Source: Paenibacillus sp. FSL R5-0341 (GTDB taxonomy: Bacteria > Bacillota > Bacilli > Paenibacillales > Paenibacillaceae). From it: 64,000 nucleotides of DNA. The stretch covers positions 1,302,001 through 1,366,000 of the forward strand of contig NZ_CP150241.1 of NCBI RefSeq assembly GCF_037975235.1. The letters run 5' to 3'. A program made the translations under genes and the position numbers. Positions 1-64,000 of this stretch are shown here, piece by piece. Each line of letters opens with the position of its first letter. Position 1 is the first letter of the stretch. The notes below the pieces were generated by a model, which saw only the letters and a list, made by a program, of their open reading frames with translations, was not told where the DNA came from and did no database searches.

Positions 1-201
1 GGAAGGGTTGGGAGGTATGACAAGAACATAGTCATTCTGCTGCTCCTCAACGGTACGTACCTGAATGTGCTCCGGGATTATGATACCGAAAGCTTCACGA
101 AGCGCCTGCTTCGGATTGGAGTGCAATTGTTGTCTGAAGTGCTCATCACTCCAAGCCTTTTCAATAATATCCTCATGCAACGTTTTCTCTGATACCATCA
201 T
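1..201 (-). CDS. NHLP-leader RiPP precursor peptide (5' part; cut by window edge)
   Basis: The minus-strand frame starting MMVSEKTLHED stays open for 67 codons to the window edge. It has the pattern of nitrile-hydratase-like leader peptides (NHLP family): a WSDEHFRQQL segment, then NPKQALREAFG, a PEHIQVRTVEE segment, and a hydrophobic stretch with prolines near the visible end. In known systems such leaders direct modifying enzymes to a C-terminal core that is cleaved off after export; the core here lies outside the window. A GAAGGG ribosome site sits about 10 nt before the ATG at 201. A further in-frame ATG at 210 lies too close to it. The gene follows an isoprenyl-synthase-like gene by 54 nt on the same strand, so one transcript is likely. 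Family assignment is from pattern recognition only; the product class is unknown. Confidence 0.72.
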   Translation of the reverse strand, partial: MMVSEKTLHEDIIEKAWSDEHFRQQLHSNPKQALREAFGIIIPEHIQVRTVEEQQNDYVLVIPPNPS

Positions 202-255
202 CGTCAACATTCCCTTCATATTTAAAATTAAACTGAACCAGCTTCATCCTTATGT

Positions 256-1203
256 TCAGGATTGCAACTGTTGCTCGCTGATCCAGTGATGAAACCCGCC
301 TTGGAGGAGCCGTTTCTTCCGTTGTGTAATGTCCTGAACAGCTTGTACCAACGTGCTGCATAAATAAGCATTAAACGTCTCAAGATGCGATATACCTAAG
401 TTAGACGATGTTAATGTACGATTATATTGATAAGCAATGTCTACGTAAGAGTTCATGAGTTGTGTATTATATACATTGTCATGTATACGTTCGCTAAGAG
501 GGTGAGCGGGATAGTTGTGATTCAGTGCTGCGGATATGTGGGAGAGGTAGCTGTTGTAGTTTCCATGCACAGCATCTTGTTGCGTGTCTGTGAAGTCATC
601 GGTCATCTGGAGTGTCATGAGTGTGATGTTGATGCCAGAACACACCGGGATGATCCGGTCGGACTCTTTCTGCATAAGCAGTGCACCTGTAGCTCCAATG
701 AGCAGAGGGGCTGCCTTTTGCGCAATCAACAAGGGACTCTTTTGAAAATAATCAATGGAATGCTCACCCGTAACACTCACGGCCCAATCCACTACATATT
801 GTCTGAAATAGATCCAGAATATGGAGGGAGGATCGAATAATTCCGAGTAAGATTGAAGTGCATCCATGTAATATAGATTCCCCAGGGATAACTTCCATGT
901 GGTATCCTCAGGTTGTTCATCCATCACGTCGTCCTGATTCAAAAAATATAACATGTGAATGAGACAGGCTGTACTTAATTGGAGTGCTTTCTCTTGGGGT
1001 AGTTTGTCTGAGTGTTGCATCCAAAGTGGAATGATGTACCCGATGTAACTATGTCCCGAATCTCGTAGCAGCGGATTAACCGAATGAAGTTGTTCCAATG
1101 CATATCCTGACAAGGGTTCGGGATATTTCCGTACGAGTTGTTCCGCTGAAGCAAACACGATCTCCAGATCGGATCTAAACGGATCTAACCAATCTTTCCG
1201 CAT
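256..1203 (-). CDS. class I isoprenyl-diphosphate-synthase-fold enzyme, ComQ-like role possible
   Basis: The 315-residue, largely helical, soluble protein carries two aspartate-rich motifs in the places expected of trans-isoprenyl diphosphate synthases: QDDVMDE at residues 90-96 (DDxxD) and QMTDDFTD at 199-206 (DDxxD). Between them is a YFQKSPLL segment like the lysine-containing helix of that family. In the family these motifs bind Mg2+ and the allylic diphosphate. The N-terminal substrate motifs of housekeeping farnesyl or heptaprenyl synthases are not apparent, so it is divergent, possibly like ComQ, which prenylates the ComX pheromone. The downstream partner is an NHLP-leader peptide 54 nt away. 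A role in prenylating that peptide is inference; a terpene or lipid enzyme of another pathway is the alternative. The ribosome site AGGAAGG lies 13 nt before the ATG, which is rather far. Confidence 0.6.
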   Translation of the reverse strand: MRKDWLDPFRSDLEIVFASAEQLVRKYPEPLSGYALEQLHSVNPLLRDSGHSYIGYIIPLWMQHSDKLPQEKALQLSTACLIHMLYFLNQDDVMDEQPEDTTWKLSLGNLYYMDALQSYSELFDPPSIFWIYFRQYVVDWAVSVTGEHSIDYFQKSPLLIAQKAAPLLIGATGALLMQKESDRIIPVCSGINITLMTLQMTDDFTDTQQDAVHGNYNSYLSHISAALNHNYPAHPLSERIHDNVYNTQLMNSYVDIAYQYNRTLTSSNLGISHLETFNAYLCSTLVQAVQDITQRKKRLLQGGFHHWISEQQLQS

Positions 1204-1271
1204 TATTACATATCGTCCTTCCTGCGATAAGGTAATCCAGGACTGTTCAACTAGATCATGAAGTTACACTC

Positions 1272-1277
1272 AGTATA
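1272..1277 (-). promoter_or_regulatory. putative -10 box for the RiPP/isoprenyl operon
   Basis: TATACT on the minus strand, about 70 nt before the start of the isoprenyl-synthase-like gene, in an A/T-rich region. No good -35 box is visible (only a T-rich run), so this is a weak call. Confidence 0.25.
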
Positions 1278-1422
1278 GCGGAAATAAACTGAAAAAAATA
1301 GGATTTTTTGTGATCAATTGTGAGAAAAATGATGACTTTTTGTATTTTATGGCATAAAAAAGTGGATTTTAGGCTCAAACTAGGGAGGTACAGGATTTCG
1401 ACATCGGAAAGGCGGCAGAAAA

Positions 1423-2160
1423 ATGAACATGAAATGGAAAACATGGATGGCAGCCGGATTGGCAGCCATAGTCATAACAGCAGGAACTGGGCATGTGGCA
1501 TTCGCTGATCCAGCACTACGGGTTGAGGAACATAACGATGCATCTAGAGCTTCTTCCTCCGGCAAACAAACGAAGCCATGCATGCAGGCAGGACACGGTT
1601 TGTTTATGATCGGTGAAACGGCAGACTTGCTTGGTATCGGCCTGCGGGATCTGAAAGCACAGATGGAGCTGGGCAAGACGTTGTCCCAGATTGCCAAAGA
1701 GCGCAAGGGTCTTAGTGAGGAACAGTTATTGCAGAAGTTGAAGCCTACATTGGCGCAGCGTGTGGATCAAGCTGTAGAAGAAGGTTGTCTCACCAAGGAA
1801 CAAGCAGCAGCCACGAAGGCGGACATGGATACCAAATTGAAAAAGGTCATCAATACCCCGCTTCGTGATTTGCGGCGTGAGTTTGCCCACCATGGCAAAC
1901 GTTCCATGGTAGATAAGGGCGAAATCGCCCGTTTTATTGGAGTCACACCGGCTCAACTGCACGAGCAGCTTCAGGGAGGGAAATCCCTGGCTGAGATTGC
2001 TCAGGCAAAAGGTATTAGCGAAACGCAGCTGGTGGACAAGCTGAAGGAACAATTGACGGGTGATCTGAAGAGGTTTGTGAATCAGAAGGGCAATGCGCAC
2101 CCAGCCCCAGGTCACCAAGAGCCTGTTCCCGGACGATCAACTTCAACCGAAGTGAACTAA
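1423..2160 (+). CDS. secreted protein with two repeated helical segments
   Basis: The protein has 245 residues. The signal peptide has a KWKTW basic start, a hydrophobic core and a likely AFA cleavage site near residue 28. The mature part has two similar segments, about residues 63-90 (TADLLGIGLRDLKAQMELGK, then TLSQIA) and 165-190 (IARFIGVTPAQLHEQLQGGK, then SLAEIA), each followed by a KGxSExQLxxKLK helix. They look like a duplicated small helical domain. One Cys lies in each half (CMQAG; EEGCLTKEQ). I do not recognise a catalytic site and assign no function. It is transcribed alone and followed by a strong terminator. The ribosome site AAAGGCGG is 7 nt before the ATG. The pattern fits a sporulation or envelope protein of Bacillales, but that is a guess. 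Confidence 0.75.
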   Translation: MNMKWKTWMAAGLAAIVITAGTGHVAFADPALRVEEHNDASRASSSGKQTKPCMQAGHGLFMIGETADLLGIGLRDLKAQMELGKTLSQIAKERKGLSEEQLLQKLKPTLAQRVDQAVEEGCLTKEQAAATKADMDTKLKKVINTPLRDLRREFAHHGKRSMVDKGEIARFIGVTPAQLHEQLQGGKSLAEIAQAKGISETQLVDKLKEQLTGDLKRFVNQKGNAHPAPGHQEPVPGRSTSTEVN

Positions 2161-2194
2161 AGAAGAGCGTCTCCACATCGGGGACGCTCTTCTT
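2161..2194. terminator. intrinsic terminator, usable both ways
   Basis: The AAGAGCGTC / GACGCTCTT stem begins directly after the stop codon of the secreted protein. It also lies just beyond the end of the convergent acyltransferase gene, so it may serve both. Confidence 0.8.
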
Positions 2195-2197
2195 GGT

Positions 2198-3451
2198 TCA
2201 TAATGTCTCACTCGTCCCCGGACTACGAGTAGGGCCGGGTGACGGAGTTCGCTCAGGTGAATTTCTTTTGCCCATAGAAACAGTGTGATTAGCGCTTAAA
2301 CGTGGTTTACGCGTTAATCCTACCGTAAAGCGGGAGCCAGGAAGCTTGGATAGTGTCCAACTTATTGCTAGGGATACACCAGCCGTTACTAGGAACGAGA
2401 GTAACGTTACAGGCAGATGCCATCCACTGAGCTGAAGCGGTCTGGTGACGTAAGCGATCGCGTAGATCACCAGTGCATGAACCAGATAACCACCAAATGA
2501 ATAGCGGCCAATCCAGGATAACAGGCGCTGAAACCGTGTGTCTTTGCCCCGCATCAGTACAAGAAAACCATACAACATGAGTATCTGCGCCATAATGATG
2601 AGGAATGTGGTTGGTTTCAAATAAGTAGAGATATTCAAATTAACAACATCCCCCGACCCACGCAGCACATCGTATCCAAGCCAAATGTACATCCCTATAA
2701 ACAGACAGATCGTCCATGGCAGTATCTTCGTGCTCCAACTCCTCCAGCTATCCACTGACCATGCACATACGGCACCCAGCAAAAAGTAGAACCAGTACAT
2801 GATCCATGAATAGGATCGATATTGCAGCAACGTGGACCAAGGCTCAGACAGTGTTTCTGTCCAGCTACCCATATTATAGTAGGACCATTTCATTAGCAGA
2901 GCGTAGAATGCGGCTGCAAAGAGAATTAGCCCCATAATGAATTGCAAGGGCGTGAAACGCTTGGCGTTCCGGATACGTCTCTGAATGGCTTTCGCTCCCG
3001 CCAGAAACAAGGGAAACAGAATATAGAACTGAAACACCATAATGACAAACCAGAGATGATATCCCGTCTGAGGGACAAACAGTTCTCGAACAAGACTGCG
3101 GAAGTCCGGTATGCCTGCAAGCCAGAACTCGGGGGTGAAGATACGGACAGCAAGCCAATAGATAAGTGTCCATACGACAAACGGCATATAGATATCGCCA
3201 AATCGCTTTCGAATGAAGCGAGGATATTCCGGTTTGGTATTACGATGATGGTAAAACAGCATGACACCCGATAGAAATACAAACGTTGGCGTACCAAATC
3301 GGGTCAGATGATAAATCATGGTCAGCATAATGGAATCCGGTTGCTCAATATCGGCGCGATAGATATACTCAGCGATATTATGCTGCATGACGATCGCCAG
3401 AAAGGCAATGCCCCGCAGCTCGGTCCATTCCGCTATTCTCGGTTTTTTCAC
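2198..3451 (-). CDS. membrane acyltransferase 3 family protein
   Basis: The 417-residue polytopic protein opens with a short cytoplasmic segment, then ELRGIAFLAIVMQHN. The R...H pair in the first membrane helix is typical of acyltransferase family 3 (OafA/IcaC type). About ten hydrophobic segments follow, ending near residue 375, then a Pro/Ser/Arg-rich tail. Family members move acyl groups, often acetyl, onto cell-surface polysaccharides or exported sugars at the membrane. The start is GTG, with GGAGGGAGG 7-8 nt upstream. It lies downstream of the LCP ligase gene on the same strand but behind that gene's terminator, so it is probably a separate unit. Substrate unknown. Confidence 0.88.
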   Translation of the reverse strand: MKKPRIAEWTELRGIAFLAIVMQHNIAEYIYRADIEQPDSIMLTMIYHLTRFGTPTFVFLSGVMLFYHHRNTKPEYPRFIRKRFGDIYMPFVVWTLIYWLAVRIFTPEFWLAGIPDFRSLVRELFVPQTGYHLWFVIMVFQFYILFPLFLAGAKAIQRRIRNAKRFTPLQFIMGLILFAAAFYALLMKWSYYNMGSWTETLSEPWSTLLQYRSYSWIMYWFYFLLGAVCAWSVDSWRSWSTKILPWTICLFIGMYIWLGYDVLRGSGDVVNLNISTYLKPTTFLIIMAQILMLYGFLVLMRGKDTRFQRLLSWIGRYSFGGYLVHALVIYAIAYVTRPLQLSGWHLPVTLLSFLVTAGVSLAISWTLSKLPGSRFTVGLTRKPRLSANHTVSMGKRNSPERTPSPGPTRSPGTSETL

Positions 3452-3538
3452 ATGTAATCCTCCCTCCAGGAACCGGAGTTCATCATATAAGGGTACCTGT
3501 TAAACATTAAGGCTGCATTAAATGGAGAAAATAGGTAC

Positions 3539-3566
3539 AAAAAAAGACGGCTGCGGCCGTCTTTTC
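3539..3566 (-). terminator. terminator of the LCP-family gene
   Basis: An AAAGACGGC / GCCGTCTTT stem with a T-run on the minus strand, 24 nt after the stop codon of the LCP gene. Confidence 0.85.
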
Positions 3567-3589
3567 TGTTGATATAATTCATGCTTGTT

Positions 3590-4582
3590 TTAGTTCTGCT
3601 CCTCTGATGATGTAGTCTCCGAGGACGCGGCATCTTCTTCAAAGAGTTTCTGAATATAAGACTGGAGTTTGGTTACATCGACACCGAGTACCTGAGCAGA
3701 GCCGACCAGTTCATTGGTGAGCAGCTTGTTCGGTGGAATCTGCTGCTGATCGATATCGTTCACATGGATATCGAAGCCGAGTGATGCGAGTTTTAACATC
3801 TGGGTTGGACTAAGGTCTGTCTCAATATAGGGAGCGATCGCTTCCAGGATATCCGGGATTTTGAAGAGCGACGTGGTGCTTTGCATTTTCTTGGCCAGCT
3901 CGGTCATGAAGATTCGCTGCCGTTCGGTACGGGTGAAATCCGAGGTGGCATCATGCCGGAACCGAACATATTGCAGGGCGGTTTTACCGTCCATATGCTG
4001 CAATCCTTTTTTCAAGTCAATGTCGTACATATGTTTATCTGCTTTACTGGTGTAATACATGTCTTTCTCCACATCAATCTCAATACCGCCTACCGCATCA
4101 ACGAGTGCCATGAAACCTGTGAAGTCCGTGTAGACATAATGCTGAATGGGAATACCGAGCAGATCACTGACGGTTTGTTTGGTCAGCTCTGCACCTCCGT
4201 AAGAAAAGGCTGCATTGAGCCTGCTCTTGCCATGCCCGGGAATGGCTACATAGGTATCTCGCAGTACGGAGAATAGATGGGCTTTCTTCGTGACCGGATC
4301 AATGGAAGCGACCATGACCGAGTCCGAGCGTCCTGCATCGTCGCCTCTTGAGTCTCCGCCAAGGAGCAAAATGTTCACCCGTTCCTGGCCCTCCCATCTG
4401 GGAATCGTTGTCGTTGGTGTGTCTGAATCGCTGTCTGTGCCGGAAGAGGACGAGTTTGAAGTCCCGGAAGCCGTGGAGATGCTATTGGCAAAATGAACAA
4501 TCGAATATCCGTAATATACAACGACACCTGTAATCGCAAGTGCCAGGGTCAGGGCTGTACCCCATAACCATTTTTTAAGCAT
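3590..4582 (-). CDS. LytR-CpsA-Psr (LCP) family cell-wall polymer ligase
   Basis: The 330-residue protein has one N-terminal membrane anchor (residues about 5-27), a Ser/Thr/Asp-rich linker (36-62) and an extracellular LCP domain. Diagnostic parts are NILLLGGDSRGDDAGRSDSV near residue 70, the SVLRDTYVAIPGHGKSRLNAAFSYGG block, and the later RFRHD and RQR segments with the conserved arginines that bind the pyrophosphate lipid. LCP proteins attach teichoic acids or other glycopolymers to peptidoglycan. The ATG at 4582 is chosen because AAGGTGAAG sits just before it; an upstream in-frame extension lacks a ribosome site. It diverges from a bcrC-like gene, so two envelope genes share this intergenic region. 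Confidence 0.92.
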   Translation of the reverse strand: MLKKWLWGTALTLALAITGVVVYYGYSIVHFANSISTASGTSNSSSSGTDSDSDTPTTTIPRWEGQERVNILLLGGDSRGDDAGRSDSVMVASIDPVTKKAHLFSVLRDTYVAIPGHGKSRLNAAFSYGGAELTKQTVSDLLGIPIQHYVYTDFTGFMALVDAVGGIEIDVEKDMYYTSKADKHMYDIDLKKGLQHMDGKTALQYVRFRHDATSDFTRTERQRIFMTELAKKMQSTTSLFKIPDILEAIAPYIETDLSPTQMLKLASLGFDIHVNDIDQQQIPPNKLLTNELVGSAQVLGVDVTKLQSYIQKLFEEDAASSETTSSEEQN

Positions 4583-4690
4583 AATCTTCACCTTTCTATG
4601 ATTGAACTGATATGTAACCCAAACTAGTTTAACAAAAAGAAAGCAAAATGTCCTCTTTGATTTCGTAACTTCGGTCAAGATGGGGATTGT

Positions 4691-4719
4691 TTGACAAATA
4701 GTTAGTGTATATTTATTAT
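4691..4719 (+). promoter_or_regulatory. sigma-A-type promoter for the bcrC-like gene
   Basis: TTGACA, a 17-nt spacer and TATTAT: a near-consensus promoter 48 nt before the start codon. Confidence 0.75.
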
Positions 4720-4766
4720 GTAAAAAATAATCTTGTTTTGTGTAATGGAGGTATTAAAAGCTAGTT

Positions 4767-5318
4767 ATGAATCAATCCGTATTTAACTGGATTAATCAGT
4801 TTGCAGACCGAATTCCGTTTCTGGACTGGTTTATGATTACATCATCCGAGTATGCGGTCTGGGTTATGATCGCACTGCTCGTTATCGTATGGTTTCTCGG
4901 CAATCCTTTGAAGCAGCGAGTTGTCTTCTATGCCTGTGTAGCGTCCATTGTGGCGCTAGTTCTGGCGAAATGGGGGATATCACCCGCAGTGGGCCATCCA
5001 AGGCCTTTTGTGGAAGGACCAGTCCATCAGCTGGTAGCCCATGTACCTGACCCTTCTTTTCCAAGTAAACATGCTTCCTTTGTATTTGCCCTTGCGGCTG
5101 CTTCATTCTTCATTGGACGTCGCTTCGGATTATGGATGCTATTACTTGCTGTGTTGACAGGGGTGTCTCGTGTATATGTAGGTGTGCATTATCCAGGAGA
5201 TATTCTGGGTGGCTTCCTTCTGGGCAGTCTGATCAGTGTGATTCTGATTACGACCCGCAATTATACCAAGTCGATTCCCGACTTTTTCATTAACATACAC
5301 CGACGTGTTTTTCGTTAG
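4767..5318 (+). CDS. bcrC: undecaprenyl-diphosphatase, BcrC/PAP2 type
   Basis: The 183-residue membrane protein has several hydrophobic helices and the three phosphatase motifs of the PAP2 superfamily: KWGISPAVGHPRP (motif 1, residues about 68-80), PSFPSKHASF with PSKH (motif 2, about 95) and SRVYVGVHYPGD (motif 3, about 130). This family dephosphorylates undecaprenyl pyrophosphate outside the membrane to recycle the wall-lipid carrier, and BcrC gives bacitracin resistance. Length matches BcrC of Bacillus (about 190). It has its own promoter and terminator and diverges from an LCP ligase, another user of lipid-linked precursors. A plain PAP2 lipid phosphatase is the alternative. Confidence 0.88.
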   Translation: MNQSVFNWINQFADRIPFLDWFMITSSEYAVWVMIALLVIVWFLGNPLKQRVVFYACVASIVALVLAKWGISPAVGHPRPFVEGPVHQLVAHVPDPSFPSKHASFVFALAAASFFIGRRFGLWMLLLAVLTGVSRVYVGVHYPGDILGGFLLGSLISVILITTRNYTKSIPDFFINIHRRVFR

Positions 5319-5362
5319 CGTCTGACCGCAGTGTACTGCGAAGTCGGGATGGTTTTGTTCAA

Positions 5363-5412
5363 TAAAGAAGTCTCTTATCTCTGGTTCTGCCAAAGATGGG
5401 AGACTTCTTTTG
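5363..5412 (+). terminator. intrinsic terminator after bcrC
   Basis: A long AAAGAAGTCTC / GAGACTTCTTTT stem-loop, 45 nt after the stop codon. Confidence 0.8.
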
Positions 5413-5462
5413 CGTTATGTTCGAAGTTACATGAAATGTATAGAAATCGAATTCTAACATCT

Positions 5463-5489
5463 ACAATTCATGACGATAGGTGACGATAT
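5463..5489 (+). promoter_or_regulatory. possible sigma-D-type promoter of the chemoreceptor
   Basis: GACGATAT at 5482-5489 is close to the sigma-D -10 element GCCGATAT. The -35 (ACAA in place of TAAA) is poor. It is listed because sigma-D normally drives chemoreceptor genes. An overlapping TATACT at 5486-5491 could be a sigma-A -10 box. Confidence 0.3.
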
Positions 5490-5524
5490 ACTATTAATAT
5501 GTATTATTTTGAGGAGTGGGGAAC

Positions 5525-7243
5525 ATGTTGGGGAAATTAAAGTTAACGATTCGAGGCAAGTTACTGACTGGTTTTCTGATAGTTGTAGCTATGCTGGTTT
5601 TTGTAAGCGTCTATGCGTTAGTCCAGATCCATAATATGTCTGGTAAAGCGAATGAAGTGGATCAAACCTGGATGCCGAGTGTAAGCCTGCTTGGGATGAT
5701 GAATGGTGATGTCTCCGATGTAGAGCGGTTGGCGCTGGCAATTATCGTTGAACAGGACGAAGACGAATTAACCAAGATGAATGAAGCGTTGCAGCTTCTT
5801 CTCACCAAGATCGAGGATGAGCGCAAACAGTTGCTTACATACATTGGAGGCAATGAAGCAGCACTTAAGCTATATAATGAGAGTTTCAGTAACAACTATG
5901 ATGCCTATCTGGCAAAAATGCCTGCATTCATCGAATTGGGCGTGGACAACGATTATGAGGGAGCAAGCAGACTTCATACCGAGGCCTATCCAATGTGGTA
6001 CACAGCTAACGACACACTTGCCCAGTTAATTAACTTGAGCAATGAAGGATCGGAAGCGGCAACGAATGAATCGGTTGTGTTGGCAGAGAATGCATTTAAC
6101 GTGATTTTGGCAGTGACTATTTTTGCATTCTTAGTTGCAGTATTCATTGCATTCTTCATTGCAAGTATCATCTCACGTCCAATTAAAAAGATGAACACAG
6201 CAGCTATGGCGATCGCCAATGGTGATCTGACGGGTGAGACGATTGTACTGAAGAACAAGGATGAACTGGGGACACTGGCAGCTTCCTTCAATACCATGAG
6301 TGGCAATCTGCGCGCGATGATTGAATCGGTATCCCTCACTTCTGAACAGGTAGCTGCTTCATCGGAAGAGCTTCTTGCAAGTGCAGAGCAGAATACCCAG
6401 GCTTCGGAACAGATCTCCGAAACGGTCGAGGAATTGGCTGTAGGTACGTCTGACCAGGTTGATATTGTGAAGCGTTCTTCACAAGCAATGAATGAGATGG
6501 CTCTTGGATCGGAACAGATTGCCGAGCTTGCTCAAAGTGTATCGGTATCTGCTGTGGATGCGGCAAACCAATCTTCCGAAGGTAATATGATCATTCAACA
6601 AGCGGTTGAACAGATGGGTTCTGTTCGTAACTCCATTGCTTCACTGACAGAGCTGGTAACAGGGCTGGGGGAACGTTCAGCAGAGATTGGAACCATTACC
6701 GAGGTAATCAACAATATTGCCCGGCAGACCAATCTGCTTGCACTGAATGCAGCCATTGAAGCCGCACGAGCAGGAGAGCATGGACGTGGTTTCGCTGTAG
6801 TCGCGGGAGAAGTGCGGAAGCTGGCTGAGGAATCTTCCACATCTGCACAAAGAATTACGGATCTGGTTCAATTGATTCAGAAAGATACAGACCATGCTGT
6901 TCAGGCTGTCAAAGTGAACAGCAGTGAGACGGAAGCCGGAATCGAGATGGTTACTGCGGCAGGACAAGCGTTCGAGCAGATCTCGGATGCGGTCAACAAA
7001 GTAGCGGGCGAGATTCAGGAAGTATCTGCAGGCTCAGAAGAAATGTCGGCGAGTACGACTGAGGTTGTAGGATATGTGAGTCAGATCTCTAATATTGCCG
7101 GAGAAGCAGCAGGCGGGGTGCATAATGTATCTGCGGCAACTCAGCAGCAACTGGCTTCGATGGAAGAGATTGCATCATCCGCAGGTTCGTTATCCAAGAT
7201 GGCTGAAGAACTGCAGGAGCAAATTAACAAATTCAAAGTGTAA
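5525..7243 (+). CDS. methyl-accepting chemotaxis protein
   Basis: The 572-residue protein starts at the ATG with GAGGAG 9 nt upstream; a GTG 9 nt earlier overlaps that site. Order: membrane helix 1 (about 11-32); a periplasm-equivalent four-helix-bundle sensor (about 35-185), rich in helix-breaking-free stretches like [25 protein letters not shown]; membrane helix 2 (about 192-214); HAMP (about 215-268); long signalling coiled coil. The hairpin tip [22 protein letters not shown]... is the invariant CheA/CheW contact. The ligand is unknown. It is monocistronic, flanked by terminators. Its position directly before the cellulase genes raises, but does not prove, a link to plant-polymer sensing. 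Confidence 0.95.
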
Positions 7244-7338
7244 CCACTGAGTTATTCTGACACATGGTGATGTGCAGGGATGCACAGTCTGGATGGTCAG
7301 AAATGCCATTTGGTTTGTAGTGCTGGTTGTAGCAATAA

Positions 7339-7389
7339 TAAAAAGCTGTTTCTCTAACACGCATATGCGTCAGAGAAGCAGCTTTTTTT
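7339..7389 (+). terminator. intrinsic terminator after the chemoreceptor
   Basis: An AAAAAGCTG...TTCTCT / AGAGAAGCAGCTTTTTTT stem with a long T-run. The remaining gap to 7580 holds no gene. A TATAAT at 7468-7473 with TTGCAA 14 nt before it is a weak promoter candidate for the cellulase operon. Confidence 0.85.
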
Positions 7390-7580
7390 GTCGCATGATG
7401 CCGAGCAGGTCACAACAATGTTATTTTAGAAGTCACCAACGCTTATATTGCAAGTTAAACAAAAGACTATAATGGTAATTAATGGTGGAAGTTACACGGA
7501 GTTACACCATGGGGAGGAGCGGATACCATTCGCAGTCCAGAGTAATGCATACGGAACATTCATGAAGAGGAGATGAATAG

Positions 7581-10580
7581 TTGAACATGAAGGGGAGCTG
7601 GTGGAGACGAGTCGCCATGATTGCGTTATCGGCAGGACTACTGGCAGGAAGTTTATCGATGGGTACAGGACTTCGTAAGGCGGATGCGGCCGCCGGAAAC
7701 CAGAATTATGCTGAAGTACTGCAAAAGGCCATCTATTTCTATGAAGCACAGCGTTCAGGTCCATTACCAGCGAATAATCGGGTCGAATGGCGTGGCAATT
7801 CGGGCATGCAGGATGGGGCTGATGTAGGCGTTGATCTGACCGGAGGATGGTATGATGCCGGAGATCATGTGAAATTCGGATTACCGATGGCGTATTCTGC
7901 TACCATGCTGGCCTGGTCCGTCGTGGAATACCGCGAAGGATATGAGCAGGCAGGGCAACTGGAGGAGATTAAGGATAATATCAAGTGGGCCACAGACTAT
8001 TTTATGAAAGCGCATACGAAACCAAATGAATTATGGGGACAAGTCGGAGCCGGGAATACGGATCACGCCTGGTGGGGCCCTGCTGAAGTGATGCAGATGA
8101 ACCGGCCTGCCTTTAAGATTGATGCTTCCTGTCCAGGCAGTGACCTGGCGGGAGAAACAGCGGCATCACTGGCAGCTGCATCAATTGTATTTGCCGATGA
8201 TGATCCTGTGTATGCTGCGAAGCTGCTTCAACATGCGAAGGAGCTGTATCACTTTGCAGATACTTACCGGGGGAAATACTCCGATTGTATTACCGATGCA
8301 CAATCGTTCTATAACTCATGGTCTGGATATTATGATGAGCTGGCATGGGGTGGAGCATGGCTTTATTTAGCCACTAATGATAGCGCTTACTTGTCCAAAG
8401 CGATTGCGGCAACCAATCAGTGGTCTTCCAGTGGAGGTGCTGCCAATTGGCCATATACCTGGACACAAGGCTGGGACAATAAAAACTACGGTGCCCAGAT
8501 TTTGCTGGCTCGTATTACGTCCAGTCTGAACATGCCGGAGGCCGCAAGGTTTATTCAATCTACTGAGCGTAACCTGGATTATTGGTCTGTCGGGACCAAT
8601 GGACAGAGAGTCAGATACACACCGGGAGGTCTGGCGTGGCTGGATCAGTGGGGCTCGCTCCGGTATGCAGCGAATGCATCCTTTATCTCGTTTGTCTATT
8701 CCGACTGGGTCAGTGATCCTGTGAAGAAATCCAGATATCAGGATTTCGCCGTTTCACAAATGAACTACATTCTGGGAGATAATCCACGTCAGAGCAGTTA
8801 TGTGGTCGGGTACGGACAAAATGCACCCCAGCATCCGCATCACCGGACCGCTCACGGTTCTTGGTTGAACAATGAGGATGTCCCGGCGAATCACCGCCAT
8901 ATTCTGTATGGTGCCATGGTCGGTGGCCCGGATGCATCGGATGGGTATACTGATGATATCGGGGATTATGTGAGCAATGAGGTGGCAACGGATTATAACG
9001 CGGGATTCACTGGTGCGCTAGCTAAAATGAATCTGCTATTTGGTCAGAATCATCAGCCCCTTTCGAACTTCCCTGCACCTGAGGTGAAGGGTGATGAGTT
9101 CTTTGTAGAGGCTGCTGTTAAATCATCCGGTTCCAATTATACGGAAATCAGGGCACAGCTTAATAATCGGTCTGCTTGGCCTGCCCGTATGGGAGATCAA
9201 CTGTCCTTTAAGTATTTCCTTGATCTGAGCGAGGTGTATGCTGCCGGACGTACCGTCTCGGATGTGCAAGTGACAACATCCTATACGGAGGGGGCGACGG
9301 TATCCCAACCGGTTGTGGTCAATGCAGCCCAGCATATCTATGCCATTACAGCGAACTTCGGTAATACGAAGATCTATCCCGGCGGGGAAGGAAATTATCG
9401 TAAAGAAGTTCAGTTCCGCATTACAGGCCCACAGGGCGCATGGAATGCAAGCAATGATCATTCGTTCCAGACGCTGACTACAGGTAATCCTGTGAAGAGC
9501 GTATACCTTCCTGTCTACGATGCAGGGGTAAAGGTGTATGGACAGGAGCCGGGCGTTACACCGGTCACGGTTCCGAGCGCACCTGCTGGCGTGCAGGCTG
9601 TGGCGGGCAGCAATCAGGTTAGCTTGACCTGGGCAGCTGCACCCGGGGCTGAATCATACACGGTGAAGCGTTCCGAGGTGAGTGGAGGACCGTATACATC
9701 TGTCGTGACGGGTGTTAATGGATTGACCTATACGAACACGGGACTGACGAACGGGAAGGCTTATTATTATGTGGTAACCGCTGTAAATTCGGCAGGGGAA
9801 TCTTCGAATTCTATACAGGTGTCGGCTACACCGCAAGCAGCAACGACTTTGCCGGGAGCGCTGACTTTAAGTGGGACAGCTGGCAATGCGCAGTCGATCC
9901 TGACCTGGACAGCAGCCTCGGGCGCTATTAGCTATAAGGTGCAACGTTCGGTAGCGGGCGGGACATATGCGGATGTGGCAACGGGATTGTCCGTGCTGAC
10001 TTACACCGATACGACAGCCGTGAATGGCACCACGTACAATTACCGGATTGCAGCAGTGAATGCGAACGGACAGACGCTGTCCAATGTCCTGGCACTGACG
10101 CCTTCTGCACCTCCGGTGACGACCGGTACACTCGAAGTGCAGTACCGCAGCGGAGGGTCCGGGAATTCGAGCAATGCGGTAACCCCGCAGTTCAATGTGA
10201 AAAATACCGGAACACAGGCGATTGATCTCAGTACCGTGAAGATCCGATATTATTTCACCAAGGATGGTACGGAGAATATGACCTTCTGGTGTGACTATGC
10301 CCAGATGGGCACGGCCAATATCGAAGGGACATTCGTCGCAGTGAATCCGGCAAAGGGTACAGCAGACACGTATCTGGAGATCAGCTTCAAGTCCGGAGCG
10401 GGCAGTTTGGCCGCTGGAGCAGAGACCGGCGTGATTCAGGCACGCTTTTCCAAAAATAATTGGAGCAATTTCGATCAAAGTAATGACTATTCCTTTGACG
10501 CCACCAAGACGGCTTTTACTGCTTGGAACAAGGTAACCGGGTATCAGGGAAGCACCAAAGTATGGGGCTTGGAGCCGTAA
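7581..10580 (+). CDS. multidomain GH9 endoglucanase (GH9-CBM3c-Fn3-Fn3-CBM3)
   Basis: The 999-residue secreted cellulase has a signal peptide ending near residue 36 (ADA-A). The GH9 catalytic domain is about residues 41-480, with DLTGGWYDAGDHVKFG (catalytic Asp pair in DAGD), HPHHRTAHGSW and NEVATDYNAGFTGAL (acid Glu). A CBM3c-like module (about 500-650) follows; in Cel9A-type enzymes it is fused to the catalytic face and confers processivity. Then come two Fn3 domains (about 663-750, 757-842) and a cellulose-binding CBM3 (about 847-999). The TTG start is preferred, because GAGGAG lies 8 nt before it, over an ATG two codons later. The GH48 gene follows after 94 nt without a terminator. It cleaves beta-1,4-glucan internally and works with the exo-acting GH48. 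Confidence 0.96.
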   Translation: MNMKGSWWRRVAMIALSAGLLAGSLSMGTGLRKADAAAGNQNYAEVLQKAIYFYEAQRSGPLPANNRVEWRGNSGMQDGADVGVDLTGGWYDAGDHVKFGLPMAYSATMLAWSVVEYREGYEQAGQLEEIKDNIKWATDYFMKAHTKPNELWGQVGAGNTDHAWWGPAEVMQMNRPAFKIDASCPGSDLAGETAASLAAASIVFADDDPVYAAKLLQHAKELYHFADTYRGKYSDCITDAQSFYNSWSGYYDELAWGGAWLYLATNDSAYLSKAIAATNQWSSSGGAANWPYTWTQGWDNKNYGAQILLARITSSLNMPEAARFIQSTERNLDYWSVGTNGQRVRYTPGGLAWLDQWGSLRYAANASFISFVYSDWVSDPVKKSRYQDFAVSQMNYILGDNPRQSSYVVGYGQNAPQHPHHRTAHGSWLNNEDVPANHRHILYGAMVGGPDASDGYTDDIGDYVSNEVATDYNAGFTGALAKMNLLFGQNHQPLSNFPAPEVKGDEFFVEAAVKSSGSNYTEIRAQLNNRSAWPARMGDQLSFKYFLDLSEVYAAGRTVSDVQVTTSYTEGATVSQPVVVNAAQHIYAITANFGNTKIYPGGEGNYRKEVQFRITGPQGAWNASNDHSFQTLTTGNPVKSVYLPVYDAGVKVYGQEPGVTPVTVPSAPAGVQAVAGSNQVSLTWAAAPGAESYTVKRSEVSGGPYTSVVTGVNGLTYTNTGLTNGKAYYYVVTAVNSAGESSNSIQVSATPQAATTLPGALTLSGTAGNAQSILTWTAASGAISYKVQRSVAGGTYADVATGLSVLTYTDTTAVNGTTYNYRIAAVNANGQTLSNVLALTPSAPPVTTGTLEVQYRSGGSGNSSNAVTPQFNVKNTGTQAIDLSTVKIRYYFTKDGTENMTFWCDYAQMGTANIEGTFVAVNPAKGTADTYLEISFKSGAGSLAAGAETGVIQARFSKNNWSNFDQSNDYSFDATKTAFTAWNKVTGYQGSTKVWGLEP

Positions 10581-10674
10581 CTGGCGCACAATCAGAAGCC
10601 GAAGAACAGCATGGGCAGACCAACAGCAACAGCGTTTATATTTAATTTCCACTATTCCAGGGAGGTATATATTC

Positions 10675-13600
10675 ATGTTGAAATCAGCTGCGAAAAAAAG
10701 TTTAACAGCCATGCTGGCGGGAACCGTCATGTTGACCGGATACACCGGACTCTGGGCAGGGCCACAAACGGCACATGCCGCCAATCAGGCCATCGAGATT
10801 CAGTCAGACAGCATTAATGAAGCCCGGTTTTTGCAATTGTATGATCAGTTAAAAGATCCGGCGAACGGATATTTTTCTCCAGAGGGCATTCCGTATCACT
10901 CCATTGAAACGCTGCTCAGCGAGGCACCGGATTATGGGCACATGACGACATCAGAGGCGTACAGTTACTGGCTATGGCTAGAGACGATGTACGGTCACTA
11001 TACGGGGGATTGGTCCAAACTGGAAGCGGCATGGGATAGCATGGAAAAATACATTATTCCGGTCAATGAAGGCGATGGCAAGGAAGAGCAGCCTACCATG
11101 AGTTCTTACAATCCGAATAGCCCTGCCACGTATGCAGCGGAAAAACCATTCCCGGATCAATATCCATCGGCGATTAATGGACAATATGCAGCAGGAAAGG
11201 ACCCGCTGGATGCGGAATTCAAAGCAGCTTACGGGAACAATCAGACCTATCTGATGCACTGGTTGCTGGACGTGGATAATTGGTACGGATATGGAAACCT
11301 GTTGAATCCATCTCATACGGCTGCCTATGTGAATACGTTCCAGCGTGGAGAGCAGGAGTCGGTGTGGGAAGCCATTCCGCATCCGTCTCAGGATAATAAA
11401 ACATTTGGTAAGCCGAACGAGGGCTTCATGAGCCTGTTCACGAAAGAAACGCAAGCACCATCAGCGCAGTGGCGTTATACAAATGCAACCGATGCCGATG
11501 CACGTGCAGTACAGGTGTTGTACTGGGCGAAGGAGATGGGATACACCAATACGGCGTATCTGGATAAGGCCAAGAAGATGGGTGACTATCTGCGATATGG
11601 TATGCACGACAAGTACTTCCAGAAGATCGGCAGTGCGAAGAATGGTACACCAACCCCGGGTACAGGTAAGGATTCCAACATGTATCTCATGGCCTGGTAT
11701 ACGTCATGGGGCGGTGGCTTGGGTCAAGGTGGGGATTGGGCTTGGCGGATTGGTGCGAGCCATACGCATCAGGCCTATCAGAATCCGGTCGCGGCATACG
11801 CCTTGTCTGATCCGGCAGGTGGCTTGATTCCGAAATCAGCTACAGCCAAGGCAGACTGGAATGCATCCTTGAAGCGCCAGCTGGAGTTCTACACATGGTT
11901 ACAATCCTATGAAGGAGCGATCGGCGGGGGCGCAACGAACAGTCTGGACGGTTCATACAAAGCCTATCCGGCTGGGGTGAGCACATTCTATGACATGGCA
12001 TATCAGGAGGCTCCTGTATATCGTGATCCTGATTCGAACACATGGTTTGGATTCCAAGCATGGTCGCTGGAACGTGTAGCCGAGATGTATTATATTCTTG
12101 CCGAGAGCGGGGATCTGAGTTCCGAGAACTTCCAGATGGCCAAAAAAGTCATTACCAAGTGGATCGACTGGTCCAAGGATTATGTATTTGTGGATGAGCG
12201 TCCAGTGACGGATGCCCAAGGGTACTATCTGAACGCAGCAGGCGGGCGGATTCTTGGTGGTCTGAATGCACAGGTAGCGACAACACCAGCCCCAGGAGAG
12301 TTCTGGATTCCAGGCAGTCAGGAGTGGCAAGGTCAACCGGATAAATGGAATGGCTTCAGTTCCTTCACGGAAAATCCGAACTTCCGTGTGGTCACCAAAG
12401 ATCCTGCACAGGACACAGGGGTACTGGGAAGTTACATTAAGGCGCTGACCTTCTTTGCCGCAGGAACCCAGGCAGAGAATGGAACGCTCAGTGCCAAAGG
12501 TCAGGAAGCGAAGGATCTGGCTGAGACACTGCTGGATACGGCGTGGGATTACAATGATGGCGTGGGGATTGTAACGGAAGAAGTGCGTAAAGACTACTTC
12601 CGCTTCTTCGCAAAAGAGATCTACATTCCTGCGAACTGGTCAGGAACGTTCGGTCAGGGCAATACGATTCCTGGTACAGCAGGTGTACCTTCCGATCCGG
12701 CAAAAGGCGGCAATGGCGTATACATTGGATACTCCGATCTGCGTCCAGCGATCAAGCAAGATCCGGCATGGGCTTACCTGGATAATCTGTACAAAACGTC
12801 GTATAATCCGACAACGAAAACATGGGAAAATGGCGCACCAACCTTTACGTATCACCGTTTCTGGTCACAGGTGGATATAGCTACAGCTTACGGCGAGTAT
12901 GATCGTCTTCTCGGAGATTCCGACAGTCCTGAAGTGGAAGTGCCCGCTGCTCCTGCTGGCGTAACAGCAACTGGAGGAAGTGAGAAAGTGGTTCTGAATT
13001 GGAATGCAGCTGCTGGTGCAGCCACGTATACCGTGAAACGTGCAGAAGTGAACGGTGGTCCTTATACGCCTGTAGCGACAGGGGTCACAGGATCAACATT
13101 CACGGACACAGGCTTGACCAATGGCACAACATATTATTATGTGATTACTGCGGTGAATGCCGTAGGTGAGTCCACACCGTCAACACAGGCATCTGCAACA
13201 CCGCTGGCAGGTGTTGTTGTGCCAGGCGTATTCAACCTTACTGGAACGGCTGGTAATGCCCAGGCGGTACTGACATGGACAGCATCGACTGGAGCAGCAA
13301 GTTATAAGGTACAACGTTCGGTAGGCAGCGGAGCATATGCGGATCTGGCGACAGGGTTGACCGCACTGACGTATACCGATGCTACAGCGGTGAATGGTAC
13401 AGCTTACAATTACAGAGTCGTTGCCATCAATACGAGTGGTCAGACGAATTCGAATGTATTGGTGTTGACACCATTGGCACCTCCAGTTACAACGGGAACG
13501 CTTGAAGTACAATACCGTAATGGTAGTTCAGGAACTTCGGGCAATGCGATTACTCCACAGTTCAATGTGAAGAACACGGGTACAACTGCTGTGGACTTGA

Positions 13601-13950
13601 GCAAAGTGAAGGTCCGGTATTATTTCACGAAGGACAGTGCCGCTGATCTGAGTTTCTGGTGTGATTATGCACAGATTGGTAGCGGTAACGTGGAAGGGCA
13701 TTTTGTTTCCGTAGATCCGGCCAAGGGCACGGCAGATGCGTATCTGGAGATTAGTTTCAAACCGGGTGCTGGCAGCTTGGCTGCGGGTGCCGAGACCGGA
13801 GTTATCCAGGGACGTTTTTCGAAAAACAACTGGACGAATTTTGATCAAACCAATGATTATTCCTTTGATTCCACCAAAACGGCCTTCAGTGCCTGGACGA
13901 AAGTGACAGCTTACCAGGATGGCGCCAAAGTATGGGGAATTGAACCTTAA
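10675..13950 (+). CDS. GH48 reducing-end cellobiohydrolase (GH48-Fn3-Fn3-CBM3)
   Basis: The 1091-residue secreted enzyme has a signal peptide cleaved near residue 36 (AHA-A). The GH48 catalytic domain (about 40-755) opens with RFLQLYDQLKDPANGYFSPEGIPYHS and contains the TTSEAYSYWLWLE helix carrying the proposed acid Glu; an (alpha/alpha)6 barrel is expected. It ends in two Fn3 domains (about 757-845, 847-937) and a CBM3 (about 940-1091) that closely match those of the upstream GH9 enzyme. GH48 enzymes release cellobiose processively from reducing ends and are key synergists of GH9. The ribosome site GGGAGG is 9 nt before the ATG. It is second in the two-gene cellulase operon and followed by a terminator. 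Confidence 0.96.
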   Translation: MLKSAAKKSLTAMLAGTVMLTGYTGLWAGPQTAHAANQAIEIQSDSINEARFLQLYDQLKDPANGYFSPEGIPYHSIETLLSEAPDYGHMTTSEAYSYWLWLETMYGHYTGDWSKLEAAWDSMEKYIIPVNEGDGKEEQPTMSSYNPNSPATYAAEKPFPDQYPSAINGQYAAGKDPLDAEFKAAYGNNQTYLMHWLLDVDNWYGYGNLLNPSHTAAYVNTFQRGEQESVWEAIPHPSQDNKTFGKPNEGFMSLFTKETQAPSAQWRYTNATDADARAVQVLYWAKEMGYTNTAYLDKAKKMGDYLRYGMHDKYFQKIGSAKNGTPTPGTGKDSNMYLMAWYTSWGGGLGQGGDWAWRIGASHTHQAYQNPVAAYALSDPAGGLIPKSATAKADWNASLKRQLEFYTWLQSYEGAIGGGATNSLDGSYKAYPAGVSTFYDMAYQEAPVYRDPDSNTWFGFQAWSLERVAEMYYILAESGDLSSENFQMAKKVITKWIDWSKDYVFVDERPVTDAQGYYLNAAGGRILGGLNAQVATTPAPGEFWIPGSQEWQGQPDKWNGFSSFTENPNFRVVTKDPAQDTGVLGSYIKALTFFAAGTQAENGTLSAKGQEAKDLAETLLDTAWDYNDGVGIVTEEVRKDYFRFFAKEIYIPANWSGTFGQGNTIPGTAGVPSDPAKGGNGVYIGYSDLRPAIKQDPAWAYLDNLYKTSYNPTTKTWENGAPTFTYHRFWSQVDIATAYGEYDRLLGDSDSPEVEVPAAPAGVTATGGSEKVVLNWNAAAGAATYTVKRAEVNGGPYTPVATGVTGSTFTDTGLTNGTTYYYVITAVNAVGESTPSTQASATPLAGVVVPGVFNLTGTAGNAQAVLTWTASTGAASYKVQRSVGSGAYADLATGLTALTYTDATAVNGTAYNYRVVAINTSGQTNSNVLVLTPLAPPVTTGTLEVQYRNGSSGTSGNAITPQFNVKNTGTTAVDLSKVKVRYYFTKDSAADLSFWCDYAQIGSGNVEGHFVSVDPAKGTADAYLEISFKPGAGSLAAGAETGVIQGRFSKNNWTNFDQTNDYSFDSTKTAFSAWTKVTAYQDGAKVWGIEP

Positions 13951-13997
13951 GCGAGCTGTTCGACCAGTCGTAGGAATGATATGAACGATACAGGTTA

Positions 13998-14030
13998 AGC
14001 CGGGGAGAAATCCCTGGCTTTTTTTTTTAT
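13998..14030 (+). terminator. terminator of the cellulase operon
   Basis: An AGCCGGGGA / TCCCTGGCT stem with a GAAA loop, then ten T. Confidence 0.9.
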
Positions 14031-14123
14031 GAAAATACTTAAAATTTGAACGATCTTGACCGAAGAATATAAAGGGTAATTATGTAATTAATTCAACTAT
14101 TTTAAATGAGAGGAAGGTTGAGT

Positions 14124-15323
14124 ATGTTTAATGTTTTTGGGAAAAAGATACGAATCAGCTTGTTGCTTGCCATGGTTATTACGTTTGTTCTTCAAGATTT
14201 TACAGGGGGGATCCACGTCGTCGAAGCAGCGGGTAACGTCATTAAGGCCACGGACTTAGGTGTGAAGGTCAACTCCAAATCTTCACAAACGAAGGAAATT
14301 CAAAATGCATTGAAGTATTTCTATGACCGGGGCGTAGAGGGAACGATTCATTTTCCAAAAGGAACCTATCTGGTAGACGAATCCATTCGTCTATATGCAG
14401 GAGTAAGTCTGTCCGGTGACGGAATAGGCCAAACGATATTTAAGAAAACCGGATCGGCAGGCCAATATGTGATTGGTAACCCGATTCTGCGCAACAATGA
14501 TCCACGCCTCAACATCAAATTATCGGATATCACGATCGATGCAGATCGTACGAATCGCGAGGCCCGTGGTGAGAGTCAGGTAGGCGGCATCATTATGGAT
14601 ATGGCTGTATCTCACCTCACATTGGACCGCATGGAGATTCGGGATACAACGATTGGTGCACTGCTTCGCAGAACGAAGGATTCGGAGATTATCAATAGCC
14701 GTTTTGACCGGAATAATGGACATGCCATTGCGACAGGACACGAGAGTTATCCGGCAGGTGAGTTCACGAATGTCAAAATTATGAATAACCAAATTACCAA
14801 CTCAGGCGGGGGCAGTGGCATCAATCTGTCACGTGCAACCTTCACAACGGTATCCGGGAATCAGATTATTAATAAAACTCATCAAACGGATGGATACGCA
14901 GGTATTCGCATTCCCAATGAAGGCGCCAACAACACGATTAATAACAATGTGATTGAGAATTATCCGCGTGGAATCTTTGTACTAACGGGTGCGACAGGCA
15001 ACCAGGTATACGAAAACACGATTATTAATGCATCCTTGCAGGCTATTCTGGTTGAATCGAACAACAATACATTCACCAGCAATACCATTTTCCAACGAAA
15101 CGCAGCACTGAAACCCGATGCAATCATTCGACTGGCTAATGCCAACAACAACAAGCTCATTGGTAACGAGATGACGACGAACGCTGGGTTTTCCGGGATT
15201 GGCATCCGTACCACTGCATCAAGCAACAATGAGATCCGAAATAATGTGACCGACACTGCTGGCAAATCAATCAGTATCGAGGGTGGAAGCAAAAATGTGA
15301 ACACGGGGAACCGTAATCGGTAA
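14124..15323 (+). CDS. secreted right-handed beta-helix protein (pectate-lyase-like fold)
   Basis: The 399-residue protein starts at the ATG with AGAGGAAGG just upstream. A signal peptide covers about residues 1-34 (VVEAAG). The rest is a chain of PbH1-type coils with Asn-rich turns (NNHAIA, NNQITNSGG, NNTINNNVIEN, NNNTFTSNTIF, SNNEIRNNVT), preceded by an FPKGTYLVDESIRLYAG segment typical of pectate-lyase/epimerase-like proteins. Such proteins bind or cleave uronate-containing polysaccharides (pectin, alginate). I cannot see a definite catalytic triad, so the activity (lyase, epimerase, binding) is open. The location between cellulases and arabinanases fits plant cell-wall attack. Confidence 0.8.
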   Translation: MFNVFGKKIRISLLLAMVITFVLQDFTGGIHVVEAAGNVIKATDLGVKVNSKSSQTKEIQNALKYFYDRGVEGTIHFPKGTYLVDESIRLYAGVSLSGDGIGQTIFKKTGSAGQYVIGNPILRNNDPRLNIKLSDITIDADRTNREARGESQVGGIIMDMAVSHLTLDRMEIRDTTIGALLRRTKDSEIINSRFDRNNGHAIATGHESYPAGEFTNVKIMNNQITNSGGGSGINLSRATFTTVSGNQIINKTHQTDGYAGIRIPNEGANNTINNNVIENYPRGIFVLTGATGNQVYENTIINASLQAILVESNNNTFTSNTIFQRNAALKPDAIIRLANANNNKLIGNEMTTNAGFSGIGIRTTASSNNEIRNNVTDTAGKSISIEGGSKNVNTGNRNR

Positions 15324-15659
15324 ATGAACCATAGTAATGTTTACCATATTTGCGATTTTAAACATTAAAACCTAGTTCTTATGACGCATGTCCTGGATGA
15401 GAATTTACCTAGCTCTTATACCGCAGAAAAATGAAGTACATCAAATAGTTACAATAATTTAACCTTTGAAAAAGAAGGAATCGGCAGTGTTTTTTACCAG
15501 CAGATGAAGGACAGACCCTGATACTTAGTGCTCAAGTGTGCCTATATCAATACAGGACTTTCGACTGATGAACGTTATGGATAGCCCGTTTACAATGGGG
15601 CAAGCCCGGGAGAACCAAGCCAGGTTAAAATTCTGTAACATCAGGGGGAACTCGACATC
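15324..15659 (+). other. long structured 5' leader of the NlpC/P60 gene
   Basis: These 336 bases hold no gene. ACCCTGAT near 15516-15523 is complementary to ATCAGGGG at the ribosome site just before the ATG at 15660, so the leader could fold to hide that site. Other local hairpins include AACC-AAGCCA-GGTT near 15617. It does not match the c-di-AMP riboswitch consensus that precedes many NlpC/P60 genes in Bacillales. An upstream AATGTTT/AAACATT hairpin (15335-15366) may end the beta-helix transcript. Confidence 0.35.
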
Positions 15660-16454
15660 ATGAACTGGAAGAAAACCATTATTACGGCAAGTGTCACAGC
15701 AACGATGCTGATGGGAAGTCTGACGACAGGAGCACTAACGGCACAGATATCGGCAGCTGCTGTTGACAATTCACAAGTAAAAGTAATCTGGGGTGTAAAC
15801 CTACGCACATCACCTACTTCTTCTGCGAAGGTTGTTCGCATGGTCGCTAAAGGGGAAACGGTAACGGTACTTCAGAAATCCGGTTCGGATTGGTACAAGA
15901 TTAAGGATTCTGCTAACCGGACAGGCTACATATCTTCTTCATCCAAATACACACAAGCTGTTAGTGGCAGCACAAGCGGCTCAGGTTCAGATAGTGGTAC
16001 ATCGGTTACTGGCAATGCGGCTGTGGAAAAAGTGATTGCGGCGGGGATGAAATATTGGGGTACACCGTACGAATTCGGAGCTAGTCGTAGCAGCACAGCT
16101 ACTTTTGACTGTTCCAGCTTTGTACGTCAGGCCTTTATCGATGCACTTGGCATCAAACTTCCAGCGGATTCCCGCAAACAGGGAGCCTATGTGAAAGAAA
16201 AGGGTGCGGTTCAGACCAACTGGAAAAACCTGAAACGCGGCGATCTGATGTATTTCATGTCTTATAAAGGCAGTTCTGCATCATCGTATTCGGGCGTGAA
16301 TAAATCCACTGCAACCATTACGCACACAGGGATTTATCTGGGCGACGGCAAAGTATTACACACATATTCCAACGCTGGCGGTGGTGTAACGACTAGTGAT
16401 ATCTCAGGCAAACATTGGGAGTATCGCTTCCTGTTCGGTGGTAGTGCACTGTAG
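15660..16454 (+). CDS. secreted NlpC/P60 peptidoglycan endopeptidase with SH3 domain
   Basis: The 264-residue protein has a signal peptide (about 1-36) and a bacterial SH3 domain (about 38-98) with VNLRTSPTSSAKVV and GYISSSS. A Gly/Ser/Thr linker follows, then an NlpC/P60 domain (about 118-264). The catalytic Cys is in ATFDCSSFVRQAF (about 157) and the His in ITHTGIYLGDG (about 222). Family members cut gamma-D-Glu-diaminopimelate bonds in wall peptides, and SH3 binds the wall. AGGGGGAA lies 10 nt before the ATG. The gene is monocistronic with its own long leader, which suggests RNA-level control. Confidence 0.93.
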   Translation: MNWKKTIITASVTATMLMGSLTTGALTAQISAAAVDNSQVKVIWGVNLRTSPTSSAKVVRMVAKGETVTVLQKSGSDWYKIKDSANRTGYISSSSKYTQAVSGSTSGSGSDSGTSVTGNAAVEKVIAAGMKYWGTPYEFGASRSSTATFDCSSFVRQAFIDALGIKLPADSRKQGAYVKEKGAVQTNWKNLKRGDLMYFMSYKGSSASSYSGVNKSTATITHTGIYLGDGKVLHTYSNAGGGVTTSDISGKHWEYRFLFGGSAL

Positions 16455-16505
16455 GTTAGTACAAGTACCCTCTTCGTTATTCTGCAAATGTTCATAATTT
16501 ATACA

Positions 16506-16551
16506 AAACACCTTCCATTCTGCCTTTGACAGGCAAGTGGAAGGTGTTTTT
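16506..16551. terminator. bidirectional terminator
   Basis: An AAACACCTTCCA / TGGAAGGTGTTTTT stem between the convergent NlpC/P60 and winged-helix regulator genes. Confidence 0.85.
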
Positions 16552-16575
16552 GTGATATTTATTATTCCGATCAAC

Positions 16576-17484
16576 TCAATCCTGATAATACAGTCGGAAC
16601 AGGATATCCTGGTTGTAGTTACCGAATCCCTCACCATACAAGGTAAGACCGCCTACATGCTGGGCATCTTCTTCCACGGAGAGACGCAAGGTCCACTGGT
16701 TTCGTTCCACCGGAATATCCGCGAGTGTGATCTCGGACAAGTGCTGTCCATCAATAAACGTACCTTCATTCGTAATTCGCAGCACCTTGAGCATGCCGTA
16801 TTGATTGACACTGTCACTCCACCATTCCGGGGTGAACATGCCGCGTCCGTTGCCTGAATCTCCGGGGCTTGTCCATTCCCCCAATCGGATGCCATTAAGC
16901 ATGAATGTAATATCCGAGGGCCAATTCGGATTAACCGAAGGGGCTTCTGACCCTATTTCGAGTGATAATTCAATGGCATTGATCTGTTGTCCGGATAAGA
17001 TATAGTTTGGAATTTTGTACTCCACGAATCCGCGGCCAAACCATAGAATATGGGCGTGCATGCGCTCGGGGTCGAGGAAATAACGAGGGTCGTCGTATTG
17101 TCCAATGACCTGAGTAGATGTAGCCAGACCACATGTGGGATAGACATCAAAATGAGTGTAGTGCCCCACTGGTACAGAAACCTCATGGAGCTTGCGGGAT
17201 GTGCCGGTTTCCTGAGGCATGGAGATGCCAATCCAGTCTACAGCAAGGCTGTTCATTTTATGTGTGCCGCCGTCTTTGCGTATCATTTTGGACTGAATAA
17301 TGCCAACATCCTGAAGTTTGCGGACATGCATGGTTACGATAGCACTACTCAAACCGAGTGAAGCAGCGAGGTCTTTCACATTCATCGGAGTCTCTGCAAC
17401 GAGGCGGATGATCTGTAGACGGACTTCACTGGCAAGTGCTTCATATAGGGGTAGCCATTCGGCATCGGTATTTGCTCTAATCAC
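16576..17484 (-). CDS. ArsR-like winged-helix regulator with C-terminal ligand-type domain (paralogue 1)
   Basis: The 302-residue protein has an N-terminal winged helix (about 10-85; LYEALASEVRLQIIRLVAET, NVKDLAASLGLS, TMHVRKLQDVGII). The C-terminal beta-rich domain (about 95-302) has PTCGLAT, DDPRYFLDPER, EYKIPNY, GSEAP, WTSPGD and NQYGMLKVLRIT blocks. The same blocks occur in the same order in a second regulator at 31366-32283. Both genes diverge from arabinan-degrading enzymes, so a role as local arabinose/arabino-oligosaccharide regulators is likely by context. No metal-binding Cys typical of ArsR is seen, so the sensor is probably the C-terminal domain. The start is GTG with GGAGGA 6 nt upstream. 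Confidence 0.8.
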   Translation of the reverse strand: MIRANTDAEWLPLYEALASEVRLQIIRLVAETPMNVKDLAASLGLSSAIVTMHVRKLQDVGIIQSKMIRKDGGTHKMNSLAVDWIGISMPQETGTSRKLHEVSVPVGHYTHFDVYPTCGLATSTQVIGQYDDPRYFLDPERMHAHILWFGRGFVEYKIPNYILSGQQINAIELSLEIGSEAPSVNPNWPSDITFMLNGIRLGEWTSPGDSGNGRGMFTPEWWSDSVNQYGMLKVLRITNEGTFIDGQHLSEITLADIPVERNQWTLRLSVEEDAQHVGGLTLYGEGFGNYNQDILFRLYYQD

Positions 17485-17576
17485 AAGTGTTCCTCCATTT
17501 TCGTGTATAGAATTAAGTTAAACATAAATTCAGTGAAAAGAATAACATTTAGCAAAATTCCTGTTGAAATTAACGC

Positions 17577-19168
<1,592 letters not shown>

Positions 19169-19260
19169 TGGATTAAGAAAAAAGGATGGGATACGTGGGA
19201 GGGCAATGGCAGGCATGATGCCCGAGAGGGAAGCCTGCGGCTCAGCGTGTTCCTTCAATT

Positions 19261-19301
19261 AAAAAAGCTGGGTGCGAGTTGATCGCATCCAGCTTTTTTT
19301 C
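19261..19301 (+). terminator. terminator of abfA
   Basis: An AAAAAAGCTGG...TGCGA / TCGCATCCAGCTTTTTTT stem, 92 nt after the stop codon. Confidence 0.9.
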
Positions 19302-19450
19302 GTAACGAATCTAGGACACCTTATTGTGCCGATTATCGTTATATTCGAAATTTAAGGAATCGGAGACACGTTATCCTAGCAAATAGAGGGATAAATCTCC
19401 GGAAAAGCGTGCCCAGTGAGAAAATAACGTGTGCTGAGTTCGTTACAATC
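19301..19450. repeat. small element of iterated and inverted ~20-nt motifs
   Basis: Three versions of one motif are present. GAATCTAGGACACCTTATTG starts at 19307, GAATCGGAGACACGTTATCC at 19357, and on the minus strand GAACTCAGCACACGTTATTT runs from 19441 downward. The outer copies form imperfect terminal inverted repeats (GTAACGAA... at 19302; ...TTCGTTAC at 19445). There is no coding potential. It looks like a member of a short intergenic repeat family or a MITE relic between the abfA terminator and the MBL gene. Confidence 0.45.
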
Positions 19451-19503
19451 CACCCACCTGTGTGAAAGGTTATTTATCTTCCGCTTTGCTTCCGCATCAA
19501 AAA

Positions 19504-20256
19504 TTAAAATTCAAAACTTTCGCCGTCGCGTGGAATGAGCACCTGACCATCTAACTGCTCGGATGCCAGATAAGTAGCGAGATCCGTGCGAGACACCACA
19601 CAATGGTTAATCACATCCATGTGCACAGCGATGACATGAGCAGACGGTGCATGGCGCTTCACGGCGACAACATCAGGCCCGTCCATCGTAATGGGATCAC
19701 CCTCCACGAAGCGTGCACCGCCGGCATTCACGACAATGACTTCAGGCGAATATTGGCGGATGGCCTCAGCAGGTTCTTCACACCAGACGGTATCCCCAGC
19801 AATATAGGTGACAGGTTCTGCATCTGCTTCAAGTACGAAACCGGATACGTTGCCCATACGTTCGCCGATCTCTCCTGTGCCGTGCTGTCCCGATGTACGG
19901 GCAAATCGGACAGAGTGATGCTCATGCTTCTCATTTACAGGCGTTACATCCGTGAATCCGGCTGCCAGAAATACGTTCTCGTCCCCAGGCTGGCAGATTA
20001 GAGGAATGTCCTTGCCAAGTTGTTTAGCAGCTGCTTCATCCCAATGGTCCAGATGGGTATGTGTGACAATTAACAGATCCGGATGCAGATAATCCGTTTC
20101 GGTTTCAGGCAGACCGATGCTTGGATTACGTAACTCATTCGGTGTGTTTGGAAATGCAGGCATGACATCAGCGTCCATCAACATGGGATCAACGAGGATG
20201 TTCAGCCCTCCGTATTCAAGCCAGAGTGTAGCATGGCGAATCAATTGAATTTTCAT
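19504..20256 (-). CDS. metallo-beta-lactamase-fold hydrolase (UlaG-like)
   Basis: The 250-residue cytoplasmic protein begins MKIQLIRHATLWLEYGG, typical of the small MBL hydrolases related to L-ascorbate-6-phosphate lactonase. Metal ligands are visible in VTHTHLDHWDEAA (HxHxDH, about residue 65), a later His in QHGTGEIG, Asp in YIAGDTVW and His in VHMDVINHC. Substrate unknown; family members act on esters, lactones or phosphodiesters. AAGGAG lies 10 nt before the ATG. It diverges from an Lrp-type regulator gene with 131 nt between, so that regulator may control it. Confidence 0.88.
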   Translation of the reverse strand: MKIQLIRHATLWLEYGGLNILVDPMLMDADVMPAFPNTPNELRNPSIGLPETETDYLHPDLLIVTHTHLDHWDEAAAKQLGKDIPLICQPGDENVFLAAGFTDVTPVNEKHEHHSVRFARTSGQHGTGEIGERMGNVSGFVLEADAEPVTYIAGDTVWCEEPAEAIRQYSPEVIVVNAGGARFVEGDPITMDGPDVVAVKRHAPSAHVIAVHMDVINHCVVSRTDLATYLASEQLDGQVLIPRDGESFEF

Positions 20257-20387
20257 TATATTTGCACTCCTTCGGGTTGTTGAATAGTATTACCCTATAT
20301 GGTATACAACCCGTTTAATGTCGTACATAACATGATGAATGGAATTAGGCCACACTAATTTCACCGTGAAAGGATTGCTGATTCAAG

Positions 20388-20819
20388 ATGAATGAAATGA
20401 TAGATGATACAGATATACGCATTTTACAGATCCTGATTCAGGATGCCAAACGTTCTCACAAAGAGATCGGTGAAGAGGTTCACCTCACAGGACAGGCCGT
20501 TGGTGCAAGAGTGCGCAAGCTGCAAGATCTGGGTGTAATTGAAGGGTATACGGTAAAATGGAACCCGGAACGCCTTGGGCTTGGCCTTCAGGCCTTTGTT
20601 ACGGTTTTCTTGAACTCCGGCGACAGACATGCTGCCTTTCGTACATTCATTGCTGAACGTAAGGACATCGTTGAAGTCCACCGCGTCAGCGGAGAAGGCT
20701 GCTATCTGATGCGGGTGCAAACTGGCACCACAGAGCAGCTTGGTCAACTGCTGGAAGCATTGCTGCCTTACGGAAATTACAAAGTTAGCCTGTCCATAGG
20801 TGTAGAGAAATCACAATGA
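20388..20819 (+). CDS. Lrp/AsnC family transcriptional regulator
   Basis: The 143-residue protein has an N-terminal helix-turn-helix (about 5-60: DTDIRILQILIQDAKRSHKEIG, then VHLTGQAVGARVRKLQDLGVI). An alpha/beta RAM/AsnC effector domain follows (about 65-140), with VHRVSGEGCYLMRVQTG. Length and order match Lrp-family regulators, which bind amino acids or related small molecules. It diverges from the MBL hydrolase gene, the most probable target apart from itself. The ribosome site is weak (GAAAGG about 14 nt upstream). A second in-frame ATG three codons later is possible. Confidence 0.9.
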   Translation: MNEMIDDTDIRILQILIQDAKRSHKEIGEEVHLTGQAVGARVRKLQDLGVIEGYTVKWNPERLGLGLQAFVTVFLNSGDRHAAFRTFIAERKDIVEVHRVSGEGCYLMRVQTGTTEQLGQLLEALLPYGNYKVSLSIGVEKSQ

Positions 20820-20860
20820 TGTGTGGGAAGCTTGAAGCTTGTCCTCATCCATCCCGATAC

Positions 20861-21361
20861 TCAACCATTTTGCTGTTGTTCCTGCAAAGTCTCCTGAAGC
20901 AAAGTCACTGCTTGGTTCAGCTCTTTTTTGCTCAGCAGATGATCCGTCTGAATATGAGACCGTGTGCCGTCCTTTAGGAACAGAACGATCATGGGAGAAG
21001 CGGATAGGAGCCACTTGCTGCGGGCAGGTGAGGCGTGTTCGATTTTGCGAATCCGGCTCCATGGAATCCTCCGTTTGCCAGTACTTATAGACTCATCATC
21101 CCAAGACAACAAAACAGCGGGGGTTCTGGTTAGTCGAGACAGGAACATGAAGAACAACGGCCCGATCAACCACATACCCAGTACGGCTGCGATAGAATAA
21201 TATATGGTCTCCAGTCTTTCGGCTTGTCCATCCACGATGATCCACAATAAGCTCACGCACAAGAGAAGGAACAGGAAGCATAAACTTCCTTTCCATAGAG
21301 CCGTGCTGCGTCGGTAACGAATGTGTTGGTCATCATGCTCGGGTGTTTCGGGTTGTTGCAT
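20861..21361 (-). CDS. two-helix membrane protein, unknown function
   Basis: The 166-residue protein has a charged N-terminal tail, two membrane helices (about 25-42 and 53-76) and a cytoplasmic beta-rich part (about 82-166) that resembles a PH-like domain: VLLSWDDESISTGKRRIPWSRIRKIE, then VLFLKDGTRSHIQTDHLLS. The end is a Gln-rich helix. Similar small proteins are common in Bacillales with no assigned role. AGGAGGAGG is just before the ATG. It lies 104 nt upstream of nothing on its strand except the end of the lrp-like gene (convergent), so it forms a single-gene unit. Confidence 0.75.
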   Translation of the reverse strand: MQQPETPEHDDQHIRYRRSTALWKGSLCFLFLLLCVSLLWIIVDGQAERLETIYYSIAAVLGMWLIGPLFFMFLSRLTRTPAVLLSWDDESISTGKRRIPWSRIRKIEHASPARSKWLLSASPMIVLFLKDGTRSHIQTDHLLSKKELNQAVTLLQETLQEQQQNG

Positions 21362-21465
21362 AGATCCTCCTCCTAATCAACATTGCTGCTCGCTATGCCA
21401 AACGTGCCGCCTGCATAAGCAGAGCGGCATGTTCAACGTTCTTTGTTTACTATAACTCAGGTTCA

Positions 21466-23283
21466 TTACCCTGATATAGCTGAATTTTTACCTGCATCAC
21501 GCGCATGGGTATACAAGTCGGCATACACGCCTTTGGCTGCGATTAATTCCTGGTGCGGACCTTCCTCCACAATCTCACCATTCTCCATTACGAGAATTCG
21601 ATCAGCATGCATCACCGTAGACAGGCGATGGGCAATGACGATGGTTGTGCGTCCCTGGGATACTGATTCCAGCGCCTGCTGCACAAGTTGTTCGGTGTGT
21701 GAGTCCAGATTGGCCGTTGCTTCATCCAGAATGAGCACTCGGGGCTGGAACACCACGATCCGGGCAAATGAGATCAACTGCCGCTCCCCGGCAGATAGTC
21801 CGCTTCCGCGTTCGGATAGATGCGTATCATATCCTTGAGGCAAACGTGAAATCATCGTATGTGCTCCGACAAACCGGCAGGCCTCAATCGCCTGCTCTCG
21901 CGTAATATCCTCACGAAACATTCTCACATTATCAATGATGGAGCCGGAGAAGAGAAAGGGTTCCTGTTGAATCAGACCCACGATCCGATGAAGCTTAGCC
22001 TGCGGCAGATGCCGGATATCGGTACCATCAATCTCAATACTGCCCTTGTCTACATCATAGAAGCGATTGAGCAGGGAGATCAGTGTACTTTTGCCAGCGC
22101 CTGTTGTGCCCACGATACCTACCATTTCACCCGGATAGAGGTGCAGGTTCATCTGCTGGATCAACGGCCGATCTGCCTGATAACCGAACGACACATCATT
22201 AAAATCAATCTGGCCCATCACACGCTGAGGTTCCATTGATGACGCCCGTTCGGGTGTGGGATCGGCAACCTCAGGCCGCGTATTCAGAATGTTCCAGATG
22301 CGATCCATTGAAACGGTAGTCGACTGGAACGTATTCCACTGCATCGTAATCTGGTTAATCGGTTGAAAAAATTGGCGAATATAGCTTATAAACGCGTACA
22401 GTACCCCAACTTGCAGGGACTCACCCAGTACAGCGCGACCTCCAAGCCAGACCATCATGACCAGTGCCGCATTGCCAAGGATATCAAATGTTCGGTTGAA
22501 TATGACATTGGAGCGGGCTTGAGCGATGTTGGCTTTCAGATGGAGCGCATTCTGTTCCGAGAAACGTTTCTTCTGTTCTTCTTCCTGGTGAAAAGCTTGA
22601 ATTAAGAACATACCGGACAGGTTTTCCGCCGTAAAAGCAATCAAGCGGGAAAGACGCGTACGAGCATTTTGATATGCTTTTCGCAGTCGACTACGGAATA
22701 ATACGGCAACAACCGCAATAACAGGAAGAACGATTAGAGAGTAACTCGCCAGAACAGGATCAAGCTGGAACATAAAGACGATAATGAGCACCAGCATCAT
22801 GCCATCCCGAATCAGACTGAGTAGCACCTGAGTGAAGAAGCTACTGATGGTCTCCGTATCACTGGATACGTTCGTGACCAGACTTCCGATATGAAAACGG
22901 TCAAAGAAGGACATGGACATTTTGGAGATATGCTTGAACAGGTCCTTTCGGATCCGGGATACAATGTTCTGTCCCACGTGCTGCAACAGATTATTCTGGA
23001 TATAGGTAAAAATAAAACTGATGACAGCCAGCCCGAGAAAGATGGCTGCGAGCTGAACGAGAAAGCCGACACTGGTCTGGCCTACGGCCAGATGATCATC
23101 GATGGCGATCTTCACCAGATAGGGTTGCAGCAGATCTGCCGATATGCCAAGCAGTGAACAGAAGAAGATACCGGCAAAAGCCCATTTATGTGGTTTGGCG
23201 TATGCCATCATGGCCTTAAACGAAGTTCGTTTACTCTGATCGGCCTCTTCATCTGGGCGAAGTTCAGCGTTAGCGTTAGACAT
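21466..23283 (-). CDS. ABC exporter half-transporter, canonical-site subunit (BmrD-like)
   Basis: The 605-residue protein has six membrane helices (about 35-320) plus a nucleotide-binding domain with GTTGAGKST, LSAGERQL and VLILDEATANLD. The catalytic Glu is present. Paired with the upstream subunit, whose Walker B ends in Asp, it makes the asymmetric heterodimer typical of BmrCD of Bacillus. Such pumps expel drugs and lipids. The ATG at 23283 is chosen for GGAGGG 8 nt upstream; it overlaps the end of the upstream gene by 8 nt, implying translational coupling. Confidence 0.92.
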   Translation of the reverse strand: MSNANAELRPDEEADQSKRTSFKAMMAYAKPHKWAFAGIFFCSLLGISADLLQPYLVKIAIDDHLAVGQTSVGFLVQLAAIFLGLAVISFIFTYIQNNLLQHVGQNIVSRIRKDLFKHISKMSMSFFDRFHIGSLVTNVSSDTETISSFFTQVLLSLIRDGMMLVLIIVFMFQLDPVLASYSLIVLPVIAVVAVLFRSRLRKAYQNARTRLSRLIAFTAENLSGMFLIQAFHQEEEQKKRFSEQNALHLKANIAQARSNVIFNRTFDILGNAALVMMVWLGGRAVLGESLQVGVLYAFISYIRQFFQPINQITMQWNTFQSTTVSMDRIWNILNTRPEVADPTPERASSMEPQRVMGQIDFNDVSFGYQADRPLIQQMNLHLYPGEMVGIVGTTGAGKSTLISLLNRFYDVDKGSIEIDGTDIRHLPQAKLHRIVGLIQQEPFLFSGSIIDNVRMFREDITREQAIEACRFVGAHTMISRLPQGYDTHLSERGSGLSAGERQLISFARIVVFQPRVLILDEATANLDSHTEQLVQQALESVSQGRTTIVIAHRLSTVMHADRILVMENGEIVEEGPHQELIAAKGVYADLYTHARDAGKNSAISG

Positions 23284-25018
23284 GATGTAATCCCTCCTCC
23301 TGCAAACGGTAGGTTGCTGCATATAACCCCTTGGCAGCCATCAGCTGAGCATGTGTTCCCTGTTCAGCGACTCGCCCTTCATCCAGAACGATAATATGGT
23401 CCGCATGACGGACCGCGCTGATGCGGTGAGAAATGATTAATGTGGTCTTGCCTTTGCCGATCTCACGCAGGCTGCGCAGAATCCCACTTTCTGTGACGGC
23501 ATCAACCGCGCTCATGCTGTCATCGAGGATGAGAAGCTGCGCCTGTTTGATCAATCCCCTCGCCAGACTTGTACGTTGCCGTTGTCCTCCAGATAGCGTA
23601 AGTCCTCGTTCGCCAAGTAGGGTATTGAAGCGGTCGGGAAAACGGACAATATTGTCATAGATCATAGCTTGGCGCGCACTATGCTCGACTGTCTCCAGCG
23701 ATGCTTCCCGGTCGCTAAATGCGATGTTATCCCGGATGGTGGTGCTAAACAGGAATCCATCCTGAGGGACATAGGCGATACGTGACCTCAGGCTTTCAAG
23801 GGACAACTGCCGAATGTCTGTACCATTGATGCGGATTGTTCCTTCAGGTGCTTCATATGTACGCAGCAATAGCTTAACGAGGGTGCTTTTCCCTGAGCCG
23901 GTCTTGCCTACAATCCCAACCGTTCGCCCGGCACGGATATTCAGTTGAATGTTTTTGAGAGCAGGAGATGAACTGCCAGGATAGGAGAAGGTTAGATTCT
24001 CCATGGTGATCTCTTGTACGGTTTGAAGCGCTGTAGCTTTAGGAAGCTCACGCACATCTGCTACTTCGCTCAGCAGGTCATTCACTCGCTCCAGGGATGC
24101 ACCCGAGCGCTGAACGGTATTAATGACATTACCGATCTGCTGAAGTGGTCCCATGATGATGCGCAGATATAAGGTTAAGGCGACAAAACTTCCGAGTGTG
24201 ATGGAATTCTGCATGGTCATAATACCTCCGACAAGCAGAGAAACGACCAATGAGATGGCTCCCAGCAGCGGGAGTAAGGCTTGAAACAAGGAAGACAGAC
24301 GAACGAGCCGAAGCTGTTTGCTCTTGATTGCATCGACGGTGGTTCCAAAGCGTGCGCGGGCACTGTCTTCAATAGCAAACGTCTTGGTTACGCGAATGCC
24401 ACCCAACTGTTCTTCTGCGGATTCCGTCATGGTTGCAAGAGCTTCCTGTACGTCACGAGAGCGTTTGCGAATCCGTGGACCAAAAAACACGACCAGAAAT
24501 GGAATCGCCAGTAAGGGGACAACACTGATCAAAATGAGCGTCAATGGAATCCCGCTAAGCAGCATCATGACAATGCAGGACAGTAGCAGGAAGGTGGCAT
24601 TGGTCATGAGTGTCACACCGTTGGATATGGCTTCACGGACGGAAGTCACGTCATTCATGACATAACTGAGCAGTTTTCCGTTTCCCTGTTTGGAGAAATA
24701 ATGCTCGCTAAGTTCGGAAAACTTACTGAATATACGCTCACGCGTCATGAATTCAAAGCGTCGACCGAGCTTCATAATCATGAATTGTCCGGTACCGAAC
24801 AGCAGATTATACCCGATGGCAATAGCCAGAAGGGACAGGCTGTACCTTACGACGGTCTGCATCTGAAGCGTATTCTGCATCAACTGATCCGTGAAACTGC
24901 CCAGTATGCGGGGCAAGGATGCCTGCCCGATATTGGAGGCAATAATTAGAAGAATAGCAACCAGATAGACAGGCCAGTTCGACACAACATAACCGCGAAG
25001 TAATCCTTTCTTGGACAT
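23276..25018 (-). CDS. ABC exporter half-transporter, degenerate-site subunit (BmrC-like)
   Basis: The 580-residue protein has six membrane helices (about 15-300) and a nucleotide-binding domain: GKTGSGKST (Walker A, about 374), LSGGQRQR (signature) and LLILDDSMSAVD (Walker B), with Asp where the catalytic Glu normally is. This non-canonical site and the gene order match BmrC of Bacillus subtilis (585 aa). AAAGGAGAA is before the ATG. The leader contains a small open frame spanning a terminator-like hairpin, suggesting control by antibiotic-stalled ribosomes as reported for bmrCD. Both subunits are probably made from one transcript. Confidence 0.92.
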   Translation of the reverse strand: MSKKGLLRGYVVSNWPVYLVAILLIIASNIGQASLPRILGSFTDQLMQNTLQMQTVVRYSLSLLAIAIGYNLLFGTGQFMIMKLGRRFEFMTRERIFSKFSELSEHYFSKQGNGKLLSYVMNDVTSVREAISNGVTLMTNATFLLLSCIVMMLLSGIPLTLILISVVPLLAIPFLVVFFGPRIRKRSRDVQEALATMTESAEEQLGGIRVTKTFAIEDSARARFGTTVDAIKSKQLRLVRLSSLFQALLPLLGAISLVVSLLVGGIMTMQNSITLGSFVALTLYLRIIMGPLQQIGNVINTVQRSGASLERVNDLLSEVADVRELPKATALQTVQEITMENLTFSYPGSSSPALKNIQLNIRAGRTVGIVGKTGSGKSTLVKLLLRTYEAPEGTIRINGTDIRQLSLESLRSRIAYVPQDGFLFSTTIRDNIAFSDREASLETVEHSARQAMIYDNIVRFPDRFNTLLGERGLTLSGGQRQRTSLARGLIKQAQLLILDDSMSAVDAVTESGILRSLREIGKGKTTLIISHRISAVRHADHIIVLDEGRVAEQGTHAQLMAAKGLYAATYRLQEEGLHHV

Positions 25019-25054
25019 AAGCGTTGTTCTCCTTTTGGTATAGGTGAAGTCAGT

Positions 25055-25147
25055 TCAGCAGGTGGAGTCAAGAAAAGGGCCGACACCTGTTATTAGCGCG
25101 TCGTGCCCTCTTACTGTATGCGATCCGGTTTGCAGTTTATCCGTCAT
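25055..25147 (-). CDS. putative 30-codon leader peptide of the BmrCD-like operon
   Basis: An open frame MTDKLQTGSHTVRGHDALIT... of 30 codons lies between the probable promoter (25169-25197) and the exporter start (25018). It runs through a terminator-like hairpin (25076-25109) and stops just past it. The arrangement resembles the BmrB leader of B. subtilis, where translation through the leader controls readthrough. A good ribosome site is missing, so this is tentative. Confidence 0.35.
   Translation of the reverse strand: MTDKLQTGSHTVRGHDALITGVGPFLDSTC
25071..25109 (-). terminator. putative attenuator hairpin in the ABC-exporter leader
   Basis: On the minus strand AGGGCACGAC pairs with GTCGGCCCT, followed by TTTCTT. 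It lies 58 nt upstream of the exporter start codon and inside the leader frame, so it would act as an attenuator and not as a gene-end terminator. Confidence 0.5.
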
Positions 25148-25168
25148 CCGATGGATTTCTCTATTCTT

Positions 25169-25197
25169 ATTTTTGCGCTAATCCCAATCAATGTCAA
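25169..25197 (-). promoter_or_regulatory. putative promoter of the BmrCD-like operon
   Basis: TTGACA (25197-25192), a 17-nt spacer and AAAAAT (25174-25169). The -35 is perfect but the -10 is weak. Confidence 0.4.
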
Positions 25198-25296
25198 CGA
25201 AGCCACTTAGCAGAAAGCAAGTGGGTTACATTATCGGCTTCGGAGAAGAGATGTATGCCGTGTTCCTGTGCTGTATTCACCATTTGTCGAAATTAC

Positions 25297-25323
25297 TGAA
25301 ACATTTTCCAAGGGTATCCCGTC
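25297..25323 (+). promoter_or_regulatory. ECF-type (sigma-W/X/M-like) promoter of the SLH gene
   Basis: TGAAAC at 25297-25302, a 17-nt spacer and CGTC at 25320-25323. This matches the -35/-10 pattern of Bacillus extracytoplasmic-function sigma factors. The SLH gene starts 57 nt downstream. Further upstream, CGAAGCC (25198) and GGCTTCG (25236) bracket a nested CCACTT/AAGTGG hairpin of unknown role. Confidence 0.5.
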
Positions 25324-25379
25324 TGTAGGAATGAAGAGGTAAAAAATAGGCTTTACTAATCATATGGAGGTGCCAGGAA

Positions 25380-26303
25380 ATGAAACATAAAAAAGGATTG
25401 GCTGCAACACTTGCGCTCTGCGTTTCTTTGACAGCAGGAGGTGCATCGGTACTCGCTTTTTCAGATGTGAAGGATGAAGGACAGAAGTCGGTTGTGGATT
25501 CTTTGAAATCAAAAGGTATTGTTAACGGAGTAACGGCGGATCTGTTCCGTCCAGATCTTGCATTGTCCGAGCCTCAGGGTGTTCAACTGATTGTGAATGC
25601 ATTTGGTCTGAAAAATGCATACGCTGCATCTTCCGCTCAGGATAAAATTAGTCCAGACACGTGGTATGCTGATGCTGTTCAAGCGGCTACGCAAAACGGA
25701 TTGTCCATTCCGGTAGAATTGAATCCCCAAGGCAAGATGACACGCGAGCAATTTGTTATTTTGCTTCATGAAGGTATCAACACAACCGGGACTTATCCGG
25801 TCATCATGAAGTATAATCTTGTTAAGGACGAAAATAAAATCGGTAAGGACGCCATATCTGCAGTCCAGAACTTGCTGAACATGAACATCATTGAACTGGA
25901 TAAGGACGGTAACTTCCGTCCAGATCAGTCGCTTACCCGTATGGAGGCTGCAAGCATGATCTTCAATGCACTTGAATTTGTGGATAAACACGGCAACGGC
26001 GGCTCAGCAGAGCCAGCTCCAACCAATCCAGGTGAAGGCCAGCAAGCGATTGTACCTGAAGTGACAACGACGAAGGTTGATGACAAAACAACCAAAGTTA
26101 AACTCAGTGCTGAAATGCCACACCCTGGTTATGGACTGAAGATTGATGATGTGAAATTGGAGAAGGATGGACGTGCCATCGTACTCTATTCCATTATTCA
26201 ACCTGATCCGGACATGATGTATCCAATGGTCATTACAAATGTGACTGCAGAAGCGGATATCCCAACAGGCTATACGGCAGAAGCTCAGCCTTCTGGGAAG
26301 TAA
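25380..26303 (+). CDS. SLH-domain surface protein with PrcB-like C-terminus
   Basis: The 307-residue protein has a signal peptide (about 1-26, VLA-F) and three S-layer-homology-like segments: FSDVKDEGQKSVVDSLKSKGIVNG (about 27-85), the region with DTWYADAVQAATQNG (about 88-140), and KDAISAVQNLLNMNIIELDKDG with FRPDQSLTRMEAASM (about 155-205). A Gly/Pro linker leads to a beta domain (about 225-307) with MPHPGYGLKIDDV and YPMVITNV, similar to the PrcB C-terminal fold. SLH domains anchor proteins to pyruvylated secondary wall polymers. The ribosome site is GGAGG, and an ECF-type promoter suggests induction by envelope stress. It is followed by a terminator. Confidence 0.85.
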   Translation: MKHKKGLAATLALCVSLTAGGASVLAFSDVKDEGQKSVVDSLKSKGIVNGVTADLFRPDLALSEPQGVQLIVNAFGLKNAYAASSAQDKISPDTWYADAVQAATQNGLSIPVELNPQGKMTREQFVILLHEGINTTGTYPVIMKYNLVKDENKIGKDAISAVQNLLNMNIIELDKDGNFRPDQSLTRMEAASMIFNALEFVDKHGNGGSAEPAPTNPGEGQQAIVPEVTTTKVDDKTTKVKLSAEMPHPGYGLKIDDVKLEKDGRAIVLYSIIQPDPDMMYPMVITNVTAEADIPTGYTAEAQPSGK

Positions 26304-26335
26304 TCAATTCTCCTGAACAGAATATAGCTTAACTT

Positions 26336-26372
26336 AAACCCACCCTTCATGCATGCATGGAGGGTGGGTTTA
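26336..26372. terminator. bidirectional terminator
   Basis: An AAACCCACCCT / AGGGTGGGTTT stem between the convergent SLH and GH43 genes. Confidence 0.88.
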
Positions 26373-26384
26373 TTCTGCTGGAGA

Positions 26385-27902
26385 TTATTCTTCCAGAGGT
26401 TCATAGTCGAACCAATCGAAACTTGCAGGGGTGCGTTCCCCCGATGGATCGTAGGCATACATGGCTACAATAACACCTGTGAAACCACTTGCTACTTCGG
26501 TAGATAACAGATGGGTTTCACCTGAACCTACTTCAATGGCATCGGATGAGCCTTGCTGGTAGAGGAACGTAAAGTGATTACGGTCGGCCTTGATCTGTAA
26601 AACAACCGGACCCTTCTCACAGTCAAGCATCTGTACCGTTCGTAGAGAACCGACAGTTCGCCGTAGTATGATTTTCTTCTGGTCGTCGATCTTTGTTACA
26701 GCCAAGTCATAATGATATTTATTATTCATAAATACGGTTAAACCCGCTTCACCGCCGCTTGCACTTGGCTCATAATGCAGTTCGGTCGCCATGTTACATA
26801 AGAAATGGCTCAATCGACGCCCGACAAAGGCTGGATTTTGTCCATCATCGAGCGAAACCGGATGACCCCGCAGGATGAGTTGCCCGGGATTTTCTGTGAG
26901 CGTCCAACTATCCGGAGCCGGGTTGCGCAGGAAGATCCAGTTCATGTCCAAAGTTGATTCGTCAAAATGATCCCGAATAGCCTGATGCGACCAGGGGTGT
27001 TCAGGCAACGAAGGGCCAGTCATCTCCGGCTCAATATGTCCGTCCACACCGATCATCGGCCAACCGTCATCCGTCCACATGACAGGTGCCAGGAACGTTT
27101 CGCGTCCCAGATGGTGCCGCATGGGGTAACCTGCTGGACGAAGGCCCAGACATACAGCCCACCAGCTTCCATCCTGAATCTGGACAAGGTCTGCATGCCC
27201 GGTTGCATGGATACTGGATTTCATGCTGCGATTGGACAGAATCGGATTATGAGGACACGGATCAAATGGTCCGTATGGATTTGCACTTCGAGCAATGGTC
27301 TCCATATGACCATACTCGGTTCCACCTTCGGCGATCATGAGATAGTAGAGGTCGTTTATTTTGTACAAGTGGGGGGCTTCGGGGGCTGCTCCTCCGGTTC
27401 CCGTCCAGATCAATCGACTATTGGTCAGTCTGGCTCCGGTCGTGATGTCTATCTCGCACTGATAGATGCCTTCGCCTTCATTGCCATTACAAGCCGTTTG
27501 AAAGTATATACGTCCATCATCATCAAAGAGGAAAGAGGGATCTATGCCGTCCTGATCAACAAAAATCGGAGCAGACCATGGTCCCTCGGGCTGGGCACTA
27601 CGTACATAAAAATTTCCGCCGCCGCTTACATTGGTTGTTGTCATATAGAACCAGCCATCATGATACCGGAGTGTTGGAGCATAAATGCCGCCAGAGCTGC
27701 CCGCGTTCGCTAGAGGGAGTTGTTCAGTGGTAGTAAGGACATGGCCGATCTGTCGCCAGTTCACAAGGTCTTTACTATGAAAAATAGGCACACCCGGAAA
27801 ATATTCAAAGGTACTGGTCACCAGATAGTAGTCTTCGTCTACACGACAGATGCTTGGATCGGGATAAAAACCCGGAATAACCGGATTGGTATATTTCATC
27901 AT
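26385..27902 (-). CDS. GH43 beta-xylosidase / alpha-L-arabinofuranosidase (XynB type)
   Basis: The 505-residue cytoplasmic enzyme has a five-bladed propeller domain (about 1-310) opening with TNPVIPGFYPDPSICRV, where the Asp is the general base. The pKa-modulating Asp is in GIDPSFLF and the acid Glu in AAPEAPHLY. A C-terminal beta-sandwich (about 320-505) is the second domain of the large GH43 xylosidases. Such enzymes cleave xylo-oligosaccharides and arabinosyl side groups after import. GGAG is just before the ATG pair at 27902. It diverges from an AraC-type regulator, which probably controls it. No signal peptide is visible. Confidence 0.93.
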   Translation of the reverse strand: MMKYTNPVIPGFYPDPSICRVDEDYYLVTSTFEYFPGVPIFHSKDLVNWRQIGHVLTTTEQLPLANAGSSGGIYAPTLRYHDGWFYMTTTNVSGGGNFYVRSAQPEGPWSAPIFVDQDGIDPSFLFDDDGRIYFQTACNGNEGEGIYQCEIDITTGARLTNSRLIWTGTGGAAPEAPHLYKINDLYYLMIAEGGTEYGHMETIARSANPYGPFDPCPHNPILSNRSMKSSIHATGHADLVQIQDGSWWAVCLGLRPAGYPMRHHLGRETFLAPVMWTDDGWPMIGVDGHIEPEMTGPSLPEHPWSHQAIRDHFDESTLDMNWIFLRNPAPDSWTLTENPGQLILRGHPVSLDDGQNPAFVGRRLSHFLCNMATELHYEPSASGGEAGLTVFMNNKYHYDLAVTKIDDQKKIILRRTVGSLRTVQMLDCEKGPVVLQIKADRNHFTFLYQQGSSDAIEVGSGETHLLSTEVASGFTGVIVAMYAYDPSGERTPASFDWFDYEPLEE

Positions 27903-28071
27903 GTTATGCTCCTATTCATTGTGAGAGTTTAGTACGAATCTGGACATATTAGAGAATCCTTGCTACAAGGCGAATTATAACGGATTTAAGGATATTGAAC
28001 CTTGATTTTTCGGTCCTGGAATAGCATGATATAGACATTCAGCCCAACAATGTTTGTGGAGGGGAATGCTT

Positions 28072-28938
28072 TTGAGTAATGCCTATTTGAGATGGTTTAC
28101 TTCAGATCATCAACAATTTCCGTTTTTCATTCAGTATGGTGGACACGTTGAGGACATGGAGCTTCATAATCATATGGATTTTACGGAACTTGTGATTGTT
28201 CTGAATGGTCATGCAACCCATGTGGTGAACACCGAGGAATTTTTTATTAAAAAAGGAAACGCGTTTGTCATCAATGGTGACACCCATCATGCGTATAAAG
28301 ACCCTCATGATTTTAGGATCTGTAACGTGATGTTCAGTCCCGAGATGCTTGCTTCGGCTGGGCCTGATCTCAGGAAATCCAACGGCTTCCAGGCACTGTT
28401 TGTTTTGGAACCGTTCTATCGCAATACCCACTCATTTCCGAGTAAACTGGCGTTATCCATTTCCAGTCTGGAGTATGTCGAATCGTTGATATCGTTCATG
28501 ATTGAGGAGTATCACAGTAAACAGCAAGGCTATCAGACGATGTTGATCTCACGTCTAACGGAGATGGTTGTATATTTGTCGAGGCAATATGATACGCAGG
28601 AAAAGGGCATTGAAGGCAACAATCTGATGCATCTGGCGAATGCCATTTCATATATTGAAGATCATTATCTGGAGCCATTGTCGCTGGAGGACATTGCGGG
28701 GAAGTCGAACATCTCGATAAGGCATCTGAATCGGATTTTTCGATCCTATTATCAGATGACTCCGATCTCTTATCTGCAGAAGTTGCGTCTGGAAAAGGCA
28801 TGTCATTTATTGAAAAACGGGAACCTGTCCATTACGGAAATTTCATATGAATGCGGATTTAACGACAGTAATTATTTCACCCGTCAATTCAAGAAAGCCT
28901 ATGGCAAGTCTCCCAAAACATACAGGCAAAATCATTAA
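28072..28938 (+). CDS. AraC-family regulator with cupin sensor domain
   Basis: The protein has 288 residues from the TTG at 28072, 6 nt after GGAGGGGA; an ATG at 28066 is too close to that site. The N-terminal cupin-like part (about 15-150) has a MELHNHMDFTELVIVLNG segment that binds sugars in relatives such as AraC and MsmR. The C-terminal double helix-turn-helix (about 190-288) shows HLANAISYIEDHYLEPLSLEDIAG and TEISYECGFNDSNYFTRQFKKAYGKSP. It diverges from the GH43 xylosidase gene with about 170 nt between, so xylan/arabinoxylan sensing is the likely job. Confidence 0.9.
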   Translation: MSNAYLRWFTSDHQQFPFFIQYGGHVEDMELHNHMDFTELVIVLNGHATHVVNTEEFFIKKGNAFVINGDTHHAYKDPHDFRICNVMFSPEMLASAGPDLRKSNGFQALFVLEPFYRNTHSFPSKLALSISSLEYVESLISFMIEEYHSKQQGYQTMLISRLTEMVVYLSRQYDTQEKGIEGNNLMHLANAISYIEDHYLEPLSLEDIAGKSNISIRHLNRIFRSYYQMTPISYLQKLRLEKACHLLKNGNLSITEISYECGFNDSNYFTRQFKKAYGKSPKTYRQNH

Positions 28939-28961
28939 TACCTGACTGGATATAAGAAATC

Positions 28962-28998
28962 AAAACAGGGCCTCCGCATAAGGGAAGTCCTGTTTAAT
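28962..28998. terminator. terminator between araC-like and ydeI-like genes
   Basis: An AAACAGGGCCTCC / GGGAAGTCCTGTTT imperfect stem with T-rich flanks on both strands, placed between converging genes. Confidence 0.6.
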
Positions 28999-29014
28999 GT
29001 TTTTCAGAGACACG

Positions 29015-29584
29015 TTAATAGTCCAAAAGTCGTCCGTTATCATGCCACTGACCGTACATTTTATTTTCCTTCGTATTGGTTATGAATTTGTCCAATCGAC
29101 TCTGGAATAATGCGGGCTGCTGTTTCACACTTTGGATCGTATCGATCCGAATCTTTTGATACAGAGCAGGGAAGGCGATGAAATTCGCATAAACCTGTTG
29201 ATCCTCTTTCAGCCTTTGTTCGATTACACCATCGATAATGAAAGCATTCGGGTCCATAAAAGGGAGAACCTTTCTACCTTCGTCATGCATGAAGCCCAAC
29301 TTTTCTAGACGGCGGACACGTTCCTTGTTCAATTCAGTCCAAGAGCTTCGATGGCTTCGAGGAGACAATCTCTGTGCTAATTGAGTCTCGGATATTTTCT
29401 TTTTGATTCCATCGATCCATCCAAAGCAAAGCGACTCTTCAACCACGTCCAAGTACAGCAGGGCATCCGAAGTTGGTTTCATGCTTACGATGACCCAGCA
29501 AGATTTCTGGACTTTTCCGTGCTCTTGCAACCAATTTCTCAATTCATCCCTCGATGTCACGGGGATACAATGTACATTTTCCAT
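29015..29584 (-). CDS. YdeI/OmpD-associated (OmdA) family protein
   Basis: The 189-residue cytoplasmic protein matches the YdeI-type family: ELRNWLQEHGKVQKSCWVIV at the start, EESLCFGWIDGIKKK, RLSPRSHRSSWTELNKERVRRLEKLG, and a C-terminal helical section. Members are widespread; in E. coli YdeI is linked to peptide resistance, but the biochemical role is not known. No good ribosome site precedes the ATG; it starts 11 nt after the stop of the DinB gene, so translation may be coupled. It is the last of a probable dinB-ydeI pair, with the WYL regulator upstream. Confidence 0.85.
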   Translation of the reverse strand: MENVHCIPVTSRDELRNWLQEHGKVQKSCWVIVSMKPTSDALLYLDVVEESLCFGWIDGIKKKISETQLAQRLSPRSHRSSWTELNKERVRRLEKLGFMHDEGRKVLPFMDPNAFIIDGVIEQRLKEDQQVYANFIAFPALYQKIRIDTIQSVKQQPALFQSRLDKFITNTKENKMYGQWHDNGRLLDY

Positions 29585-29595
29585 CGAATCGTTGT

Positions 29596-30105
29596 CTATA
29601 CTTGAGCCGGTTCTTGATACCAGAATAGAGAATAGTCGTTCATGATGGAGGCATGCCCCAATTGACGCAGCATAGTAGATACATTGCCCCGGTGGTAGGT
29701 CCCGTGATTTACCAGATGGAATACCATTTCCGATAAGCTGGTTTCGCGAACTCCGGCAAATGGATTATCGAGCAGAACGGTTTGTTCCAGATCATCTTGG
29801 CCTTGGAACCACTCACTGTATTGCGCCGACAGGTCGTTAAAACATTGAATGTATTCACCCACAGAACCGTGAAGTTCACTATTGAGAGGTATGCATGCTT
29901 GCAGTGCCTCGGGCATACCTGTGCCAGTTAACACCAGGTACCACATCTTATCCACTGCATAGATATGGCTGAGTGCATGAGCGATGGTTGGAAACGAACT
30001 ATTCACTTCCTGACTCAGTACGGAAGAGGGCAGTTCCTTGATTCTGCTCAGGATGGTTTGGTTGGCCCATGCGTGATAATTATACATTTGTACCGGATGA
30101 TTCAT
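29596..30105 (-). CDS. DinB-family putative metalloenzyme
   Basis: The 169-residue four-helix-bundle protein has the DinB pattern: MYNYHAWANQTILSRIKELP, IAHALSHIYAVDKMWY and VFHLVNHGTYHRGNVSTMLRQLG. Three conserved His (in LSHI, LVNHGTYHRG) would bind a metal ion. Many members are bacillithiol- or mycothiol-dependent transferases; others are of unknown role. AAAGGAGA is before the ATG. It sits between a ydeI-like gene and a WYL regulator, an arrangement often seen for stress-responsive DinB genes. Confidence 0.9.
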   Translation of the reverse strand: MNHPVQMYNYHAWANQTILSRIKELPSSVLSQEVNSSFPTIAHALSHIYAVDKMWYLVLTGTGMPEALQACIPLNSELHGSVGEYIQCFNDLSAQYSEWFQGQDDLEQTVLLDNPFAGVRETSLSEMVFHLVNHGTYHRGNVSTMLRQLGHASIMNDYSLFWYQEPAQV

Positions 30106-30167
30106 TGATGATCGTCTCCTTTAATTTGGGGGTGGATTGGGTTAACTTACTGAGATAATTATAAAAA

Positions 30168-30199
30168 AAGAAGTATGACAACAGCGTGTCATACTTCTT
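30168..30199 (-). terminator. terminator overlapping the end of the WYL gene
   Basis: A 13-bp stem AAGAAGTATGACA / TGTCATACTTCTT followed on the minus strand by a T-run. The stop codon (30189-30191) lies within the stem, so the last codons of the gene form the terminator. Confidence 0.85.
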
Positions 30200-31106
30200 C
30201 ATAGAGGTTAAGTGCGTTTCGAAGTTGTTCTTTCAGAATGCTTCGTAATTCAATCGGTTCAATCACCTCGGCGCCACTGCCCAAACTGAGTAGAAACGAC
30301 CATAACCACTTGGCTTGTAACGGCTGATGGACCTGGATGCGCATCGTCATACTTCCATCCTCGTGAAATTGCTTATCTGCCTGTTGAAAATGATCCATGG
30401 CTTCCGATAGCGATTCCGGTTTCACTCGAAAAACAACATCACTAATCTGATCTTGCCATGATGGATCTGACACAACATTCTCTTGAGGAAGCTCAAGATG
30501 TGGTTGAAAGTGTTCCGATGTAAGCTGAACGTTCATCATCCGGGACAGTCGGAATTCCCGATAATCCTGCCTTGTCTGGCAAAATCCATAAACATACCAA
30601 TTACGATATTTAAAATGAAGTCTTACCGGTTCCAGCTGGCGGGGAGTATGTTCATTCTTCGTATTGATGTAGTCAAAACGCACAACCTGATGCTTCATAA
30701 TACCTGTACGGAGATGAGGAAGGGCATCAGGTTCCGTTCGGCGAGTCTCCAAATCCACAGATAGACTTGAGGTCTGATGCTCCGGTCCAATTGTTTGCAG
30801 ACGTTCAATCGTTCCCTGTGCACGCGCGTCTTCGAAGACAGTGGAGAGACTACTAAGGATCGTAATCAGGGCATCGACATCATAAGAACCGAGCAAGCTT
30901 TTATCCATCTTGTATCCATCCATCATGCCATATCCGCCTTTAAGTCCCTGGTGTGAGACGACTGGAAAGCCGGCTGCGCAGATTACATCAATATCCCGAT
31001 AGATCGTTCTTGGAGACACCTGAAACTCTTCCGCCAAGGTGGAGGCAGACAACACTTCGTGGTTCAAAAGTTTATATATGATTGAGATTAATCGCTCCAA
31101 TTTCAA
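30189..31106 (-). CDS. YafY-type HTH-WYL transcriptional regulator
   Basis: The 305-residue protein has a DeoR-like winged helix (about 1-60: LERLISIIYKLLNHEVLSASTLAEEFQV, SPRTIYRDIDVICAAGFPV). A middle region follows, then a WYL domain (about 130-210) with LRTGIMKHQVVRFDYINTK and NWYVYGFCQTRQDYREFRLSRM, then a WCX C-terminal extension. WYL domains bind nucleic acid or small ligands and often control DNA-damage or stress genes. The start is TTG with GGGGAT upstream. It lies just upstream of dinB but has its own terminator within its 3' end. Confidence 0.9.
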   Translation of the reverse strand: MKLERLISIIYKLLNHEVLSASTLAEEFQVSPRTIYRDIDVICAAGFPVVSHQGLKGGYGMMDGYKMDKSLLGSYDVDALITILSSLSTVFEDARAQGTIERLQTIGPEHQTSSLSVDLETRRTEPDALPHLRTGIMKHQVVRFDYINTKNEHTPRQLEPVRLHFKYRNWYVYGFCQTRQDYREFRLSRMMNVQLTSEHFQPHLELPQENVVSDPSWQDQISDVVFRVKPESLSEAMDHFQQADKQFHEDGSMTMRIQVHQPLQAKWLWSFLLSLGSGAEVIEPIELRSILKEQLRNALNLYEEV

Positions 31107-31250
31107 AAGCTATCCCCGCCCGTTATTCCATTTTGTCATTCTAGGCCATTATTATATCACAGCAATATGAACCGGAAGGGAGTTCACCAACTCGTATCCT
31201 TCTAATCCTTCGGCGGCTAAGCTTGAATAAGCTATATAGCGAGAGAAAAC

Positions 31251-31279
31251 AAAAAAAGAGTGCTGGATCGCACTCTTTC
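31251..31279 (-). terminator. terminator of the arabinan regulator
   Basis: A perfect AAAGAGTGC / GCACTCTTT stem with a TTTTTTTG run on the minus strand, 87 nt after the regulator stop codon. Confidence 0.85.
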
Positions 31280-31365
31280 TAAGGATACATTATTGTTGTG
31301 TTGAACAGTTACGTTAGCAGATCGGTCGAACTTTTTTTATTTTGAGATTTTAGTCAGAATGGAAA

Positions 31366-32283
31366 CTATTCCTCTTGCACGTTATAGAGAACGCGAGCAA
31401 GCAGATTCTGTCCATAGTTGCCAAAGTTTTTGCCGAAGATCGTCAAGCCCCGTTTGTTCAAAGGGCCGTCGGTAACCGCAATGCGGAAGTGAATATCGCT
31501 TTTGTAATCCAAACCGATCTGATCCAGCGTTACGTCCGAGATGCGGCATCCGTCGATATAGCTGCCTTCCTGTGTGATCCGGATCAGCTTCAGCATGCCG
31601 TACTGATTCAAATGGGGAGGCCACCATTCCGGATTGAAGGTACCGCGTGTATTGCCAAAATCGCCTGGACTCGTCCAGCAGCCAATCTCAATACCGTTAA
31701 TGTAGAAATAAATATCCGAAGGATAATTGTCGCAAAAGCCAGGTGCCTCTGAACCCAGTTCCATCGACAACTGAATTTCGCTAAACGACTGATTCGGCTT
31801 AAGATAGTTGGGAATCCGATACTCCAGATAACCTTCAGCCAGCCAGATCATCTCCGCATCAATTCGCAATGGATCAGCAAAGTAACGCGGATCATCGAAC
31901 TCTCCAACAATGCTGTCCCGGGTAGCGAGACCACATGTAGGCGCAGCCTGATAATCGCTGTAATGACCGACCTGAATTTCCACCTCGTAACGATTGTTAA
32001 TCTCCTGTGAACGCAGATCAACCATTAATTTTTCCTCATTGAGATAACATATCTTCTGAATGCCATGTTTACCAACAGCGGTGTTGATCTCGATCAATCC
32101 GCTCTCTTCGAGCTTTTTGATATGCATTGTGATAGCGCCATTACTGAGACCCAGCTTAGTTGCGAGATCATTGAGATTAAGACTTTGGTTCTTGGCCAGC
32201 AGCTCGATGATCTGAATCCGGATTTCCGAACTGAGCGCTTTGAAGATATTCACACCCGACATCAGATCTTTAATATAAATCAT
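31366..32283 (-). CDS. ArsR-like winged-helix regulator with C-terminal ligand-type domain (paralogue 2)
   Basis: The 305-residue paralogue of the gene at 16576-17484 shares its N-terminal winged helix (FKALSSEIRIQIIELLAKNQ, NDLATKLGLSNGAITMHIKKLEESGLI). It also shares the C-terminal blocks PTCGLAT, DDPRYFADP, EYRIPNY, GSEAP, WTSPGD and NQYGMLKLIRIT. The ATG at 32283 has AAAGGA 8 nt upstream; an in-frame extension to 32340 has no site. It diverges from a secreted arabinanase and an arabino-oligosaccharide importer, so it is likely their regulator. A beta-rich C-terminal ligand domain, probably sugar-binding, is inferred from context only. Confidence 0.82.
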   Translation of the reverse strand: MIYIKDLMSGVNIFKALSSEIRIQIIELLAKNQSLNLNDLATKLGLSNGAITMHIKKLEESGLIEINTAVGKHGIQKICYLNEEKLMVDLRSQEINNRYEVEIQVGHYSDYQAAPTCGLATRDSIVGEFDDPRYFADPLRIDAEMIWLAEGYLEYRIPNYLKPNQSFSEIQLSMELGSEAPGFCDNYPSDIYFYINGIEIGCWTSPGDFGNTRGTFNPEWWPPHLNQYGMLKLIRITQEGSYIDGCRISDVTLDQIGLDYKSDIHFRIAVTDGPLNKRGLTIFGKNFGNYGQNLLARVLYNVQEE

Positions 32284-32515
32284 AGGTGGATTCCTTTCCC
32301 CGTTCTGAACAAAGTCTCTTTTCATTGCAGACATTTGCACATTTATATGTTTTATTTCAGATAATTATAAATCATTCCTTCATGGAAGGGAAGGGCTGAG
32401 AAATGGAAGCCAAAACCCCTGTACATAGCGCAAATATGAAAATATAAACTACATTTTGTTCACTATTCCGGTTAAAATAAGTGTTAATCAGTTTACATAT
32501 GTTTGAAATATACCA

Positions 32516-32544
32516 TTGAAATGTAATGAAACCGCTTTTATAAT
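32516..32544 (+). promoter_or_regulatory. sigma-A promoter of the arabinanase gene
   Basis: TTGAAA, a 17-nt spacer and a perfect TATAAT, 73 nt before the start codon. The 330-bp gap from 32284 is otherwise A/T-rich, with several ATATAAA/TTTATAT-type half-sites that could bind the divergent regulator. Confidence 0.75.
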
Positions 32545-32617
32545 CCTATTATACCTAAATTGATTCATTACTTCATGAACCTAATTAACCATTTGATTCG
32601 GAAAGGTGGAGTTCGGT

Positions 32618-33595
32618 TTGGAAAAGTTGAGCAATGTGAAGAGGTTTAAGTGGAAACGGTTGGCTTTACCGGCATTACTTGTGATGGTATTACTACTGGC
32701 AGGTCAGTCAAAAGCTTTGGCGGCGTTCTGGAATCTGACCGGAGATACCGCCGTTCATGATCCGTCGATTATCAAAGAGGGAAGCTCGTGGTACACCTTT
32801 TCAACCGGCCCAGGTATTCAGGTATTGAAATCGGATAATGGATCGTCCTGGTATCGTGTTCCACAAATCTTCTTAAGTAAACCATCCTGGTGGGCTTCTG
32901 CTGTTCCGGGACAAAGTGGATTGGATGTATGGGCACCAGACGTAGAGCAGTATAACGGAAAAGTATGGCTCTATTATTCCATCTCCACCTTTGGCTCCAA
33001 TCGGTCTGCGATTGGTCTTGCGTCTGCCAACAGCATTGGAGCAGGGCAGTGGAAGGACGAAGGATTGGTGCTTCAGACTACGACCGCCAATAATTATAAT
33101 GCGATTGATCCGAATCTGGTCATTGATGCTTCAGGCAACCCATGGCTGGCCTTCGGTTCTTTCTGGAGCGGTCTGAAGATTGTCAAGCTGGACAAAAACA
33201 CGATGAAACCGACAGGAAGCATAACTTCCATTGCTGCGCGTCCGAATAACGGGGGGGCTATTGAAGGACCAAGTGTTGTATATCGTGGCGGATACTATTA
33301 CCTGTTTGCTTCAATCGATTCTTGCTGCCAAGGGGTAAACAGTACCTACAAAATGGTCTATGGGCGTTCGACGAGTATTACAGGCCCTTATGTGGATAAA
33401 AACGGAGTGAATATGCTGAATGGCGGAGGAACGATATTGGATACAGGCAACGTGAAATGGAAAGGTCCAGGTGGTCAGGACGTGTACAACGGCAATGTCA
33501 TTGCACGACACGCCTATGATGCAGAGGATAATGGCAATCCGAAATTGCTGATTAATGACTTGCTTTGGGACGCGAATGGCTGGCCGATGTACTGA
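32618..33595 (+). CDS. secreted GH43 endo-alpha-1,5-L-arabinanase
   Basis: The 325-residue protein has a signal peptide (about 1-36, ALA-A). It is a single five-bladed propeller with VHDPSIIKEG (base Asp), NAIDPNLV (pKa Asp) and GAIEGPSVV (acid Glu). The WAPDVEQYNGKVWLYYS blade and short size match AbnA-type endo-arabinanases of Bacillus. It cuts the arabinan backbone outside the cell, producing oligosaccharides for the importer encoded next. The TTG at 32618 is preferred because AAAGGTGGAG ends 6 nt before it; a GTG at 32606 overlaps the ribosome site. It has a strong promoter and diverges from the paralogue-2 regulator. Confidence 0.93.
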   Translation: MEKLSNVKRFKWKRLALPALLVMVLLLAGQSKALAAFWNLTGDTAVHDPSIIKEGSSWYTFSTGPGIQVLKSDNGSSWYRVPQIFLSKPSWWASAVPGQSGLDVWAPDVEQYNGKVWLYYSISTFGSNRSAIGLASANSIGAGQWKDEGLVLQTTTANNYNAIDPNLVIDASGNPWLAFGSFWSGLKIVKLDKNTMKPTGSITSIAARPNNGGAIEGPSVVYRGGYYYLFASIDSCCQGVNSTYKMVYGRSTSITGPYVDKNGVNMLNGGGTILDTGNVKWKGPGGQDVYNGNVIARHAYDAEDNGNPKLLINDLLWDANGWPMY

Positions 33596-33643
33596 TTTAT
33601 TTTAGATAAATATAAAATGTTTTATAAAAGTGTTGACTAAAGT

Positions 33644-33714
33644 GATCTGGATTTGATAAATTTAACAACAGAAATCCTATTTCATCCAATTGAATACGGT
33701 TACAAATCCAGATC
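33644..33714 (+). promoter_or_regulatory. leader stem abutting the ribosome site of the sugar-binding gene
   Basis: GATCTGGATTTG (33644-33655) and CAAATCCAGATC (33703-33714) are perfect 12-base inverted repeats. The right arm ends directly at AGGAGG of the next gene. A TTGACT at 33633 with an A/T-rich -10 region could start transcription just before or inside the left arm. The structure could stabilise the mRNA or modulate ribosome entry, or the repeat may be an operator. Upstream, a 16-base A/T palindrome (TATAAAATGTTTTATA) lies near 33611. Confidence 0.5.
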
Positions 33715-33727
33715 AGGAGGGGTTCAG

Positions 33728-35071
33728 ATGGTAAAGAAAAAGAATTGGGTCACATTTATGCTTCTTATGCTGGTAAGTGCGCTGGTACTTGCAGGTTGTG
33801 GAGGTAGCAGCGGCGCGAGTGGGGACAAGGAGTTAACGTTTATGTTCCGCGGAGGTACAGACGAGCAGAAAGCTTACCAGGCGGTGGTCAAGAAATTCGA
33901 AGAAGATCATCCGGGTGTGAAAGTCAAAATCATCGTAACGGCTGCGGATCAATATGCAACCAAGCTGAGAGCGGCAATTACAGGCAACAGCTTGCCTGAC
34001 GTATTCTACATCAATCCGGGCGATGTGAAAGCGTATGTGAACAGCAATGTGCTGATGAACCTCACATCGTATATTGAAAATAACCCGGATGTTGATCTCG
34101 ATAATATCTGGAAATACGGCGTGGATCTGTATCGCTATGACGGCCAAATGGCAGGCCAAGGTGATATCTACGGTATGCCGAAAGATCTGGGGCCATTTGC
34201 ACTTGGCTACAACAAGACTTTGTTTGAAAAAGAGGGCATTCCATTCCCTGACACGGATAAACCATATACATGGGAAGAGTTCATCAAGGTGAACCAGCAA
34301 GCGACCAAGGATACCAATGGAGACGGTAAACCGGATGTATACGGTACTGGATTCAACGTACAGTGGGCCCTGCAATCCTTTGTATGGAGCAACGGTGGCG
34401 ACTGGCTGGATGAAACCAAAACAAAGGTAACGATTGACGATCCGAAATTTGCGGAAGCACTGCAGTTCTTCGCGGATATGCAAAACGTATACAAAATCAC
34501 ACCTTCTATTGAGGAAGCGCAAACATTGGATACGTACCAACGCTGGATGAAAGGTGAAATGGCTTTCTTCCCTGTAGGTCCATGGGATATGAGTACATTT
34601 GAGAAACTGCCTTTCGATTATGATTTGTTGCCTTTCCCTGCGGGATCTACTGGCAAATCGGCAACGTGGATCGGATCTCTGGGCATTGGGGTATCGGCGA
34701 AAACGAAATATCCAGAAGAAGCGGCAGCATTGGTGAACTACCTTACGGCTTCGAAGGAAGGCATGCAGCAATTGGTAGATGCCAAGGTACAAATCCCGAA
34801 CTTGCTTGATATGGCAGACGAGTGGGCCAAAGATACATCCACGAAACCAGCCAACAAGCAAGAATTCATTGACATCGTAGAGGATTACGGCCGGGCTCTG
34901 CCAGGTAACTACACGTACAATGCGGAATGGTATGACCTGTTCTTCACGGACATTCAACCGGTATTGGATGGCAAGATTACAGCCGCAGATTATGTGAAGC
35001 AGCAGCAGCCGAAAATGCAGAAGCTGCTCGACAAAGCGGTTGAACAGGAAAAGAAATCTCAGAATAAGTAG
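33728..35071 (+). CDS. ABC importer sugar-binding lipoprotein (arabino-oligosaccharides likely)
   Basis: The 447-residue protein has a lipoprotein signal with lipobox LVLAGC (Cys near residue 24) and a type-1 extracellular solute-binding fold: [32 protein letters not shown], then a mid-protein [11 protein letters not shown] and [28 protein letters not shown] is 7 nt before the ATG; an in-frame extension to 33653 lacks a site. It is followed by two permease genes and an arabinanase lipoprotein, so arabino-oligosaccharide capture is the context-based function. The cluster has no ATPase gene; such importers commonly borrow the shared MsmX-type ATPase. Confidence 0.92.
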
Positions 35072-35083
35072 ATAGGAAAAGGC

Positions 35084-35199
35084 GATGCCGGCGGCCAGCA
35101 ATCATGCTGCTGGCATTGTTCTTATTGGAGCTTATTGGATTCCATACGGGCATGTGGCATTCGTTGATCGACAAGGTTCAATCGACGGATGCCACATGC
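35084..35199 (+). other. two strong intercistronic hairpins after the binding-protein gene
   Basis: First hairpin: ATGCCGGCGGCCAGCA / TGCTGCTGGCAT around 35083-35117. Second: 19-base arms at 35150-35168 and 35181-35199 with a 12-base loop, only G-U differences between arms. Neither has a T-run, so they are unlikely to terminate. They fit 3' mRNA protection that keeps the binding protein more abundant than the permeases. Confidence 0.65.
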
Positions 35200-35225
35200 T
35201 GATACTAGAAACAGGGGTGAACGCC

Positions 35226-36116
35226 GTGATTACGAAATCGAGTTTGTATCGCAAAGAGATGCTGTACGGATATCTGTTTATTTTGCCTCCGATTCTTGGG
35301 TTGCTAATCTTTGTCATGTTCCCGTTCCTCTATTCCCTCTATGGTTCCTTTACCGATTGGGATGGACTGGGACAGATGAATTTTATCGGTTTGGCCAACT
35401 TCAAGGATCTGCTCACGGATGACCTCTTTTACAAAGCGATGTTTAATACATTCTTCCTGATGCTAGGTATCCCGATTGGTCTGTTGTTGGCTCTATTGCT
35501 GGCAATGGGTCTGAATCGTAAAATTCCCGGCACAACGACATTCCGTGTGATCTATTACATTCCGGTTATTTCTTCCCTCGCTGCGGTGTCCATCATGTGG
35601 AACTGGGCATACAACGGGGATTACGGTCTGGTCAATCAGTTCCTTGACCTGTTTGGTATCAAGGGTCCAAACTGGCTCGCGAACAAAGACACGGTCAAAC
35701 CCGCTCTGATTATTATGACGATATGGAAAGGTCTCGGATACACGATGTTATTGTACTTGGCGGCACTGCAAAGTGTATCACGTACATACTACGAAGCGGC
35801 TGAGCTGGATGGAGCCAATGGATTCCAGATCTTCCGCAACATTACCTGGCCTATGGTGAAGCCAGTTACCTTTTTCCTCATTGTTACAAATATCATTGGC
35901 GGTTCCCAGATCTTCACCGAGATGAACATTATGACGCCTACGGGTGGTCCTGAATATTCTTCGGCATCAATCGTCTTCTACATTTGGCAGAAAGCCTTCA
36001 GTAACTTGCAGATGGGTTATGCCTCAGCGATGGCCATGATTCTGGGTATTTTCATTTTTGTCATTACCCTGGTGCAATTCAAAATGAACGAAAAATCAGC
36101 CTATGATGGGGATTGA
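35226..36116 (+). CDS. ABC sugar importer permease 1 (AraP/MalF type)
   Basis: The 296-residue protein starts at a GTG preceded by AGGGGTGAA; an in-frame extension back to 35085 has no ribosome site and covers the hairpins. Six membrane helices begin at about residue 15 (YLFILPPILGLLIFVMFPFLYSLYGSF). The EAA-type cytoplasmic loop is YYEAAELDGANGFQIFRNITWP (about 200-220), which docks on the ATPase. It forms the channel with permease 2. Its stop codon lies 26 nt before the permease 2 start, and the next ribosome site lies within the gap. Confidence 0.93.
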   Translation: MITKSSLYRKEMLYGYLFILPPILGLLIFVMFPFLYSLYGSFTDWDGLGQMNFIGLANFKDLLTDDLFYKAMFNTFFLMLGIPIGLLLALLLAMGLNRKIPGTTTFRVIYYIPVISSLAAVSIMWNWAYNGDYGLVNQFLDLFGIKGPNWLANKDTVKPALIIMTIWKGLGYTMLLYLAALQSVSRTYYEAAELDGANGFQIFRNITWPMVKPVTFFLIVTNIIGGSQIFTEMNIMTPTGGPEYSSASIVFYIWQKAFSNLQMGYASAMAMILGIFIFVITLVQFKMNEKSAYDGD

Positions 36117-36142
36117 TTGTCAAGGAAAGGAGTGAACCGGAG

Positions 36143-36985
36143 ATGTCTTACAGTCAAAAGAGGAAATTAACGAACTCGATCATCTTTATCGTACTCGCGA
36201 TCGGTGCGATTGCGATGATTGCACCACTGATCTGGATGCTGTCCACTTCATTAAAGGAGAAGCAAGATGTGTTCGCGCTTCCGCCTGTGTGGATACCTGA
36301 AGTATTCCAATTTGGTAAGTATAAAGAAATCTGGGAAGCTGGTCCGCTGCTCAGCGGGATCAAAAACAGCCTTATTGTTGCGGTGAGTGTAACGGTGGTG
36401 GGTACGTTTACGTCCAGTATCGCTGCCTTTGCCTTTGCCAAATTAAGATTCCCGCACAAAAATAAACTGTTTCTCGCATTGCTGGCATCCATGATGATTC
36501 CTTATCCGACAGTCATGATCCCACAATTCATCATGTTCGCGAAGCTGGGCTGGGTGGATACGCTGTTGCCACTGATCGTTCCAGGCCTGTTCGGTAACGT
36601 AATCATGATCTTCTTCCTTCGTCAATACCTGCTTAGTGTACCTGATGCGATTATTGAGGCGGCCAAGATTGATGGAAGTTCCTACTTCCGCTTGTACTCC
36701 AGTATTACGTTCCCGCTCATCAAACCGGCGATTGCTGCACAGCTGATTCTCTGGTTCATGGGCATCTGGAACGATTATCTGGCACCGATTATCTATCTGA
36801 ATTCACCGGAGAAGCAGACGTTACAGCTGGTTATCGCGAACTTCAATGCGACGTATGCGATTCAAACGGATTACCCACTTATTATGGCGGCGTCCATTGT
36901 AGCCCTGTTGCCGGTATTAATCATCTTCTTGATCTTCCAGAAACAGATTATTGAATCGGTTGCCATTTCGGGAGTGAAGGGATGA
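36143..36985 (+). CDS. ABC sugar importer permease 2 (AraQ/MalG type)
   Basis: The 280-residue protein has six membrane helices and begins with a short basic tail before IIFIVLAIGAIAMIAPLIWML. The EAA loop is AIIEAAKIDGSSYFRLYSSITFPLIKP (split near residues 175-200). The start is the ATG at 36143 with AAAGGAG 10 nt upstream. Its stop overlaps the start of the arabinanase lipoprotein gene by 4 nt (ATGA), so translation is coupled. It is the MalG-like partner of permease 1. Confidence 0.93.
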   Translation: MSYSQKRKLTNSIIFIVLAIGAIAMIAPLIWMLSTSLKEKQDVFALPPVWIPEVFQFGKYKEIWEAGPLLSGIKNSLIVAVSVTVVGTFTSSIAAFAFAKLRFPHKNKLFLALLASMMIPYPTVMIPQFIMFAKLGWVDTLLPLIVPGLFGNVIMIFFLRQYLLSVPDAIIEAAKIDGSSYFRLYSSITFPLIKPAIAAQLILWFMGIWNDYLAPIIYLNSPEKQTLQLVIANFNATYAIQTDYPLIMAASIVALLPVLIIFLIFQKQIIESVAISGVKG

Positions 36986-38463
36986 ATCAGCGGAAGAGAT
37001 TCCGAGGGTGGACATTTTCGAAGAGAGGGGTTGTTGCTTCCATGTTGCTGATGCTGATTGTTGGAGCTACGGGTTGTTCTGGAGAAGGAGTAGGAGAAAC
37101 GGTGTCCCGTCCCGTCTTTCCTGAAGCTCCTCAACATACTCAGTTGTATGACACTTCCATTTTGGACGATGAATCACGCTGGACGGTGAACAATGCGCAT
37201 GATCCAGCTATTATCAAAACCGATCAGGGCTACTACGTCTATTCCACAGACGTTCGTGTAGCAGGAGAAGCGAAACCCGGTGTCATGGTACGAAAATCAG
37301 ATGATCTGATTAACTGGACATGGGTAGGTCAGGCTCTGTCCGGTATTCCGCAAGAAGCGCTGGATTGGACAGGTGCAGTCAATCTGTGGGCACCGGATGT
37401 GATCCAGGCTGGCGATACCTATCGGATGTATTATTCGGCTTCTTCTTTTGGCAGTACCCAGTCGGCCATTGGTCTTCAGACATCCTCATCTCCCGAAGGT
37501 CCATGGACTGATGAAGGACTGGTTGTGAAAACTTCTGCGAATGAACAGGACAAATTAAATGCCATTGATGCTAATCCCATCGTAGATGCCGAGGGCAATT
37601 CGTGGATGGTATATGGTTCATTCTTTGACGGAATTTACATTGCGCCACTTGATCCAGACACCGGGAAATTCAAGGACGAGGGTTATGGTACACGCATTGC
37701 CGCTCGGGATCGTGCTACCGAAGAAGGTGCAGTCGAAGGTCCTTACATTGTGTATAACCCGGAGTTCAAAAAATATTATCTGTTCGTCTCCTATGATTCC
37801 TTATTCGAGGACTATAACGTGCGGGTTTCGCGTGCTGATTCAATCACAGGACCGTATACGGACATAAACGGCAATAACATGCTGGATACAGAGTATTTGC
37901 CGCAATATGAGATCGGCACCAAAATTCTCGGCGGTTATCGCTTCACAGAAGGTGAGGGCTGGGTTGCGCCCGGACATAACTCCGTTCTGAAGGACGGAGA
38001 AGATTATTACATCGTGCATCATGCACGGGGTGAGACGGATAAAAACTGGCCATATCTGCATGTACGCAAAATGTTATGGACCAAGGACGGCTGGCCTGTG
38101 GTTTCACCGGAGCGTTACGCCGGTGAGACAGCACAGGACATTCCAAAGTCCATGATAGCCGGGGAGTGGGAAGGCATGGCGCTTGACCCGTCCGTAGACG
38201 GGCAAATTCAGGCCGTGCCATATACCCTAACGGGCAACGGTAAAATTCAAAGCAAAAACGGTTCAGGAACCTGGACGTTTGATGGTAAACAAACATTGAC
38301 ACTAAAGTGGAAAGAAAGCCCATGGGGCGGAGCTTCCACGGAAGAGCTGCAACTGCTGCCGTCCTGGGACTGGGAGCGAAGCCAGCCGGCACTCGTAATG
38401 ACAGGCCTCGATGACCACGGCGTGGCGGTCTGGGGCAAGCAGATCAGCGCACCTGAGGAGTGA
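36982..38463 (+). CDS. GH43 endo-arabinanase lipoprotein
   Basis: The 493-residue protein has a lipoprotein signal (VGATGC lipobox, Cys about 32). The propeller domain (about 60-390) has AHDPAIIKTD (base Asp), NAIDANPIV (pKa Asp), GAVEGPYIV (acid Glu) and a WAPDVIQAGDTYRMYYS blade. A small C-terminal beta domain (about 395-493) has GKIQSKNGSGTWTFDGKQ, seen in two-domain arabinanases such as AbnB/Abn2. It is a surface-anchored debrancher feeding the importer whose permease gene it overlaps by 4 nt. The TGA stop is embedded in the first bases of repeat unit 1. It is related to but longer than the secreted arabinanase at 32618. Confidence 0.92.
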   Translation: MNQRKRFRGWTFSKRGVVASMLLMLIVGATGCSGEGVGETVSRPVFPEAPQHTQLYDTSILDDESRWTVNNAHDPAIIKTDQGYYVYSTDVRVAGEAKPGVMVRKSDDLINWTWVGQALSGIPQEALDWTGAVNLWAPDVIQAGDTYRMYYSASSFGSTQSAIGLQTSSSPEGPWTDEGLVVKTSANEQDKLNAIDANPIVDAEGNSWMVYGSFFDGIYIAPLDPDTGKFKDEGYGTRIAARDRATEEGAVEGPYIVYNPEFKKYYLFVSYDSLFEDYNVRVSRADSITGPYTDINGNNMLDTEYLPQYEIGTKILGGYRFTEGEGWVAPGHNSVLKDGEDYYIVHHARGETDKNWPYLHVRKMLWTKDGWPVVSPERYAGETAQDIPKSMIAGEWEGMALDPSVDGQIQAVPYTLTGNGKIQSKNGSGTWTFDGKQTLTLKWKESPWGGASTEELQLLPSWDWERSQPALVMTGLDDHGVAVWGKQISAPEE

Positions 38464-38754
38464 GGCTGTAACCCAGCGAGCGCGAAAAGAGCGAGCTACT
38501 GCTCTAAGGGTGCACAAGCAGTGAGGGGGGAGGAAGGAGCCGCAGGAGCGAGTTTGGCATCCGATTTCAACCGCAGAGAGCGGTGATAAAAAGAAATCGG
38601 AGGACAAGAGAGCACCAAGGTCCTACCGCCACCGAACGCCCGCTGTGCATGACAAGCCGGCCAATAGCTCTGCGGCCAGCCCTGCATTACATGGGGAGAG
38701 TTGACCCTGCGAAGCGGTCAACCCCATAAGACCGAGCCACCAAAAAGGCTCGAA
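38460..38754. repeat. tandem non-coding repeat, unit 1
   Basis: 295 bases beginning GTGAGGCTGTAACCCAGCGA. The stop codon of the arabinanase lipoprotein lies in its first bases. Internal features: AGAGC/GCTCT; CCGATTTC...GAAATCGG enclosing ACCGC/GCGGT; GGCCGG/CCGGCC-like palindromes; GTTGACC/GGTCAAC; and a final CGAGCC/GGCTCG hairpin. There is no ribosome site or plausible protein. It is G/C-richer than the neighbourhood. Confidence 0.85.
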
Positions 38755-39050
38755 GTGAGGTTGTAACCCAGCGAGCGCGGTGAGAGCGAGCTGCCGCTCC
38801 GAGGGTGCACAAGCAGTGAGGGGGGAGGAAGGAGCCGCAGGAGCGAGTTTGGCATCCGATTTCAACCGCAGAGAGCGGTGATAAAAAGAAATCGGAGGAC
38901 AAGAGAGCACCAAGGTCCTACCATCCCCGAACGTCCGCTGTGCACCACAAAGCTGGCCTATAGCTATGCGGCCAGCTCTGCATTACATGGGGAGAGTTGA
39001 CCCTGCGAAGCGGTCGACCCCATAAAACCGAGCCAAAAATAAGGCTCGGA
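38755..39050. repeat. tandem non-coding repeat, unit 2
   Basis: 296 bases, nearly identical to unit 1 over its whole length. Differences within the stems mostly keep pairing (for example GTTGACC/GGTCGAC, where a U-G pair replaces U-A). This points to selection on RNA or DNA structure and not on sequence alone. Confidence 0.85.
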
Positions 39051-39300
39051 GTGAGGTTGTAACCCAGCGAGCGTGGAAAGAGCGAGCTACTGCTCTAAGG
39101 GTGCACAAGCAGTGAGGGGGAGGAAGGAGCCGCAGGAGCGAGTTTGGCATTCGATTTCAACCGCCAAGAGCGGGTGGAAAAGAAATCGGAGGACAAGAGA
39201 GAACCAAGGCCCTGCCACCCCCGAACGCCCGCTGTGCACTCAAATAGCTCTTCTCTTTTCTGCATCGTACACACAACCTCAACTCCGAGCCACCACACAC
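39051..39300. repeat. tandem non-coding repeat, unit 3 (3' part altered)
   Basis: It matches units 1 and 2 for about 190 bases, then loses the GGCC palindromes and the GTTGACC hairpin, retaining only a CGAGCCACC trace near 39286. The CGATTTC/GAAATCG stem is kept. It ends 21 bases before the next gene and probably forms part of its leader. Confidence 0.8.
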
Positions 39301-39321
39301 ATTTGAAAGGGGAGCATTCCC

Positions 39322-40302
39322 ATGACTGATTCCATTACATTTACTAATCCCATCCTGGAGCAGCGTGCTGATCCGTGGGTGTACCGTCATACGGACGGTT
39401 ACTATTACTTTTCCGCATCCGTACCAGCCTTTGACCGGATTGAGATCCGGCGAGCAGAGACGTTGGAAGGATTAAGAGATGCCGAGCCAGTAACGGCTTG
39501 GACCAAGCGTGACACAGGGCCAATGAGTGCCAACATCTGGGCACCGGAAATTCATTTTATCGATGGCAAATGGTACATACATTACGCTGCGGCTCACACC
39601 AGTGAGACCAACGAAGGCCTGTTCGACCATCGGATGTATGTTCTGGAGAACGATTCGGCGAATCCACTTGAAGGAGAGTGGGTAGAGAAAGGGCAGATTT
39701 ACACCCGGTGGGAATCATTCGCGCTGGATGCAACGACCTTTGAACATAAGGGAATCCGCTATCTGGTGTGGGCGCAGAAAGATCCTGATATTGTGGGCAA
39801 CTCGAACCTGTACATTTCCGAAATGGAAAACCCGTGGACGCTACGCGGTGAACAGGTCATGATCTCTACGCCAGAGTACGATTGGGAGATCATCGGCTTT
39901 AAGGTCAATGAAGGAGCAGCCGTGATGCACCGAAATGGAAGAGTGTTTATCTGTTACTCAGCCAGCGCGACTGATTACAATTATTGTATGGGTCTGCTCA
40001 CTGCAGATGAAAATGCCGACCTGCTTGATCCGGAAAGCTGGGTAAAATCACCCGAGCCGGTATTCCAGACTTGTGAAGCGAACGGCCAATACGGTCCGGG
40101 CCATAACAGCTTTACGGTATCAACGGATGGCAAGACCGATATTATGATTTATCATGCGCGTAATTACAAAGACATCGAGGGTGATCCCTTGTATGATCCG
40201 AACCGTCACGCTCGTGCTCAAGTGATTCATTGGCGTGAAGATGGCACACCTGATTTCGGTGTTCCGGCTCCAGATGGAAAAGCAGTAGCAGAAGCGAAAT
40301 AA
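39322..40302 (+). CDS. intracellular GH43 exo-alpha-1,5-L-arabinofuranosidase
   Basis: The 326-residue protein has no signal peptide. It is a single GH43 propeller with FTNPILEQRADPWVYR (base Asp), SFALDATTFEH (pKa Asp) and FKVNEGAAVM (acid Glu), plus IWAPEIHFIDGKWYIHYA and a GQYGPGHNSFTVS loop. This pattern is that of the GH43_26-type exo-arabinofuranosidases, which release single arabinose units from arabino-oligosaccharides. GGGGAG is 7 nt before the ATG. It sits at the end of the arabinan locus, separated from the importer genes by the three repeats, and is followed by a terminator. Imported oligosaccharides are its likely substrate, together with GH51. Confidence 0.92.
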   Translation: MTDSITFTNPILEQRADPWVYRHTDGYYYFSASVPAFDRIEIRRAETLEGLRDAEPVTAWTKRDTGPMSANIWAPEIHFIDGKWYIHYAAAHTSETNEGLFDHRMYVLENDSANPLEGEWVEKGQIYTRWESFALDATTFEHKGIRYLVWAQKDPDIVGNSNLYISEMENPWTLRGEQVMISTPEYDWEIIGFKVNEGAAVMHRNGRVFICYSASATDYNYCMGLLTADENADLLDPESWVKSPEPVFQTCEANGQYGPGHNSFTVSTDGKTDIMIYHARNYKDIEGDPLYDPNRHARAQVIHWREDGTPDFGVPAPDGKAVAEAK

Positions 40303-40324
40303 GAGATAGTGAAACCTTAAATAC

Positions 40325-40366
40325 GAGAGCCCTTAGTTAGCGAGTGATGCTGATTAAGGGCTCTTC
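40325..40366 (+). terminator. terminator after the GH43 gene
   Basis: A GAGAGCCCTTA...AGC / GCT...TAAGGGCTCTTCT long stem. Confidence 0.8.
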
Positions 40367-40497
40367 TGTATGTGAGCGATAAGATAGAACGGCCTAAGTA
40401 TCGATGTCTTGGATATAAAACAAAGCAACCACAACGATGATTTTTGCGTATGAGAAAGATACGGATTACGATACACAACCTATTAGGAGGATCACAT

Positions 40498-41343
40498 ATG
40501 GATTCACGCGAAACATTGGACCACGAACTTGAACAGATTTTGAAATGGGAAAAACAACAGAAGGACTTGTTTATATGGGATAAAATCGGGCGTTTACCGT
40601 TTGCGATGTTGGATAAGGTGATGCCTAAAGCGCTGAAACAGAAAATCGGAGATTCCCTGAATGACGTCGGTCAATATGTACAGAATGGGGGCAAGTTCCT
40701 CGTACAGAAGAAAAAAGTAGCCAAGCTGTTGCAAGAGGAAGCCGAGAAATCCGGTTATTCCATGACGGACACGACTGATCGTCTGGAACAGGATGCTGAA
40801 GCTGAGGGGACAGCGAAGATTCATAGTGTAGAGAATCTGCCACTTCAGGTGCTGGACCAGGTAGCCGATAACATTACCGAGAGTCGAACGAAGTTTGCCG
40901 CGGCTCAGGGAGCAGCTACAGGGTTCGGTGGCATTGTAACCATTGCAGCAGATATTCCCATGGTGATGGGGCTTTCTCTGAAGGTACTGCAGGAGATGGC
41001 ACTATGTTACGGCTATGATCCCGATGAACCGCTGGAGCGTATCTTTATCGTCAAATGTCTGCAATTCTCTTCCGCCGATATCGTAGGCAAGAAAGCGATC
41101 ATTGAAGAACTGGCAGCTTACGATGATCCAGACAAGCCTATTGAAGTGGTATCGCAAATGCAGGGTTGGCGGGAAGTTTTTAACTCCTACAGTGAATCCT
41201 TTGGTTGGAAGAAATTGTTTCAACTTGTGCCGATTGCCGGCATGGTCTTTGGTTCAGTGAGCAACAAAAATACGATCCGTGATGTAGCCGAAGCAGGTAA
41301 AATGCTGTACAAAAAACGGCTGATCCTTCAGCGTTTGAAATAA
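40498..41343 (+). CDS. EcsC-family protein
   Basis: The 281-residue protein starts at the ATG with AGGAGG 7 nt upstream; a longer frame from 40444 lacks a site. It shows the EcsC pattern: an amphipathic N-terminal helix rich in Lys/Glu (LEQILKWEKQQKDLFIWDKIG), a glycine-rich stretch (FAAAQGAATGFGGIVTIAADIPMVMGLSLKVLQEMALCYGYD) and a C-terminal VPIAGMVFGSVSNKNTIRDVAEAGKMLYKKR. EcsC is named after the third gene of the Bacillus ecs operon; its biochemical function is not established. Here it stands alone, without ecsAB. Confidence 0.88.
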   Translation: MDSRETLDHELEQILKWEKQQKDLFIWDKIGRLPFAMLDKVMPKALKQKIGDSLNDVGQYVQNGGKFLVQKKKVAKLLQEEAEKSGYSMTDTTDRLEQDAEAEGTAKIHSVENLPLQVLDQVADNITESRTKFAAAQGAATGFGGIVTIAADIPMVMGLSLKVLQEMALCYGYDPDEPLERIFIVKCLQFSSADIVGKKAIIEELAAYDDPDKPIEVVSQMQGWREVFNSYSESFGWKKLFQLVPIAGMVFGSVSNKNTIRDVAEAGKMLYKKRLILQRLK

Positions 41344-41400
41344 GGTTACAGAAGAAGTAGTCTTATAGCAGAATACTTAATTGAAAGAGATGAATTTTAC

Positions 41401-41889
41401 ATGTTAAACAAACAAGGTTTCTATGATCTTTTAGATCGCAACAATATCGTTTACGAGAGTATTGAACATCCCGCAGTATATACGATGGAGGAAATATTCT
41501 CTTATCAGATTCCACATACAGAACATATCGTTAGAAATCTGTTTCTGCGTGATGACAAGAAGCGCAACTATTATCTGGTAACGATTGCTGGAACGAAGTC
41601 AGTTGATTTGAGAAGTTTAGGCGAAAAGATACCTAGCCGTAAACTCAGTTTTGCGAGTGAAAAGGATTTGTTGGAGTTACTCGGATTGGAAAAAGGGCAT
41701 GTTAACCCTATGGGGGTTCTCAATAATATTCAGAAGAACGTAACCGTCGTCTTTGACAAGGATCTAGTCGGTCAGAAAATTGGAATTCATCCCATGGAAA
41801 ATACGGCGACGGTATTCCTTGAATTTGAAGATGTGAAGAAACTGATTACAGATCAAGGTAGTAGCGTTGTCATGTGTGACGTGGAATAA
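41401..41889 (+). CDS. prolyl-tRNA editing protein (YbaK/ProX type)
   Basis: The 162-residue single-domain protein matches the ProXp-ala/PrdX editing family: YDLLDRNNIVYESIEHPAVYTMEE at the N-terminus, HIVRNLFLRDDKKRNYYLVTIAG with the conserved K in the substrate pocket, and HVNPMGVLNN in the C-terminal half. Such proteins hydrolyse Ala- (or related) tRNA-Pro in trans. The proS gene elsewhere in this window keeps an internal insertion domain, so the two editing routes may coexist. The ribosome site is weak. It is followed by a terminator. Confidence 0.9.
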   Translation: MLNKQGFYDLLDRNNIVYESIEHPAVYTMEEIFSYQIPHTEHIVRNLFLRDDKKRNYYLVTIAGTKSVDLRSLGEKIPSRKLSFASEKDLLELLGLEKGHVNPMGVLNNIQKNVTVVFDKDLVGQKIGIHPMENTATVFLEFEDVKKLITDQGSSVVMCDVE

Positions 41890-41925
41890 ACGGTTGAAGC
41901 TAAATTCGAGAAAAACAAATATATC

Positions 41926-41974
41926 AAAAGGGTTCCTGCCGCTCTGTAAATACAGAGTTGGAGGGAACCCTTTT
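41926..41974. terminator. bidirectional terminator
   Basis: AAAAGGGTTCC / GGAACCCTTTT with an inner CTCTGTA/TACAGAG stem, between the converging editing-protein and MFS genes. Confidence 0.88.
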
Positions 41975-42010
41975 GTTGTGGTTAGACTTTTTATTTACTA
42001 CAAATGTAGG

Positions 42011-43285
42011 TTACTCTTCACTACCGTTTTCTTTCGCCCAGATATTCAGTAATTTATCGGATGGAAGCAGGAACGTGAAGATCCCGAGCAGGGGCAGAAA
42101 GCTGCACACCTGCATTACTGGTGATACGCCGAAGACATCAATCCAGTTGCCCAGAACAAGTGCGCCCAAGCCTCCCATACCAAATGCCAGACCTGTAATC
42201 AGGCCCGAGACCGTTCCGATTTTGCCTGGAATCAGCATTTGCGCGTATACAACCGTAACCGAGAAGCTAGATAACATGATAAAACCAATAATGGTTAGCA
42301 GTACGCCTGTCCAGAACAGATTCGCATAAGGCAACAACAGAGCAAGTGGAGCAGCTCCGGCCATGGACAGGAAGATCAGGTTACGTTTGCCGAATCGATC
42401 CGCCAAGGGGCCTCCAAAGAACGTACCCAGTGCTCCGGCAGCCAGGAACAAGAAGATATAGATCTGCGCGTCCTCTGTGGACAATCCAAAAGTATCTTTC
42501 AGATTAAACGCATAGAAGCTGCCGATGGAAGCGATATACCAGGAACGAACAAAGACGAGCAAGATCAATAGTGTAATGGCGGCAGTAATCTTTTTACGTA
42601 AAGCAGGATTGGGTGCACGACGGGCAGCAGCCTGTCTACGCAGATATCCTCCCGATTGCAGCATGCGTCCATACCAACGGGCGATGTAGATCTGAACTGC
42701 AATTCCCATGGCAGCAATGCCTGTAAATCCAATGGCACCAAACAGTCCAAACGGGATAAAGATCCAGCGTGTAAGCAATGGGGCAAGGGACTGTCCGGCG
42801 TTACCTCCGACCTGGAAGATGGATTGTGCCAGCCCACGGCGCTGACCAGCAGCCATATGCGATACCCGTGAACCTTCCGGATGGAAAGCAGCAGAACCCA
42901 GACCGACAAAAATAACGGAGATGAGCACAGCCATATAACTGTCAGCGAAGGCCAACAGCAACATGCCGGTAAATGTAAAACCCATGCCAATGGGCAGAAT
43001 GGAAGGCGTCGGTTTTTTATCTGCAAACCAGCCTACGACAGGCTGCATAATGGATGCGGTAAAGTTAATAGCAAATGAGATCCATCCGATCTGAGTATAC
43101 GTGAGATGCATGGAATCTTTTAGAATCGGAAAAATGGCTGGAATAACCGACTGGATCGAATCATTGAAAAGATGAACCAGACTGATGGCAATAAGTATCC
43201 GGTAAACGGTGCTTTGGGCATCCGATCCGGGTGGGGCTTTCGAACGCGCTGTGGCGTCCTTGGTTAAAGTGGATTGAGTAGACAT
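42011..43285 (-). CDS. MFS efflux transporter, fosmidomycin-resistance (Fsr) type
   Basis: The 424-residue protein has twelve membrane helices from about residue 30 (ILIAISLVHLFNDSIQSVIPAIFPILKDSM). Conserved pieces are HLFNDSIQS, GWFADKKPTPSILPIGM, GLGSAAFHPEGSRV and the central GPLADRFGKRN loop. These fit the Fsr branch, whose E. coli member exports fosmidomycin. The substrate here is unknown. The ATG at 43285 has AAAGGAG 8-9 nt upstream; a longer start at 43312 has no site. It is monocistronic. Confidence 0.9.
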   Translation of the reverse strand: MSTQSTLTKDATARSKAPPGSDAQSTVYRILIAISLVHLFNDSIQSVIPAIFPILKDSMHLTYTQIGWISFAINFTASIMQPVVGWFADKKPTPSILPIGMGFTFTGMLLLAFADSYMAVLISVIFVGLGSAAFHPEGSRVSHMAAGQRRGLAQSIFQVGGNAGQSLAPLLTRWIFIPFGLFGAIGFTGIAAMGIAVQIYIARWYGRMLQSGGYLRRQAAARRAPNPALRKKITAAITLLILLVFVRSWYIASIGSFYAFNLKDTFGLSTEDAQIYIFLFLAAGALGTFFGGPLADRFGKRNLIFLSMAGAAPLALLLPYANLFWTGVLLTIIGFIMLSSFSVTVVYAQMLIPGKIGTVSGLITGLAFGMGGLGALVLGNWIDVFGVSPVMQVCSFLPLLGIFTFLLPSDKLLNIWAKENGSEE

Positions 43286-43538
43286 GTACAATTCTCCTTT
43301 GGTCGCGGTCACGAGGGATCAGCGCCTGATGTTGTAATATATGCGTGTAAGCATATTGTTACATAATAGGATAGATTGATTGGACCGACAAGGGGAACAA
43401 GGGAAAACGTTGGTGAATTCAACTCTATTTCCGAGGTGTTTATTAATAGCATTACATTTACAAAATAAACGTATTACTTTAGCATCTTCTGTAAGAAGAC
43501 CCATATTTATGTGTAAGAAGGATAGAGGAGGGATGGAT

Positions 43539-43751
43539 ATGAAATCCTTATCACCTTATGAATCCGCCAAACGTGAGTTGGTGATGACCATTATATATAT
43601 GGCTGTAATAACGTTTCAGGCTATCTATGTAGCACCGAAATCTCTATCTGCTGCCATCGTCATATTTATCATTTTTCAATCGATTGGTGTGTTGATGCTG
43701 ACACATTACATTAAAAAAGTCAAAGAACTAAAGGACGATCAGTCTACTTGA
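43539..43751 (+). CDS. small two-helix membrane protein
   Basis: The 70-residue protein has a GAGGAGGG site 6 nt before the ATG at 43539; another ATG six bases earlier is too close. Two hydrophobic helices (about 13-29 and 36-56) are followed by a charged tail, KKVKELKDDQST. No family recognised. It diverges from the MFS exporter gene (254 nt apart) and has its own terminator, so it is a genuine small gene. Confidence 0.7.
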   Translation: MKSLSPYESAKRELVMTIIYMAVITFQAIYVAPKSLSAAIVIFIIFQSIGVLMLTHYIKKVKELKDDQST

Positions 43752-43806
43752 ATGCGCTGCGATCCCATTGTATTGATACACTGAGTTCCATACAGGTTTA
43801 TACTTG

Positions 43807-43847
43807 AAAAGCCGAACTTCTTCAGATTTTGAAGAGTTCGGCTTTTC
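43807..43847. terminator. terminator (small membrane protein / queF side)
   Basis: A perfect AAAAGCCGAACT / AGTTCGGCTTTT stem with T-rich flanks, between converging genes. Confidence 0.88.
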
Positions 43848-43898
43848 TGTATCCTATAATTTGACTTTATTTATAGCAGAGCTGATTTATCCAGCAGT

Positions 43899-44390
43899 TT
43901 AACGATTATCAATCGTCTCTGGATACATATCATGATTCATCATACGATGGTCGGCCATCTGTTCGTACTTCGTTCCCGGCTTACCGTAGTTCGTGTATGG
44001 GTCAATGGAGATGCCGCCGCGCGGTGTGAATTTGCCCCATACTTCGATGTAGCGCGGGTCCATTAGCTTGATCAGGTCGTTCATGATGATGTTCACACAG
44101 TCCTCGTGGAAATCACCATGGTTGCGGAAGCTGAACAGGTACAGCTTGAGTGATTTACTTTCCACCATTTTGATATCAGGAATGTAGCTGATATAGATCG
44201 TTGCAAAGTCAGGCTGACCCGTAATCGGGCACAGGCTAGTGAACTCCGGGCAATTGAATTTTACAAAATAATCGCGGTACGGATGTTTGTTATCAAAGTT
44301 CTCCAAGATTCCTGGATCATATTCAAACGTATATTTTACGTTCTGGTTGCCCAGCAATGTCACATCTTGCATCTCTTCAGGTTGTCTCAT
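43899..44390 (-). CDS. queF: NADPH-dependent 7-cyano-7-deazaguanine reductase
   Basis: The 163-residue protein is the short, single-domain QueF. It has the catalytic Cys in [23 protein letters not shown], the family motif [21 protein letters not shown] (NADPH/substrate site) and a C-terminal [14 protein letters not shown]. It reduces preQ0 to preQ1, the last step made by this operon (queC-D-E-F). Its start (AAGGAG about 12 nt upstream) lies 148 nt after queE; the gap contains two tiny open frames (11 and 37 codons) that I do not support as genes. Confidence 0.96.
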
Positions 44391-44538
44391 CGGTTATTAA
44401 ACGCTCCTTGTTTCCGTCAAAGCCGAAGCCTTGCGGTATATATGAATAGGCGTGTTTTGCCTGTTGAATTCTTTTGTTTTCTAAGGACATTTCGTCTTCA
44501 TCCTTACATCATGCCGCTCATTCCACCCATACTGCCCA

Positions 44539-45312
44539 TCACACGCCGCGTTTGTTGCCCCATACCAGCGTATGAAGCTGTGGAAGCACACGAACATCAT
44601 TCAGGTCATCGGATGCACTAACTTGGTCAATCAGCCACTCATAACGAGCAAGCAGTGAGGACGCCAGATCTGGCGTATCGGCGGAAGTCACATCCGGGTT
44701 CCCTGTTTGTAAAAATAAATCTGTGCCCGGATACCGTGCATGCACACGGCGGGCATAGTCCAGGTCTGTCTCATCGAAGATCACGATCTTCAGACTATGA
44801 CTTCGTTCTACCGGGCCAGCGGCCAACCGTTTGATCAGATCATCCAGCACGGCCCAATCGGTGTCCATACCGGAGCTGGGTGGCTTGGGCGAGACGGTGA
44901 CTTCGTCAATGTCCGCCAGCCAAGACTGCCAGCGGGAGCCCTGCGTCTCCACCGCAGTACGGATGCCGTTCTCCCGCAGCAGGGGAACCAATCCGCCCAG
45001 CGAAGCGAGCAGGGCGGGGTTGCCGCCGGAGATGGTAACATGGGAGAAACGCGTGCCGCCAACGCGGCGCAATTCTTCCCATACATCCTCTGGCGTAATC
45101 ATGCGAATCTGGTCCTTGCCACTGCCGTCCCAGGTAAAGGCCGAGTCGCACCAGGAGCAGCGATAATCGCAGCCCGCGGTACGAACAAACATCGTTTTTT
45201 GCCCGATCACCATGCCTTCGCCTTGAACTGTCGGACCAAAAATCTCCATCACGGGAATACGAGCCTCTTTGCGAGATCCCGTCTCATTCACCTGCTCTGT
45301 CACACTACTCAT
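44539..45312 (-). CDS. queE: 7-carboxy-7-deazaguanine synthase, radical SAM
   Basis: The 257-residue protein has the radical-SAM cluster Cys48-x3-Cys52-x2-Cys55 (CDYRCSWC) after IPVMEIFGPTVQGEG, and a GGNPALL SAM-binding segment. It converts 6-carboxytetrahydropterin to 7-carboxy-7-deazaguanine. It overlaps queD by 8 nt, starting at the ATG with a GGGAG site inside queD. A TTG one codon earlier is less likely. Confidence 0.95.
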   Translation of the reverse strand: MSSVTEQVNETGSRKEARIPVMEIFGPTVQGEGMVIGQKTMFVRTAGCDYRCSWCDSAFTWDGSGKDQIRMITPEDVWEELRRVGGTRFSHVTISGGNPALLASLGGLVPLLRENGIRTAVETQGSRWQSWLADIDEVTVSPKPPSSGMDTDWAVLDDLIKRLAAGPVERSHSLKIVIFDETDLDYARRVHARYPGTDLFLQTGNPDVTSADTPDLASSLLARYEWLIDQVSASDDLNDVRVLPQLHTLVWGNKRGV

Positions 45313-45796
45313 CAATCATCCACTCCCGTCTCGCTTCCGCGTAACTGGTTGGTGTCTCAAAGAGTCGGACAAACTCCGTCCGCCCACCATCGGTCAGCCC
45401 GGCATAGGGCTCCGTCTGGAGCGCATGTTCCATCTGTTCGAACAGCCACACGACCATATTTTCAGCCGTTGTATTCATTAAAGGAAGCGTCTCGTTGAGG
45501 TACTGATGATCCAGATATCCCTCAATCTGAGTTTTCCATATATCCTTGATATGTCCAAAATCAACCGTCAGCCCGGTTTCACCCGGATAACCGCTGATGC
45601 CAAAAATAACTTTATACGTATGACCGTGCAAGTTCTTGCACTTGCCTTCATAACAATGCAGATGATGTGCTGCGTCAAAGGTGAATTCTTTGCTTACAAG
45701 CACACGTTTGCGGTGATAGCGCAGCTGGGTGGGTAGAATATCTTCTCCGATGCGTTGCAGATGCTCTACAATACGAAATGTTCCAGGTTCTCTCAT
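45305..45796 (-). CDS. queD: 6-carboxytetrahydropterin synthase
   Basis: The 163-residue protein has zinc ligands in [21 protein letters not shown] (His, and the HGH pair), the catalytic Cys between them and a C-terminal Glu region. It makes 6-carboxytetrahydropterin from dihydroneopterin triphosphate. The first ~15 residues form an extension before the usual start ([13 protein letters not shown]). The ATG at 45796 overlaps the queC stop (ATGA). Confidence 0.95.
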
Positions 45797-46476
45797 CGTA
45801 CATCCACTCCCGCCGATGCAGCAGCAGAACGTTGCTGTACATAGCGATCCAGTCCGGCTTTGCGTAGTTTGCAAGCAGGGCATTCTCCGCACCCATCGCC
45901 GATCACGCCGTTATAACAGGTCAGGGTACGCTCGCGTACATAATCAAAGGCACCGAGATCATCCGCCATCTTCCACGTTTGGGCTTTGTCCAGCCACATG
46001 AGCGGGGTATGAATGACAAATGGATAGTCCATCGACAGGTTAAGCGTCACATTCATCGACTTCACAAATGAATCCCGGCAATCCGGGTATCCGCTGAAAT
46101 CCGTCTCGCATACCCCTGTAACCAGGTGACGTGCTCCTTTTTGCTTGGCCATAATGGCCGCAAAACTGAGGAACAGCAGATTTCGTCCATCTACAAATGT
46201 GCTCGGCAGTTCGCCTTCTTCATGCGTAATCTCCACATCCGTGCGAGTGAGCGCATTGGGTGCAAGCTGGTTTAACAGACTCATATCGAGTACCGTTTGC
46301 TGGACACCCAGATCGAGAGCGATTTCCGCTGCGCATTCAATCTCCAACTTGTGACGCTGACCGTAATCAAACGTAACGACCTCGACTTCGGCAAACTGTT
46401 GTTTGGCCCAGAACAGACACGTGGTACTATCCTGACCGCCGCTGAATACAACGACTGCTTTTTCTTCGTTCAACAT
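45793..46476 (-). CDS. queC: 7-cyano-7-deazaguanine synthase
   Basis: The 227-residue protein has the PP-loop ATPase motif FSGGQDSTT (about residues 12-20), VTFDYGQRH and a zinc-binding C-terminal [17 protein letters not shown] with four Cys. It converts 7-carboxy-7-deazaguanine to preQ0. First gene of the operon, with GGAGAGG 6 nt before the ATG; an upstream in-frame extension to 46515 lacks a site. It lies behind the preQ1-like leader. Confidence 0.96.
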
Positions 46477-46620
46477 AAAAAAACCTCTCCATCTTCTTGA
46501 GATCAAACCATGCACCTAGGCATAGAGTGTCGGAAGAACAGAGAAGTTCATGAACTGGCATCCATCAAAAAACACACCTTCTCGATAACCGCTTCAAAAA
46601 AAGCAGGCATGAGTAAGTGT

Positions 46621-46737
46621 CCTTAGTTTTTTACGTACATTACGTTAAGAAACGTGTACGCAAGACTTATACTGACCATCACATGGTCAAGTCTTATAGA
46701 GGGAGTTCGCGAACCTCTCCCATGCCATAGGCATGGA
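46621..46737 (-). ncRNA. preQ1-I-like riboswitch with a central insertion
   Basis: On the minus strand AGAGGTTCGCGAACTCCCTC is followed by TATAAG, matching the 5' half of preQ1-I riboswitches (AGAGG / CCUCU stem, UUC loop, AUAA). The expected adenine-rich tail AAAAAACTAAGG is present, but about 60 nt later (46621-46632). The gap holds two hairpins: AAGACTT / AAGTCTT with an inner ACCAT/ATGGT, and GCGTAC...GTT / AAC...GTACGT. A CATGCC-TAT-GGCATG hairpin precedes the motif. It lies upstream of queC, the expected target. The insertion is atypical, so this may be a variant aptamer or a degenerate one. Confidence 0.5.
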
Positions 46738-46761
46738 TTTTCTTCTTCAATTGTCTGAACC

Positions 46762-46767
46762 ATTATA
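46762..46767 (-). promoter_or_regulatory. -10 box of the que operon
   Basis: A TATAAT on the minus strand, about 25 nt before the leader hairpins. The -35 is unclear (TGGTCA at a 16-nt spacing). Confidence 0.4.
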
Positions 46768-46829
46768 ACATGAAACCGCGTGGTGACCACCCCACTGGAG
46801 CATAGTGGCAGCTAATCGTTTGTAACAGC

Positions 46830-47534
46830 TTATTTGATCAGTACATTACCGAAAGGAATAACTTCTTTCAGAATTCGTTTGAACAGCCCCTCATCGTTGA
46901 GATCCTGTTCCAAGCGGTGATTTTCCCGCCCAGCCTGGAAGAGTACCGATCCATGTCCCGTCATCTTCCAATGATAGTTCATATGCTGACTGGCAAGATT
47001 GTTACCATATACCGTGAGTTCCAGATGTGCATTTTCGGGATAGGCAATAATACTGCCAGCATCCACATAGAGCGGGGCAGTCGGATGCAGTTCCTGTTGG
47101 CAAACCTGACCTTGGGTGAGCAATCCGATCTTGCCTTTGCCGGAAAATTTCATTTTCACTGCGTCACGGGTGATGAGCATGTTTTTGATTTTCTGAATTT
47201 TGGTATGCATGGTTACACCATCCGAGTAGAAGAACAGGTGGCGGAAGTCATAGAGCAGATCACTGTCCTCCGTGAGCTCTACTTCCTTCATCGTGAATCC
47301 GGGAGGCAGGGCAGCCACAAATTGGCATGGTCCGGTAATTTCGGATTTAATCAGCTTTTTTTTGCGATATATGCCCGTGATATTCATGAATTTATCATTG
47401 CGACTACCACTTGGACCGCGGAAGGCCACAATTTGCTGCGGATGCAAAATATGAAGGCGGTCATCTTTAATCAATGAGAATGTGACGACTTGTCCAGATC
47501 CGCCTGCTTCAGCATTGTTCAGGTGTATGTTCAT
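46830..47534 (-). CDS. AIM24-family protein
   Basis: The 234-residue, mostly beta protein is of the AIM24 (TIM/beta-trefoil-like) family found in Bacillales. Visible parts are HILHPQQIVAFRGPS, KFMNITGIYRKKKLIKSEITGP, MLITRDAVKMKFSGKGKIGLLTQGQ and a SIIAYPENAHLELTVYG segment. No catalytic site is evident; function unknown. AGGAG is before the ATG. It shares a direction with the coiled-coil protein 18 nt upstream, so the two are likely an operon. Confidence 0.8.
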   Translation of the reverse strand: MNIHLNNAEAGGSGQVVTFSLIKDDRLHILHPQQIVAFRGPSGSRNDKFMNITGIYRKKKLIKSEITGPCQFVAALPPGFTMKEVELTEDSDLLYDFRHLFFYSDGVTMHTKIQKIKNMLITRDAVKMKFSGKGKIGLLTQGQVCQQELHPTAPLYVDAGSIIAYPENAHLELTVYGNNLASQHMNYHWKMTGHGSVLFQAGRENHRLEQDLNDEGLFKRILKEVIPFGNVLIK

Positions 47535-47552
47535 GCAGTTGCTCCTGTTCTT

Positions 47553-48008
47553 TTATACTCGGCCCGAACGGCGACGCATTCCCCAACGCATCACACGAAT
47601 CAGAATAAAGTAACCTAATATGAGAGAAACGACAGTGATGATCATCGTCTGAATTCGTTTGGTGGTAGCTGCTTTGGCATTCTGGTCATCCTGCAACTTG
47701 CTTACCATCTCAGTAAGTTTTTGGTTCTGAGCCAGCAACTGTTCGTTCTGGGTCTTGAATGCTTCGACATTAGCCTGGGCTTGTCCCAACTGGGCGGACG
47801 TTTGATTTAGTTGCTCCATCGTTTGCTTATAGCTTTCCTGCAGAGCGTTCACTTCTCCGGGCAGTTCGGAGACTCGCTCCCATCCGCTGTATATATCCGT
47901 AAATATATTGGCACTGGCTGCATTTACTGTGGAAGCGATTGAAACGGTAAATAGAATACATGTGGTGAATAACACCCGAATGAAATAACCCTGAATGGAT
48001 TTTGGCAT
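47553..48008 (-). CDS. exported coiled-coil protein with C-terminal membrane anchor
   Basis: The 151-residue protein has a signal-like N-terminus (about 5-30, VNA-A) and a Gln/Glu-rich coiled coil (about 48-112: LQESYKQTMEQLNQTSAQLGQ..., ENQKLTEMVSKLQDD). One membrane helix (about 122-140) is followed by a basic tail, MRRRSGR. No known family. The ATG at 48008 has AAGAGGTG upstream. It is likely co-transcribed with the downstream AIM24 gene. Confidence 0.75.
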   Translation of the reverse strand: MPKSIQGYFIRVLFTTCILFTVSIASTVNAASANIFTDIYSGWERVSELPGEVNALQESYKQTMEQLNQTSAQLGQAQANVEAFKTQNEQLLAQNQKLTEMVSKLQDDQNAKAATTKRIQTMIITVVSLILGYFILIRVMRWGMRRRSGRV

Positions 48009-48017
48009 CGTTAACAC

Positions 48018-48338
48018 CTCTTTCTTCGGTAGATAATATAGATCGCTGAATTCGTCGTCTATTGTTGAAATACGCTCTTACATTATACGTCAAAACCGGG
48101 ACGATGGGTTCAAGATGATATCGTTTTATTACCCGAAATATTTAAAAATATTTATGAACAGAGCTGTTTAGCTTATAAATCTGTGGGGTAATAGTACGGT
48201 AGGCAAGCACACCGGACCGTTCTTACAGATCTTTTACTTCAGTTCCGGGTGCATGCTATTCACAAATACGCAATTTAATGAACGATACCAATATATCCGA
48301 TTGAATATAAGATCGTGAACATGAAGGAGTAGAACCAT
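48018..48338 (+). other. non-coding stretch before the 55-codon gene
   Basis: About 320 bases with no gene. It contains an A/T palindrome AAATATTTAAAAATATTT (48135-48152), and CGGACCG...CCGGG-type short repeats near 48210-48265. A promoter for the following small gene is expected here but no strong match is visible. Confidence 0.4.
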
Positions 48339-48506
48339 ATGTATACAGCAGATCAGAACACATCAACCAAAACCATTATGATTACTGTTAACGGAGAGCC
48401 AGTAGGACGTAAGCTGGTCATTGACAGTGTCACCTATGCTCCGGTTACCAAAGCAGATGGCACACAATATTTACACAAAATGGGAATTGATCATCCTACG
48501 GTTTAA
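48339..48506 (+). CDS. 55-residue small protein
   Basis: A GAAGGAG site 10 nt before the ATG and a following terminator mark this as a real gene, although it has only 55 residues. It opens MYTADQNTSTKTIMITVNGE and continues with PVGRKLVIDSVTYAPVTKADG. The ITVNGEPV...D...YAPV pattern recalls the first strands of copper-amine-oxidase-N/stalk-type domains, but the protein has no signal peptide and is too short for that fold. No function assigned. Confidence 0.65.
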   Translation: MYTADQNTSTKTIMITVNGEPVGRKLVIDSVTYAPVTKADGTQYLHKMGIDHPTV

Positions 48507-48533
48507 TTTGGGACTTGTCATAGAGAAGTCATT

Positions 48534-48564
48534 GAAAAGCTTGGCATAGCGCCAGGCTTTTTCG
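48534..48564 (+). terminator. terminator of the 55-codon gene
   Basis: An AAAAGCTTGGC / GCCAGGCTTTTT stem with loop ATAGC. Confidence 0.8.
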
Positions 48565-48626
48565 TCGTTTATTGTCGTATTCAGACGGATTTAGGGATAT
48601 AAAATTAATATATTGGAAAAATTTAA

Positions 48627-48655
48627 TGAGAACATATGTTCCGTGACAATATAGT
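48627..48655 (+). promoter_or_regulatory. LexA-type SOS box within a promoter
   Basis: GAACATATGTTC at 48630-48641 matches the Bacillus LexA (DinR) consensus at all but the first of 14 positions when the flanking bases are included. It lies between TGAGAA (48627-48632) and TATAGT (48650-48655), 17 nt apart, a plausible promoter. The next gene then starts at 48714. Confidence 0.6.
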
Positions 48656-48713
48656 GTCCATTCACCCTGATAACTTAGAAGATAATACATATAAATCGGG
48701 GGAGAGACTACCA

Positions 48714-49418
48714 GTGAACTCAGTCTTTGAAGTATCTTATTCGTGGAATAAAGAGGCCATACCGACAGGGGGAGCCGACCCCGTATATATGATGGTAGAG
48801 TGGCGTAACGGTGCCCCTGCCAAAAGACTTAGGAAAATAGCACCCAAAATTGTATCAAGAGATTTGGAACTTTTGCTCAAACCGGAATTTGGCGTACAGC
48901 TAAAAGGTATCTATGGATGTCGTTCCAAAGAAACGGATATTGGCTGGTTATTGAGGCTTGGGGATATGTACAAAGGGGAAAGTAAACAAATTTTGCTTGA
49001 ATTCGTCATGGGACCCCGTGTATCCGGAAAAGCAGCCGTATGTTCAGCCTACTGGAGCACAAGGAAATTGAAGCAAAGTCAACGTGTATTGTTACGAAGA
49101 GAACAGCTGTATATTCAGTACACCAGTCATCTGGGCATGCTGCGACAGCCGGAAGATCCCAAGGTGGAGAAGACCATCAAGTTAAGTGAAACCGTGCCGC
49201 TGATCAAACAAGCCCTGCGTGCCTACGAAAGAGGTCGGGTTCAAGAGGGAAGTAATATGTTACGTCGTCATGCAGATGGGTTGTTAATTGAAGCTGCACG
49301 TAAGCAGGATCTGGATTATTACACGGAAGCGGAGATCATTGAACAGCTGCGTTATCACTACGGGATCACGTTTACAACCGGATATCATGACCGTGAAAAA
49401 AAGATATTAGGCGAATAG
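48714..49418 (+). CDS. VWA-protein tail-like, SOS-box-associated protein
   Basis: 234 residues from the GTG at 48714, with GGGGGAG 9 nt upstream. A longer frame from the ATG at 48636 would start inside the SOS box and upstream of the expected transcript start, so it is rejected. The N-terminal half is beta-rich (ELLLKPEFGVQLKGIYGCRSKE, WLLRLGDMYKGESKQILLEF). The C-terminal half is helical (LIKQALRAYERGRVQEGSNMLRRHADGLL...). This resembles the segment that follows the VWA domain in Ca-activated-channel-like proteins, but the VWA domain with its metal site is absent. Function unknown; it may be a DNA-damage-induced protein. Confidence 0.6.
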   Translation: MNSVFEVSYSWNKEAIPTGGADPVYMMVEWRNGAPAKRLRKIAPKIVSRDLELLLKPEFGVQLKGIYGCRSKETDIGWLLRLGDMYKGESKQILLEFVMGPRVSGKAAVCSAYWSTRKLKQSQRVLLRREQLYIQYTSHLGMLRQPEDPKVEKTIKLSETVPLIKQALRAYERGRVQEGSNMLRRHADGLLIEAARKQDLDYYTEAEIIEQLRYHYGITFTTGYHDREKKILGE

Positions 49419-49574
49419 GGTTGATTTCAGATGGTAACGGTATAGAGAACGAGTCTACATATATTTTGAAGGTGAAGTTTAGGAGAAGGTCGAATGTATG
49501 TATCAATATCATATTAAACAATGGATGGAGTTGTATCAAATTTATTGAAACAACATCGTGGAGGGTCCGGCAAA

Positions 49575-50546
49575 ATGACAGACCGACTAATCCGATTAAT
49601 GCGCATTATAACGCTGGTGCAGGCCAAGCCAGGTATTCTGGCACGTGAGCTTGCCCAGCGATGCGAGACGACGGAAAGGACGATATACCGCGACATGGAG
49701 GCCCTCAGTGCAATGCATATCCCGATCGCCAATATGGGACACGGACAAGGGTACATGTTTATCAGCCATTTTGCCATGTATCCGCTAAATTGGTCTGATG
49801 AAGAAGCCCAAGCGTTCATGCATCTTGCTGAAGTTATGGAGAATATTCGTCCTTTGCTGAAACCTGCTTTTGAGAGCGCTTATGAGAAAGTGGTTGCTTC
49901 GAGTCAGAAAAACAAAACAGAACGAGTGGAATGGTCGGAGCAGATTAGTGGGTTGTTTAAAATGGGGTTGCCCGCATGGCAAAATGAGAGCAACGATCCA
50001 CAGAATCAATCCCTGATTACCCTGCTTCAGGCTGGCATTTCACAGAACACCATTGAAGGGGAGTATCTGTCTCAAGGTAAAAAAGGGGTCGTACGCATAG
50101 ATCCTTACTGTCTTATCCCTCGTGAATACAGATTTGAGCTGTTAGCGTATTGTCACCTGTCGGAGAAACTTCGAATATTTCAGGTGAGCCGGCTGCAAAA
50201 GATACGGATATTGCCACGAACGTTCCGCAAAGAGGATTATCTGATCCAATCGCACTTCCGCATTCCTTGGGCATATGAGGGAAGTACGGAGTGGACTGCG
50301 TTCAAAATTCGATTTTCACCCCATGCTGTGGAGCGTGTGATGCAGGAGCAATTTTTTATACGCCCCATCTTAACCATTGAACCGGAAGGTAGCCTGTTAT
50401 TTGAAGCCATATTAAGTGATGTTGAGGAATTTCTCGTATGGATTTCTAAATATGGACCTGATGCGGAAATCCTCGAACCGGAGATCTGCCGCATCAAGAT
50501 GAAAGAACGTCTGAACAGCTGGCAACAAATGTACAATAGAAGTTGA
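49575..50546 (+). CDS. HTH-WYL transcriptional regulator
   Basis: The 323-residue protein has an N-terminal winged helix (about 1-60: RLIRLMRIITLVQAKPGILARELAQRC, TTERTIYRDMEALSAMHIPI). A middle part follows, then a WYL-type domain (about 155-225: GISQNTIEGEYLSQGKKGVVRIDPYCLIPREYRFELLAYC) and a C-terminal WCX segment ending EPEICRIKMKERLNSW. The ATG at 49575 has GGAGGG 9 nt upstream. It is 156 nt from the SOS-box gene and on the same strand, so both may share damage-linked control, as WYL proteins such as PafBC do elsewhere; this is inference. Confidence 0.88.
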   Translation: MTDRLIRLMRIITLVQAKPGILARELAQRCETTERTIYRDMEALSAMHIPIANMGHGQGYMFISHFAMYPLNWSDEEAQAFMHLAEVMENIRPLLKPAFESAYEKVVASSQKNKTERVEWSEQISGLFKMGLPAWQNESNDPQNQSLITLLQAGISQNTIEGEYLSQGKKGVVRIDPYCLIPREYRFELLAYCHLSEKLRIFQVSRLQKIRILPRTFRKEDYLIQSHFRIPWAYEGSTEWTAFKIRFSPHAVERVMQEQFFIRPILTIEPEGSLLFEAILSDVEEFLVWISKYGPDAEILEPEICRIKMKERLNSWQQMYNRS

Positions 50547-50613
50547 GATTAGCATGCAATCTGAAGCAAGAACAAAGATGCCAAAACACCTATACATTCT
50601 GTGCTGTGGACGG

Positions 50614-51285
50614 CTACTCTTTGGTTTTGAAAAGGCTTGCCAGATTGCCAAAAGGCGATTCTTTCTCTTCATCTTCTGTGGAGCTGGAATAGACGACCTT
50701 GGATGCAATGCCCTCATCATCAGCTGCGCAGTTGTTTTCCAGCGTGAATCGGTCAAACTGATGCATGAACACTTTGGCTGTATTGATGGCATCATCCAAT
50801 GCGCGATGCTGGGTACCATCGAATTCGATTCCGCAGATTTCAAGAGCCTGAGCGAGACCGAGTTGACGGAACTTACCTTCTTTACGAACGACACGGGACC
50901 ATTGTTGCTGGAGATCGTTATGATTGGTGATCCAGGCCACATCGAGCTGATGGGTACGACAATGAGAGATCAGTTTGCTGCGGTCGTCGGGTCCCCAGGA
51001 ACACATGTAATAGGATTCGCTTCCCATCCAGGCGATGAATTGATTCAGTGCTGCCGGAAAAAGCGGCGCTGCATCAATATCTTTTTGCGTAATACCTGTA
51101 AACTGAATCGTGTCGGTAGACAGAACGGACTTGTTGGAAGGACGAACATACGTATGGAACGTATCTGTAACAGTCAGTCCATCCGCTGTTTCCGTAACTT
51201 TGACGGCACCGATATCGATAATTTCAGAAGAATAGCGAGTATTACGGCTTACTGTGAATTCAAGATCATATATGATATATGGCAT
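50614..51285 (-). CDS. DEDDh 3'-5' exonuclease (DnaQ/KapD-like)
   Basis: The 223-residue protein has the exonuclease motifs: IYDLEFT (Asp7, Glu9), a middle SWGPDDRSKLISHC (Asp) and HRALDDAINTAKV (His, Asp), the DEDDh catalytic set. A charged C-terminal tail (EDEEKESPFG) is extra. Such enzymes trim DNA or RNA 3' ends; KapD relatives are known in Bacillus. AAAGGAG is before the ATG at 51285. It converges with the WYL gene and diverges from the T-box/proS unit. Confidence 0.9.
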   Translation of the reverse strand: MPYIIYDLEFTVSRNTRYSSEIIDIGAVKVTETADGLTVTDTFHTYVRPSNKSVLSTDTIQFTGITQKDIDAAPLFPAALNQFIAWMGSESYYMCSWGPDDRSKLISHCRTHQLDVAWITNHNDLQQQWSRVVRKEGKFRQLGLAQALEICGIEFDGTQHRALDDAINTAKVFMHQFDRFTLENNCAADDEGIASKVVYSSSTEDEEKESPFGNLASLFKTKE

Positions 51286-51408
51286 AGGACAAGCTCCTTT
51301 ATCGATTAATACCAAGGGTATATTTCTATTTCTCTATATTACAGGGAACAAGCTGTCATGTCAGCCATCGTTACGGAATTCATTGTAGTATATGTTAACT
51401 CGGTATGG

Positions 51409-51437
51409 TTGACAATTTCTTGTAAATGAACTAATGT
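51409..51437 (+). promoter_or_regulatory. promoter of the T-box/proS unit
   Basis: TTGACA, a 17-nt spacer and TAATGT, about 25 nt before the leader. Confidence 0.7.
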
Positions 51438-51461
51438 GATCAAAAATGATAAAAGCGTTAT

Positions 51462-51720
51462 AACGAGGACATGATTGTGTTGGTCAGCTTCAACAGAGAG
51501 GGAACAGTGTGGTGCAAGGTTCCTGTAGCTGCTTCATAAATTCCTACCTCGCGAGCTGCGGAAGAGAATGCCCAGACAGGGTTGCAACCTCCGCCGGCAG
51601 GGCCCCGTTATGCCCCGTAGGACTGCATGCTACAGATCGCATAGGTTGCGAAGGGATTAATTTGCAGTTAAATAAGGGTGGTACCACGACACATTCGTCC
51701 CTTGACGGATGTGTCTTTTT
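51462..51720 (+). ncRNA. proline T-box riboswitch
   Basis: Stem I begins AACGAGG and is closed by CCTCG. The bases just before the closing strand are ATTCCTA, giving specifier CCT (proline). The conserved T-box AGGGTGGTACCACG is at 51675-51688. The terminator GACACATTCGTCC...GGATGTGTCTTTTT follows (51688-51720) and competes with the antiterminator. Uncharged tRNA-Pro pairing would permit readthrough into proS. Confidence 0.92.
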
Positions 51721-51776
51721 GCTGTTTATAACTCAAGATATCCAATAACAATGAGGAAGATTAGGAGTGTGTGCAG

Positions 51777-53561
51777 ATGCGTCAAAGTGAAATGCTTGTT
51801 CCAACATTACGTGAAGCGCCAGCGGAGGCAGATGCAGCAGGGCATCGCTGGTTACTGCGTTCCGGTATGATTCGCCAACTGGCAGCAGGGATCTACAGTT
51901 ACCTGCCCCTTGGACGACGTATATTGTTAAATGTTGAACGGATCGTTCGTGAAGAGATGGATCGTGCTGGATGTCAGGAAGTGTTGCTGCCGATTATGCA
52001 GCCTGCGGAGTTGTGGGAAGAATCCGGAAGGTACACACAGTATGGTCCTGAATTGATGCGTCTGAAGGATCGTCATGCACGGGAATTTGCTCTTGGACCA
52101 ACACATGAGGAAGTCGTAACCGCTTTAGCGCGGGACGAGGTGAGTTCGTATCGTAAGCTGCCATTCACCCTGTACCAGATCGGAACCAAGTTCCGGGATG
52201 AACGCCGTCCTCGATTTGGATTGCTGCGCGGTCGTGAATTTATCATGAAGGATGCGTACTCTTTTGCTTCGGACTGGGAAGAGCTTGATCGGACCTATCA
52301 GGCCATGAACACAGCTTATAGTCGCATTTTGGAGCGTTGTGGTCTGGACTATATCCGTGTTGAGGCGGACGCTGGAACGATTGGTGGTCAAGGGGAAACA
52401 CATGAGTTCATGGCTCTTGCTGATGTGGGTGAGGACACAATTGTAACCTGCAAACATTGTGGATATGCTGCAAACCTGGAGAAAGCGGGTTATCAGACTT
52501 CTGGAGATATTGAGAAAAAAGAAGGAAACTTGGATGTTCCAGCCGATTCTGCAAGTGCAGACTCCACGCTTCAAACGGATGAACATTCAGGAGCGGAAAA
52601 CGTAGTACGCATCTCCACACCTGGCGTTCGTACGATTGCAGAGTTAACTTCCTTTGTGGGCGAAGGTGCTGAACAGATGATCAAAACGTTGCTTTATGTG
52701 GCGGATGGTCAGCTCGTCGCTGCCCTTGTACGTGGAGATCATGAACTGAATGACATCGCATTGAAGCAGGTGTTGGGTGCAGAGGAACTGAATCTAGCAG
52801 ATGATGCAGCCATTGCGGCACATCCGAACCTGAAGGTAGGTTTTCTGGGTCCGATTGGACTAAATCTGCCGATGGTGGTGGACGCTGACGTGGCAGTGAT
52901 GAAGAGCGCAATTACAGGAGCCAATGAAGTGGATGTGCATGTTGCCGGCGTACGTCCAGGCATTGATTTTGCATTGGAGCGAGTGGAACGAATTCGCTTT
53001 GCTGCCGAAGGGGACGCTTGCCCAACATGTGGATCGCCGCTTGTGTTTACCAAAGGCATTGAGGTTGGACATATTTTCAAATTGGGAACGAAATACAGTG
53101 ATGCCATGGGCGCTTCATTCCTGGATCGCAATGGTCGCCAGTGCGCGCCTGTCATGGGATGTTATGGAATTGGCGTATCCCGCCTGATGGCAGCAATAGC
53201 TGAGCAGTATGCAGGAGATGAGGGGATTCGTTGGCCGGCCGCTGTGGCGCCATATGATGTGCATCTGATTGCAGTAAGTTGGAAGGATGAGCAACAACGT
53301 CAGCTTACTCTCGAACTGGAACAACAATTAATTGATGGTGGTTACTCTGTACTGGTCGATGACCGGGATGAACGTCCAGGTGTGAAATTCAAGGATGCCG
53401 AGCTGATCGGATTGCCTGTGCAGATCGTCATTGGCAGAGGGGCAGCAGAAGGACAGGTTGAATTGGGATCACACGCCCTTGCAGCATCAGGTGAATTGAA
53501 ACGAATCGGCTTGACTGCACGGGAGGCTGTGCTTTATGTGAAGGAACAACTCACTTCCTAG
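51777..53561 (+). CDS. proS: prolyl-tRNA synthetase (bacterial type with editing insertion)
   Basis: The 594-residue class II synthetase has an N-terminal catalytic part with LPLGRRILLNVERIVREEMDRAG (motif 1), GPTHEEVVTALARDE and RDERRPRFGLLRGREFIMKDAYSF (motif 2). An insertion domain (about 220-400) follows for hydrolytic editing of mischarged Ala-tRNA. Motif 3 is GCYGIGVSRLMAAIAEQ, then the anticodon-binding domain (about 495-594; VHLIAVSWKDEQQ, RDERPGVKFKDAELIGLP). The ATG at 51777 has AGGAG 9 nt upstream. Controlled by the T-box. Part of the insertion near residues 245-270 is Asp/Ser/Glu-rich and weakly conserved. Confidence 0.97.
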   Translation: MRQSEMLVPTLREAPAEADAAGHRWLLRSGMIRQLAAGIYSYLPLGRRILLNVERIVREEMDRAGCQEVLLPIMQPAELWEESGRYTQYGPELMRLKDRHAREFALGPTHEEVVTALARDEVSSYRKLPFTLYQIGTKFRDERRPRFGLLRGREFIMKDAYSFASDWEELDRTYQAMNTAYSRILERCGLDYIRVEADAGTIGGQGETHEFMALADVGEDTIVTCKHCGYAANLEKAGYQTSGDIEKKEGNLDVPADSASADSTLQTDEHSGAENVVRISTPGVRTIAELTSFVGEGAEQMIKTLLYVADGQLVAALVRGDHELNDIALKQVLGAEELNLADDAAIAAHPNLKVGFLGPIGLNLPMVVDADVAVMKSAITGANEVDVHVAGVRPGIDFALERVERIRFAAEGDACPTCGSPLVFTKGIEVGHIFKLGTKYSDAMGASFLDRNGRQCAPVMGCYGIGVSRLMAAIAEQYAGDEGIRWPAAVAPYDVHLIAVSWKDEQQRQLTLELEQQLIDGGYSVLVDDRDERPGVKFKDAELIGLPVQIVIGRGAAEGQVELGSHALAASGELKRIGLTAREAVLYVKEQLTS

Positions 53562-54036
53562 ATTCAGGGGATTCGTTCATTATATGAGTTCATATAATAG
53601 TACCGAATATGATGCGGTAGCTGATTTTGATTGCTGAAATTCCAATGAGAGCATGAAAAAGAGGGCTATAGGCATACAAATGGGTAGGATTTTATAAGGA
53701 AAATCATACGAAATAACTAAATTGGGATAGTTGTATTCAGTATACAAATGATTTTATGATTAAGGAATTGCAGATGATCATACTCGGGTAGATTTATGTG
53801 CAAATATGCAATTTTGAGAAGACAGAGATGTCGAAATTAAATGTACAATAACCGCATAAACACAGTAATTCCAGAGAGTTTTTATATAGTTCGGTGACGA
53901 AGGCATATGATGAAGTTGGTCCATCAAGGCCTAGCTGGGATTTATTTTTGCCTCAGATGATTGTCAAGATCAGCAGGATATGTCCACAGGAAATGTTCAA
54001 GTATCTGATGTGGATGGATGTTTAAGAACTGAGATA
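53562..54036. other. gene-free stretch with a possible gene remnant
   Basis: No supported gene. An open frame from GTG 53894 to 54025 (43 codons; contains AYDEVGPSRPSWDLFLPQ) has protein-like composition but no ribosome site. It could be the end of a decayed gene. The rest is A/T-rich and unstructured. Confidence 0.25.
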
Positions 54037-54084
54037 CAAAAGGGTGTCCCCTTAACCAGTAATCTGGTTTGGGGGACACCCTTT
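54037..54084 (-). terminator. terminator of the 5'-nucleotidase gene
   Basis: A very long perfect stem AAAAGGGTGTCCCC / GGGGACACCCTTTT enclosing AACCAG/CTGGTT. It could end transcripts from either side. Confidence 0.85.
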
Positions 54085-54162
54085 TGGTTATGACAAGATT
54101 GATTCGTAATGTTGTTGCACCTTACAAGCAATCATGCCTATATGCACTTTGCTTTGCTGAGC

Positions 54163-55962
54163 TTAAGAAGCTGCAGGCAATTTCAATTGTTGACCTGGAT
54201 AAATCCAGTGTGGATTTTTGATATTGTTCAGCTTCTGCAATGCCTGCCAAGTTGTGCCGTATTGTTTGGAGATGGAGTACAAGGAATCTCCGGATTTCAC
54301 AACATGCAGTTTGGCTGGAGCTGGTTTGCTTGGTGTTGGTTTAACTGGTTTTTCCGGTTTTGGTGTTTCTGGTTTTGGCGTAGTTGGAGCTGGTGTTTCG
54401 GTTGCTGGAGTTTCTGGCTCTACTGCAGGTTTCTTCGCTTCACTGATCCGACCATCTGTTTTGATGTCTACAGCACCAAGTTTTTGCATGTAGTTGATCA
54501 ATGCTTCGTCCAGCGCGCCATACATACCTGTAGTTGAATATTTGGCGAACATGGTGTATTCGTCACCACCAACAGCTGTGAAATCATTGGTTGCCAGTGT
54601 GTACGTTGCTTCCGGATCAAGGACTTTATCGCCAACGGTTACGGAATGTACACGGCTACCTTCTGCAGCGGAAGTGTCGATTTTGAACTTGATTCCGGAT
54701 ACTTGCGGGAATCCACCGCTTGGTTCGGGATAGGAAGCTACACCGACTTCAAGGGCTGCCAGAATATCGGAGCCTTTTACTTCAAGCGTTACCACTTGAT
54801 TACCAAAAGGAAGCACTGTGATGATATCACCTTTGGTTACGATCCCTTTTTCGATGGAAGCACGGATACCACCACCGTTAGTCAATGCAATATCAGCGTT
54901 GCTGACATCACGAATTGCATCTGCAAGCAGGTCACCCAGATTGGTTTCTCCTGCACGTACTTGTTCACGCTTACCATCCAGCAGAATAGCTGTATTGGCT
55001 ACTTCTTCTTTCAGGATAGGTTCTTGTTCTTTTTGAATGGAGTTCACTAGAGTCGCGACTTTCTCATTCGGTTTGATGTCTTTTGCTTCAGTTTCATCAA
55101 TCAATGTTGCTTGTTTCTTCGTTACTTTACCACCATCTACCCACAGATCGATGACACCTACATAGTTGGTGTATTCTCCTGCACTTGCGATCAATGTTCC
55201 GTTATCGGATACAAGGCCATCTTGCAGTACTGTGTGACTGTGACCATCGATGAATACGTCGATGCCAGGAACTTCTTTAACGACTTTAAAGCTAGTATCC
55301 GTGCTGGATGCATCTTGTCCAAGGTGTCCCAGAACAACAACAACATCTACTTTGCTGCGGATTTCGTTGACCAGAACTTTAGCTTCCGCAGATGGATCTG
55401 TAATATCAAGACCTTCTACGTTTTTAGGGTTCGTTTTGTACAACGTTTCCGGTGTAGTCAAGGCGATGATACCAATCTTAACGCCATCCACCTCTTTAAT
55501 GAGGTAAGGATCGAAGAGACGTGTTCCGTCTTTTTTCTTCACGTTGGCACTCAGCATTGGGAAGTTCATCATGTCCGCCAGTTCGATCAGACGATCTGAA
55601 CCATAGTTGAATTCGTGGTTACCCGGTACGATGGCTTGGTATCCCATTTCATTCATGACTTTCACGATGCTCTCACCATTAACGAGAGTGGCAAATGTTG
55701 TACCATGCACAGCATCTCCAGCATCGAGCAAGAGCGTGTTCGGGTTTTCGCTACGATATTTGTCAGCGATTCCAGCTACTTTGGCAAAACCCATAGCAGG
55801 TGAAGATTCAACTGCGCGGGCATGCGTATCATTCGTATGTAGAATGGTAATGTGTTTGCCTGTGCCCGGAGTGGTGTCCGTTGCAGCCGCGGCAATACCT
55901 ACACTGCCAAACAGCAAACAGACCGTTAGCAGAAGTGAAACGTAATTCTTCCAGATTTTCAT
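54163..55962 (-). CDS. secreted bifunctional 5'-nucleotidase/2',3'-cyclic phosphodiesterase with LysM
   Basis: The 599-residue protein has a signal peptide (about 1-27). The metallophosphatase domain (about 37-275) has [30 protein letters not shown] and [10 protein letters not shown]. The 5'-nucleotidase C-terminal domain (about 315-500) has [23 protein letters not shown] and the substrate stack [13 protein letters not shown] Pro/Thr/Glu linker (510-550) leads to one LysM (about 553-597: [28 protein letters not shown]). It recovers phosphate and nucleosides from extracellular nucleotides and binds the wall by LysM. A 16-base palindrome with a LexA-like core lies 170 nt upstream. Confidence 0.95.
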
Positions 55963-56130
55963 ATGAATCCGAAACCTCCCAAAATAATATCTAATTGAGC
56001 GTTTACACAGCTCAAATAGTATTTTAACAGACTATTATGTGGAAATCTCGCGATTTACGTAAAAATAAGTAACCTGAAAGTGACATGTGATTCTGCTAAT
56101 GGAAAATAGAGAAAAAATAATCCTGAGAAA

Positions 56131-56142
56131 GAACATATGTTC
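56131..56142. promoter_or_regulatory. second LexA-type palindrome
   Basis: GAACATATGTTC, identical to the box at 48630-48641, here in a 16-base palindrome AAGAACATATGTTCTT. It lies directly after the stop codon of the ImmA-like gene and 169 nt before the start of the 5'-nucleotidase gene. Its effect on either gene is unclear. Confidence 0.4.
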
Positions 56143-56559
56143 TTAAACGGTGTAAAAAAAATGCTGCGCTTCACGCGGCAGTCCGGTACGTAAACAGAAT
56201 TTCTCTAAAGATTCATCGGCTTCAGGCATCACTCCGGACGTTAACAACTGAATGGCAAAACGATTGGCCTGTCTTTCCAGTTTGCCTGGTGCAAAATAGG
56301 AATGCTCCTCCAGAAAGAAACGATTGATCCCTTTATGAAGCCGGTCATGGCCAAGCTCATGGGCGCACACGAACCGCTGCCATTCCGGCGGCAAATCATT
56401 GTGTATGACGATAAACCTGCGCCGGAGCTTGCGAAAGTACAGTCCTTTGGTGGATTTACCCAAGTTGGTGAAACGAATCTGTATTCCAACCGCGCGGGCA
56501 ATGCTGAACGGGCAGTTGGTCCGGTGTTTTCGAATCAGCTTTGTTACGATGTCATCCAT
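56143..56559 (-). CDS. ImmA/IrrE-family metallopeptidase
   Basis: The 138-residue protein has the zinc-protease motif CAHELGHDRLH (HExxH, about residues 65-75) and the later ERQANRFAIQLL Glu-containing helix typical of ImmA/IrrE. Family members cleave an XRE repressor after DNA damage, relieving repression (ImmA-ImmR of ICEBs1). The upstream XRE gene, 42 nt away, is the natural partner. It ends at a LexA-like palindrome. Confidence 0.9.
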   Translation of the reverse strand: MDDIVTKLIRKHRTNCPFSIARAVGIQIRFTNLGKSTKGLYFRKLRRRFIVIHNDLPPEWQRFVCAHELGHDRLHKGINRFFLEEHSYFAPGKLERQANRFAIQLLTSGVMPEADESLEKFCLRTGLPREAQHFFYTV

Positions 56560-56601
56560 ATGATCTCACCTGCTGCCTCATTAAATTCAGTTCGTCATGC
56601 T

Positions 56602-57042
56602 TCATGGGCGATTGTCCGATTCATCTGTCTTCTTGCGTTTGTTCATCTGCTTGGCTTCCCAGAACAGACCTGTCAGCACATCCTTGATGCGTTTCTTGTC
56701 CTCTTCATCGAGTGGAATGCCGTCAAACATCAGATCATCATCGTCCTCCAGCATCTTTTTGAAATCACGACGGTCTTTGTATGTAGCCCATTCCGGTACG
56801 TCCTGATGTTCAGTAGAACTCCCTGGTTCAATATAGCCAGCCTGCTTCATCATCTCTGTATAGGGAACCGAGAGTGCATCCGAAATTTTACGAATGGTTG
56901 CCGGTTTGGGCACACCCCGTACCCCGTTCTCAATGCGTGAAATCTGTGAGTTGCTTATTCCGGCTGCTTCGGCGAGCTGATTGATGCTGTATCCTTGTTG
57001 CTCGCGCAGTTGTTTCATATAAGGACCAAAAGCGTGCTCCAC
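56602..57042 (-). CDS. XRE-family repressor (ImmR-like)
   Basis: The 146-residue protein has an N-terminal helix-turn-helix (about 4-62: YMKQLREQQGYSINQLAEAAGI, SNSQISRIENG). An acidic C-terminal region follows (FKKMLEDDDDLMFDGIPLDEEDKKRIKDVLTGLFWEAK) that may be the cleavage or oligomerisation part. The start is GTG with AAGGAG 12 nt upstream. With the ImmA-like protease it forms a damage-sensing regulator pair typical of ICEs and prophages, here without visible integrase or structural genes. Confidence 0.9.
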   Translation of the reverse strand: MEHAFGPYMKQLREQQGYSINQLAEAAGISNSQISRIENGVRGVPKPATIRKISDALSVPYTEMMKQAGYIEPGSSTEHQDVPEWATYKDRRDFKKMLEDDDDLMFDGIPLDEEDKKRIKDVLTGLFWEAKQMNKRKKTDESDNRP

Positions 57043-57790
57043 AATTCATGCCAACTCCTTCGATTCGTACAAGTGCTTGAGTTATAAAGAAGACAGTTGG
57101 ATGGGGGAGGTAGATGTGCGTTCTATGCCCGTTTCGGATTCGGATCGTTCTTTTGATCGCTGTTATCCCCAGATTTCCTATTTCCCTCTCTAAAGGGAGA
57201 AATCCGGGGATAAAGGCGAACGCTTCGCTTCTTCAGAATCGATTCCGTCTCCTTCACTGCGTATGCGCGTGATACACACCTAAGTCTCTTCCCAAAAAAT
57301 CTCGGTGGCTTCTTTATAAAAATCAAATGACTTGTACGGAAGTTCATTAATTAAACAGTACTATAACGTATATATACCATTAGGTAAAGAGATATGAAAC
57401 ATTTATGCCAAAAGGCATAGGAAATGAGAGCGAAGGTTTTATTTTATCGTCAAAATGAACCAAAATGAAGGTTTACTCCGATCTCCAGAAAGTGGTATCC
57501 TCAAATAGAAATACGAACACTATACGAACAAAATGTAACGTTATAGCGAAGCGTGTGTTTTGTAATCACCTTCTAAAAAGTGGAATTCCCCGTATTATAG
57601 CGGTTTGGAGTGATTCCAAAAGGCAACAGGGGAAAATTGAAAAAATGTCGTTACTTTTTTAGAAAACTGGACAACTCTATGAATAAGAGCATTTTGCTAT
57701 CGTACAAAGAACGATGGCAAAACAATATGATGTGAACGATAGAGTGAGTGATATGAATGGAGTAAAGAATACTAAAGGAGGAAGATAAAT
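57043..57790. other. 748-bp gene-free region between xre-like and arpU-like genes
   Basis: It holds the palindrome at 57163-57213 and a TATGCC-AAAA-GGCATA hairpin (57404-57419). Several A/T palindromes near 57370-57390 could be operators of the XRE protein. Short open frames on both strands lack ribosome sites. Confidence 0.4.
57163..57213. repeat. 51-bp palindromic element, copy A
   Basis: The terminal inverted repeats TTATCCCCAGATTTC and GAAATCCGGGGATAA enclose a TCCCTCTCTAAAGGGA hairpin. A related palindrome lies at 62889-62941. Confidence 0.55.
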
Positions 57791-58273
57791 ATGGAATTGA
57801 TGCTGCCCGAATTGGACCGACGTAAAACGCAAACAGCTGTTGAGGCTGCGCTGGAAAAATACCGAATTTATAAAACGATTGCATTTGAAGAACGAGAGGT
57901 TATGGTGACGGCAAGTTATGCCGAGCGATTCCATGGTGCAACCAATGTGACAGAGGATTCTACGGCGAGAACGGCGATTTATAATGTGGACGTGCAGCGC
58001 GCGCGTCAGGCATACTGCGATACGATTGATTTTGTGGTGTCCCGGCTGAGTGAGAAGGAACGTGTACTCGTCTGTGAACGATATCTGAAAGACGATGATG
58101 TGTTTGACTATAAAGTGTATAACCATGTATTTGATCCGCCTGTCAGCAAGGATACGTATACGAAGATTCGTACACGTGCTTTCTACAAAATGGCGTTGGC
58201 TCTGTCGGACCGCGGTCTGATTAATATGGAGCCTTTGTCCGTGTCCCGTAAAGAACGGCAGAAGCTGGGCTAA
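57791..58273 (+). CDS. ArpU-family phage-type transcriptional regulator
   Basis: The 160-residue protein matches the ArpU family: LPELDRRKTQTAVEAALEKYR at the start, VDVQRARQAYCDTIDFVVSRLSEKERVLVCERYL, then a C-terminal helix-turn-helix-like VYNHVFDPPVSKDTYTKIRTRAFYKMALAL. ArpU relatives act as late-gene or lysis regulators of Gram-positive phages and share a sigma-70 region 4-like fold. AAAGGAGG is before the ATG. It lies near the XRE/ImmA pair, on the other strand, and suggests a phage remnant or a domesticated phage regulator. Confidence 0.85.
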   Translation: MELMLPELDRRKTQTAVEAALEKYRIYKTIAFEEREVMVTASYAERFHGATNVTEDSTARTAIYNVDVQRARQAYCDTIDFVVSRLSEKERVLVCERYLKDDDVFDYKVYNHVFDPPVSKDTYTKIRTRAFYKMALALSDRGLINMEPLSVSRKERQKLG

Positions 58274-58373
58274 GCGAACCGAGTAAGAAGTTGATCCTTT
58301 AATATCCAAGGTGGATTGGTTACAATAGTTGAACAAACCACAGTTGGCATCAGTCAAAGGAGAGAAGTCTGCC

Positions 58374-60041
58374 ATGTCGGAAGAGCTCGGAATGCAGGAA
58401 ATGGTCACGCTGAAGACAATCGCGGAAACGCTCAATACGTCCAATGATCTGAGCTTAATGCTGGATACGGTGGTGAGCAAATTGCTGGAGTTGACCGGAT
58501 TAACTGCCGGCTGGGTGTTCCTCATTAATGAACGCGGAGACTATACCTGTGTTTCAGATTACAATCTGCCCCCGGCATTACTGCGTAAAGATAAAGAACC
58601 CATGCGAACGGGTACCTGCTGGTGTGTGAACCGCTTCAAGGATGGTCGATTGAATCATGCGGTCAACATCATTAACTGCAAGCGGCTGGAAAATGCCGTG
58701 GAATTCAAATGGGGAGAAACCCATAATATTACCCATCATGCGACCGTACCGTTAAGATCAGGTGATAAGATGCTGGGCCTGCTCAACGTTGCTGCGCCAG
58801 CTAAGGAACTTTTCAGCGACAGTGAACTGGCACTGTTACAGGGCGTGGCGTACCAGATTGGTAGCGCGATGGAGCGGATGAGATTATATCGTGCGGAGCA
58901 GCGACGAGCTGATCTGTATGCCAAGCTGGGGGAGTTCAGTACGGATTTGGGTCTTGCAGTGAACGAATGCAGCAATTCTGATGCTTTTTCTTTAAAAGTT
59001 GTACAGTTGCTTGGACAGCATTATGATTGGCCTTTCGCTTCCATTATTCAGCAGAGATATGGCGTATATACAGTACAGGCAGCCTATACAGGTGGCATCG
59101 TTCAAACGTTATCAAGTGCGTCATTATCTTTGGAAGCGGCAAACCAAATGAATCGTGTGATCAATAGTCACAGGGCTGCGTCCCTGTCTGCGATAGAACT
59201 GATTGAGATTTTCACGGGGAGCGAGCTTGACAAAACGATGGATTCCCTTGTCTCAGGGATTGCTGCTCCCCTTCCCTACCATACGCCAGGTGAAACGAGA
59301 ATTCTAATGATTGGACTTGGAACATCGGGTCCCACACAGGCGGACTTTGAAGTGCTGGAGGCACTGGCCGAGCATATTACAGCCTCATGGGAGAGTCTGA
59401 AGCTGGCGGAGAATCGCCGCGAACTGGCACGGCTGGAGGAGAGAAACCGATTGGCTCGCGATCTGCATGATTCGGTCAATCAGATTCTATTTTCACTATC
59501 GTTAACAGCTAAAGGTGTGGAAAGTATGTTATCCGGCTCCGAACAGTTGCACCCGGCAGTGGAAGCGATGAAGGATATTCGGTCTTTGTCTCAGGAGGCT
59601 CTTAAGGAAATGCGTGCATTGATTATGCAGCTCCGTCCCGCGGGACTGGAAGCAGGGCTGCTCCATGCGCTACAGGAATACGGCACCAGCCAGGGTCTTC
59701 AAGTGGTGATGAATCGGACGGGAATGCGGTCTCTACCGCGTAATATAGAAGAAGCATTGTGGCGAATCGGACAGGAAGCGCTGAATAATGTACGGAAACA
59801 CGCTGGTGTTCGTTCTGCTGAGGTCACCCTCAAGCTAAGTGATCATGAAGCGATGCTCACCGTCACAGACAAGGGAAAAGGCGGAGCGAACAAGCCAAAA
59901 TCGTCGTCTGGAAGCTCACTGGGTCTGTCCATTATGACGGAACGGGCTGAATCACTTGGGGGCAGGTTAGAAATAGTTAGTTCTTCCCGAAAGGGAACGA
60001 CAGTAACGGCAGTCATTCCACTTCCGTTCGAAGCTGTATAA
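58374..60041 (+). CDS. cytoplasmic GAF-domain sensor histidine kinase (NarL/LiaS class)
   Basis: The 555-residue protein lacks membrane helices. An N-terminal GAF domain (about 10-170) contains GTCWCVNRF and IINCKRLE, whose Cys could bind a metal or sense redox. A second GAF-like region follows (about 185-345). A HisKA_3 dimerisation domain with phosphoacceptor His365 (ARDLHDSVNQILFSLSL) and an HATPase with GQEALNNVRKHAG and SLGLSIMTERAESLGG complete it. The ATG at 58374 has AAAGGAG 11 nt upstream; a TTG at 58329 lacks a good site. The response-regulator gene follows by 18 nt, so the pair is an operon. Confidence 0.92.
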   Translation: MSEELGMQEMVTLKTIAETLNTSNDLSLMLDTVVSKLLELTGLTAGWVFLINERGDYTCVSDYNLPPALLRKDKEPMRTGTCWCVNRFKDGRLNHAVNIINCKRLENAVEFKWGETHNITHHATVPLRSGDKMLGLLNVAAPAKELFSDSELALLQGVAYQIGSAMERMRLYRAEQRRADLYAKLGEFSTDLGLAVNECSNSDAFSLKVVQLLGQHYDWPFASIIQQRYGVYTVQAAYTGGIVQTLSSASLSLEAANQMNRVINSHRAASLSAIELIEIFTGSELDKTMDSLVSGIAAPLPYHTPGETRILMIGLGTSGPTQADFEVLEALAEHITASWESLKLAENRRELARLEERNRLARDLHDSVNQILFSLSLTAKGVESMLSGSEQLHPAVEAMKDIRSLSQEALKEMRALIMQLRPAGLEAGLLHALQEYGTSQGLQVVMNRTGMRSLPRNIEEALWRIGQEALNNVRKHAGVRSAEVTLKLSDHEAMLTVTDKGKGGANKPKSSSGSSLGLSIMTERAESLGGRLEIVSSSRKGTTVTAVIPLPFEAV

Positions 60042-60059
60042 AGTCAGGGGGAAGAAGAG

Positions 60060-60794
60060 ATGCCGATTACAATATTGCTCGCAGATGATCATGCGATGGT
60101 GAGACGAGGGCTACATGTTTTTTTGACCACGCAACAAGATATGAAGGTTGTTGGAGAAGCATCGAACGGGCAGGAAGCATTGGAGCAGGCGGAAGCATTA
60201 AAACCCGACGTGGTATTAATGGATCTGCATATGCCGGTTATGGACGGAATTGAAACAGCCAGACGGTTGCGTACGTTAATGCCAGAAACGCGAATCATTG
60301 TACTCACTTCTTTTTCCGATCAGGATCATGTCGTTCCTGCTGTTCGCGCAGGGGTGAAAGGATATCTGCTCAAGGATATAGAACCGGAGGATTTGGCCGT
60401 AGCCATTCGTAATGTGCATGCAGGTCAGGTAGAATTGCATCCCGCCGCAGCAGGTCAATTGATGCATGTGATGGCTTCATCCGATTGGTCTATAAATGAA
60501 CAACAACCACAGCATATACCGATAGATCGGTCAGCAGACAATCAACATCAGGAGCCAAAGCAGGCTGGAAAATCAAATGAAACATCCCTTGGTGGTCCGG
60601 ATATGCTCACTCGCCGTGAACAAGAAGTCTTGGGGCTGATTGCGCAAGGGCTGAGCAACAAGGAAATTGCGGTTCAATTAGTCATCACAGAAAAAACGGT
60701 CAAAACCCATGTCAGTCATCTGCTGGACAAACTCGGGCTGGCGGATCGGACGCAAGCGGCTCTTCATGCCGTAAGAAATGGCTGGGTCGTCTGA
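60060..60794 (+). CDS. NarL/FixJ-type response regulator
   Basis: The 244-residue protein has a receiver domain (about 1-125) with DDHAMVRRG, phosphoacceptor Asp55 in VVLMDLHMPVMDG, VLTSF and KGYLLKDI. A long hydrophilic linker (about 140-180) leads to a LuxR helix-turn-helix (about 180-240; LTRREQEVLGLIAQGLSNKEIA, TVKTHVSHLLDKLG). GGGGGAAGAAGAG is before the ATG. It is the partner of the kinase upstream. The linker is longer than usual for the family. Confidence 0.95.
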   Translation: MPITILLADDHAMVRRGLHVFLTTQQDMKVVGEASNGQEALEQAEALKPDVVLMDLHMPVMDGIETARRLRTLMPETRIIVLTSFSDQDHVVPAVRAGVKGYLLKDIEPEDLAVAIRNVHAGQVELHPAAAGQLMHVMASSDWSINEQQPQHIPIDRSADNQHQEPKQAGKSNETSLGGPDMLTRREQEVLGLIAQGLSNKEIAVQLVITEKTVKTHVSHLLDKLGLADRTQAALHAVRNGWVV

Positions 60795-60828
60795 CCAATT
60801 CCGACATATCTTCATACTTAAGTCGTAT

Positions 60829-60857
60829 AAACTCAACCTAAAGGTTGAGTTTTTTGG
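60829..60857 (+). terminator. terminator of the two-component operon
   Basis: An AAACTCAACC-TAAA-GGTTGAGTTTTTT stem with T-run. Confidence 0.88.
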
Positions 60858-60983
60858 TATTTCAAGTTAAGTCTATCTGCTGACGAATTGGCTGCGGAAG
60901 AAAGGTAAGATAAAGATAGCCAAAGATGGATCGGTTGAAGGAACGTGAAATTCAAAAATAATAAAAAAACCAAGGAGAGTGAC

Positions 60984-61562
60984 ATGGATGAATATCGTTA
61001 TTTTGCAGGTAGCAATCGGAACAATGCAACCAGTACACGTTTGGGAGAATACGCAGTGGAGATTATTCGGGCTCAGGGGCATCAGGCCAGCTTGTTTGAT
61101 CTGTATCAGACGCCACTTCCATTCTACGCACCAGATGAGAAACAAGCGGATCATGAACATCTGGCAGACCTGAACACGCGTATGCTCGCGGCAGACGCCA
61201 TCATCCTGTCTACACCAGAGTATCATGGCAGTATTAGCGGTGTGCTCAAAAATGCACTGGATCACCTGAGCCAGGCTCATTTCAGTGGTAAGCCCGTCCT
61301 GTCCATCAGCTCCTCTGGTGGAGCGGTGGGGGTAAGTTCGCTTTTACAGCTGCAAGCGATTGTTCGCAATCTGCATGGCATCAATGCCCAGGAGTGGATT
61401 TCCATTGGTGGTGCGCAGCGCAGACGTTTCGAAGCGACATTTGACGGATACGAGGAGTACGAAGGCAGTCAGGATATAGAGGACCGGGTGCAGCGGGTCA
61501 TTGGATCATTTTTAAATCTGGCCGAGACGTTAACGAATGCGCGGAATTCATCCATGAGTTGA
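60984..61562 (+). CDS. NADPH-dependent FMN reductase-type flavoprotein with a shifted N-terminus
   Basis: The 192-residue protein has the flavodoxin-like fold of SsuE/ChrR reductases: phosphate-binding AGSNRNNATSTRLGEYA, TPEYHGSISGVLKNALDHLS and SISSSGGAVGVSSLLQLQAIVRNLH. The normal N-terminus of this family, MxIVxLAGSNR, is present only if one base is added: from the ATG at 60988 the frame reads MNIVILQVAI. The used frame starts at the ATG at 60984, six bases after AAGGAG, giving MDEYRYFAGSNR. Thus a one-base loss near the start is bypassed by the neighbouring ATG. It may be real or a sequence error. Confidence 0.82.
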   Translation: MDEYRYFAGSNRNNATSTRLGEYAVEIIRAQGHQASLFDLYQTPLPFYAPDEKQADHEHLADLNTRMLAADAIILSTPEYHGSISGVLKNALDHLSQAHFSGKPVLSISSSGGAVGVSSLLQLQAIVRNLHGINAQEWISIGGAQRRRFEATFDGYEEYEGSQDIEDRVQRVIGSFLNLAETLTNARNSSMS

Positions 61563-61604
61563 GAACGAAGACGAAAATGGGAAATGGAAAAGAGGTTGAG
61601 CATC

Positions 61605-62063
61605 ATGATTACAGGCATATTTGAAACACATCTAAACGTAACGGATCTGGAGAGATCCCATCATTTCTATGAAACAGTGCTGGGTTTACCCCATGCTTAT
61701 ATGCAGAAAGAACGTGGGAACTCCTTCTACTGGATCGGTGGAAAAGGCAATGCCATGCTGGGATTGTGGCAAAAGGAACCTTCCGAGGTGAAGCGTCAGC
61801 ACTTTGCTTTTCATGTATCTCTGGAGGATATGAAGCATGCGGTGGCTCACTTGGAGAACAAAGGGATTAAGACACAGAACTTCCTGGATGATGATATTGG
61901 TGAACTGTACGTCTTCGGCTGGATGCCCGCGGTATCTGTATATTTTACCGATCCAGATGGTCATTCGCTTGAATTCATCGCCATGCTCCCGGATGAAGCA
62001 AAGCCTGAGCTAGGCATGGTGCCATGGAGTCAGTGGGAGGAGATGCAGGAGAAGATCGTATGA
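61605..62063 (+). CDS. VOC-family protein (glyoxalase/fosfomycin-resistance-like)
   Basis: The 152-residue protein has two beta-alpha-beta-beta-beta repeats: HLNVTDLERSHHFYETVLGLPHAY and KRQHFAFHVSLEDMKHAVAHL. Likely metal ligands are HLNV, the His in HFAFHV and the Glu in GHSLEFIA. This is a fused vicinal-oxygen-chelate protein; members include glyoxalases, dioxygenases and FosB-type thiol transferases. Substrate unknown. The ATG at 61605 has AGAGG 9 nt upstream. It overlaps the next VOC gene by 4 nt (ATGA). Confidence 0.88.
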   Translation: MITGIFETHLNVTDLERSHHFYETVLGLPHAYMQKERGNSFYWIGGKGNAMLGLWQKEPSEVKRQHFAFHVSLEDMKHAVAHLENKGIKTQNFLDDDIGELYVFGWMPAVSVYFTDPDGHSLEFIAMLPDEAKPELGMVPWSQWEEMQEKIV

Positions 62064-62695
62064 TGATCGAAGAATTACAGTTATATACAGCACGGCTGGA
62101 GGACCTCAAGCACTTTTATCGTGATACGTTGGGAATGGAGGTGTTCAGTGTCACGGATCAGGCCTTCAACCTACAGGTTGGAAGGACAAAGATGATTTTC
62201 AAGCAGTGTGAAACAGATCGTGAGCCCTTCTACCATGTGGCCTGGTTGCTTCCGACGAATCGGTTCAAGGAAGCGAAGCAGTGGACTGCATCACGTGTTG
62301 TTTTAAGCAGGGAAGAAGATCGGGATGAGACGTATTCTACTAACTGGAACTCTCATTCTCTTTATTTCGAAGATCCGGCAGGCAATATTATCGAGCTAAT
62401 TGCTCATCATCGTATTCAGAACGAGAGTGATCACGACTTCTCGACTAAAGATATATTACAGGTGTGTGAGGTTGGACTGGTGACGGATGATGTTCTGTCT
62501 ACGGTGAATGAGCTTCAGCAGATGGGACTCACGCGCTGGGGTGAGGTGAGTGAAACCTTTGCTCCTGTAGGAGATGTGCATGGTCTGTTTATCGTGGTGA
62601 AGAAACATCGGACGTGGTTTTTTTCTACGCAAAAAGCACAGATCTATCCGCTGGAAGTGTCCATTCGTGACGTGGGCAGGCTTCGAATCGGCTAA
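62060..62695 (+). CDS. two-domain VOC-family protein
   Basis: The 211-residue protein has an N-terminal VOC module (about 1-125: LQLYTARLEDLKHFYRDTLGMEVFSV, SHSLYFEDPAGNIIELIAHH) and a second, shorter module (about 140-211: CEVGLVTDDVLSTVNELQQMGL). The first His of the metal set is replaced by Tyr (LYTARL). It overlaps the previous VOC gene by 4 nt, so they are co-translated. Function unknown, perhaps detoxification or dioxygenase-like. Confidence 0.85.
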   Translation: MMIEELQLYTARLEDLKHFYRDTLGMEVFSVTDQAFNLQVGRTKMIFKQCETDREPFYHVAWLLPTNRFKEAKQWTASRVVLSREEDRDETYSTNWNSHSLYFEDPAGNIIELIAHHRIQNESDHDFSTKDILQVCEVGLVTDDVLSTVNELQQMGLTRWGEVSETFAPVGDVHGLFIVVKKHRTWFFSTQKAQIYPLEVSIRDVGRLRIG

Positions 62696-62997
62696 ACTTT
62701 ATATTCCAGAGTAAAACGGGCATATGTGGAGCCATTCCATCATGTTATAGAAGTAAACGCTTTATTTATTAATTAGGATATATAAGTTGAATTAAATTTA
62801 CACGATAACGGAGAGGACAGAAAAAACCTGAAAAAGCGAAGGTAAAAGCTTTCTGAAAGAAAGCTACTTTGTAAGCATAATCTCACATTTATCGCCGGAT
62901 GTTCCCTTAGGAAAGGGAATCGAAAAAAAATCTGGGGATAAGAGTGATTGGAAGGTTGTTCTGTCAGGCTTACAGATGATGAAGGGTGGTGGCAAGC
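62696..62997 (+). other. gene-free upstream region of the last gene
   Basis: About 300 A/T-rich bases. It holds an AAAGCTTTC-TGAA-AGAAAGCT hairpin (about 62845-62866), the palindrome at 62889-62941 and no gene. No clear promoter was seen. Confidence 0.4.
62889..62941. repeat. 53-bp palindromic element, copy B
   Basis: TTATCGCCGGAT and ATCTGGGGATAA pair with one mismatch and one G-U, enclosing TTCCC-TTAGGAAA-GGGAA. It shares the outer TTATC-CC-GAT ... ATC-GG-GATAA plan and inner CCC/GGG hairpin with copy A at 57163-57213. Confidence 0.5.
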
Positions 62998-63948
62998 TTG
63001 GATCGACGTTTGTTGGAAGAAGGACTAGCGATTATCGTTTCCAGTCGGGAGCGTACAGGAGATCTGTGGCATGCCCATTATGGGGCGGGTGCGATTGCGG
63101 CATATTTTTGGGTACGGGAAAATCGTCTCACTGCCCTTGCCGCCGGCAGTGTTACCGCCGAAGCAAAAGCCATGCTTCGCCAGCATGGAGTCAGCCCTGG
63201 TCAGACCTCTCCGATTGGTGAAATCATGCCCAGGGAAGATGCCGAAGCGCGTATTACGGACGCATTGGATCGAACGATTGGAGAGTTGCACTGGGTTGGA
63301 CACCAGGCCATCTACGGGGCAATCAGTCTGAAGGCCATTCGCGAACTGGATGGATGGGGTACTGCGGAGGATATTGGTCGGCTGGTTGAACTGATCGATT
63401 CATTCGATCGAACTATCCCAGGAAGATCCTGGATGAATACGACCGTGAAAGAAATTCGCAGTCTGAAGCCGGAAAAGAGAGATGGTTTCCCTGAGATCGA
63501 AGATCCAACGCAGTTGTCACGCCTGATTCTGGATGAGCTTGGTGCGTTCCAGACCATCTATCACGCGGAAGCTCATCATGATCTGATCGGCCATATGCTG
63601 ACCTACGGACATGCGCTTAACATATTATATGAATTGGGTTATCCTGCATTATTCCATAAAGGCATTCCACCTTTCCTTACTATGGTGAAGGCGCTACGTT
63701 TAAGCCGAGATGTGAACAGCGAACAGGAGATGCCGACACTGCAATCACCTGTAGACTTGCTGCCATTATCGCGGGCGGAACGATCAGTGGCGCTTCCTCA
63801 TGAGCTGGAATATTGGCTCACCGATAGACGTTCCCGTGACTGGTACGGAGGTCATGTGTTCAAATTCCCGTTCAGCTTCTATCATCATGCCAAGAACGGG
63901 GAACCTGTACCGGAAACATGGGAGAACTTTCGTTATATCATCGCGTGA
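62998..63948 (+). CDS. histidine-rich protein of unknown family
   Basis: 316 residues from the TTG at 62998 with AAGGGTGG upstream; a GTG 12 bases earlier would add four residues. There is no signal peptide or membrane helix. Conserved-looking spots are GDLWHAHYGAGAIAAYFW near the N-terminus, ELHWVGHQAIYGAIS, a middle FQTIYHAEAHHDLIGHMLTYGHALNILYELGYP with seven His in about 35 residues, and a C-terminal WYGGHVFKFPFSFYHHAKN. The clustered His suggest metal or cofactor binding. I do not recognise the family. A palindromic repeat lies in its upstream region. Confidence 0.7.
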   Translation: MDRRLLEEGLAIIVSSRERTGDLWHAHYGAGAIAAYFWVRENRLTALAAGSVTAEAKAMLRQHGVSPGQTSPIGEIMPREDAEARITDALDRTIGELHWVGHQAIYGAISLKAIRELDGWGTAEDIGRLVELIDSFDRTIPGRSWMNTTVKEIRSLKPEKRDGFPEIEDPTQLSRLILDELGAFQTIYHAEAHHDLIGHMLTYGHALNILYELGYPALFHKGIPPFLTMVKALRLSRDVNSEQEMPTLQSPVDLLPLSRAERSVALPHELEYWLTDRRSRDWYGGHVFKFPFSFYHHAKNGEPVPETWENFRYIIA

Positions 63949-64000
63949 GATGGAGCCAACGATTTGGAACAAAAATGAAGAGCACTTGCCAAAACTGGCA

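Follow-up and report, generated by a model that had tools for sequence, protein, structure and literature searches.

The left edge of the window, by which we mean the whole 64,000-nucleotide stretch of DNA analysed here, carries a palQ–palX gene pair. In the reading that we favour, with reasonable though not high confidence, its enzyme prenylates an internal tryptophan of the precursor peptide, and the product is a predicted membrane-active signal sensed by a convergently encoded PalP-type kinase. The pair is conserved, its enzyme keeps the catalytic residues, the tail of the precursor is fixed and the kinase gene is linked to the pair. Production of a Trp-prenylated peptide is most likely by analogy with the characterized relative described below, and the neighbouring kinase is the likely reader of that peptide.

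The enzyme, its precursor and their known relatives

The enzyme gene lies at positions 256–1203 of the reverse strand and encodes 315 residues, which we assign from the open reading frame, the fold and homology to the Paenibacillus alvei enzyme (L152) as a PalQ-family protein and predicted peptide Trp prenyltransferase. As the original prediction had described, both Asp-rich motifs are found: DDVMD (residues 91–95; positions 919–933, reverse strand) and DDFTD (residues 202–206), the latter preceded by Gln199 (residues 199–206 together at positions 586–609, reverse strand). In this second Asp-rich motif (SARM), F204 stands where Trp is usual. Searched against Pfam and NCBIfam at E up to 10, the window enzyme hit neither the polyprenyl synthetases nor, convincingly, any other family; PF00348, which did not match it, matched only one of 15 enzyme relatives, at E 0.011. 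The AlphaFold2 model is all helical (pLDDT 87.7), and because a PDB comparison pairs it with prenyl-diphosphate synthases (best E 3.1e-4; TM-score 0.45–0.73 among the 50 matches listed), the predicted isoprenoid-synthase fold is a confident model, agreeing with the fold originally proposed. Alignment revealed that all of D89, D93, Q197, D200, D201 and D204 of PalQ are kept, while K39 of PalQ, a loose carboxylate contact, is Ser in the window enzyme; the Gln that reads the indole is present in every enzyme compared. Since PalQ D200A/D204A is reported to remain active (PMC10853753), the kept SARM says little about whether the motif is needed. One partial protein, P0023, shares 77% identity with the window enzyme and is recorded as Salmonella enterica on an 838-base contig, a record that is probably contamination.

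The NHLP precursor gene, a palX homologue, is cut by the window edge and occupies positions 1–201 of the reverse strand. Its likely start, position 201, lies 54 nt past the enzyme stop (gap at 202–255, reverse strand), and its leader matches TIGR03793 over the full length with 64.3 bits (cut-off 50.9), confirming the predicted placement of the enzyme 54 nt before an NHLP precursor. This is the sole TIGR03793 match in the whole host genome (6.57 Mb, single contig), whose close relatives among the named genomes include P. amylolyticus, P. xylanexedens, P. taichungensis, P. pabuli and P. illinoisensis. The full gene (G000:C1:1301959-1302201) ends in NCGPWRS; the complete precursor in the genome ends in ...KVNYDVNCGPWRS (L002 13959-14219), with the C-terminal end ...VLVIPPNPSKVNYDVNCGPWRS. 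The candidate acceptor Trp is thus the third residue from the end, a position hidden from the original prediction because the end of the precursor lies outside the window. No PF05952 (ComX) match was listed for the complete precursor at E up to 10, and the best match in the genome to the NHLM exporter model TIGR03796 stayed below the cut-off (536.9 bits versus 853.3).

The original prediction regarded ComQ–ComX as the only analogue and a prenylated NHLP peptide as new, and both statements are outdated: PalQ of P. alvei was reported in 2023 to prenylate its NHLP precursor PalX at the C-terminal Trp in vitro (PMC10853753). According to that report, PalQ uses C5, C10 or C15 donors and attacks indole C3 with formation of a pyrroloindole ring, and mass shifts of +68/+136/+204 and NMR are given; alanines appended after the Trp abolish activity, and a histidine kinase in the cluster, PalP, is named once (PMC10853753). 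A review presents PalQ as in use for peptide lipidation, limited by the need for a terminal Trp (PMC13290415). Our family scan recovered the P. alvei DSM 29 contig, the enzyme of which (L152) is 35% identical to the window enzyme. The published PalX core ends in Trp (PMC10853753); the public P. alvei DSM 29 record (L152 5906-6289; L198) reads beyond that core in its own frame.

The window locus resembles PalQ–PalX–PalP in having a homologous enzyme, an adjoining NHLP precursor, a kinase in the cluster, and the FARM, the Gln and the SARM kept. It differs in that the candidate acceptor of the window clade (defined below) stands at −3 or −4 within the tail NCGPWR rather than being a terminal Trp, and in that the clade enzyme has Phe for Trp in the SARM plus 16 further clade-specific columns. 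Judged from sequence, the window pair is therefore a homologue of PalQ–PalX and not new in kind, and the difference is the position of the putative acceptor; we class the pair as a PalQ–PalX variant because its Trp is not the last residue. The guess that an isoprenyl-synthase-fold enzyme prenylates an NHLP peptide is well supported by this homology.

The locus is also like ComQ–ComX–ComP, with an isoprenoid-synthase-fold enzyme, a small precursor, a Trp third or fourth from the end and an adjoining membrane histidine kinase. In six ComX variants the Trp is reported to stand third or fourth from the end, and a Trp at the second to fourth position is accepted by one ComQ (PMC5331326). However, the window precursor has an NHLP leader, unlike ComX of Bacillus subtilis, and the window enzyme has an intact second Asp-rich motif, unlike ComQ (PMC10853753). 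ComX is called extremely variable and ComP has PF07730 (PMC4008528), whereas the window-clade tail is fixed and the window kinase has PF00512 rather than PF07730.

Conservation of the pair and position of the tryptophan

The enzyme is present in 63 of 75 genus genomes, and a separate precursor ORF follows it directly in 62 of these. In the remaining one (L022, genome G004), the precursor sits in one frameshifted joint frame with the enzyme. A natural fusion (413-aa frame) was rejected for this genome, in which the C-terminal stretch of the enzyme is read in the other frame past a homopolymer run; genome completeness is 95%, and the joint frame is likely an assembly error. L022 was omitted from the codon and signature counts and retained in the enzyme tree. 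Because all 63 enzyme-bearing genus genomes carry a precursor beside the enzyme, the pairing exceeds chance, and the neighbourhood survey sides with the original prediction in finding the pair conserved. Beyond the genus, the enzyme was detected in 326/394 genomes of the family and in 193/296 genomes of an order sample that overlaps the family sample.

Genus genomes with an enzyme 59–100% identical to the window enzyme, 44 in number, make up the window clade. Precursor tails in all 44 read NCGPWR followed by one or two residues: NCGPWR[S/D/N/T], with Trp at −3, in 41 and NCGPWRSF, with Trp at −4, in three. The precursor ends in Trp in the 19 other genus genomes, where the enzyme is 32–36% identical. 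The survey of 173 loci, with 134 distinct enzymes among them, placed the last Trp at −1 in 60 cases, −2 in 20, −3 in 45, −4 in three and −5 in one, and four cases had no precursor within 1.5 kb; the P. alvei record, with its own frame running beyond the published core, was kept apart from this count. On a quick enzyme tree, into which P. alvei was entered as −1 following PMC10853753, the Trp position shifts at least 12 times, and the branch of the window clade (support 100) is the longest inner branch, with a length of 1.27 against 0.71 for the next. The enzymes of L124 and L137 are 95.5% identical and adjoin precursors ending in WD (Trp −2) and WGD (Trp −3), respectively. By these counts, the tree and this pair of loci, the PalQ family is not bound to a strictly terminal Trp. 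Among individual loci, the L213 tail VIWGEW holds two Trp residues, the L221 tail AAMWNSPA has Trp fifth from the end, and neither a precursor nor a PalP-type kinase was found in the fetched stretch of L120, the enzyme of which is the same as that of L200.

Over 43 window-clade genomes, pN/pS was 0.265 for the enzyme, 0.061 for the precursor and 0.023 for the last 22 precursor codons up to the Arg, and the last nine codons, YDVNCGPWR, had a pN of 0.000 at a pS of 0.52. Pro directly before the Trp occurs in 43/43 clade tails versus 0/85 elsewhere, and Cys within the last 14 residues in 43/43 versus 1/85, while Trp is the sole tail residue common to the clade and the rest of the family. As read from these codons, the clade tail is a fixed product. 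The tail NCGPWR was not found in the literature searched, and the supplement of PMC10853753 (Figures S3 and S6) may show such tails.

The clade enzymes have residues of their own as well. With cut-offs of our choosing (at least 95% of 43 clade enzymes and at most 10% of the other 90), 17 columns carry a residue fixed in the clade and rare in the other 90 enzymes, including S52, G55, I57, L60 and F204 of the SARM. We rejected the idea that the Trp-to-Phe change in the SARM accounts for the −3 acceptor: four non-clade precursors with Trp at −3 pair with DDW.D or DDY.D enzymes. F204 is therefore a mark of the clade and not of the position, and for the same reason the 17 columns may be a response to the NCGPWR tail as a whole, beyond position alone.

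The main rival to direct prenylation of the internal Trp is tail trimming, in which a carboxypeptidase first clips the residues after the Trp, leaving a C-terminal Trp for the enzyme to prenylate as PalQ does. PalQ, the only tested relative with an NHLP substrate, requires a terminal Trp and refuses residues after it, which counts against our reading, and the 95.5% identical enzymes that serve WD and WGD behave as if the tail were irrelevant. Nevertheless, all 44 clade genomes retain the Arg that follows the Trp, and a PalQ-like reaction would need neither the long stem branch of the clade (1.27) nor its own residues at 17 columns; we therefore consider prior trimming rather unlikely, if worth taking seriously. 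The conserved Cys, present in 43/43 clade tails and 1/85 others, could instead be the acceptor, with the trimmed end C-G-P-W resembling a CaaX box. This we judge very improbable: every enzyme compared retains the Gln that reads the indole, no tail residue other than Trp is common to the clade and the remaining family members, and the role of the Cys may be in shaping the ligand or forming a disulfide. Least credible of all is a small-molecule prenyl-diphosphate or terpene synthase with the precursor as a chance or regulatory neighbour, which the fold, both Asp-rich motifs and the label heptaprenyl diphosphate synthase given by one source to the homologue P0020 would fit, but PF00348 missed the window enzyme and all but the one relative, and enzyme and precursor are jointly present and jointly absent, the two grounds on which we also rejected a housekeeping synthase; moreover, PalQ is a tested peptide prenyltransferase (PMC10853753).

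The convergent kinase

The gene next to the precursor, in convergent orientation, encodes a 632-aa kinase with HisKA (PF00512) and HATPase domains, and its hydropathy fits an ectodomain followed by seven TM helices. A model of the 99.5% identical L088 kinase, of moderate quality (pLDDT 73, pTM 0.53), likewise shows seven TM helices behind a beta ectodomain; PF07695 (7TMR-DISM) matched 5/17 kinase relatives, L088 not being among them. The nearest solved structure for the catalytic part is sporulation kinase B (PDB 3d36; 4.6e-53 alone, 2.1e-74 as a profile), from which the window kinase differs by its predicted ectodomain and seven TM helices. Such likeness to a sporulation kinase is not peculiar to the neighbouring kinase, because five other kinases of the same genome, used as a control, outscored the PalP-type kinase against the KinD model, a result that counts against our reading. 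Unlike in ComQXPA, the kinase gene is convergent and not on the same strand, and no response-regulator-like gene was seen among the ORFs beside it, the flanking ORFs being judged by eye. Divergent from the enzyme gene, an exported-looking protein with a weak DUF2680 match is encoded at 1423–2160 on the forward strand.

In 78 of 80 named loci, the enzyme has a convergent kinase no more than 1 kb away, the exceptions being L114, at a contig end, and L120, with none. Linkage to the precursor was complete: in these 80 loci, 84/84 precursors, including two Trp-less remnants (L142, L156), have a convergent PalP-type kinase within 600 nt. Two precursors share one common kinase in L135 and L160. In L139 (8522-10765) and L144 (8516-10762), a second precursor is accompanied by its own convergent kinase, with no second enzyme in the fetched stretch, suggesting that ligand–receptor pairs may duplicate while sharing one prenyltransferase; in L159 and L161, the precursor is at least 2.8 kb from the enzyme yet adjoins the kinase. 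Because precursors stay beside the kinase where the enzyme is distant or unduplicated, the link of the peptide gene to the kinase is no looser than its link to the enzyme. Ten loci (L112, L116, L119, L121, L129, L133, L149, L150, L158 and L162) have two PalP-type kinases, with one precursor found in the fetched stretch.

Genomes without the pair qualify this picture. The enzyme is absent from 12 of the 75 genus genomes and the precursor is absent with it; no full precursor was found elsewhere in these 12, with partial, weak matches in G030 and G031. All 12 nevertheless keep the kinase, four at 76–78% and eight at 44–48% identity, which counts against a dedicated reader, and the kinase is therefore not solely a reader of the prenyl peptide. 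In L227, L229, L230, L231 and L236, neither gene of the pair stands between the kinase and the exported-protein gene, which is the same in all five; this gene (1423–2160 in the window) stays beside the kinase in the pair-less genomes whose gene order was examined. The tightness of the link differs between samples: among 30 hand-picked family genomes, the kinase occurs in 21/21 with the enzyme and in 3/9 without it (one truncated), disagreeing with the 12/12 enzyme-less genus genomes that keep it. Kinases kept without the pair in G166, G200 and G246 sit on long branches, and one of them is truncated.

The four pair-less kinases of 76–78% identity nest within the window clade on the kinase tree, and we compared rates of change across regions set by eye (ectodomain 30–170, membrane 171–400, catalytic 405–632). 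Two of the four, L227 and L230, were set against six pair-bearing sisters with three outgroups. The loss line had more unique changes in the membrane region in 36/36 comparisons, ranging from 28:17 (p 0.14) to 37:12 (p 0.0005), in a test that covers one loss event, with comparisons that share branches and sites treated as independent. Taking L227 as the example, comparison with L034 gave membrane counts of 33:13 (p 0.0045) and comparison with L046 gave 30:16 (p 0.054); no such excess was seen in the ectodomain (10:13 and 13:21) or the catalytic part (5:3 and 5:9) in the same two comparisons. Of the positions invariant in 35 pair-bearing clade kinases, 17/132 in the membrane region were changed in all four loss kinases, as opposed to 1/50 and 0/160 in the other regions; the same membrane count for three pair-bearing subclades was 6/114, 1/112 and 4/122 (Fisher p 0.049, 0.0003 and 0.006). 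These results fit a peptide that constrains the membrane region, for a single loss event and weakly in some comparisons.

Proposed pathway and its significance

In the pathway we propose, the enzyme would bind the leader and, following PalQ, carry out a Mg-dependent forward prenylation at indole C3 with pyrroloindole ring closure, attaching geranyl or farnesyl to the Trp three residues from the precursor end. Unlike PalQ, the clade enzyme would accept an internal Trp at −3 or −4, as ComX and the conserved tail suggest. The trimmed product would then be a membrane-active signal. Linkage and the rate comparisons point to a kinase that may sense it through the seven-helix membrane region, and the KinB-like catalytic part, together with the lack of a response-regulator-like neighbouring ORF, hints more faintly at output through a Spo0F-type phosphorelay.

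A bolder extension, which we put forward only tentatively and hold to be doubtful as a whole, is that palQXP is a Paenibacillales-wide prenyl-peptide quorum system acting through the membrane helices of a 7TM kinase on the sporulation phosphorelay, in which the P. amylolyticus/pabuli enzyme was rebuilt for an internal Trp at the ComX position, so that an NHLP RiPP would have given rise independently to a ComX-like pheromone.

Enzymes free of the terminal-Trp limit of PalQ would be available from a natural clade whose internal Trp is fixed. If the kinase senses the product, most sampled family genomes (enzyme in 326/394) would hold a prenyl-peptide signal with a KinB-like receptor, and a cue for a change of state in Paenibacillus would become testable genetically.
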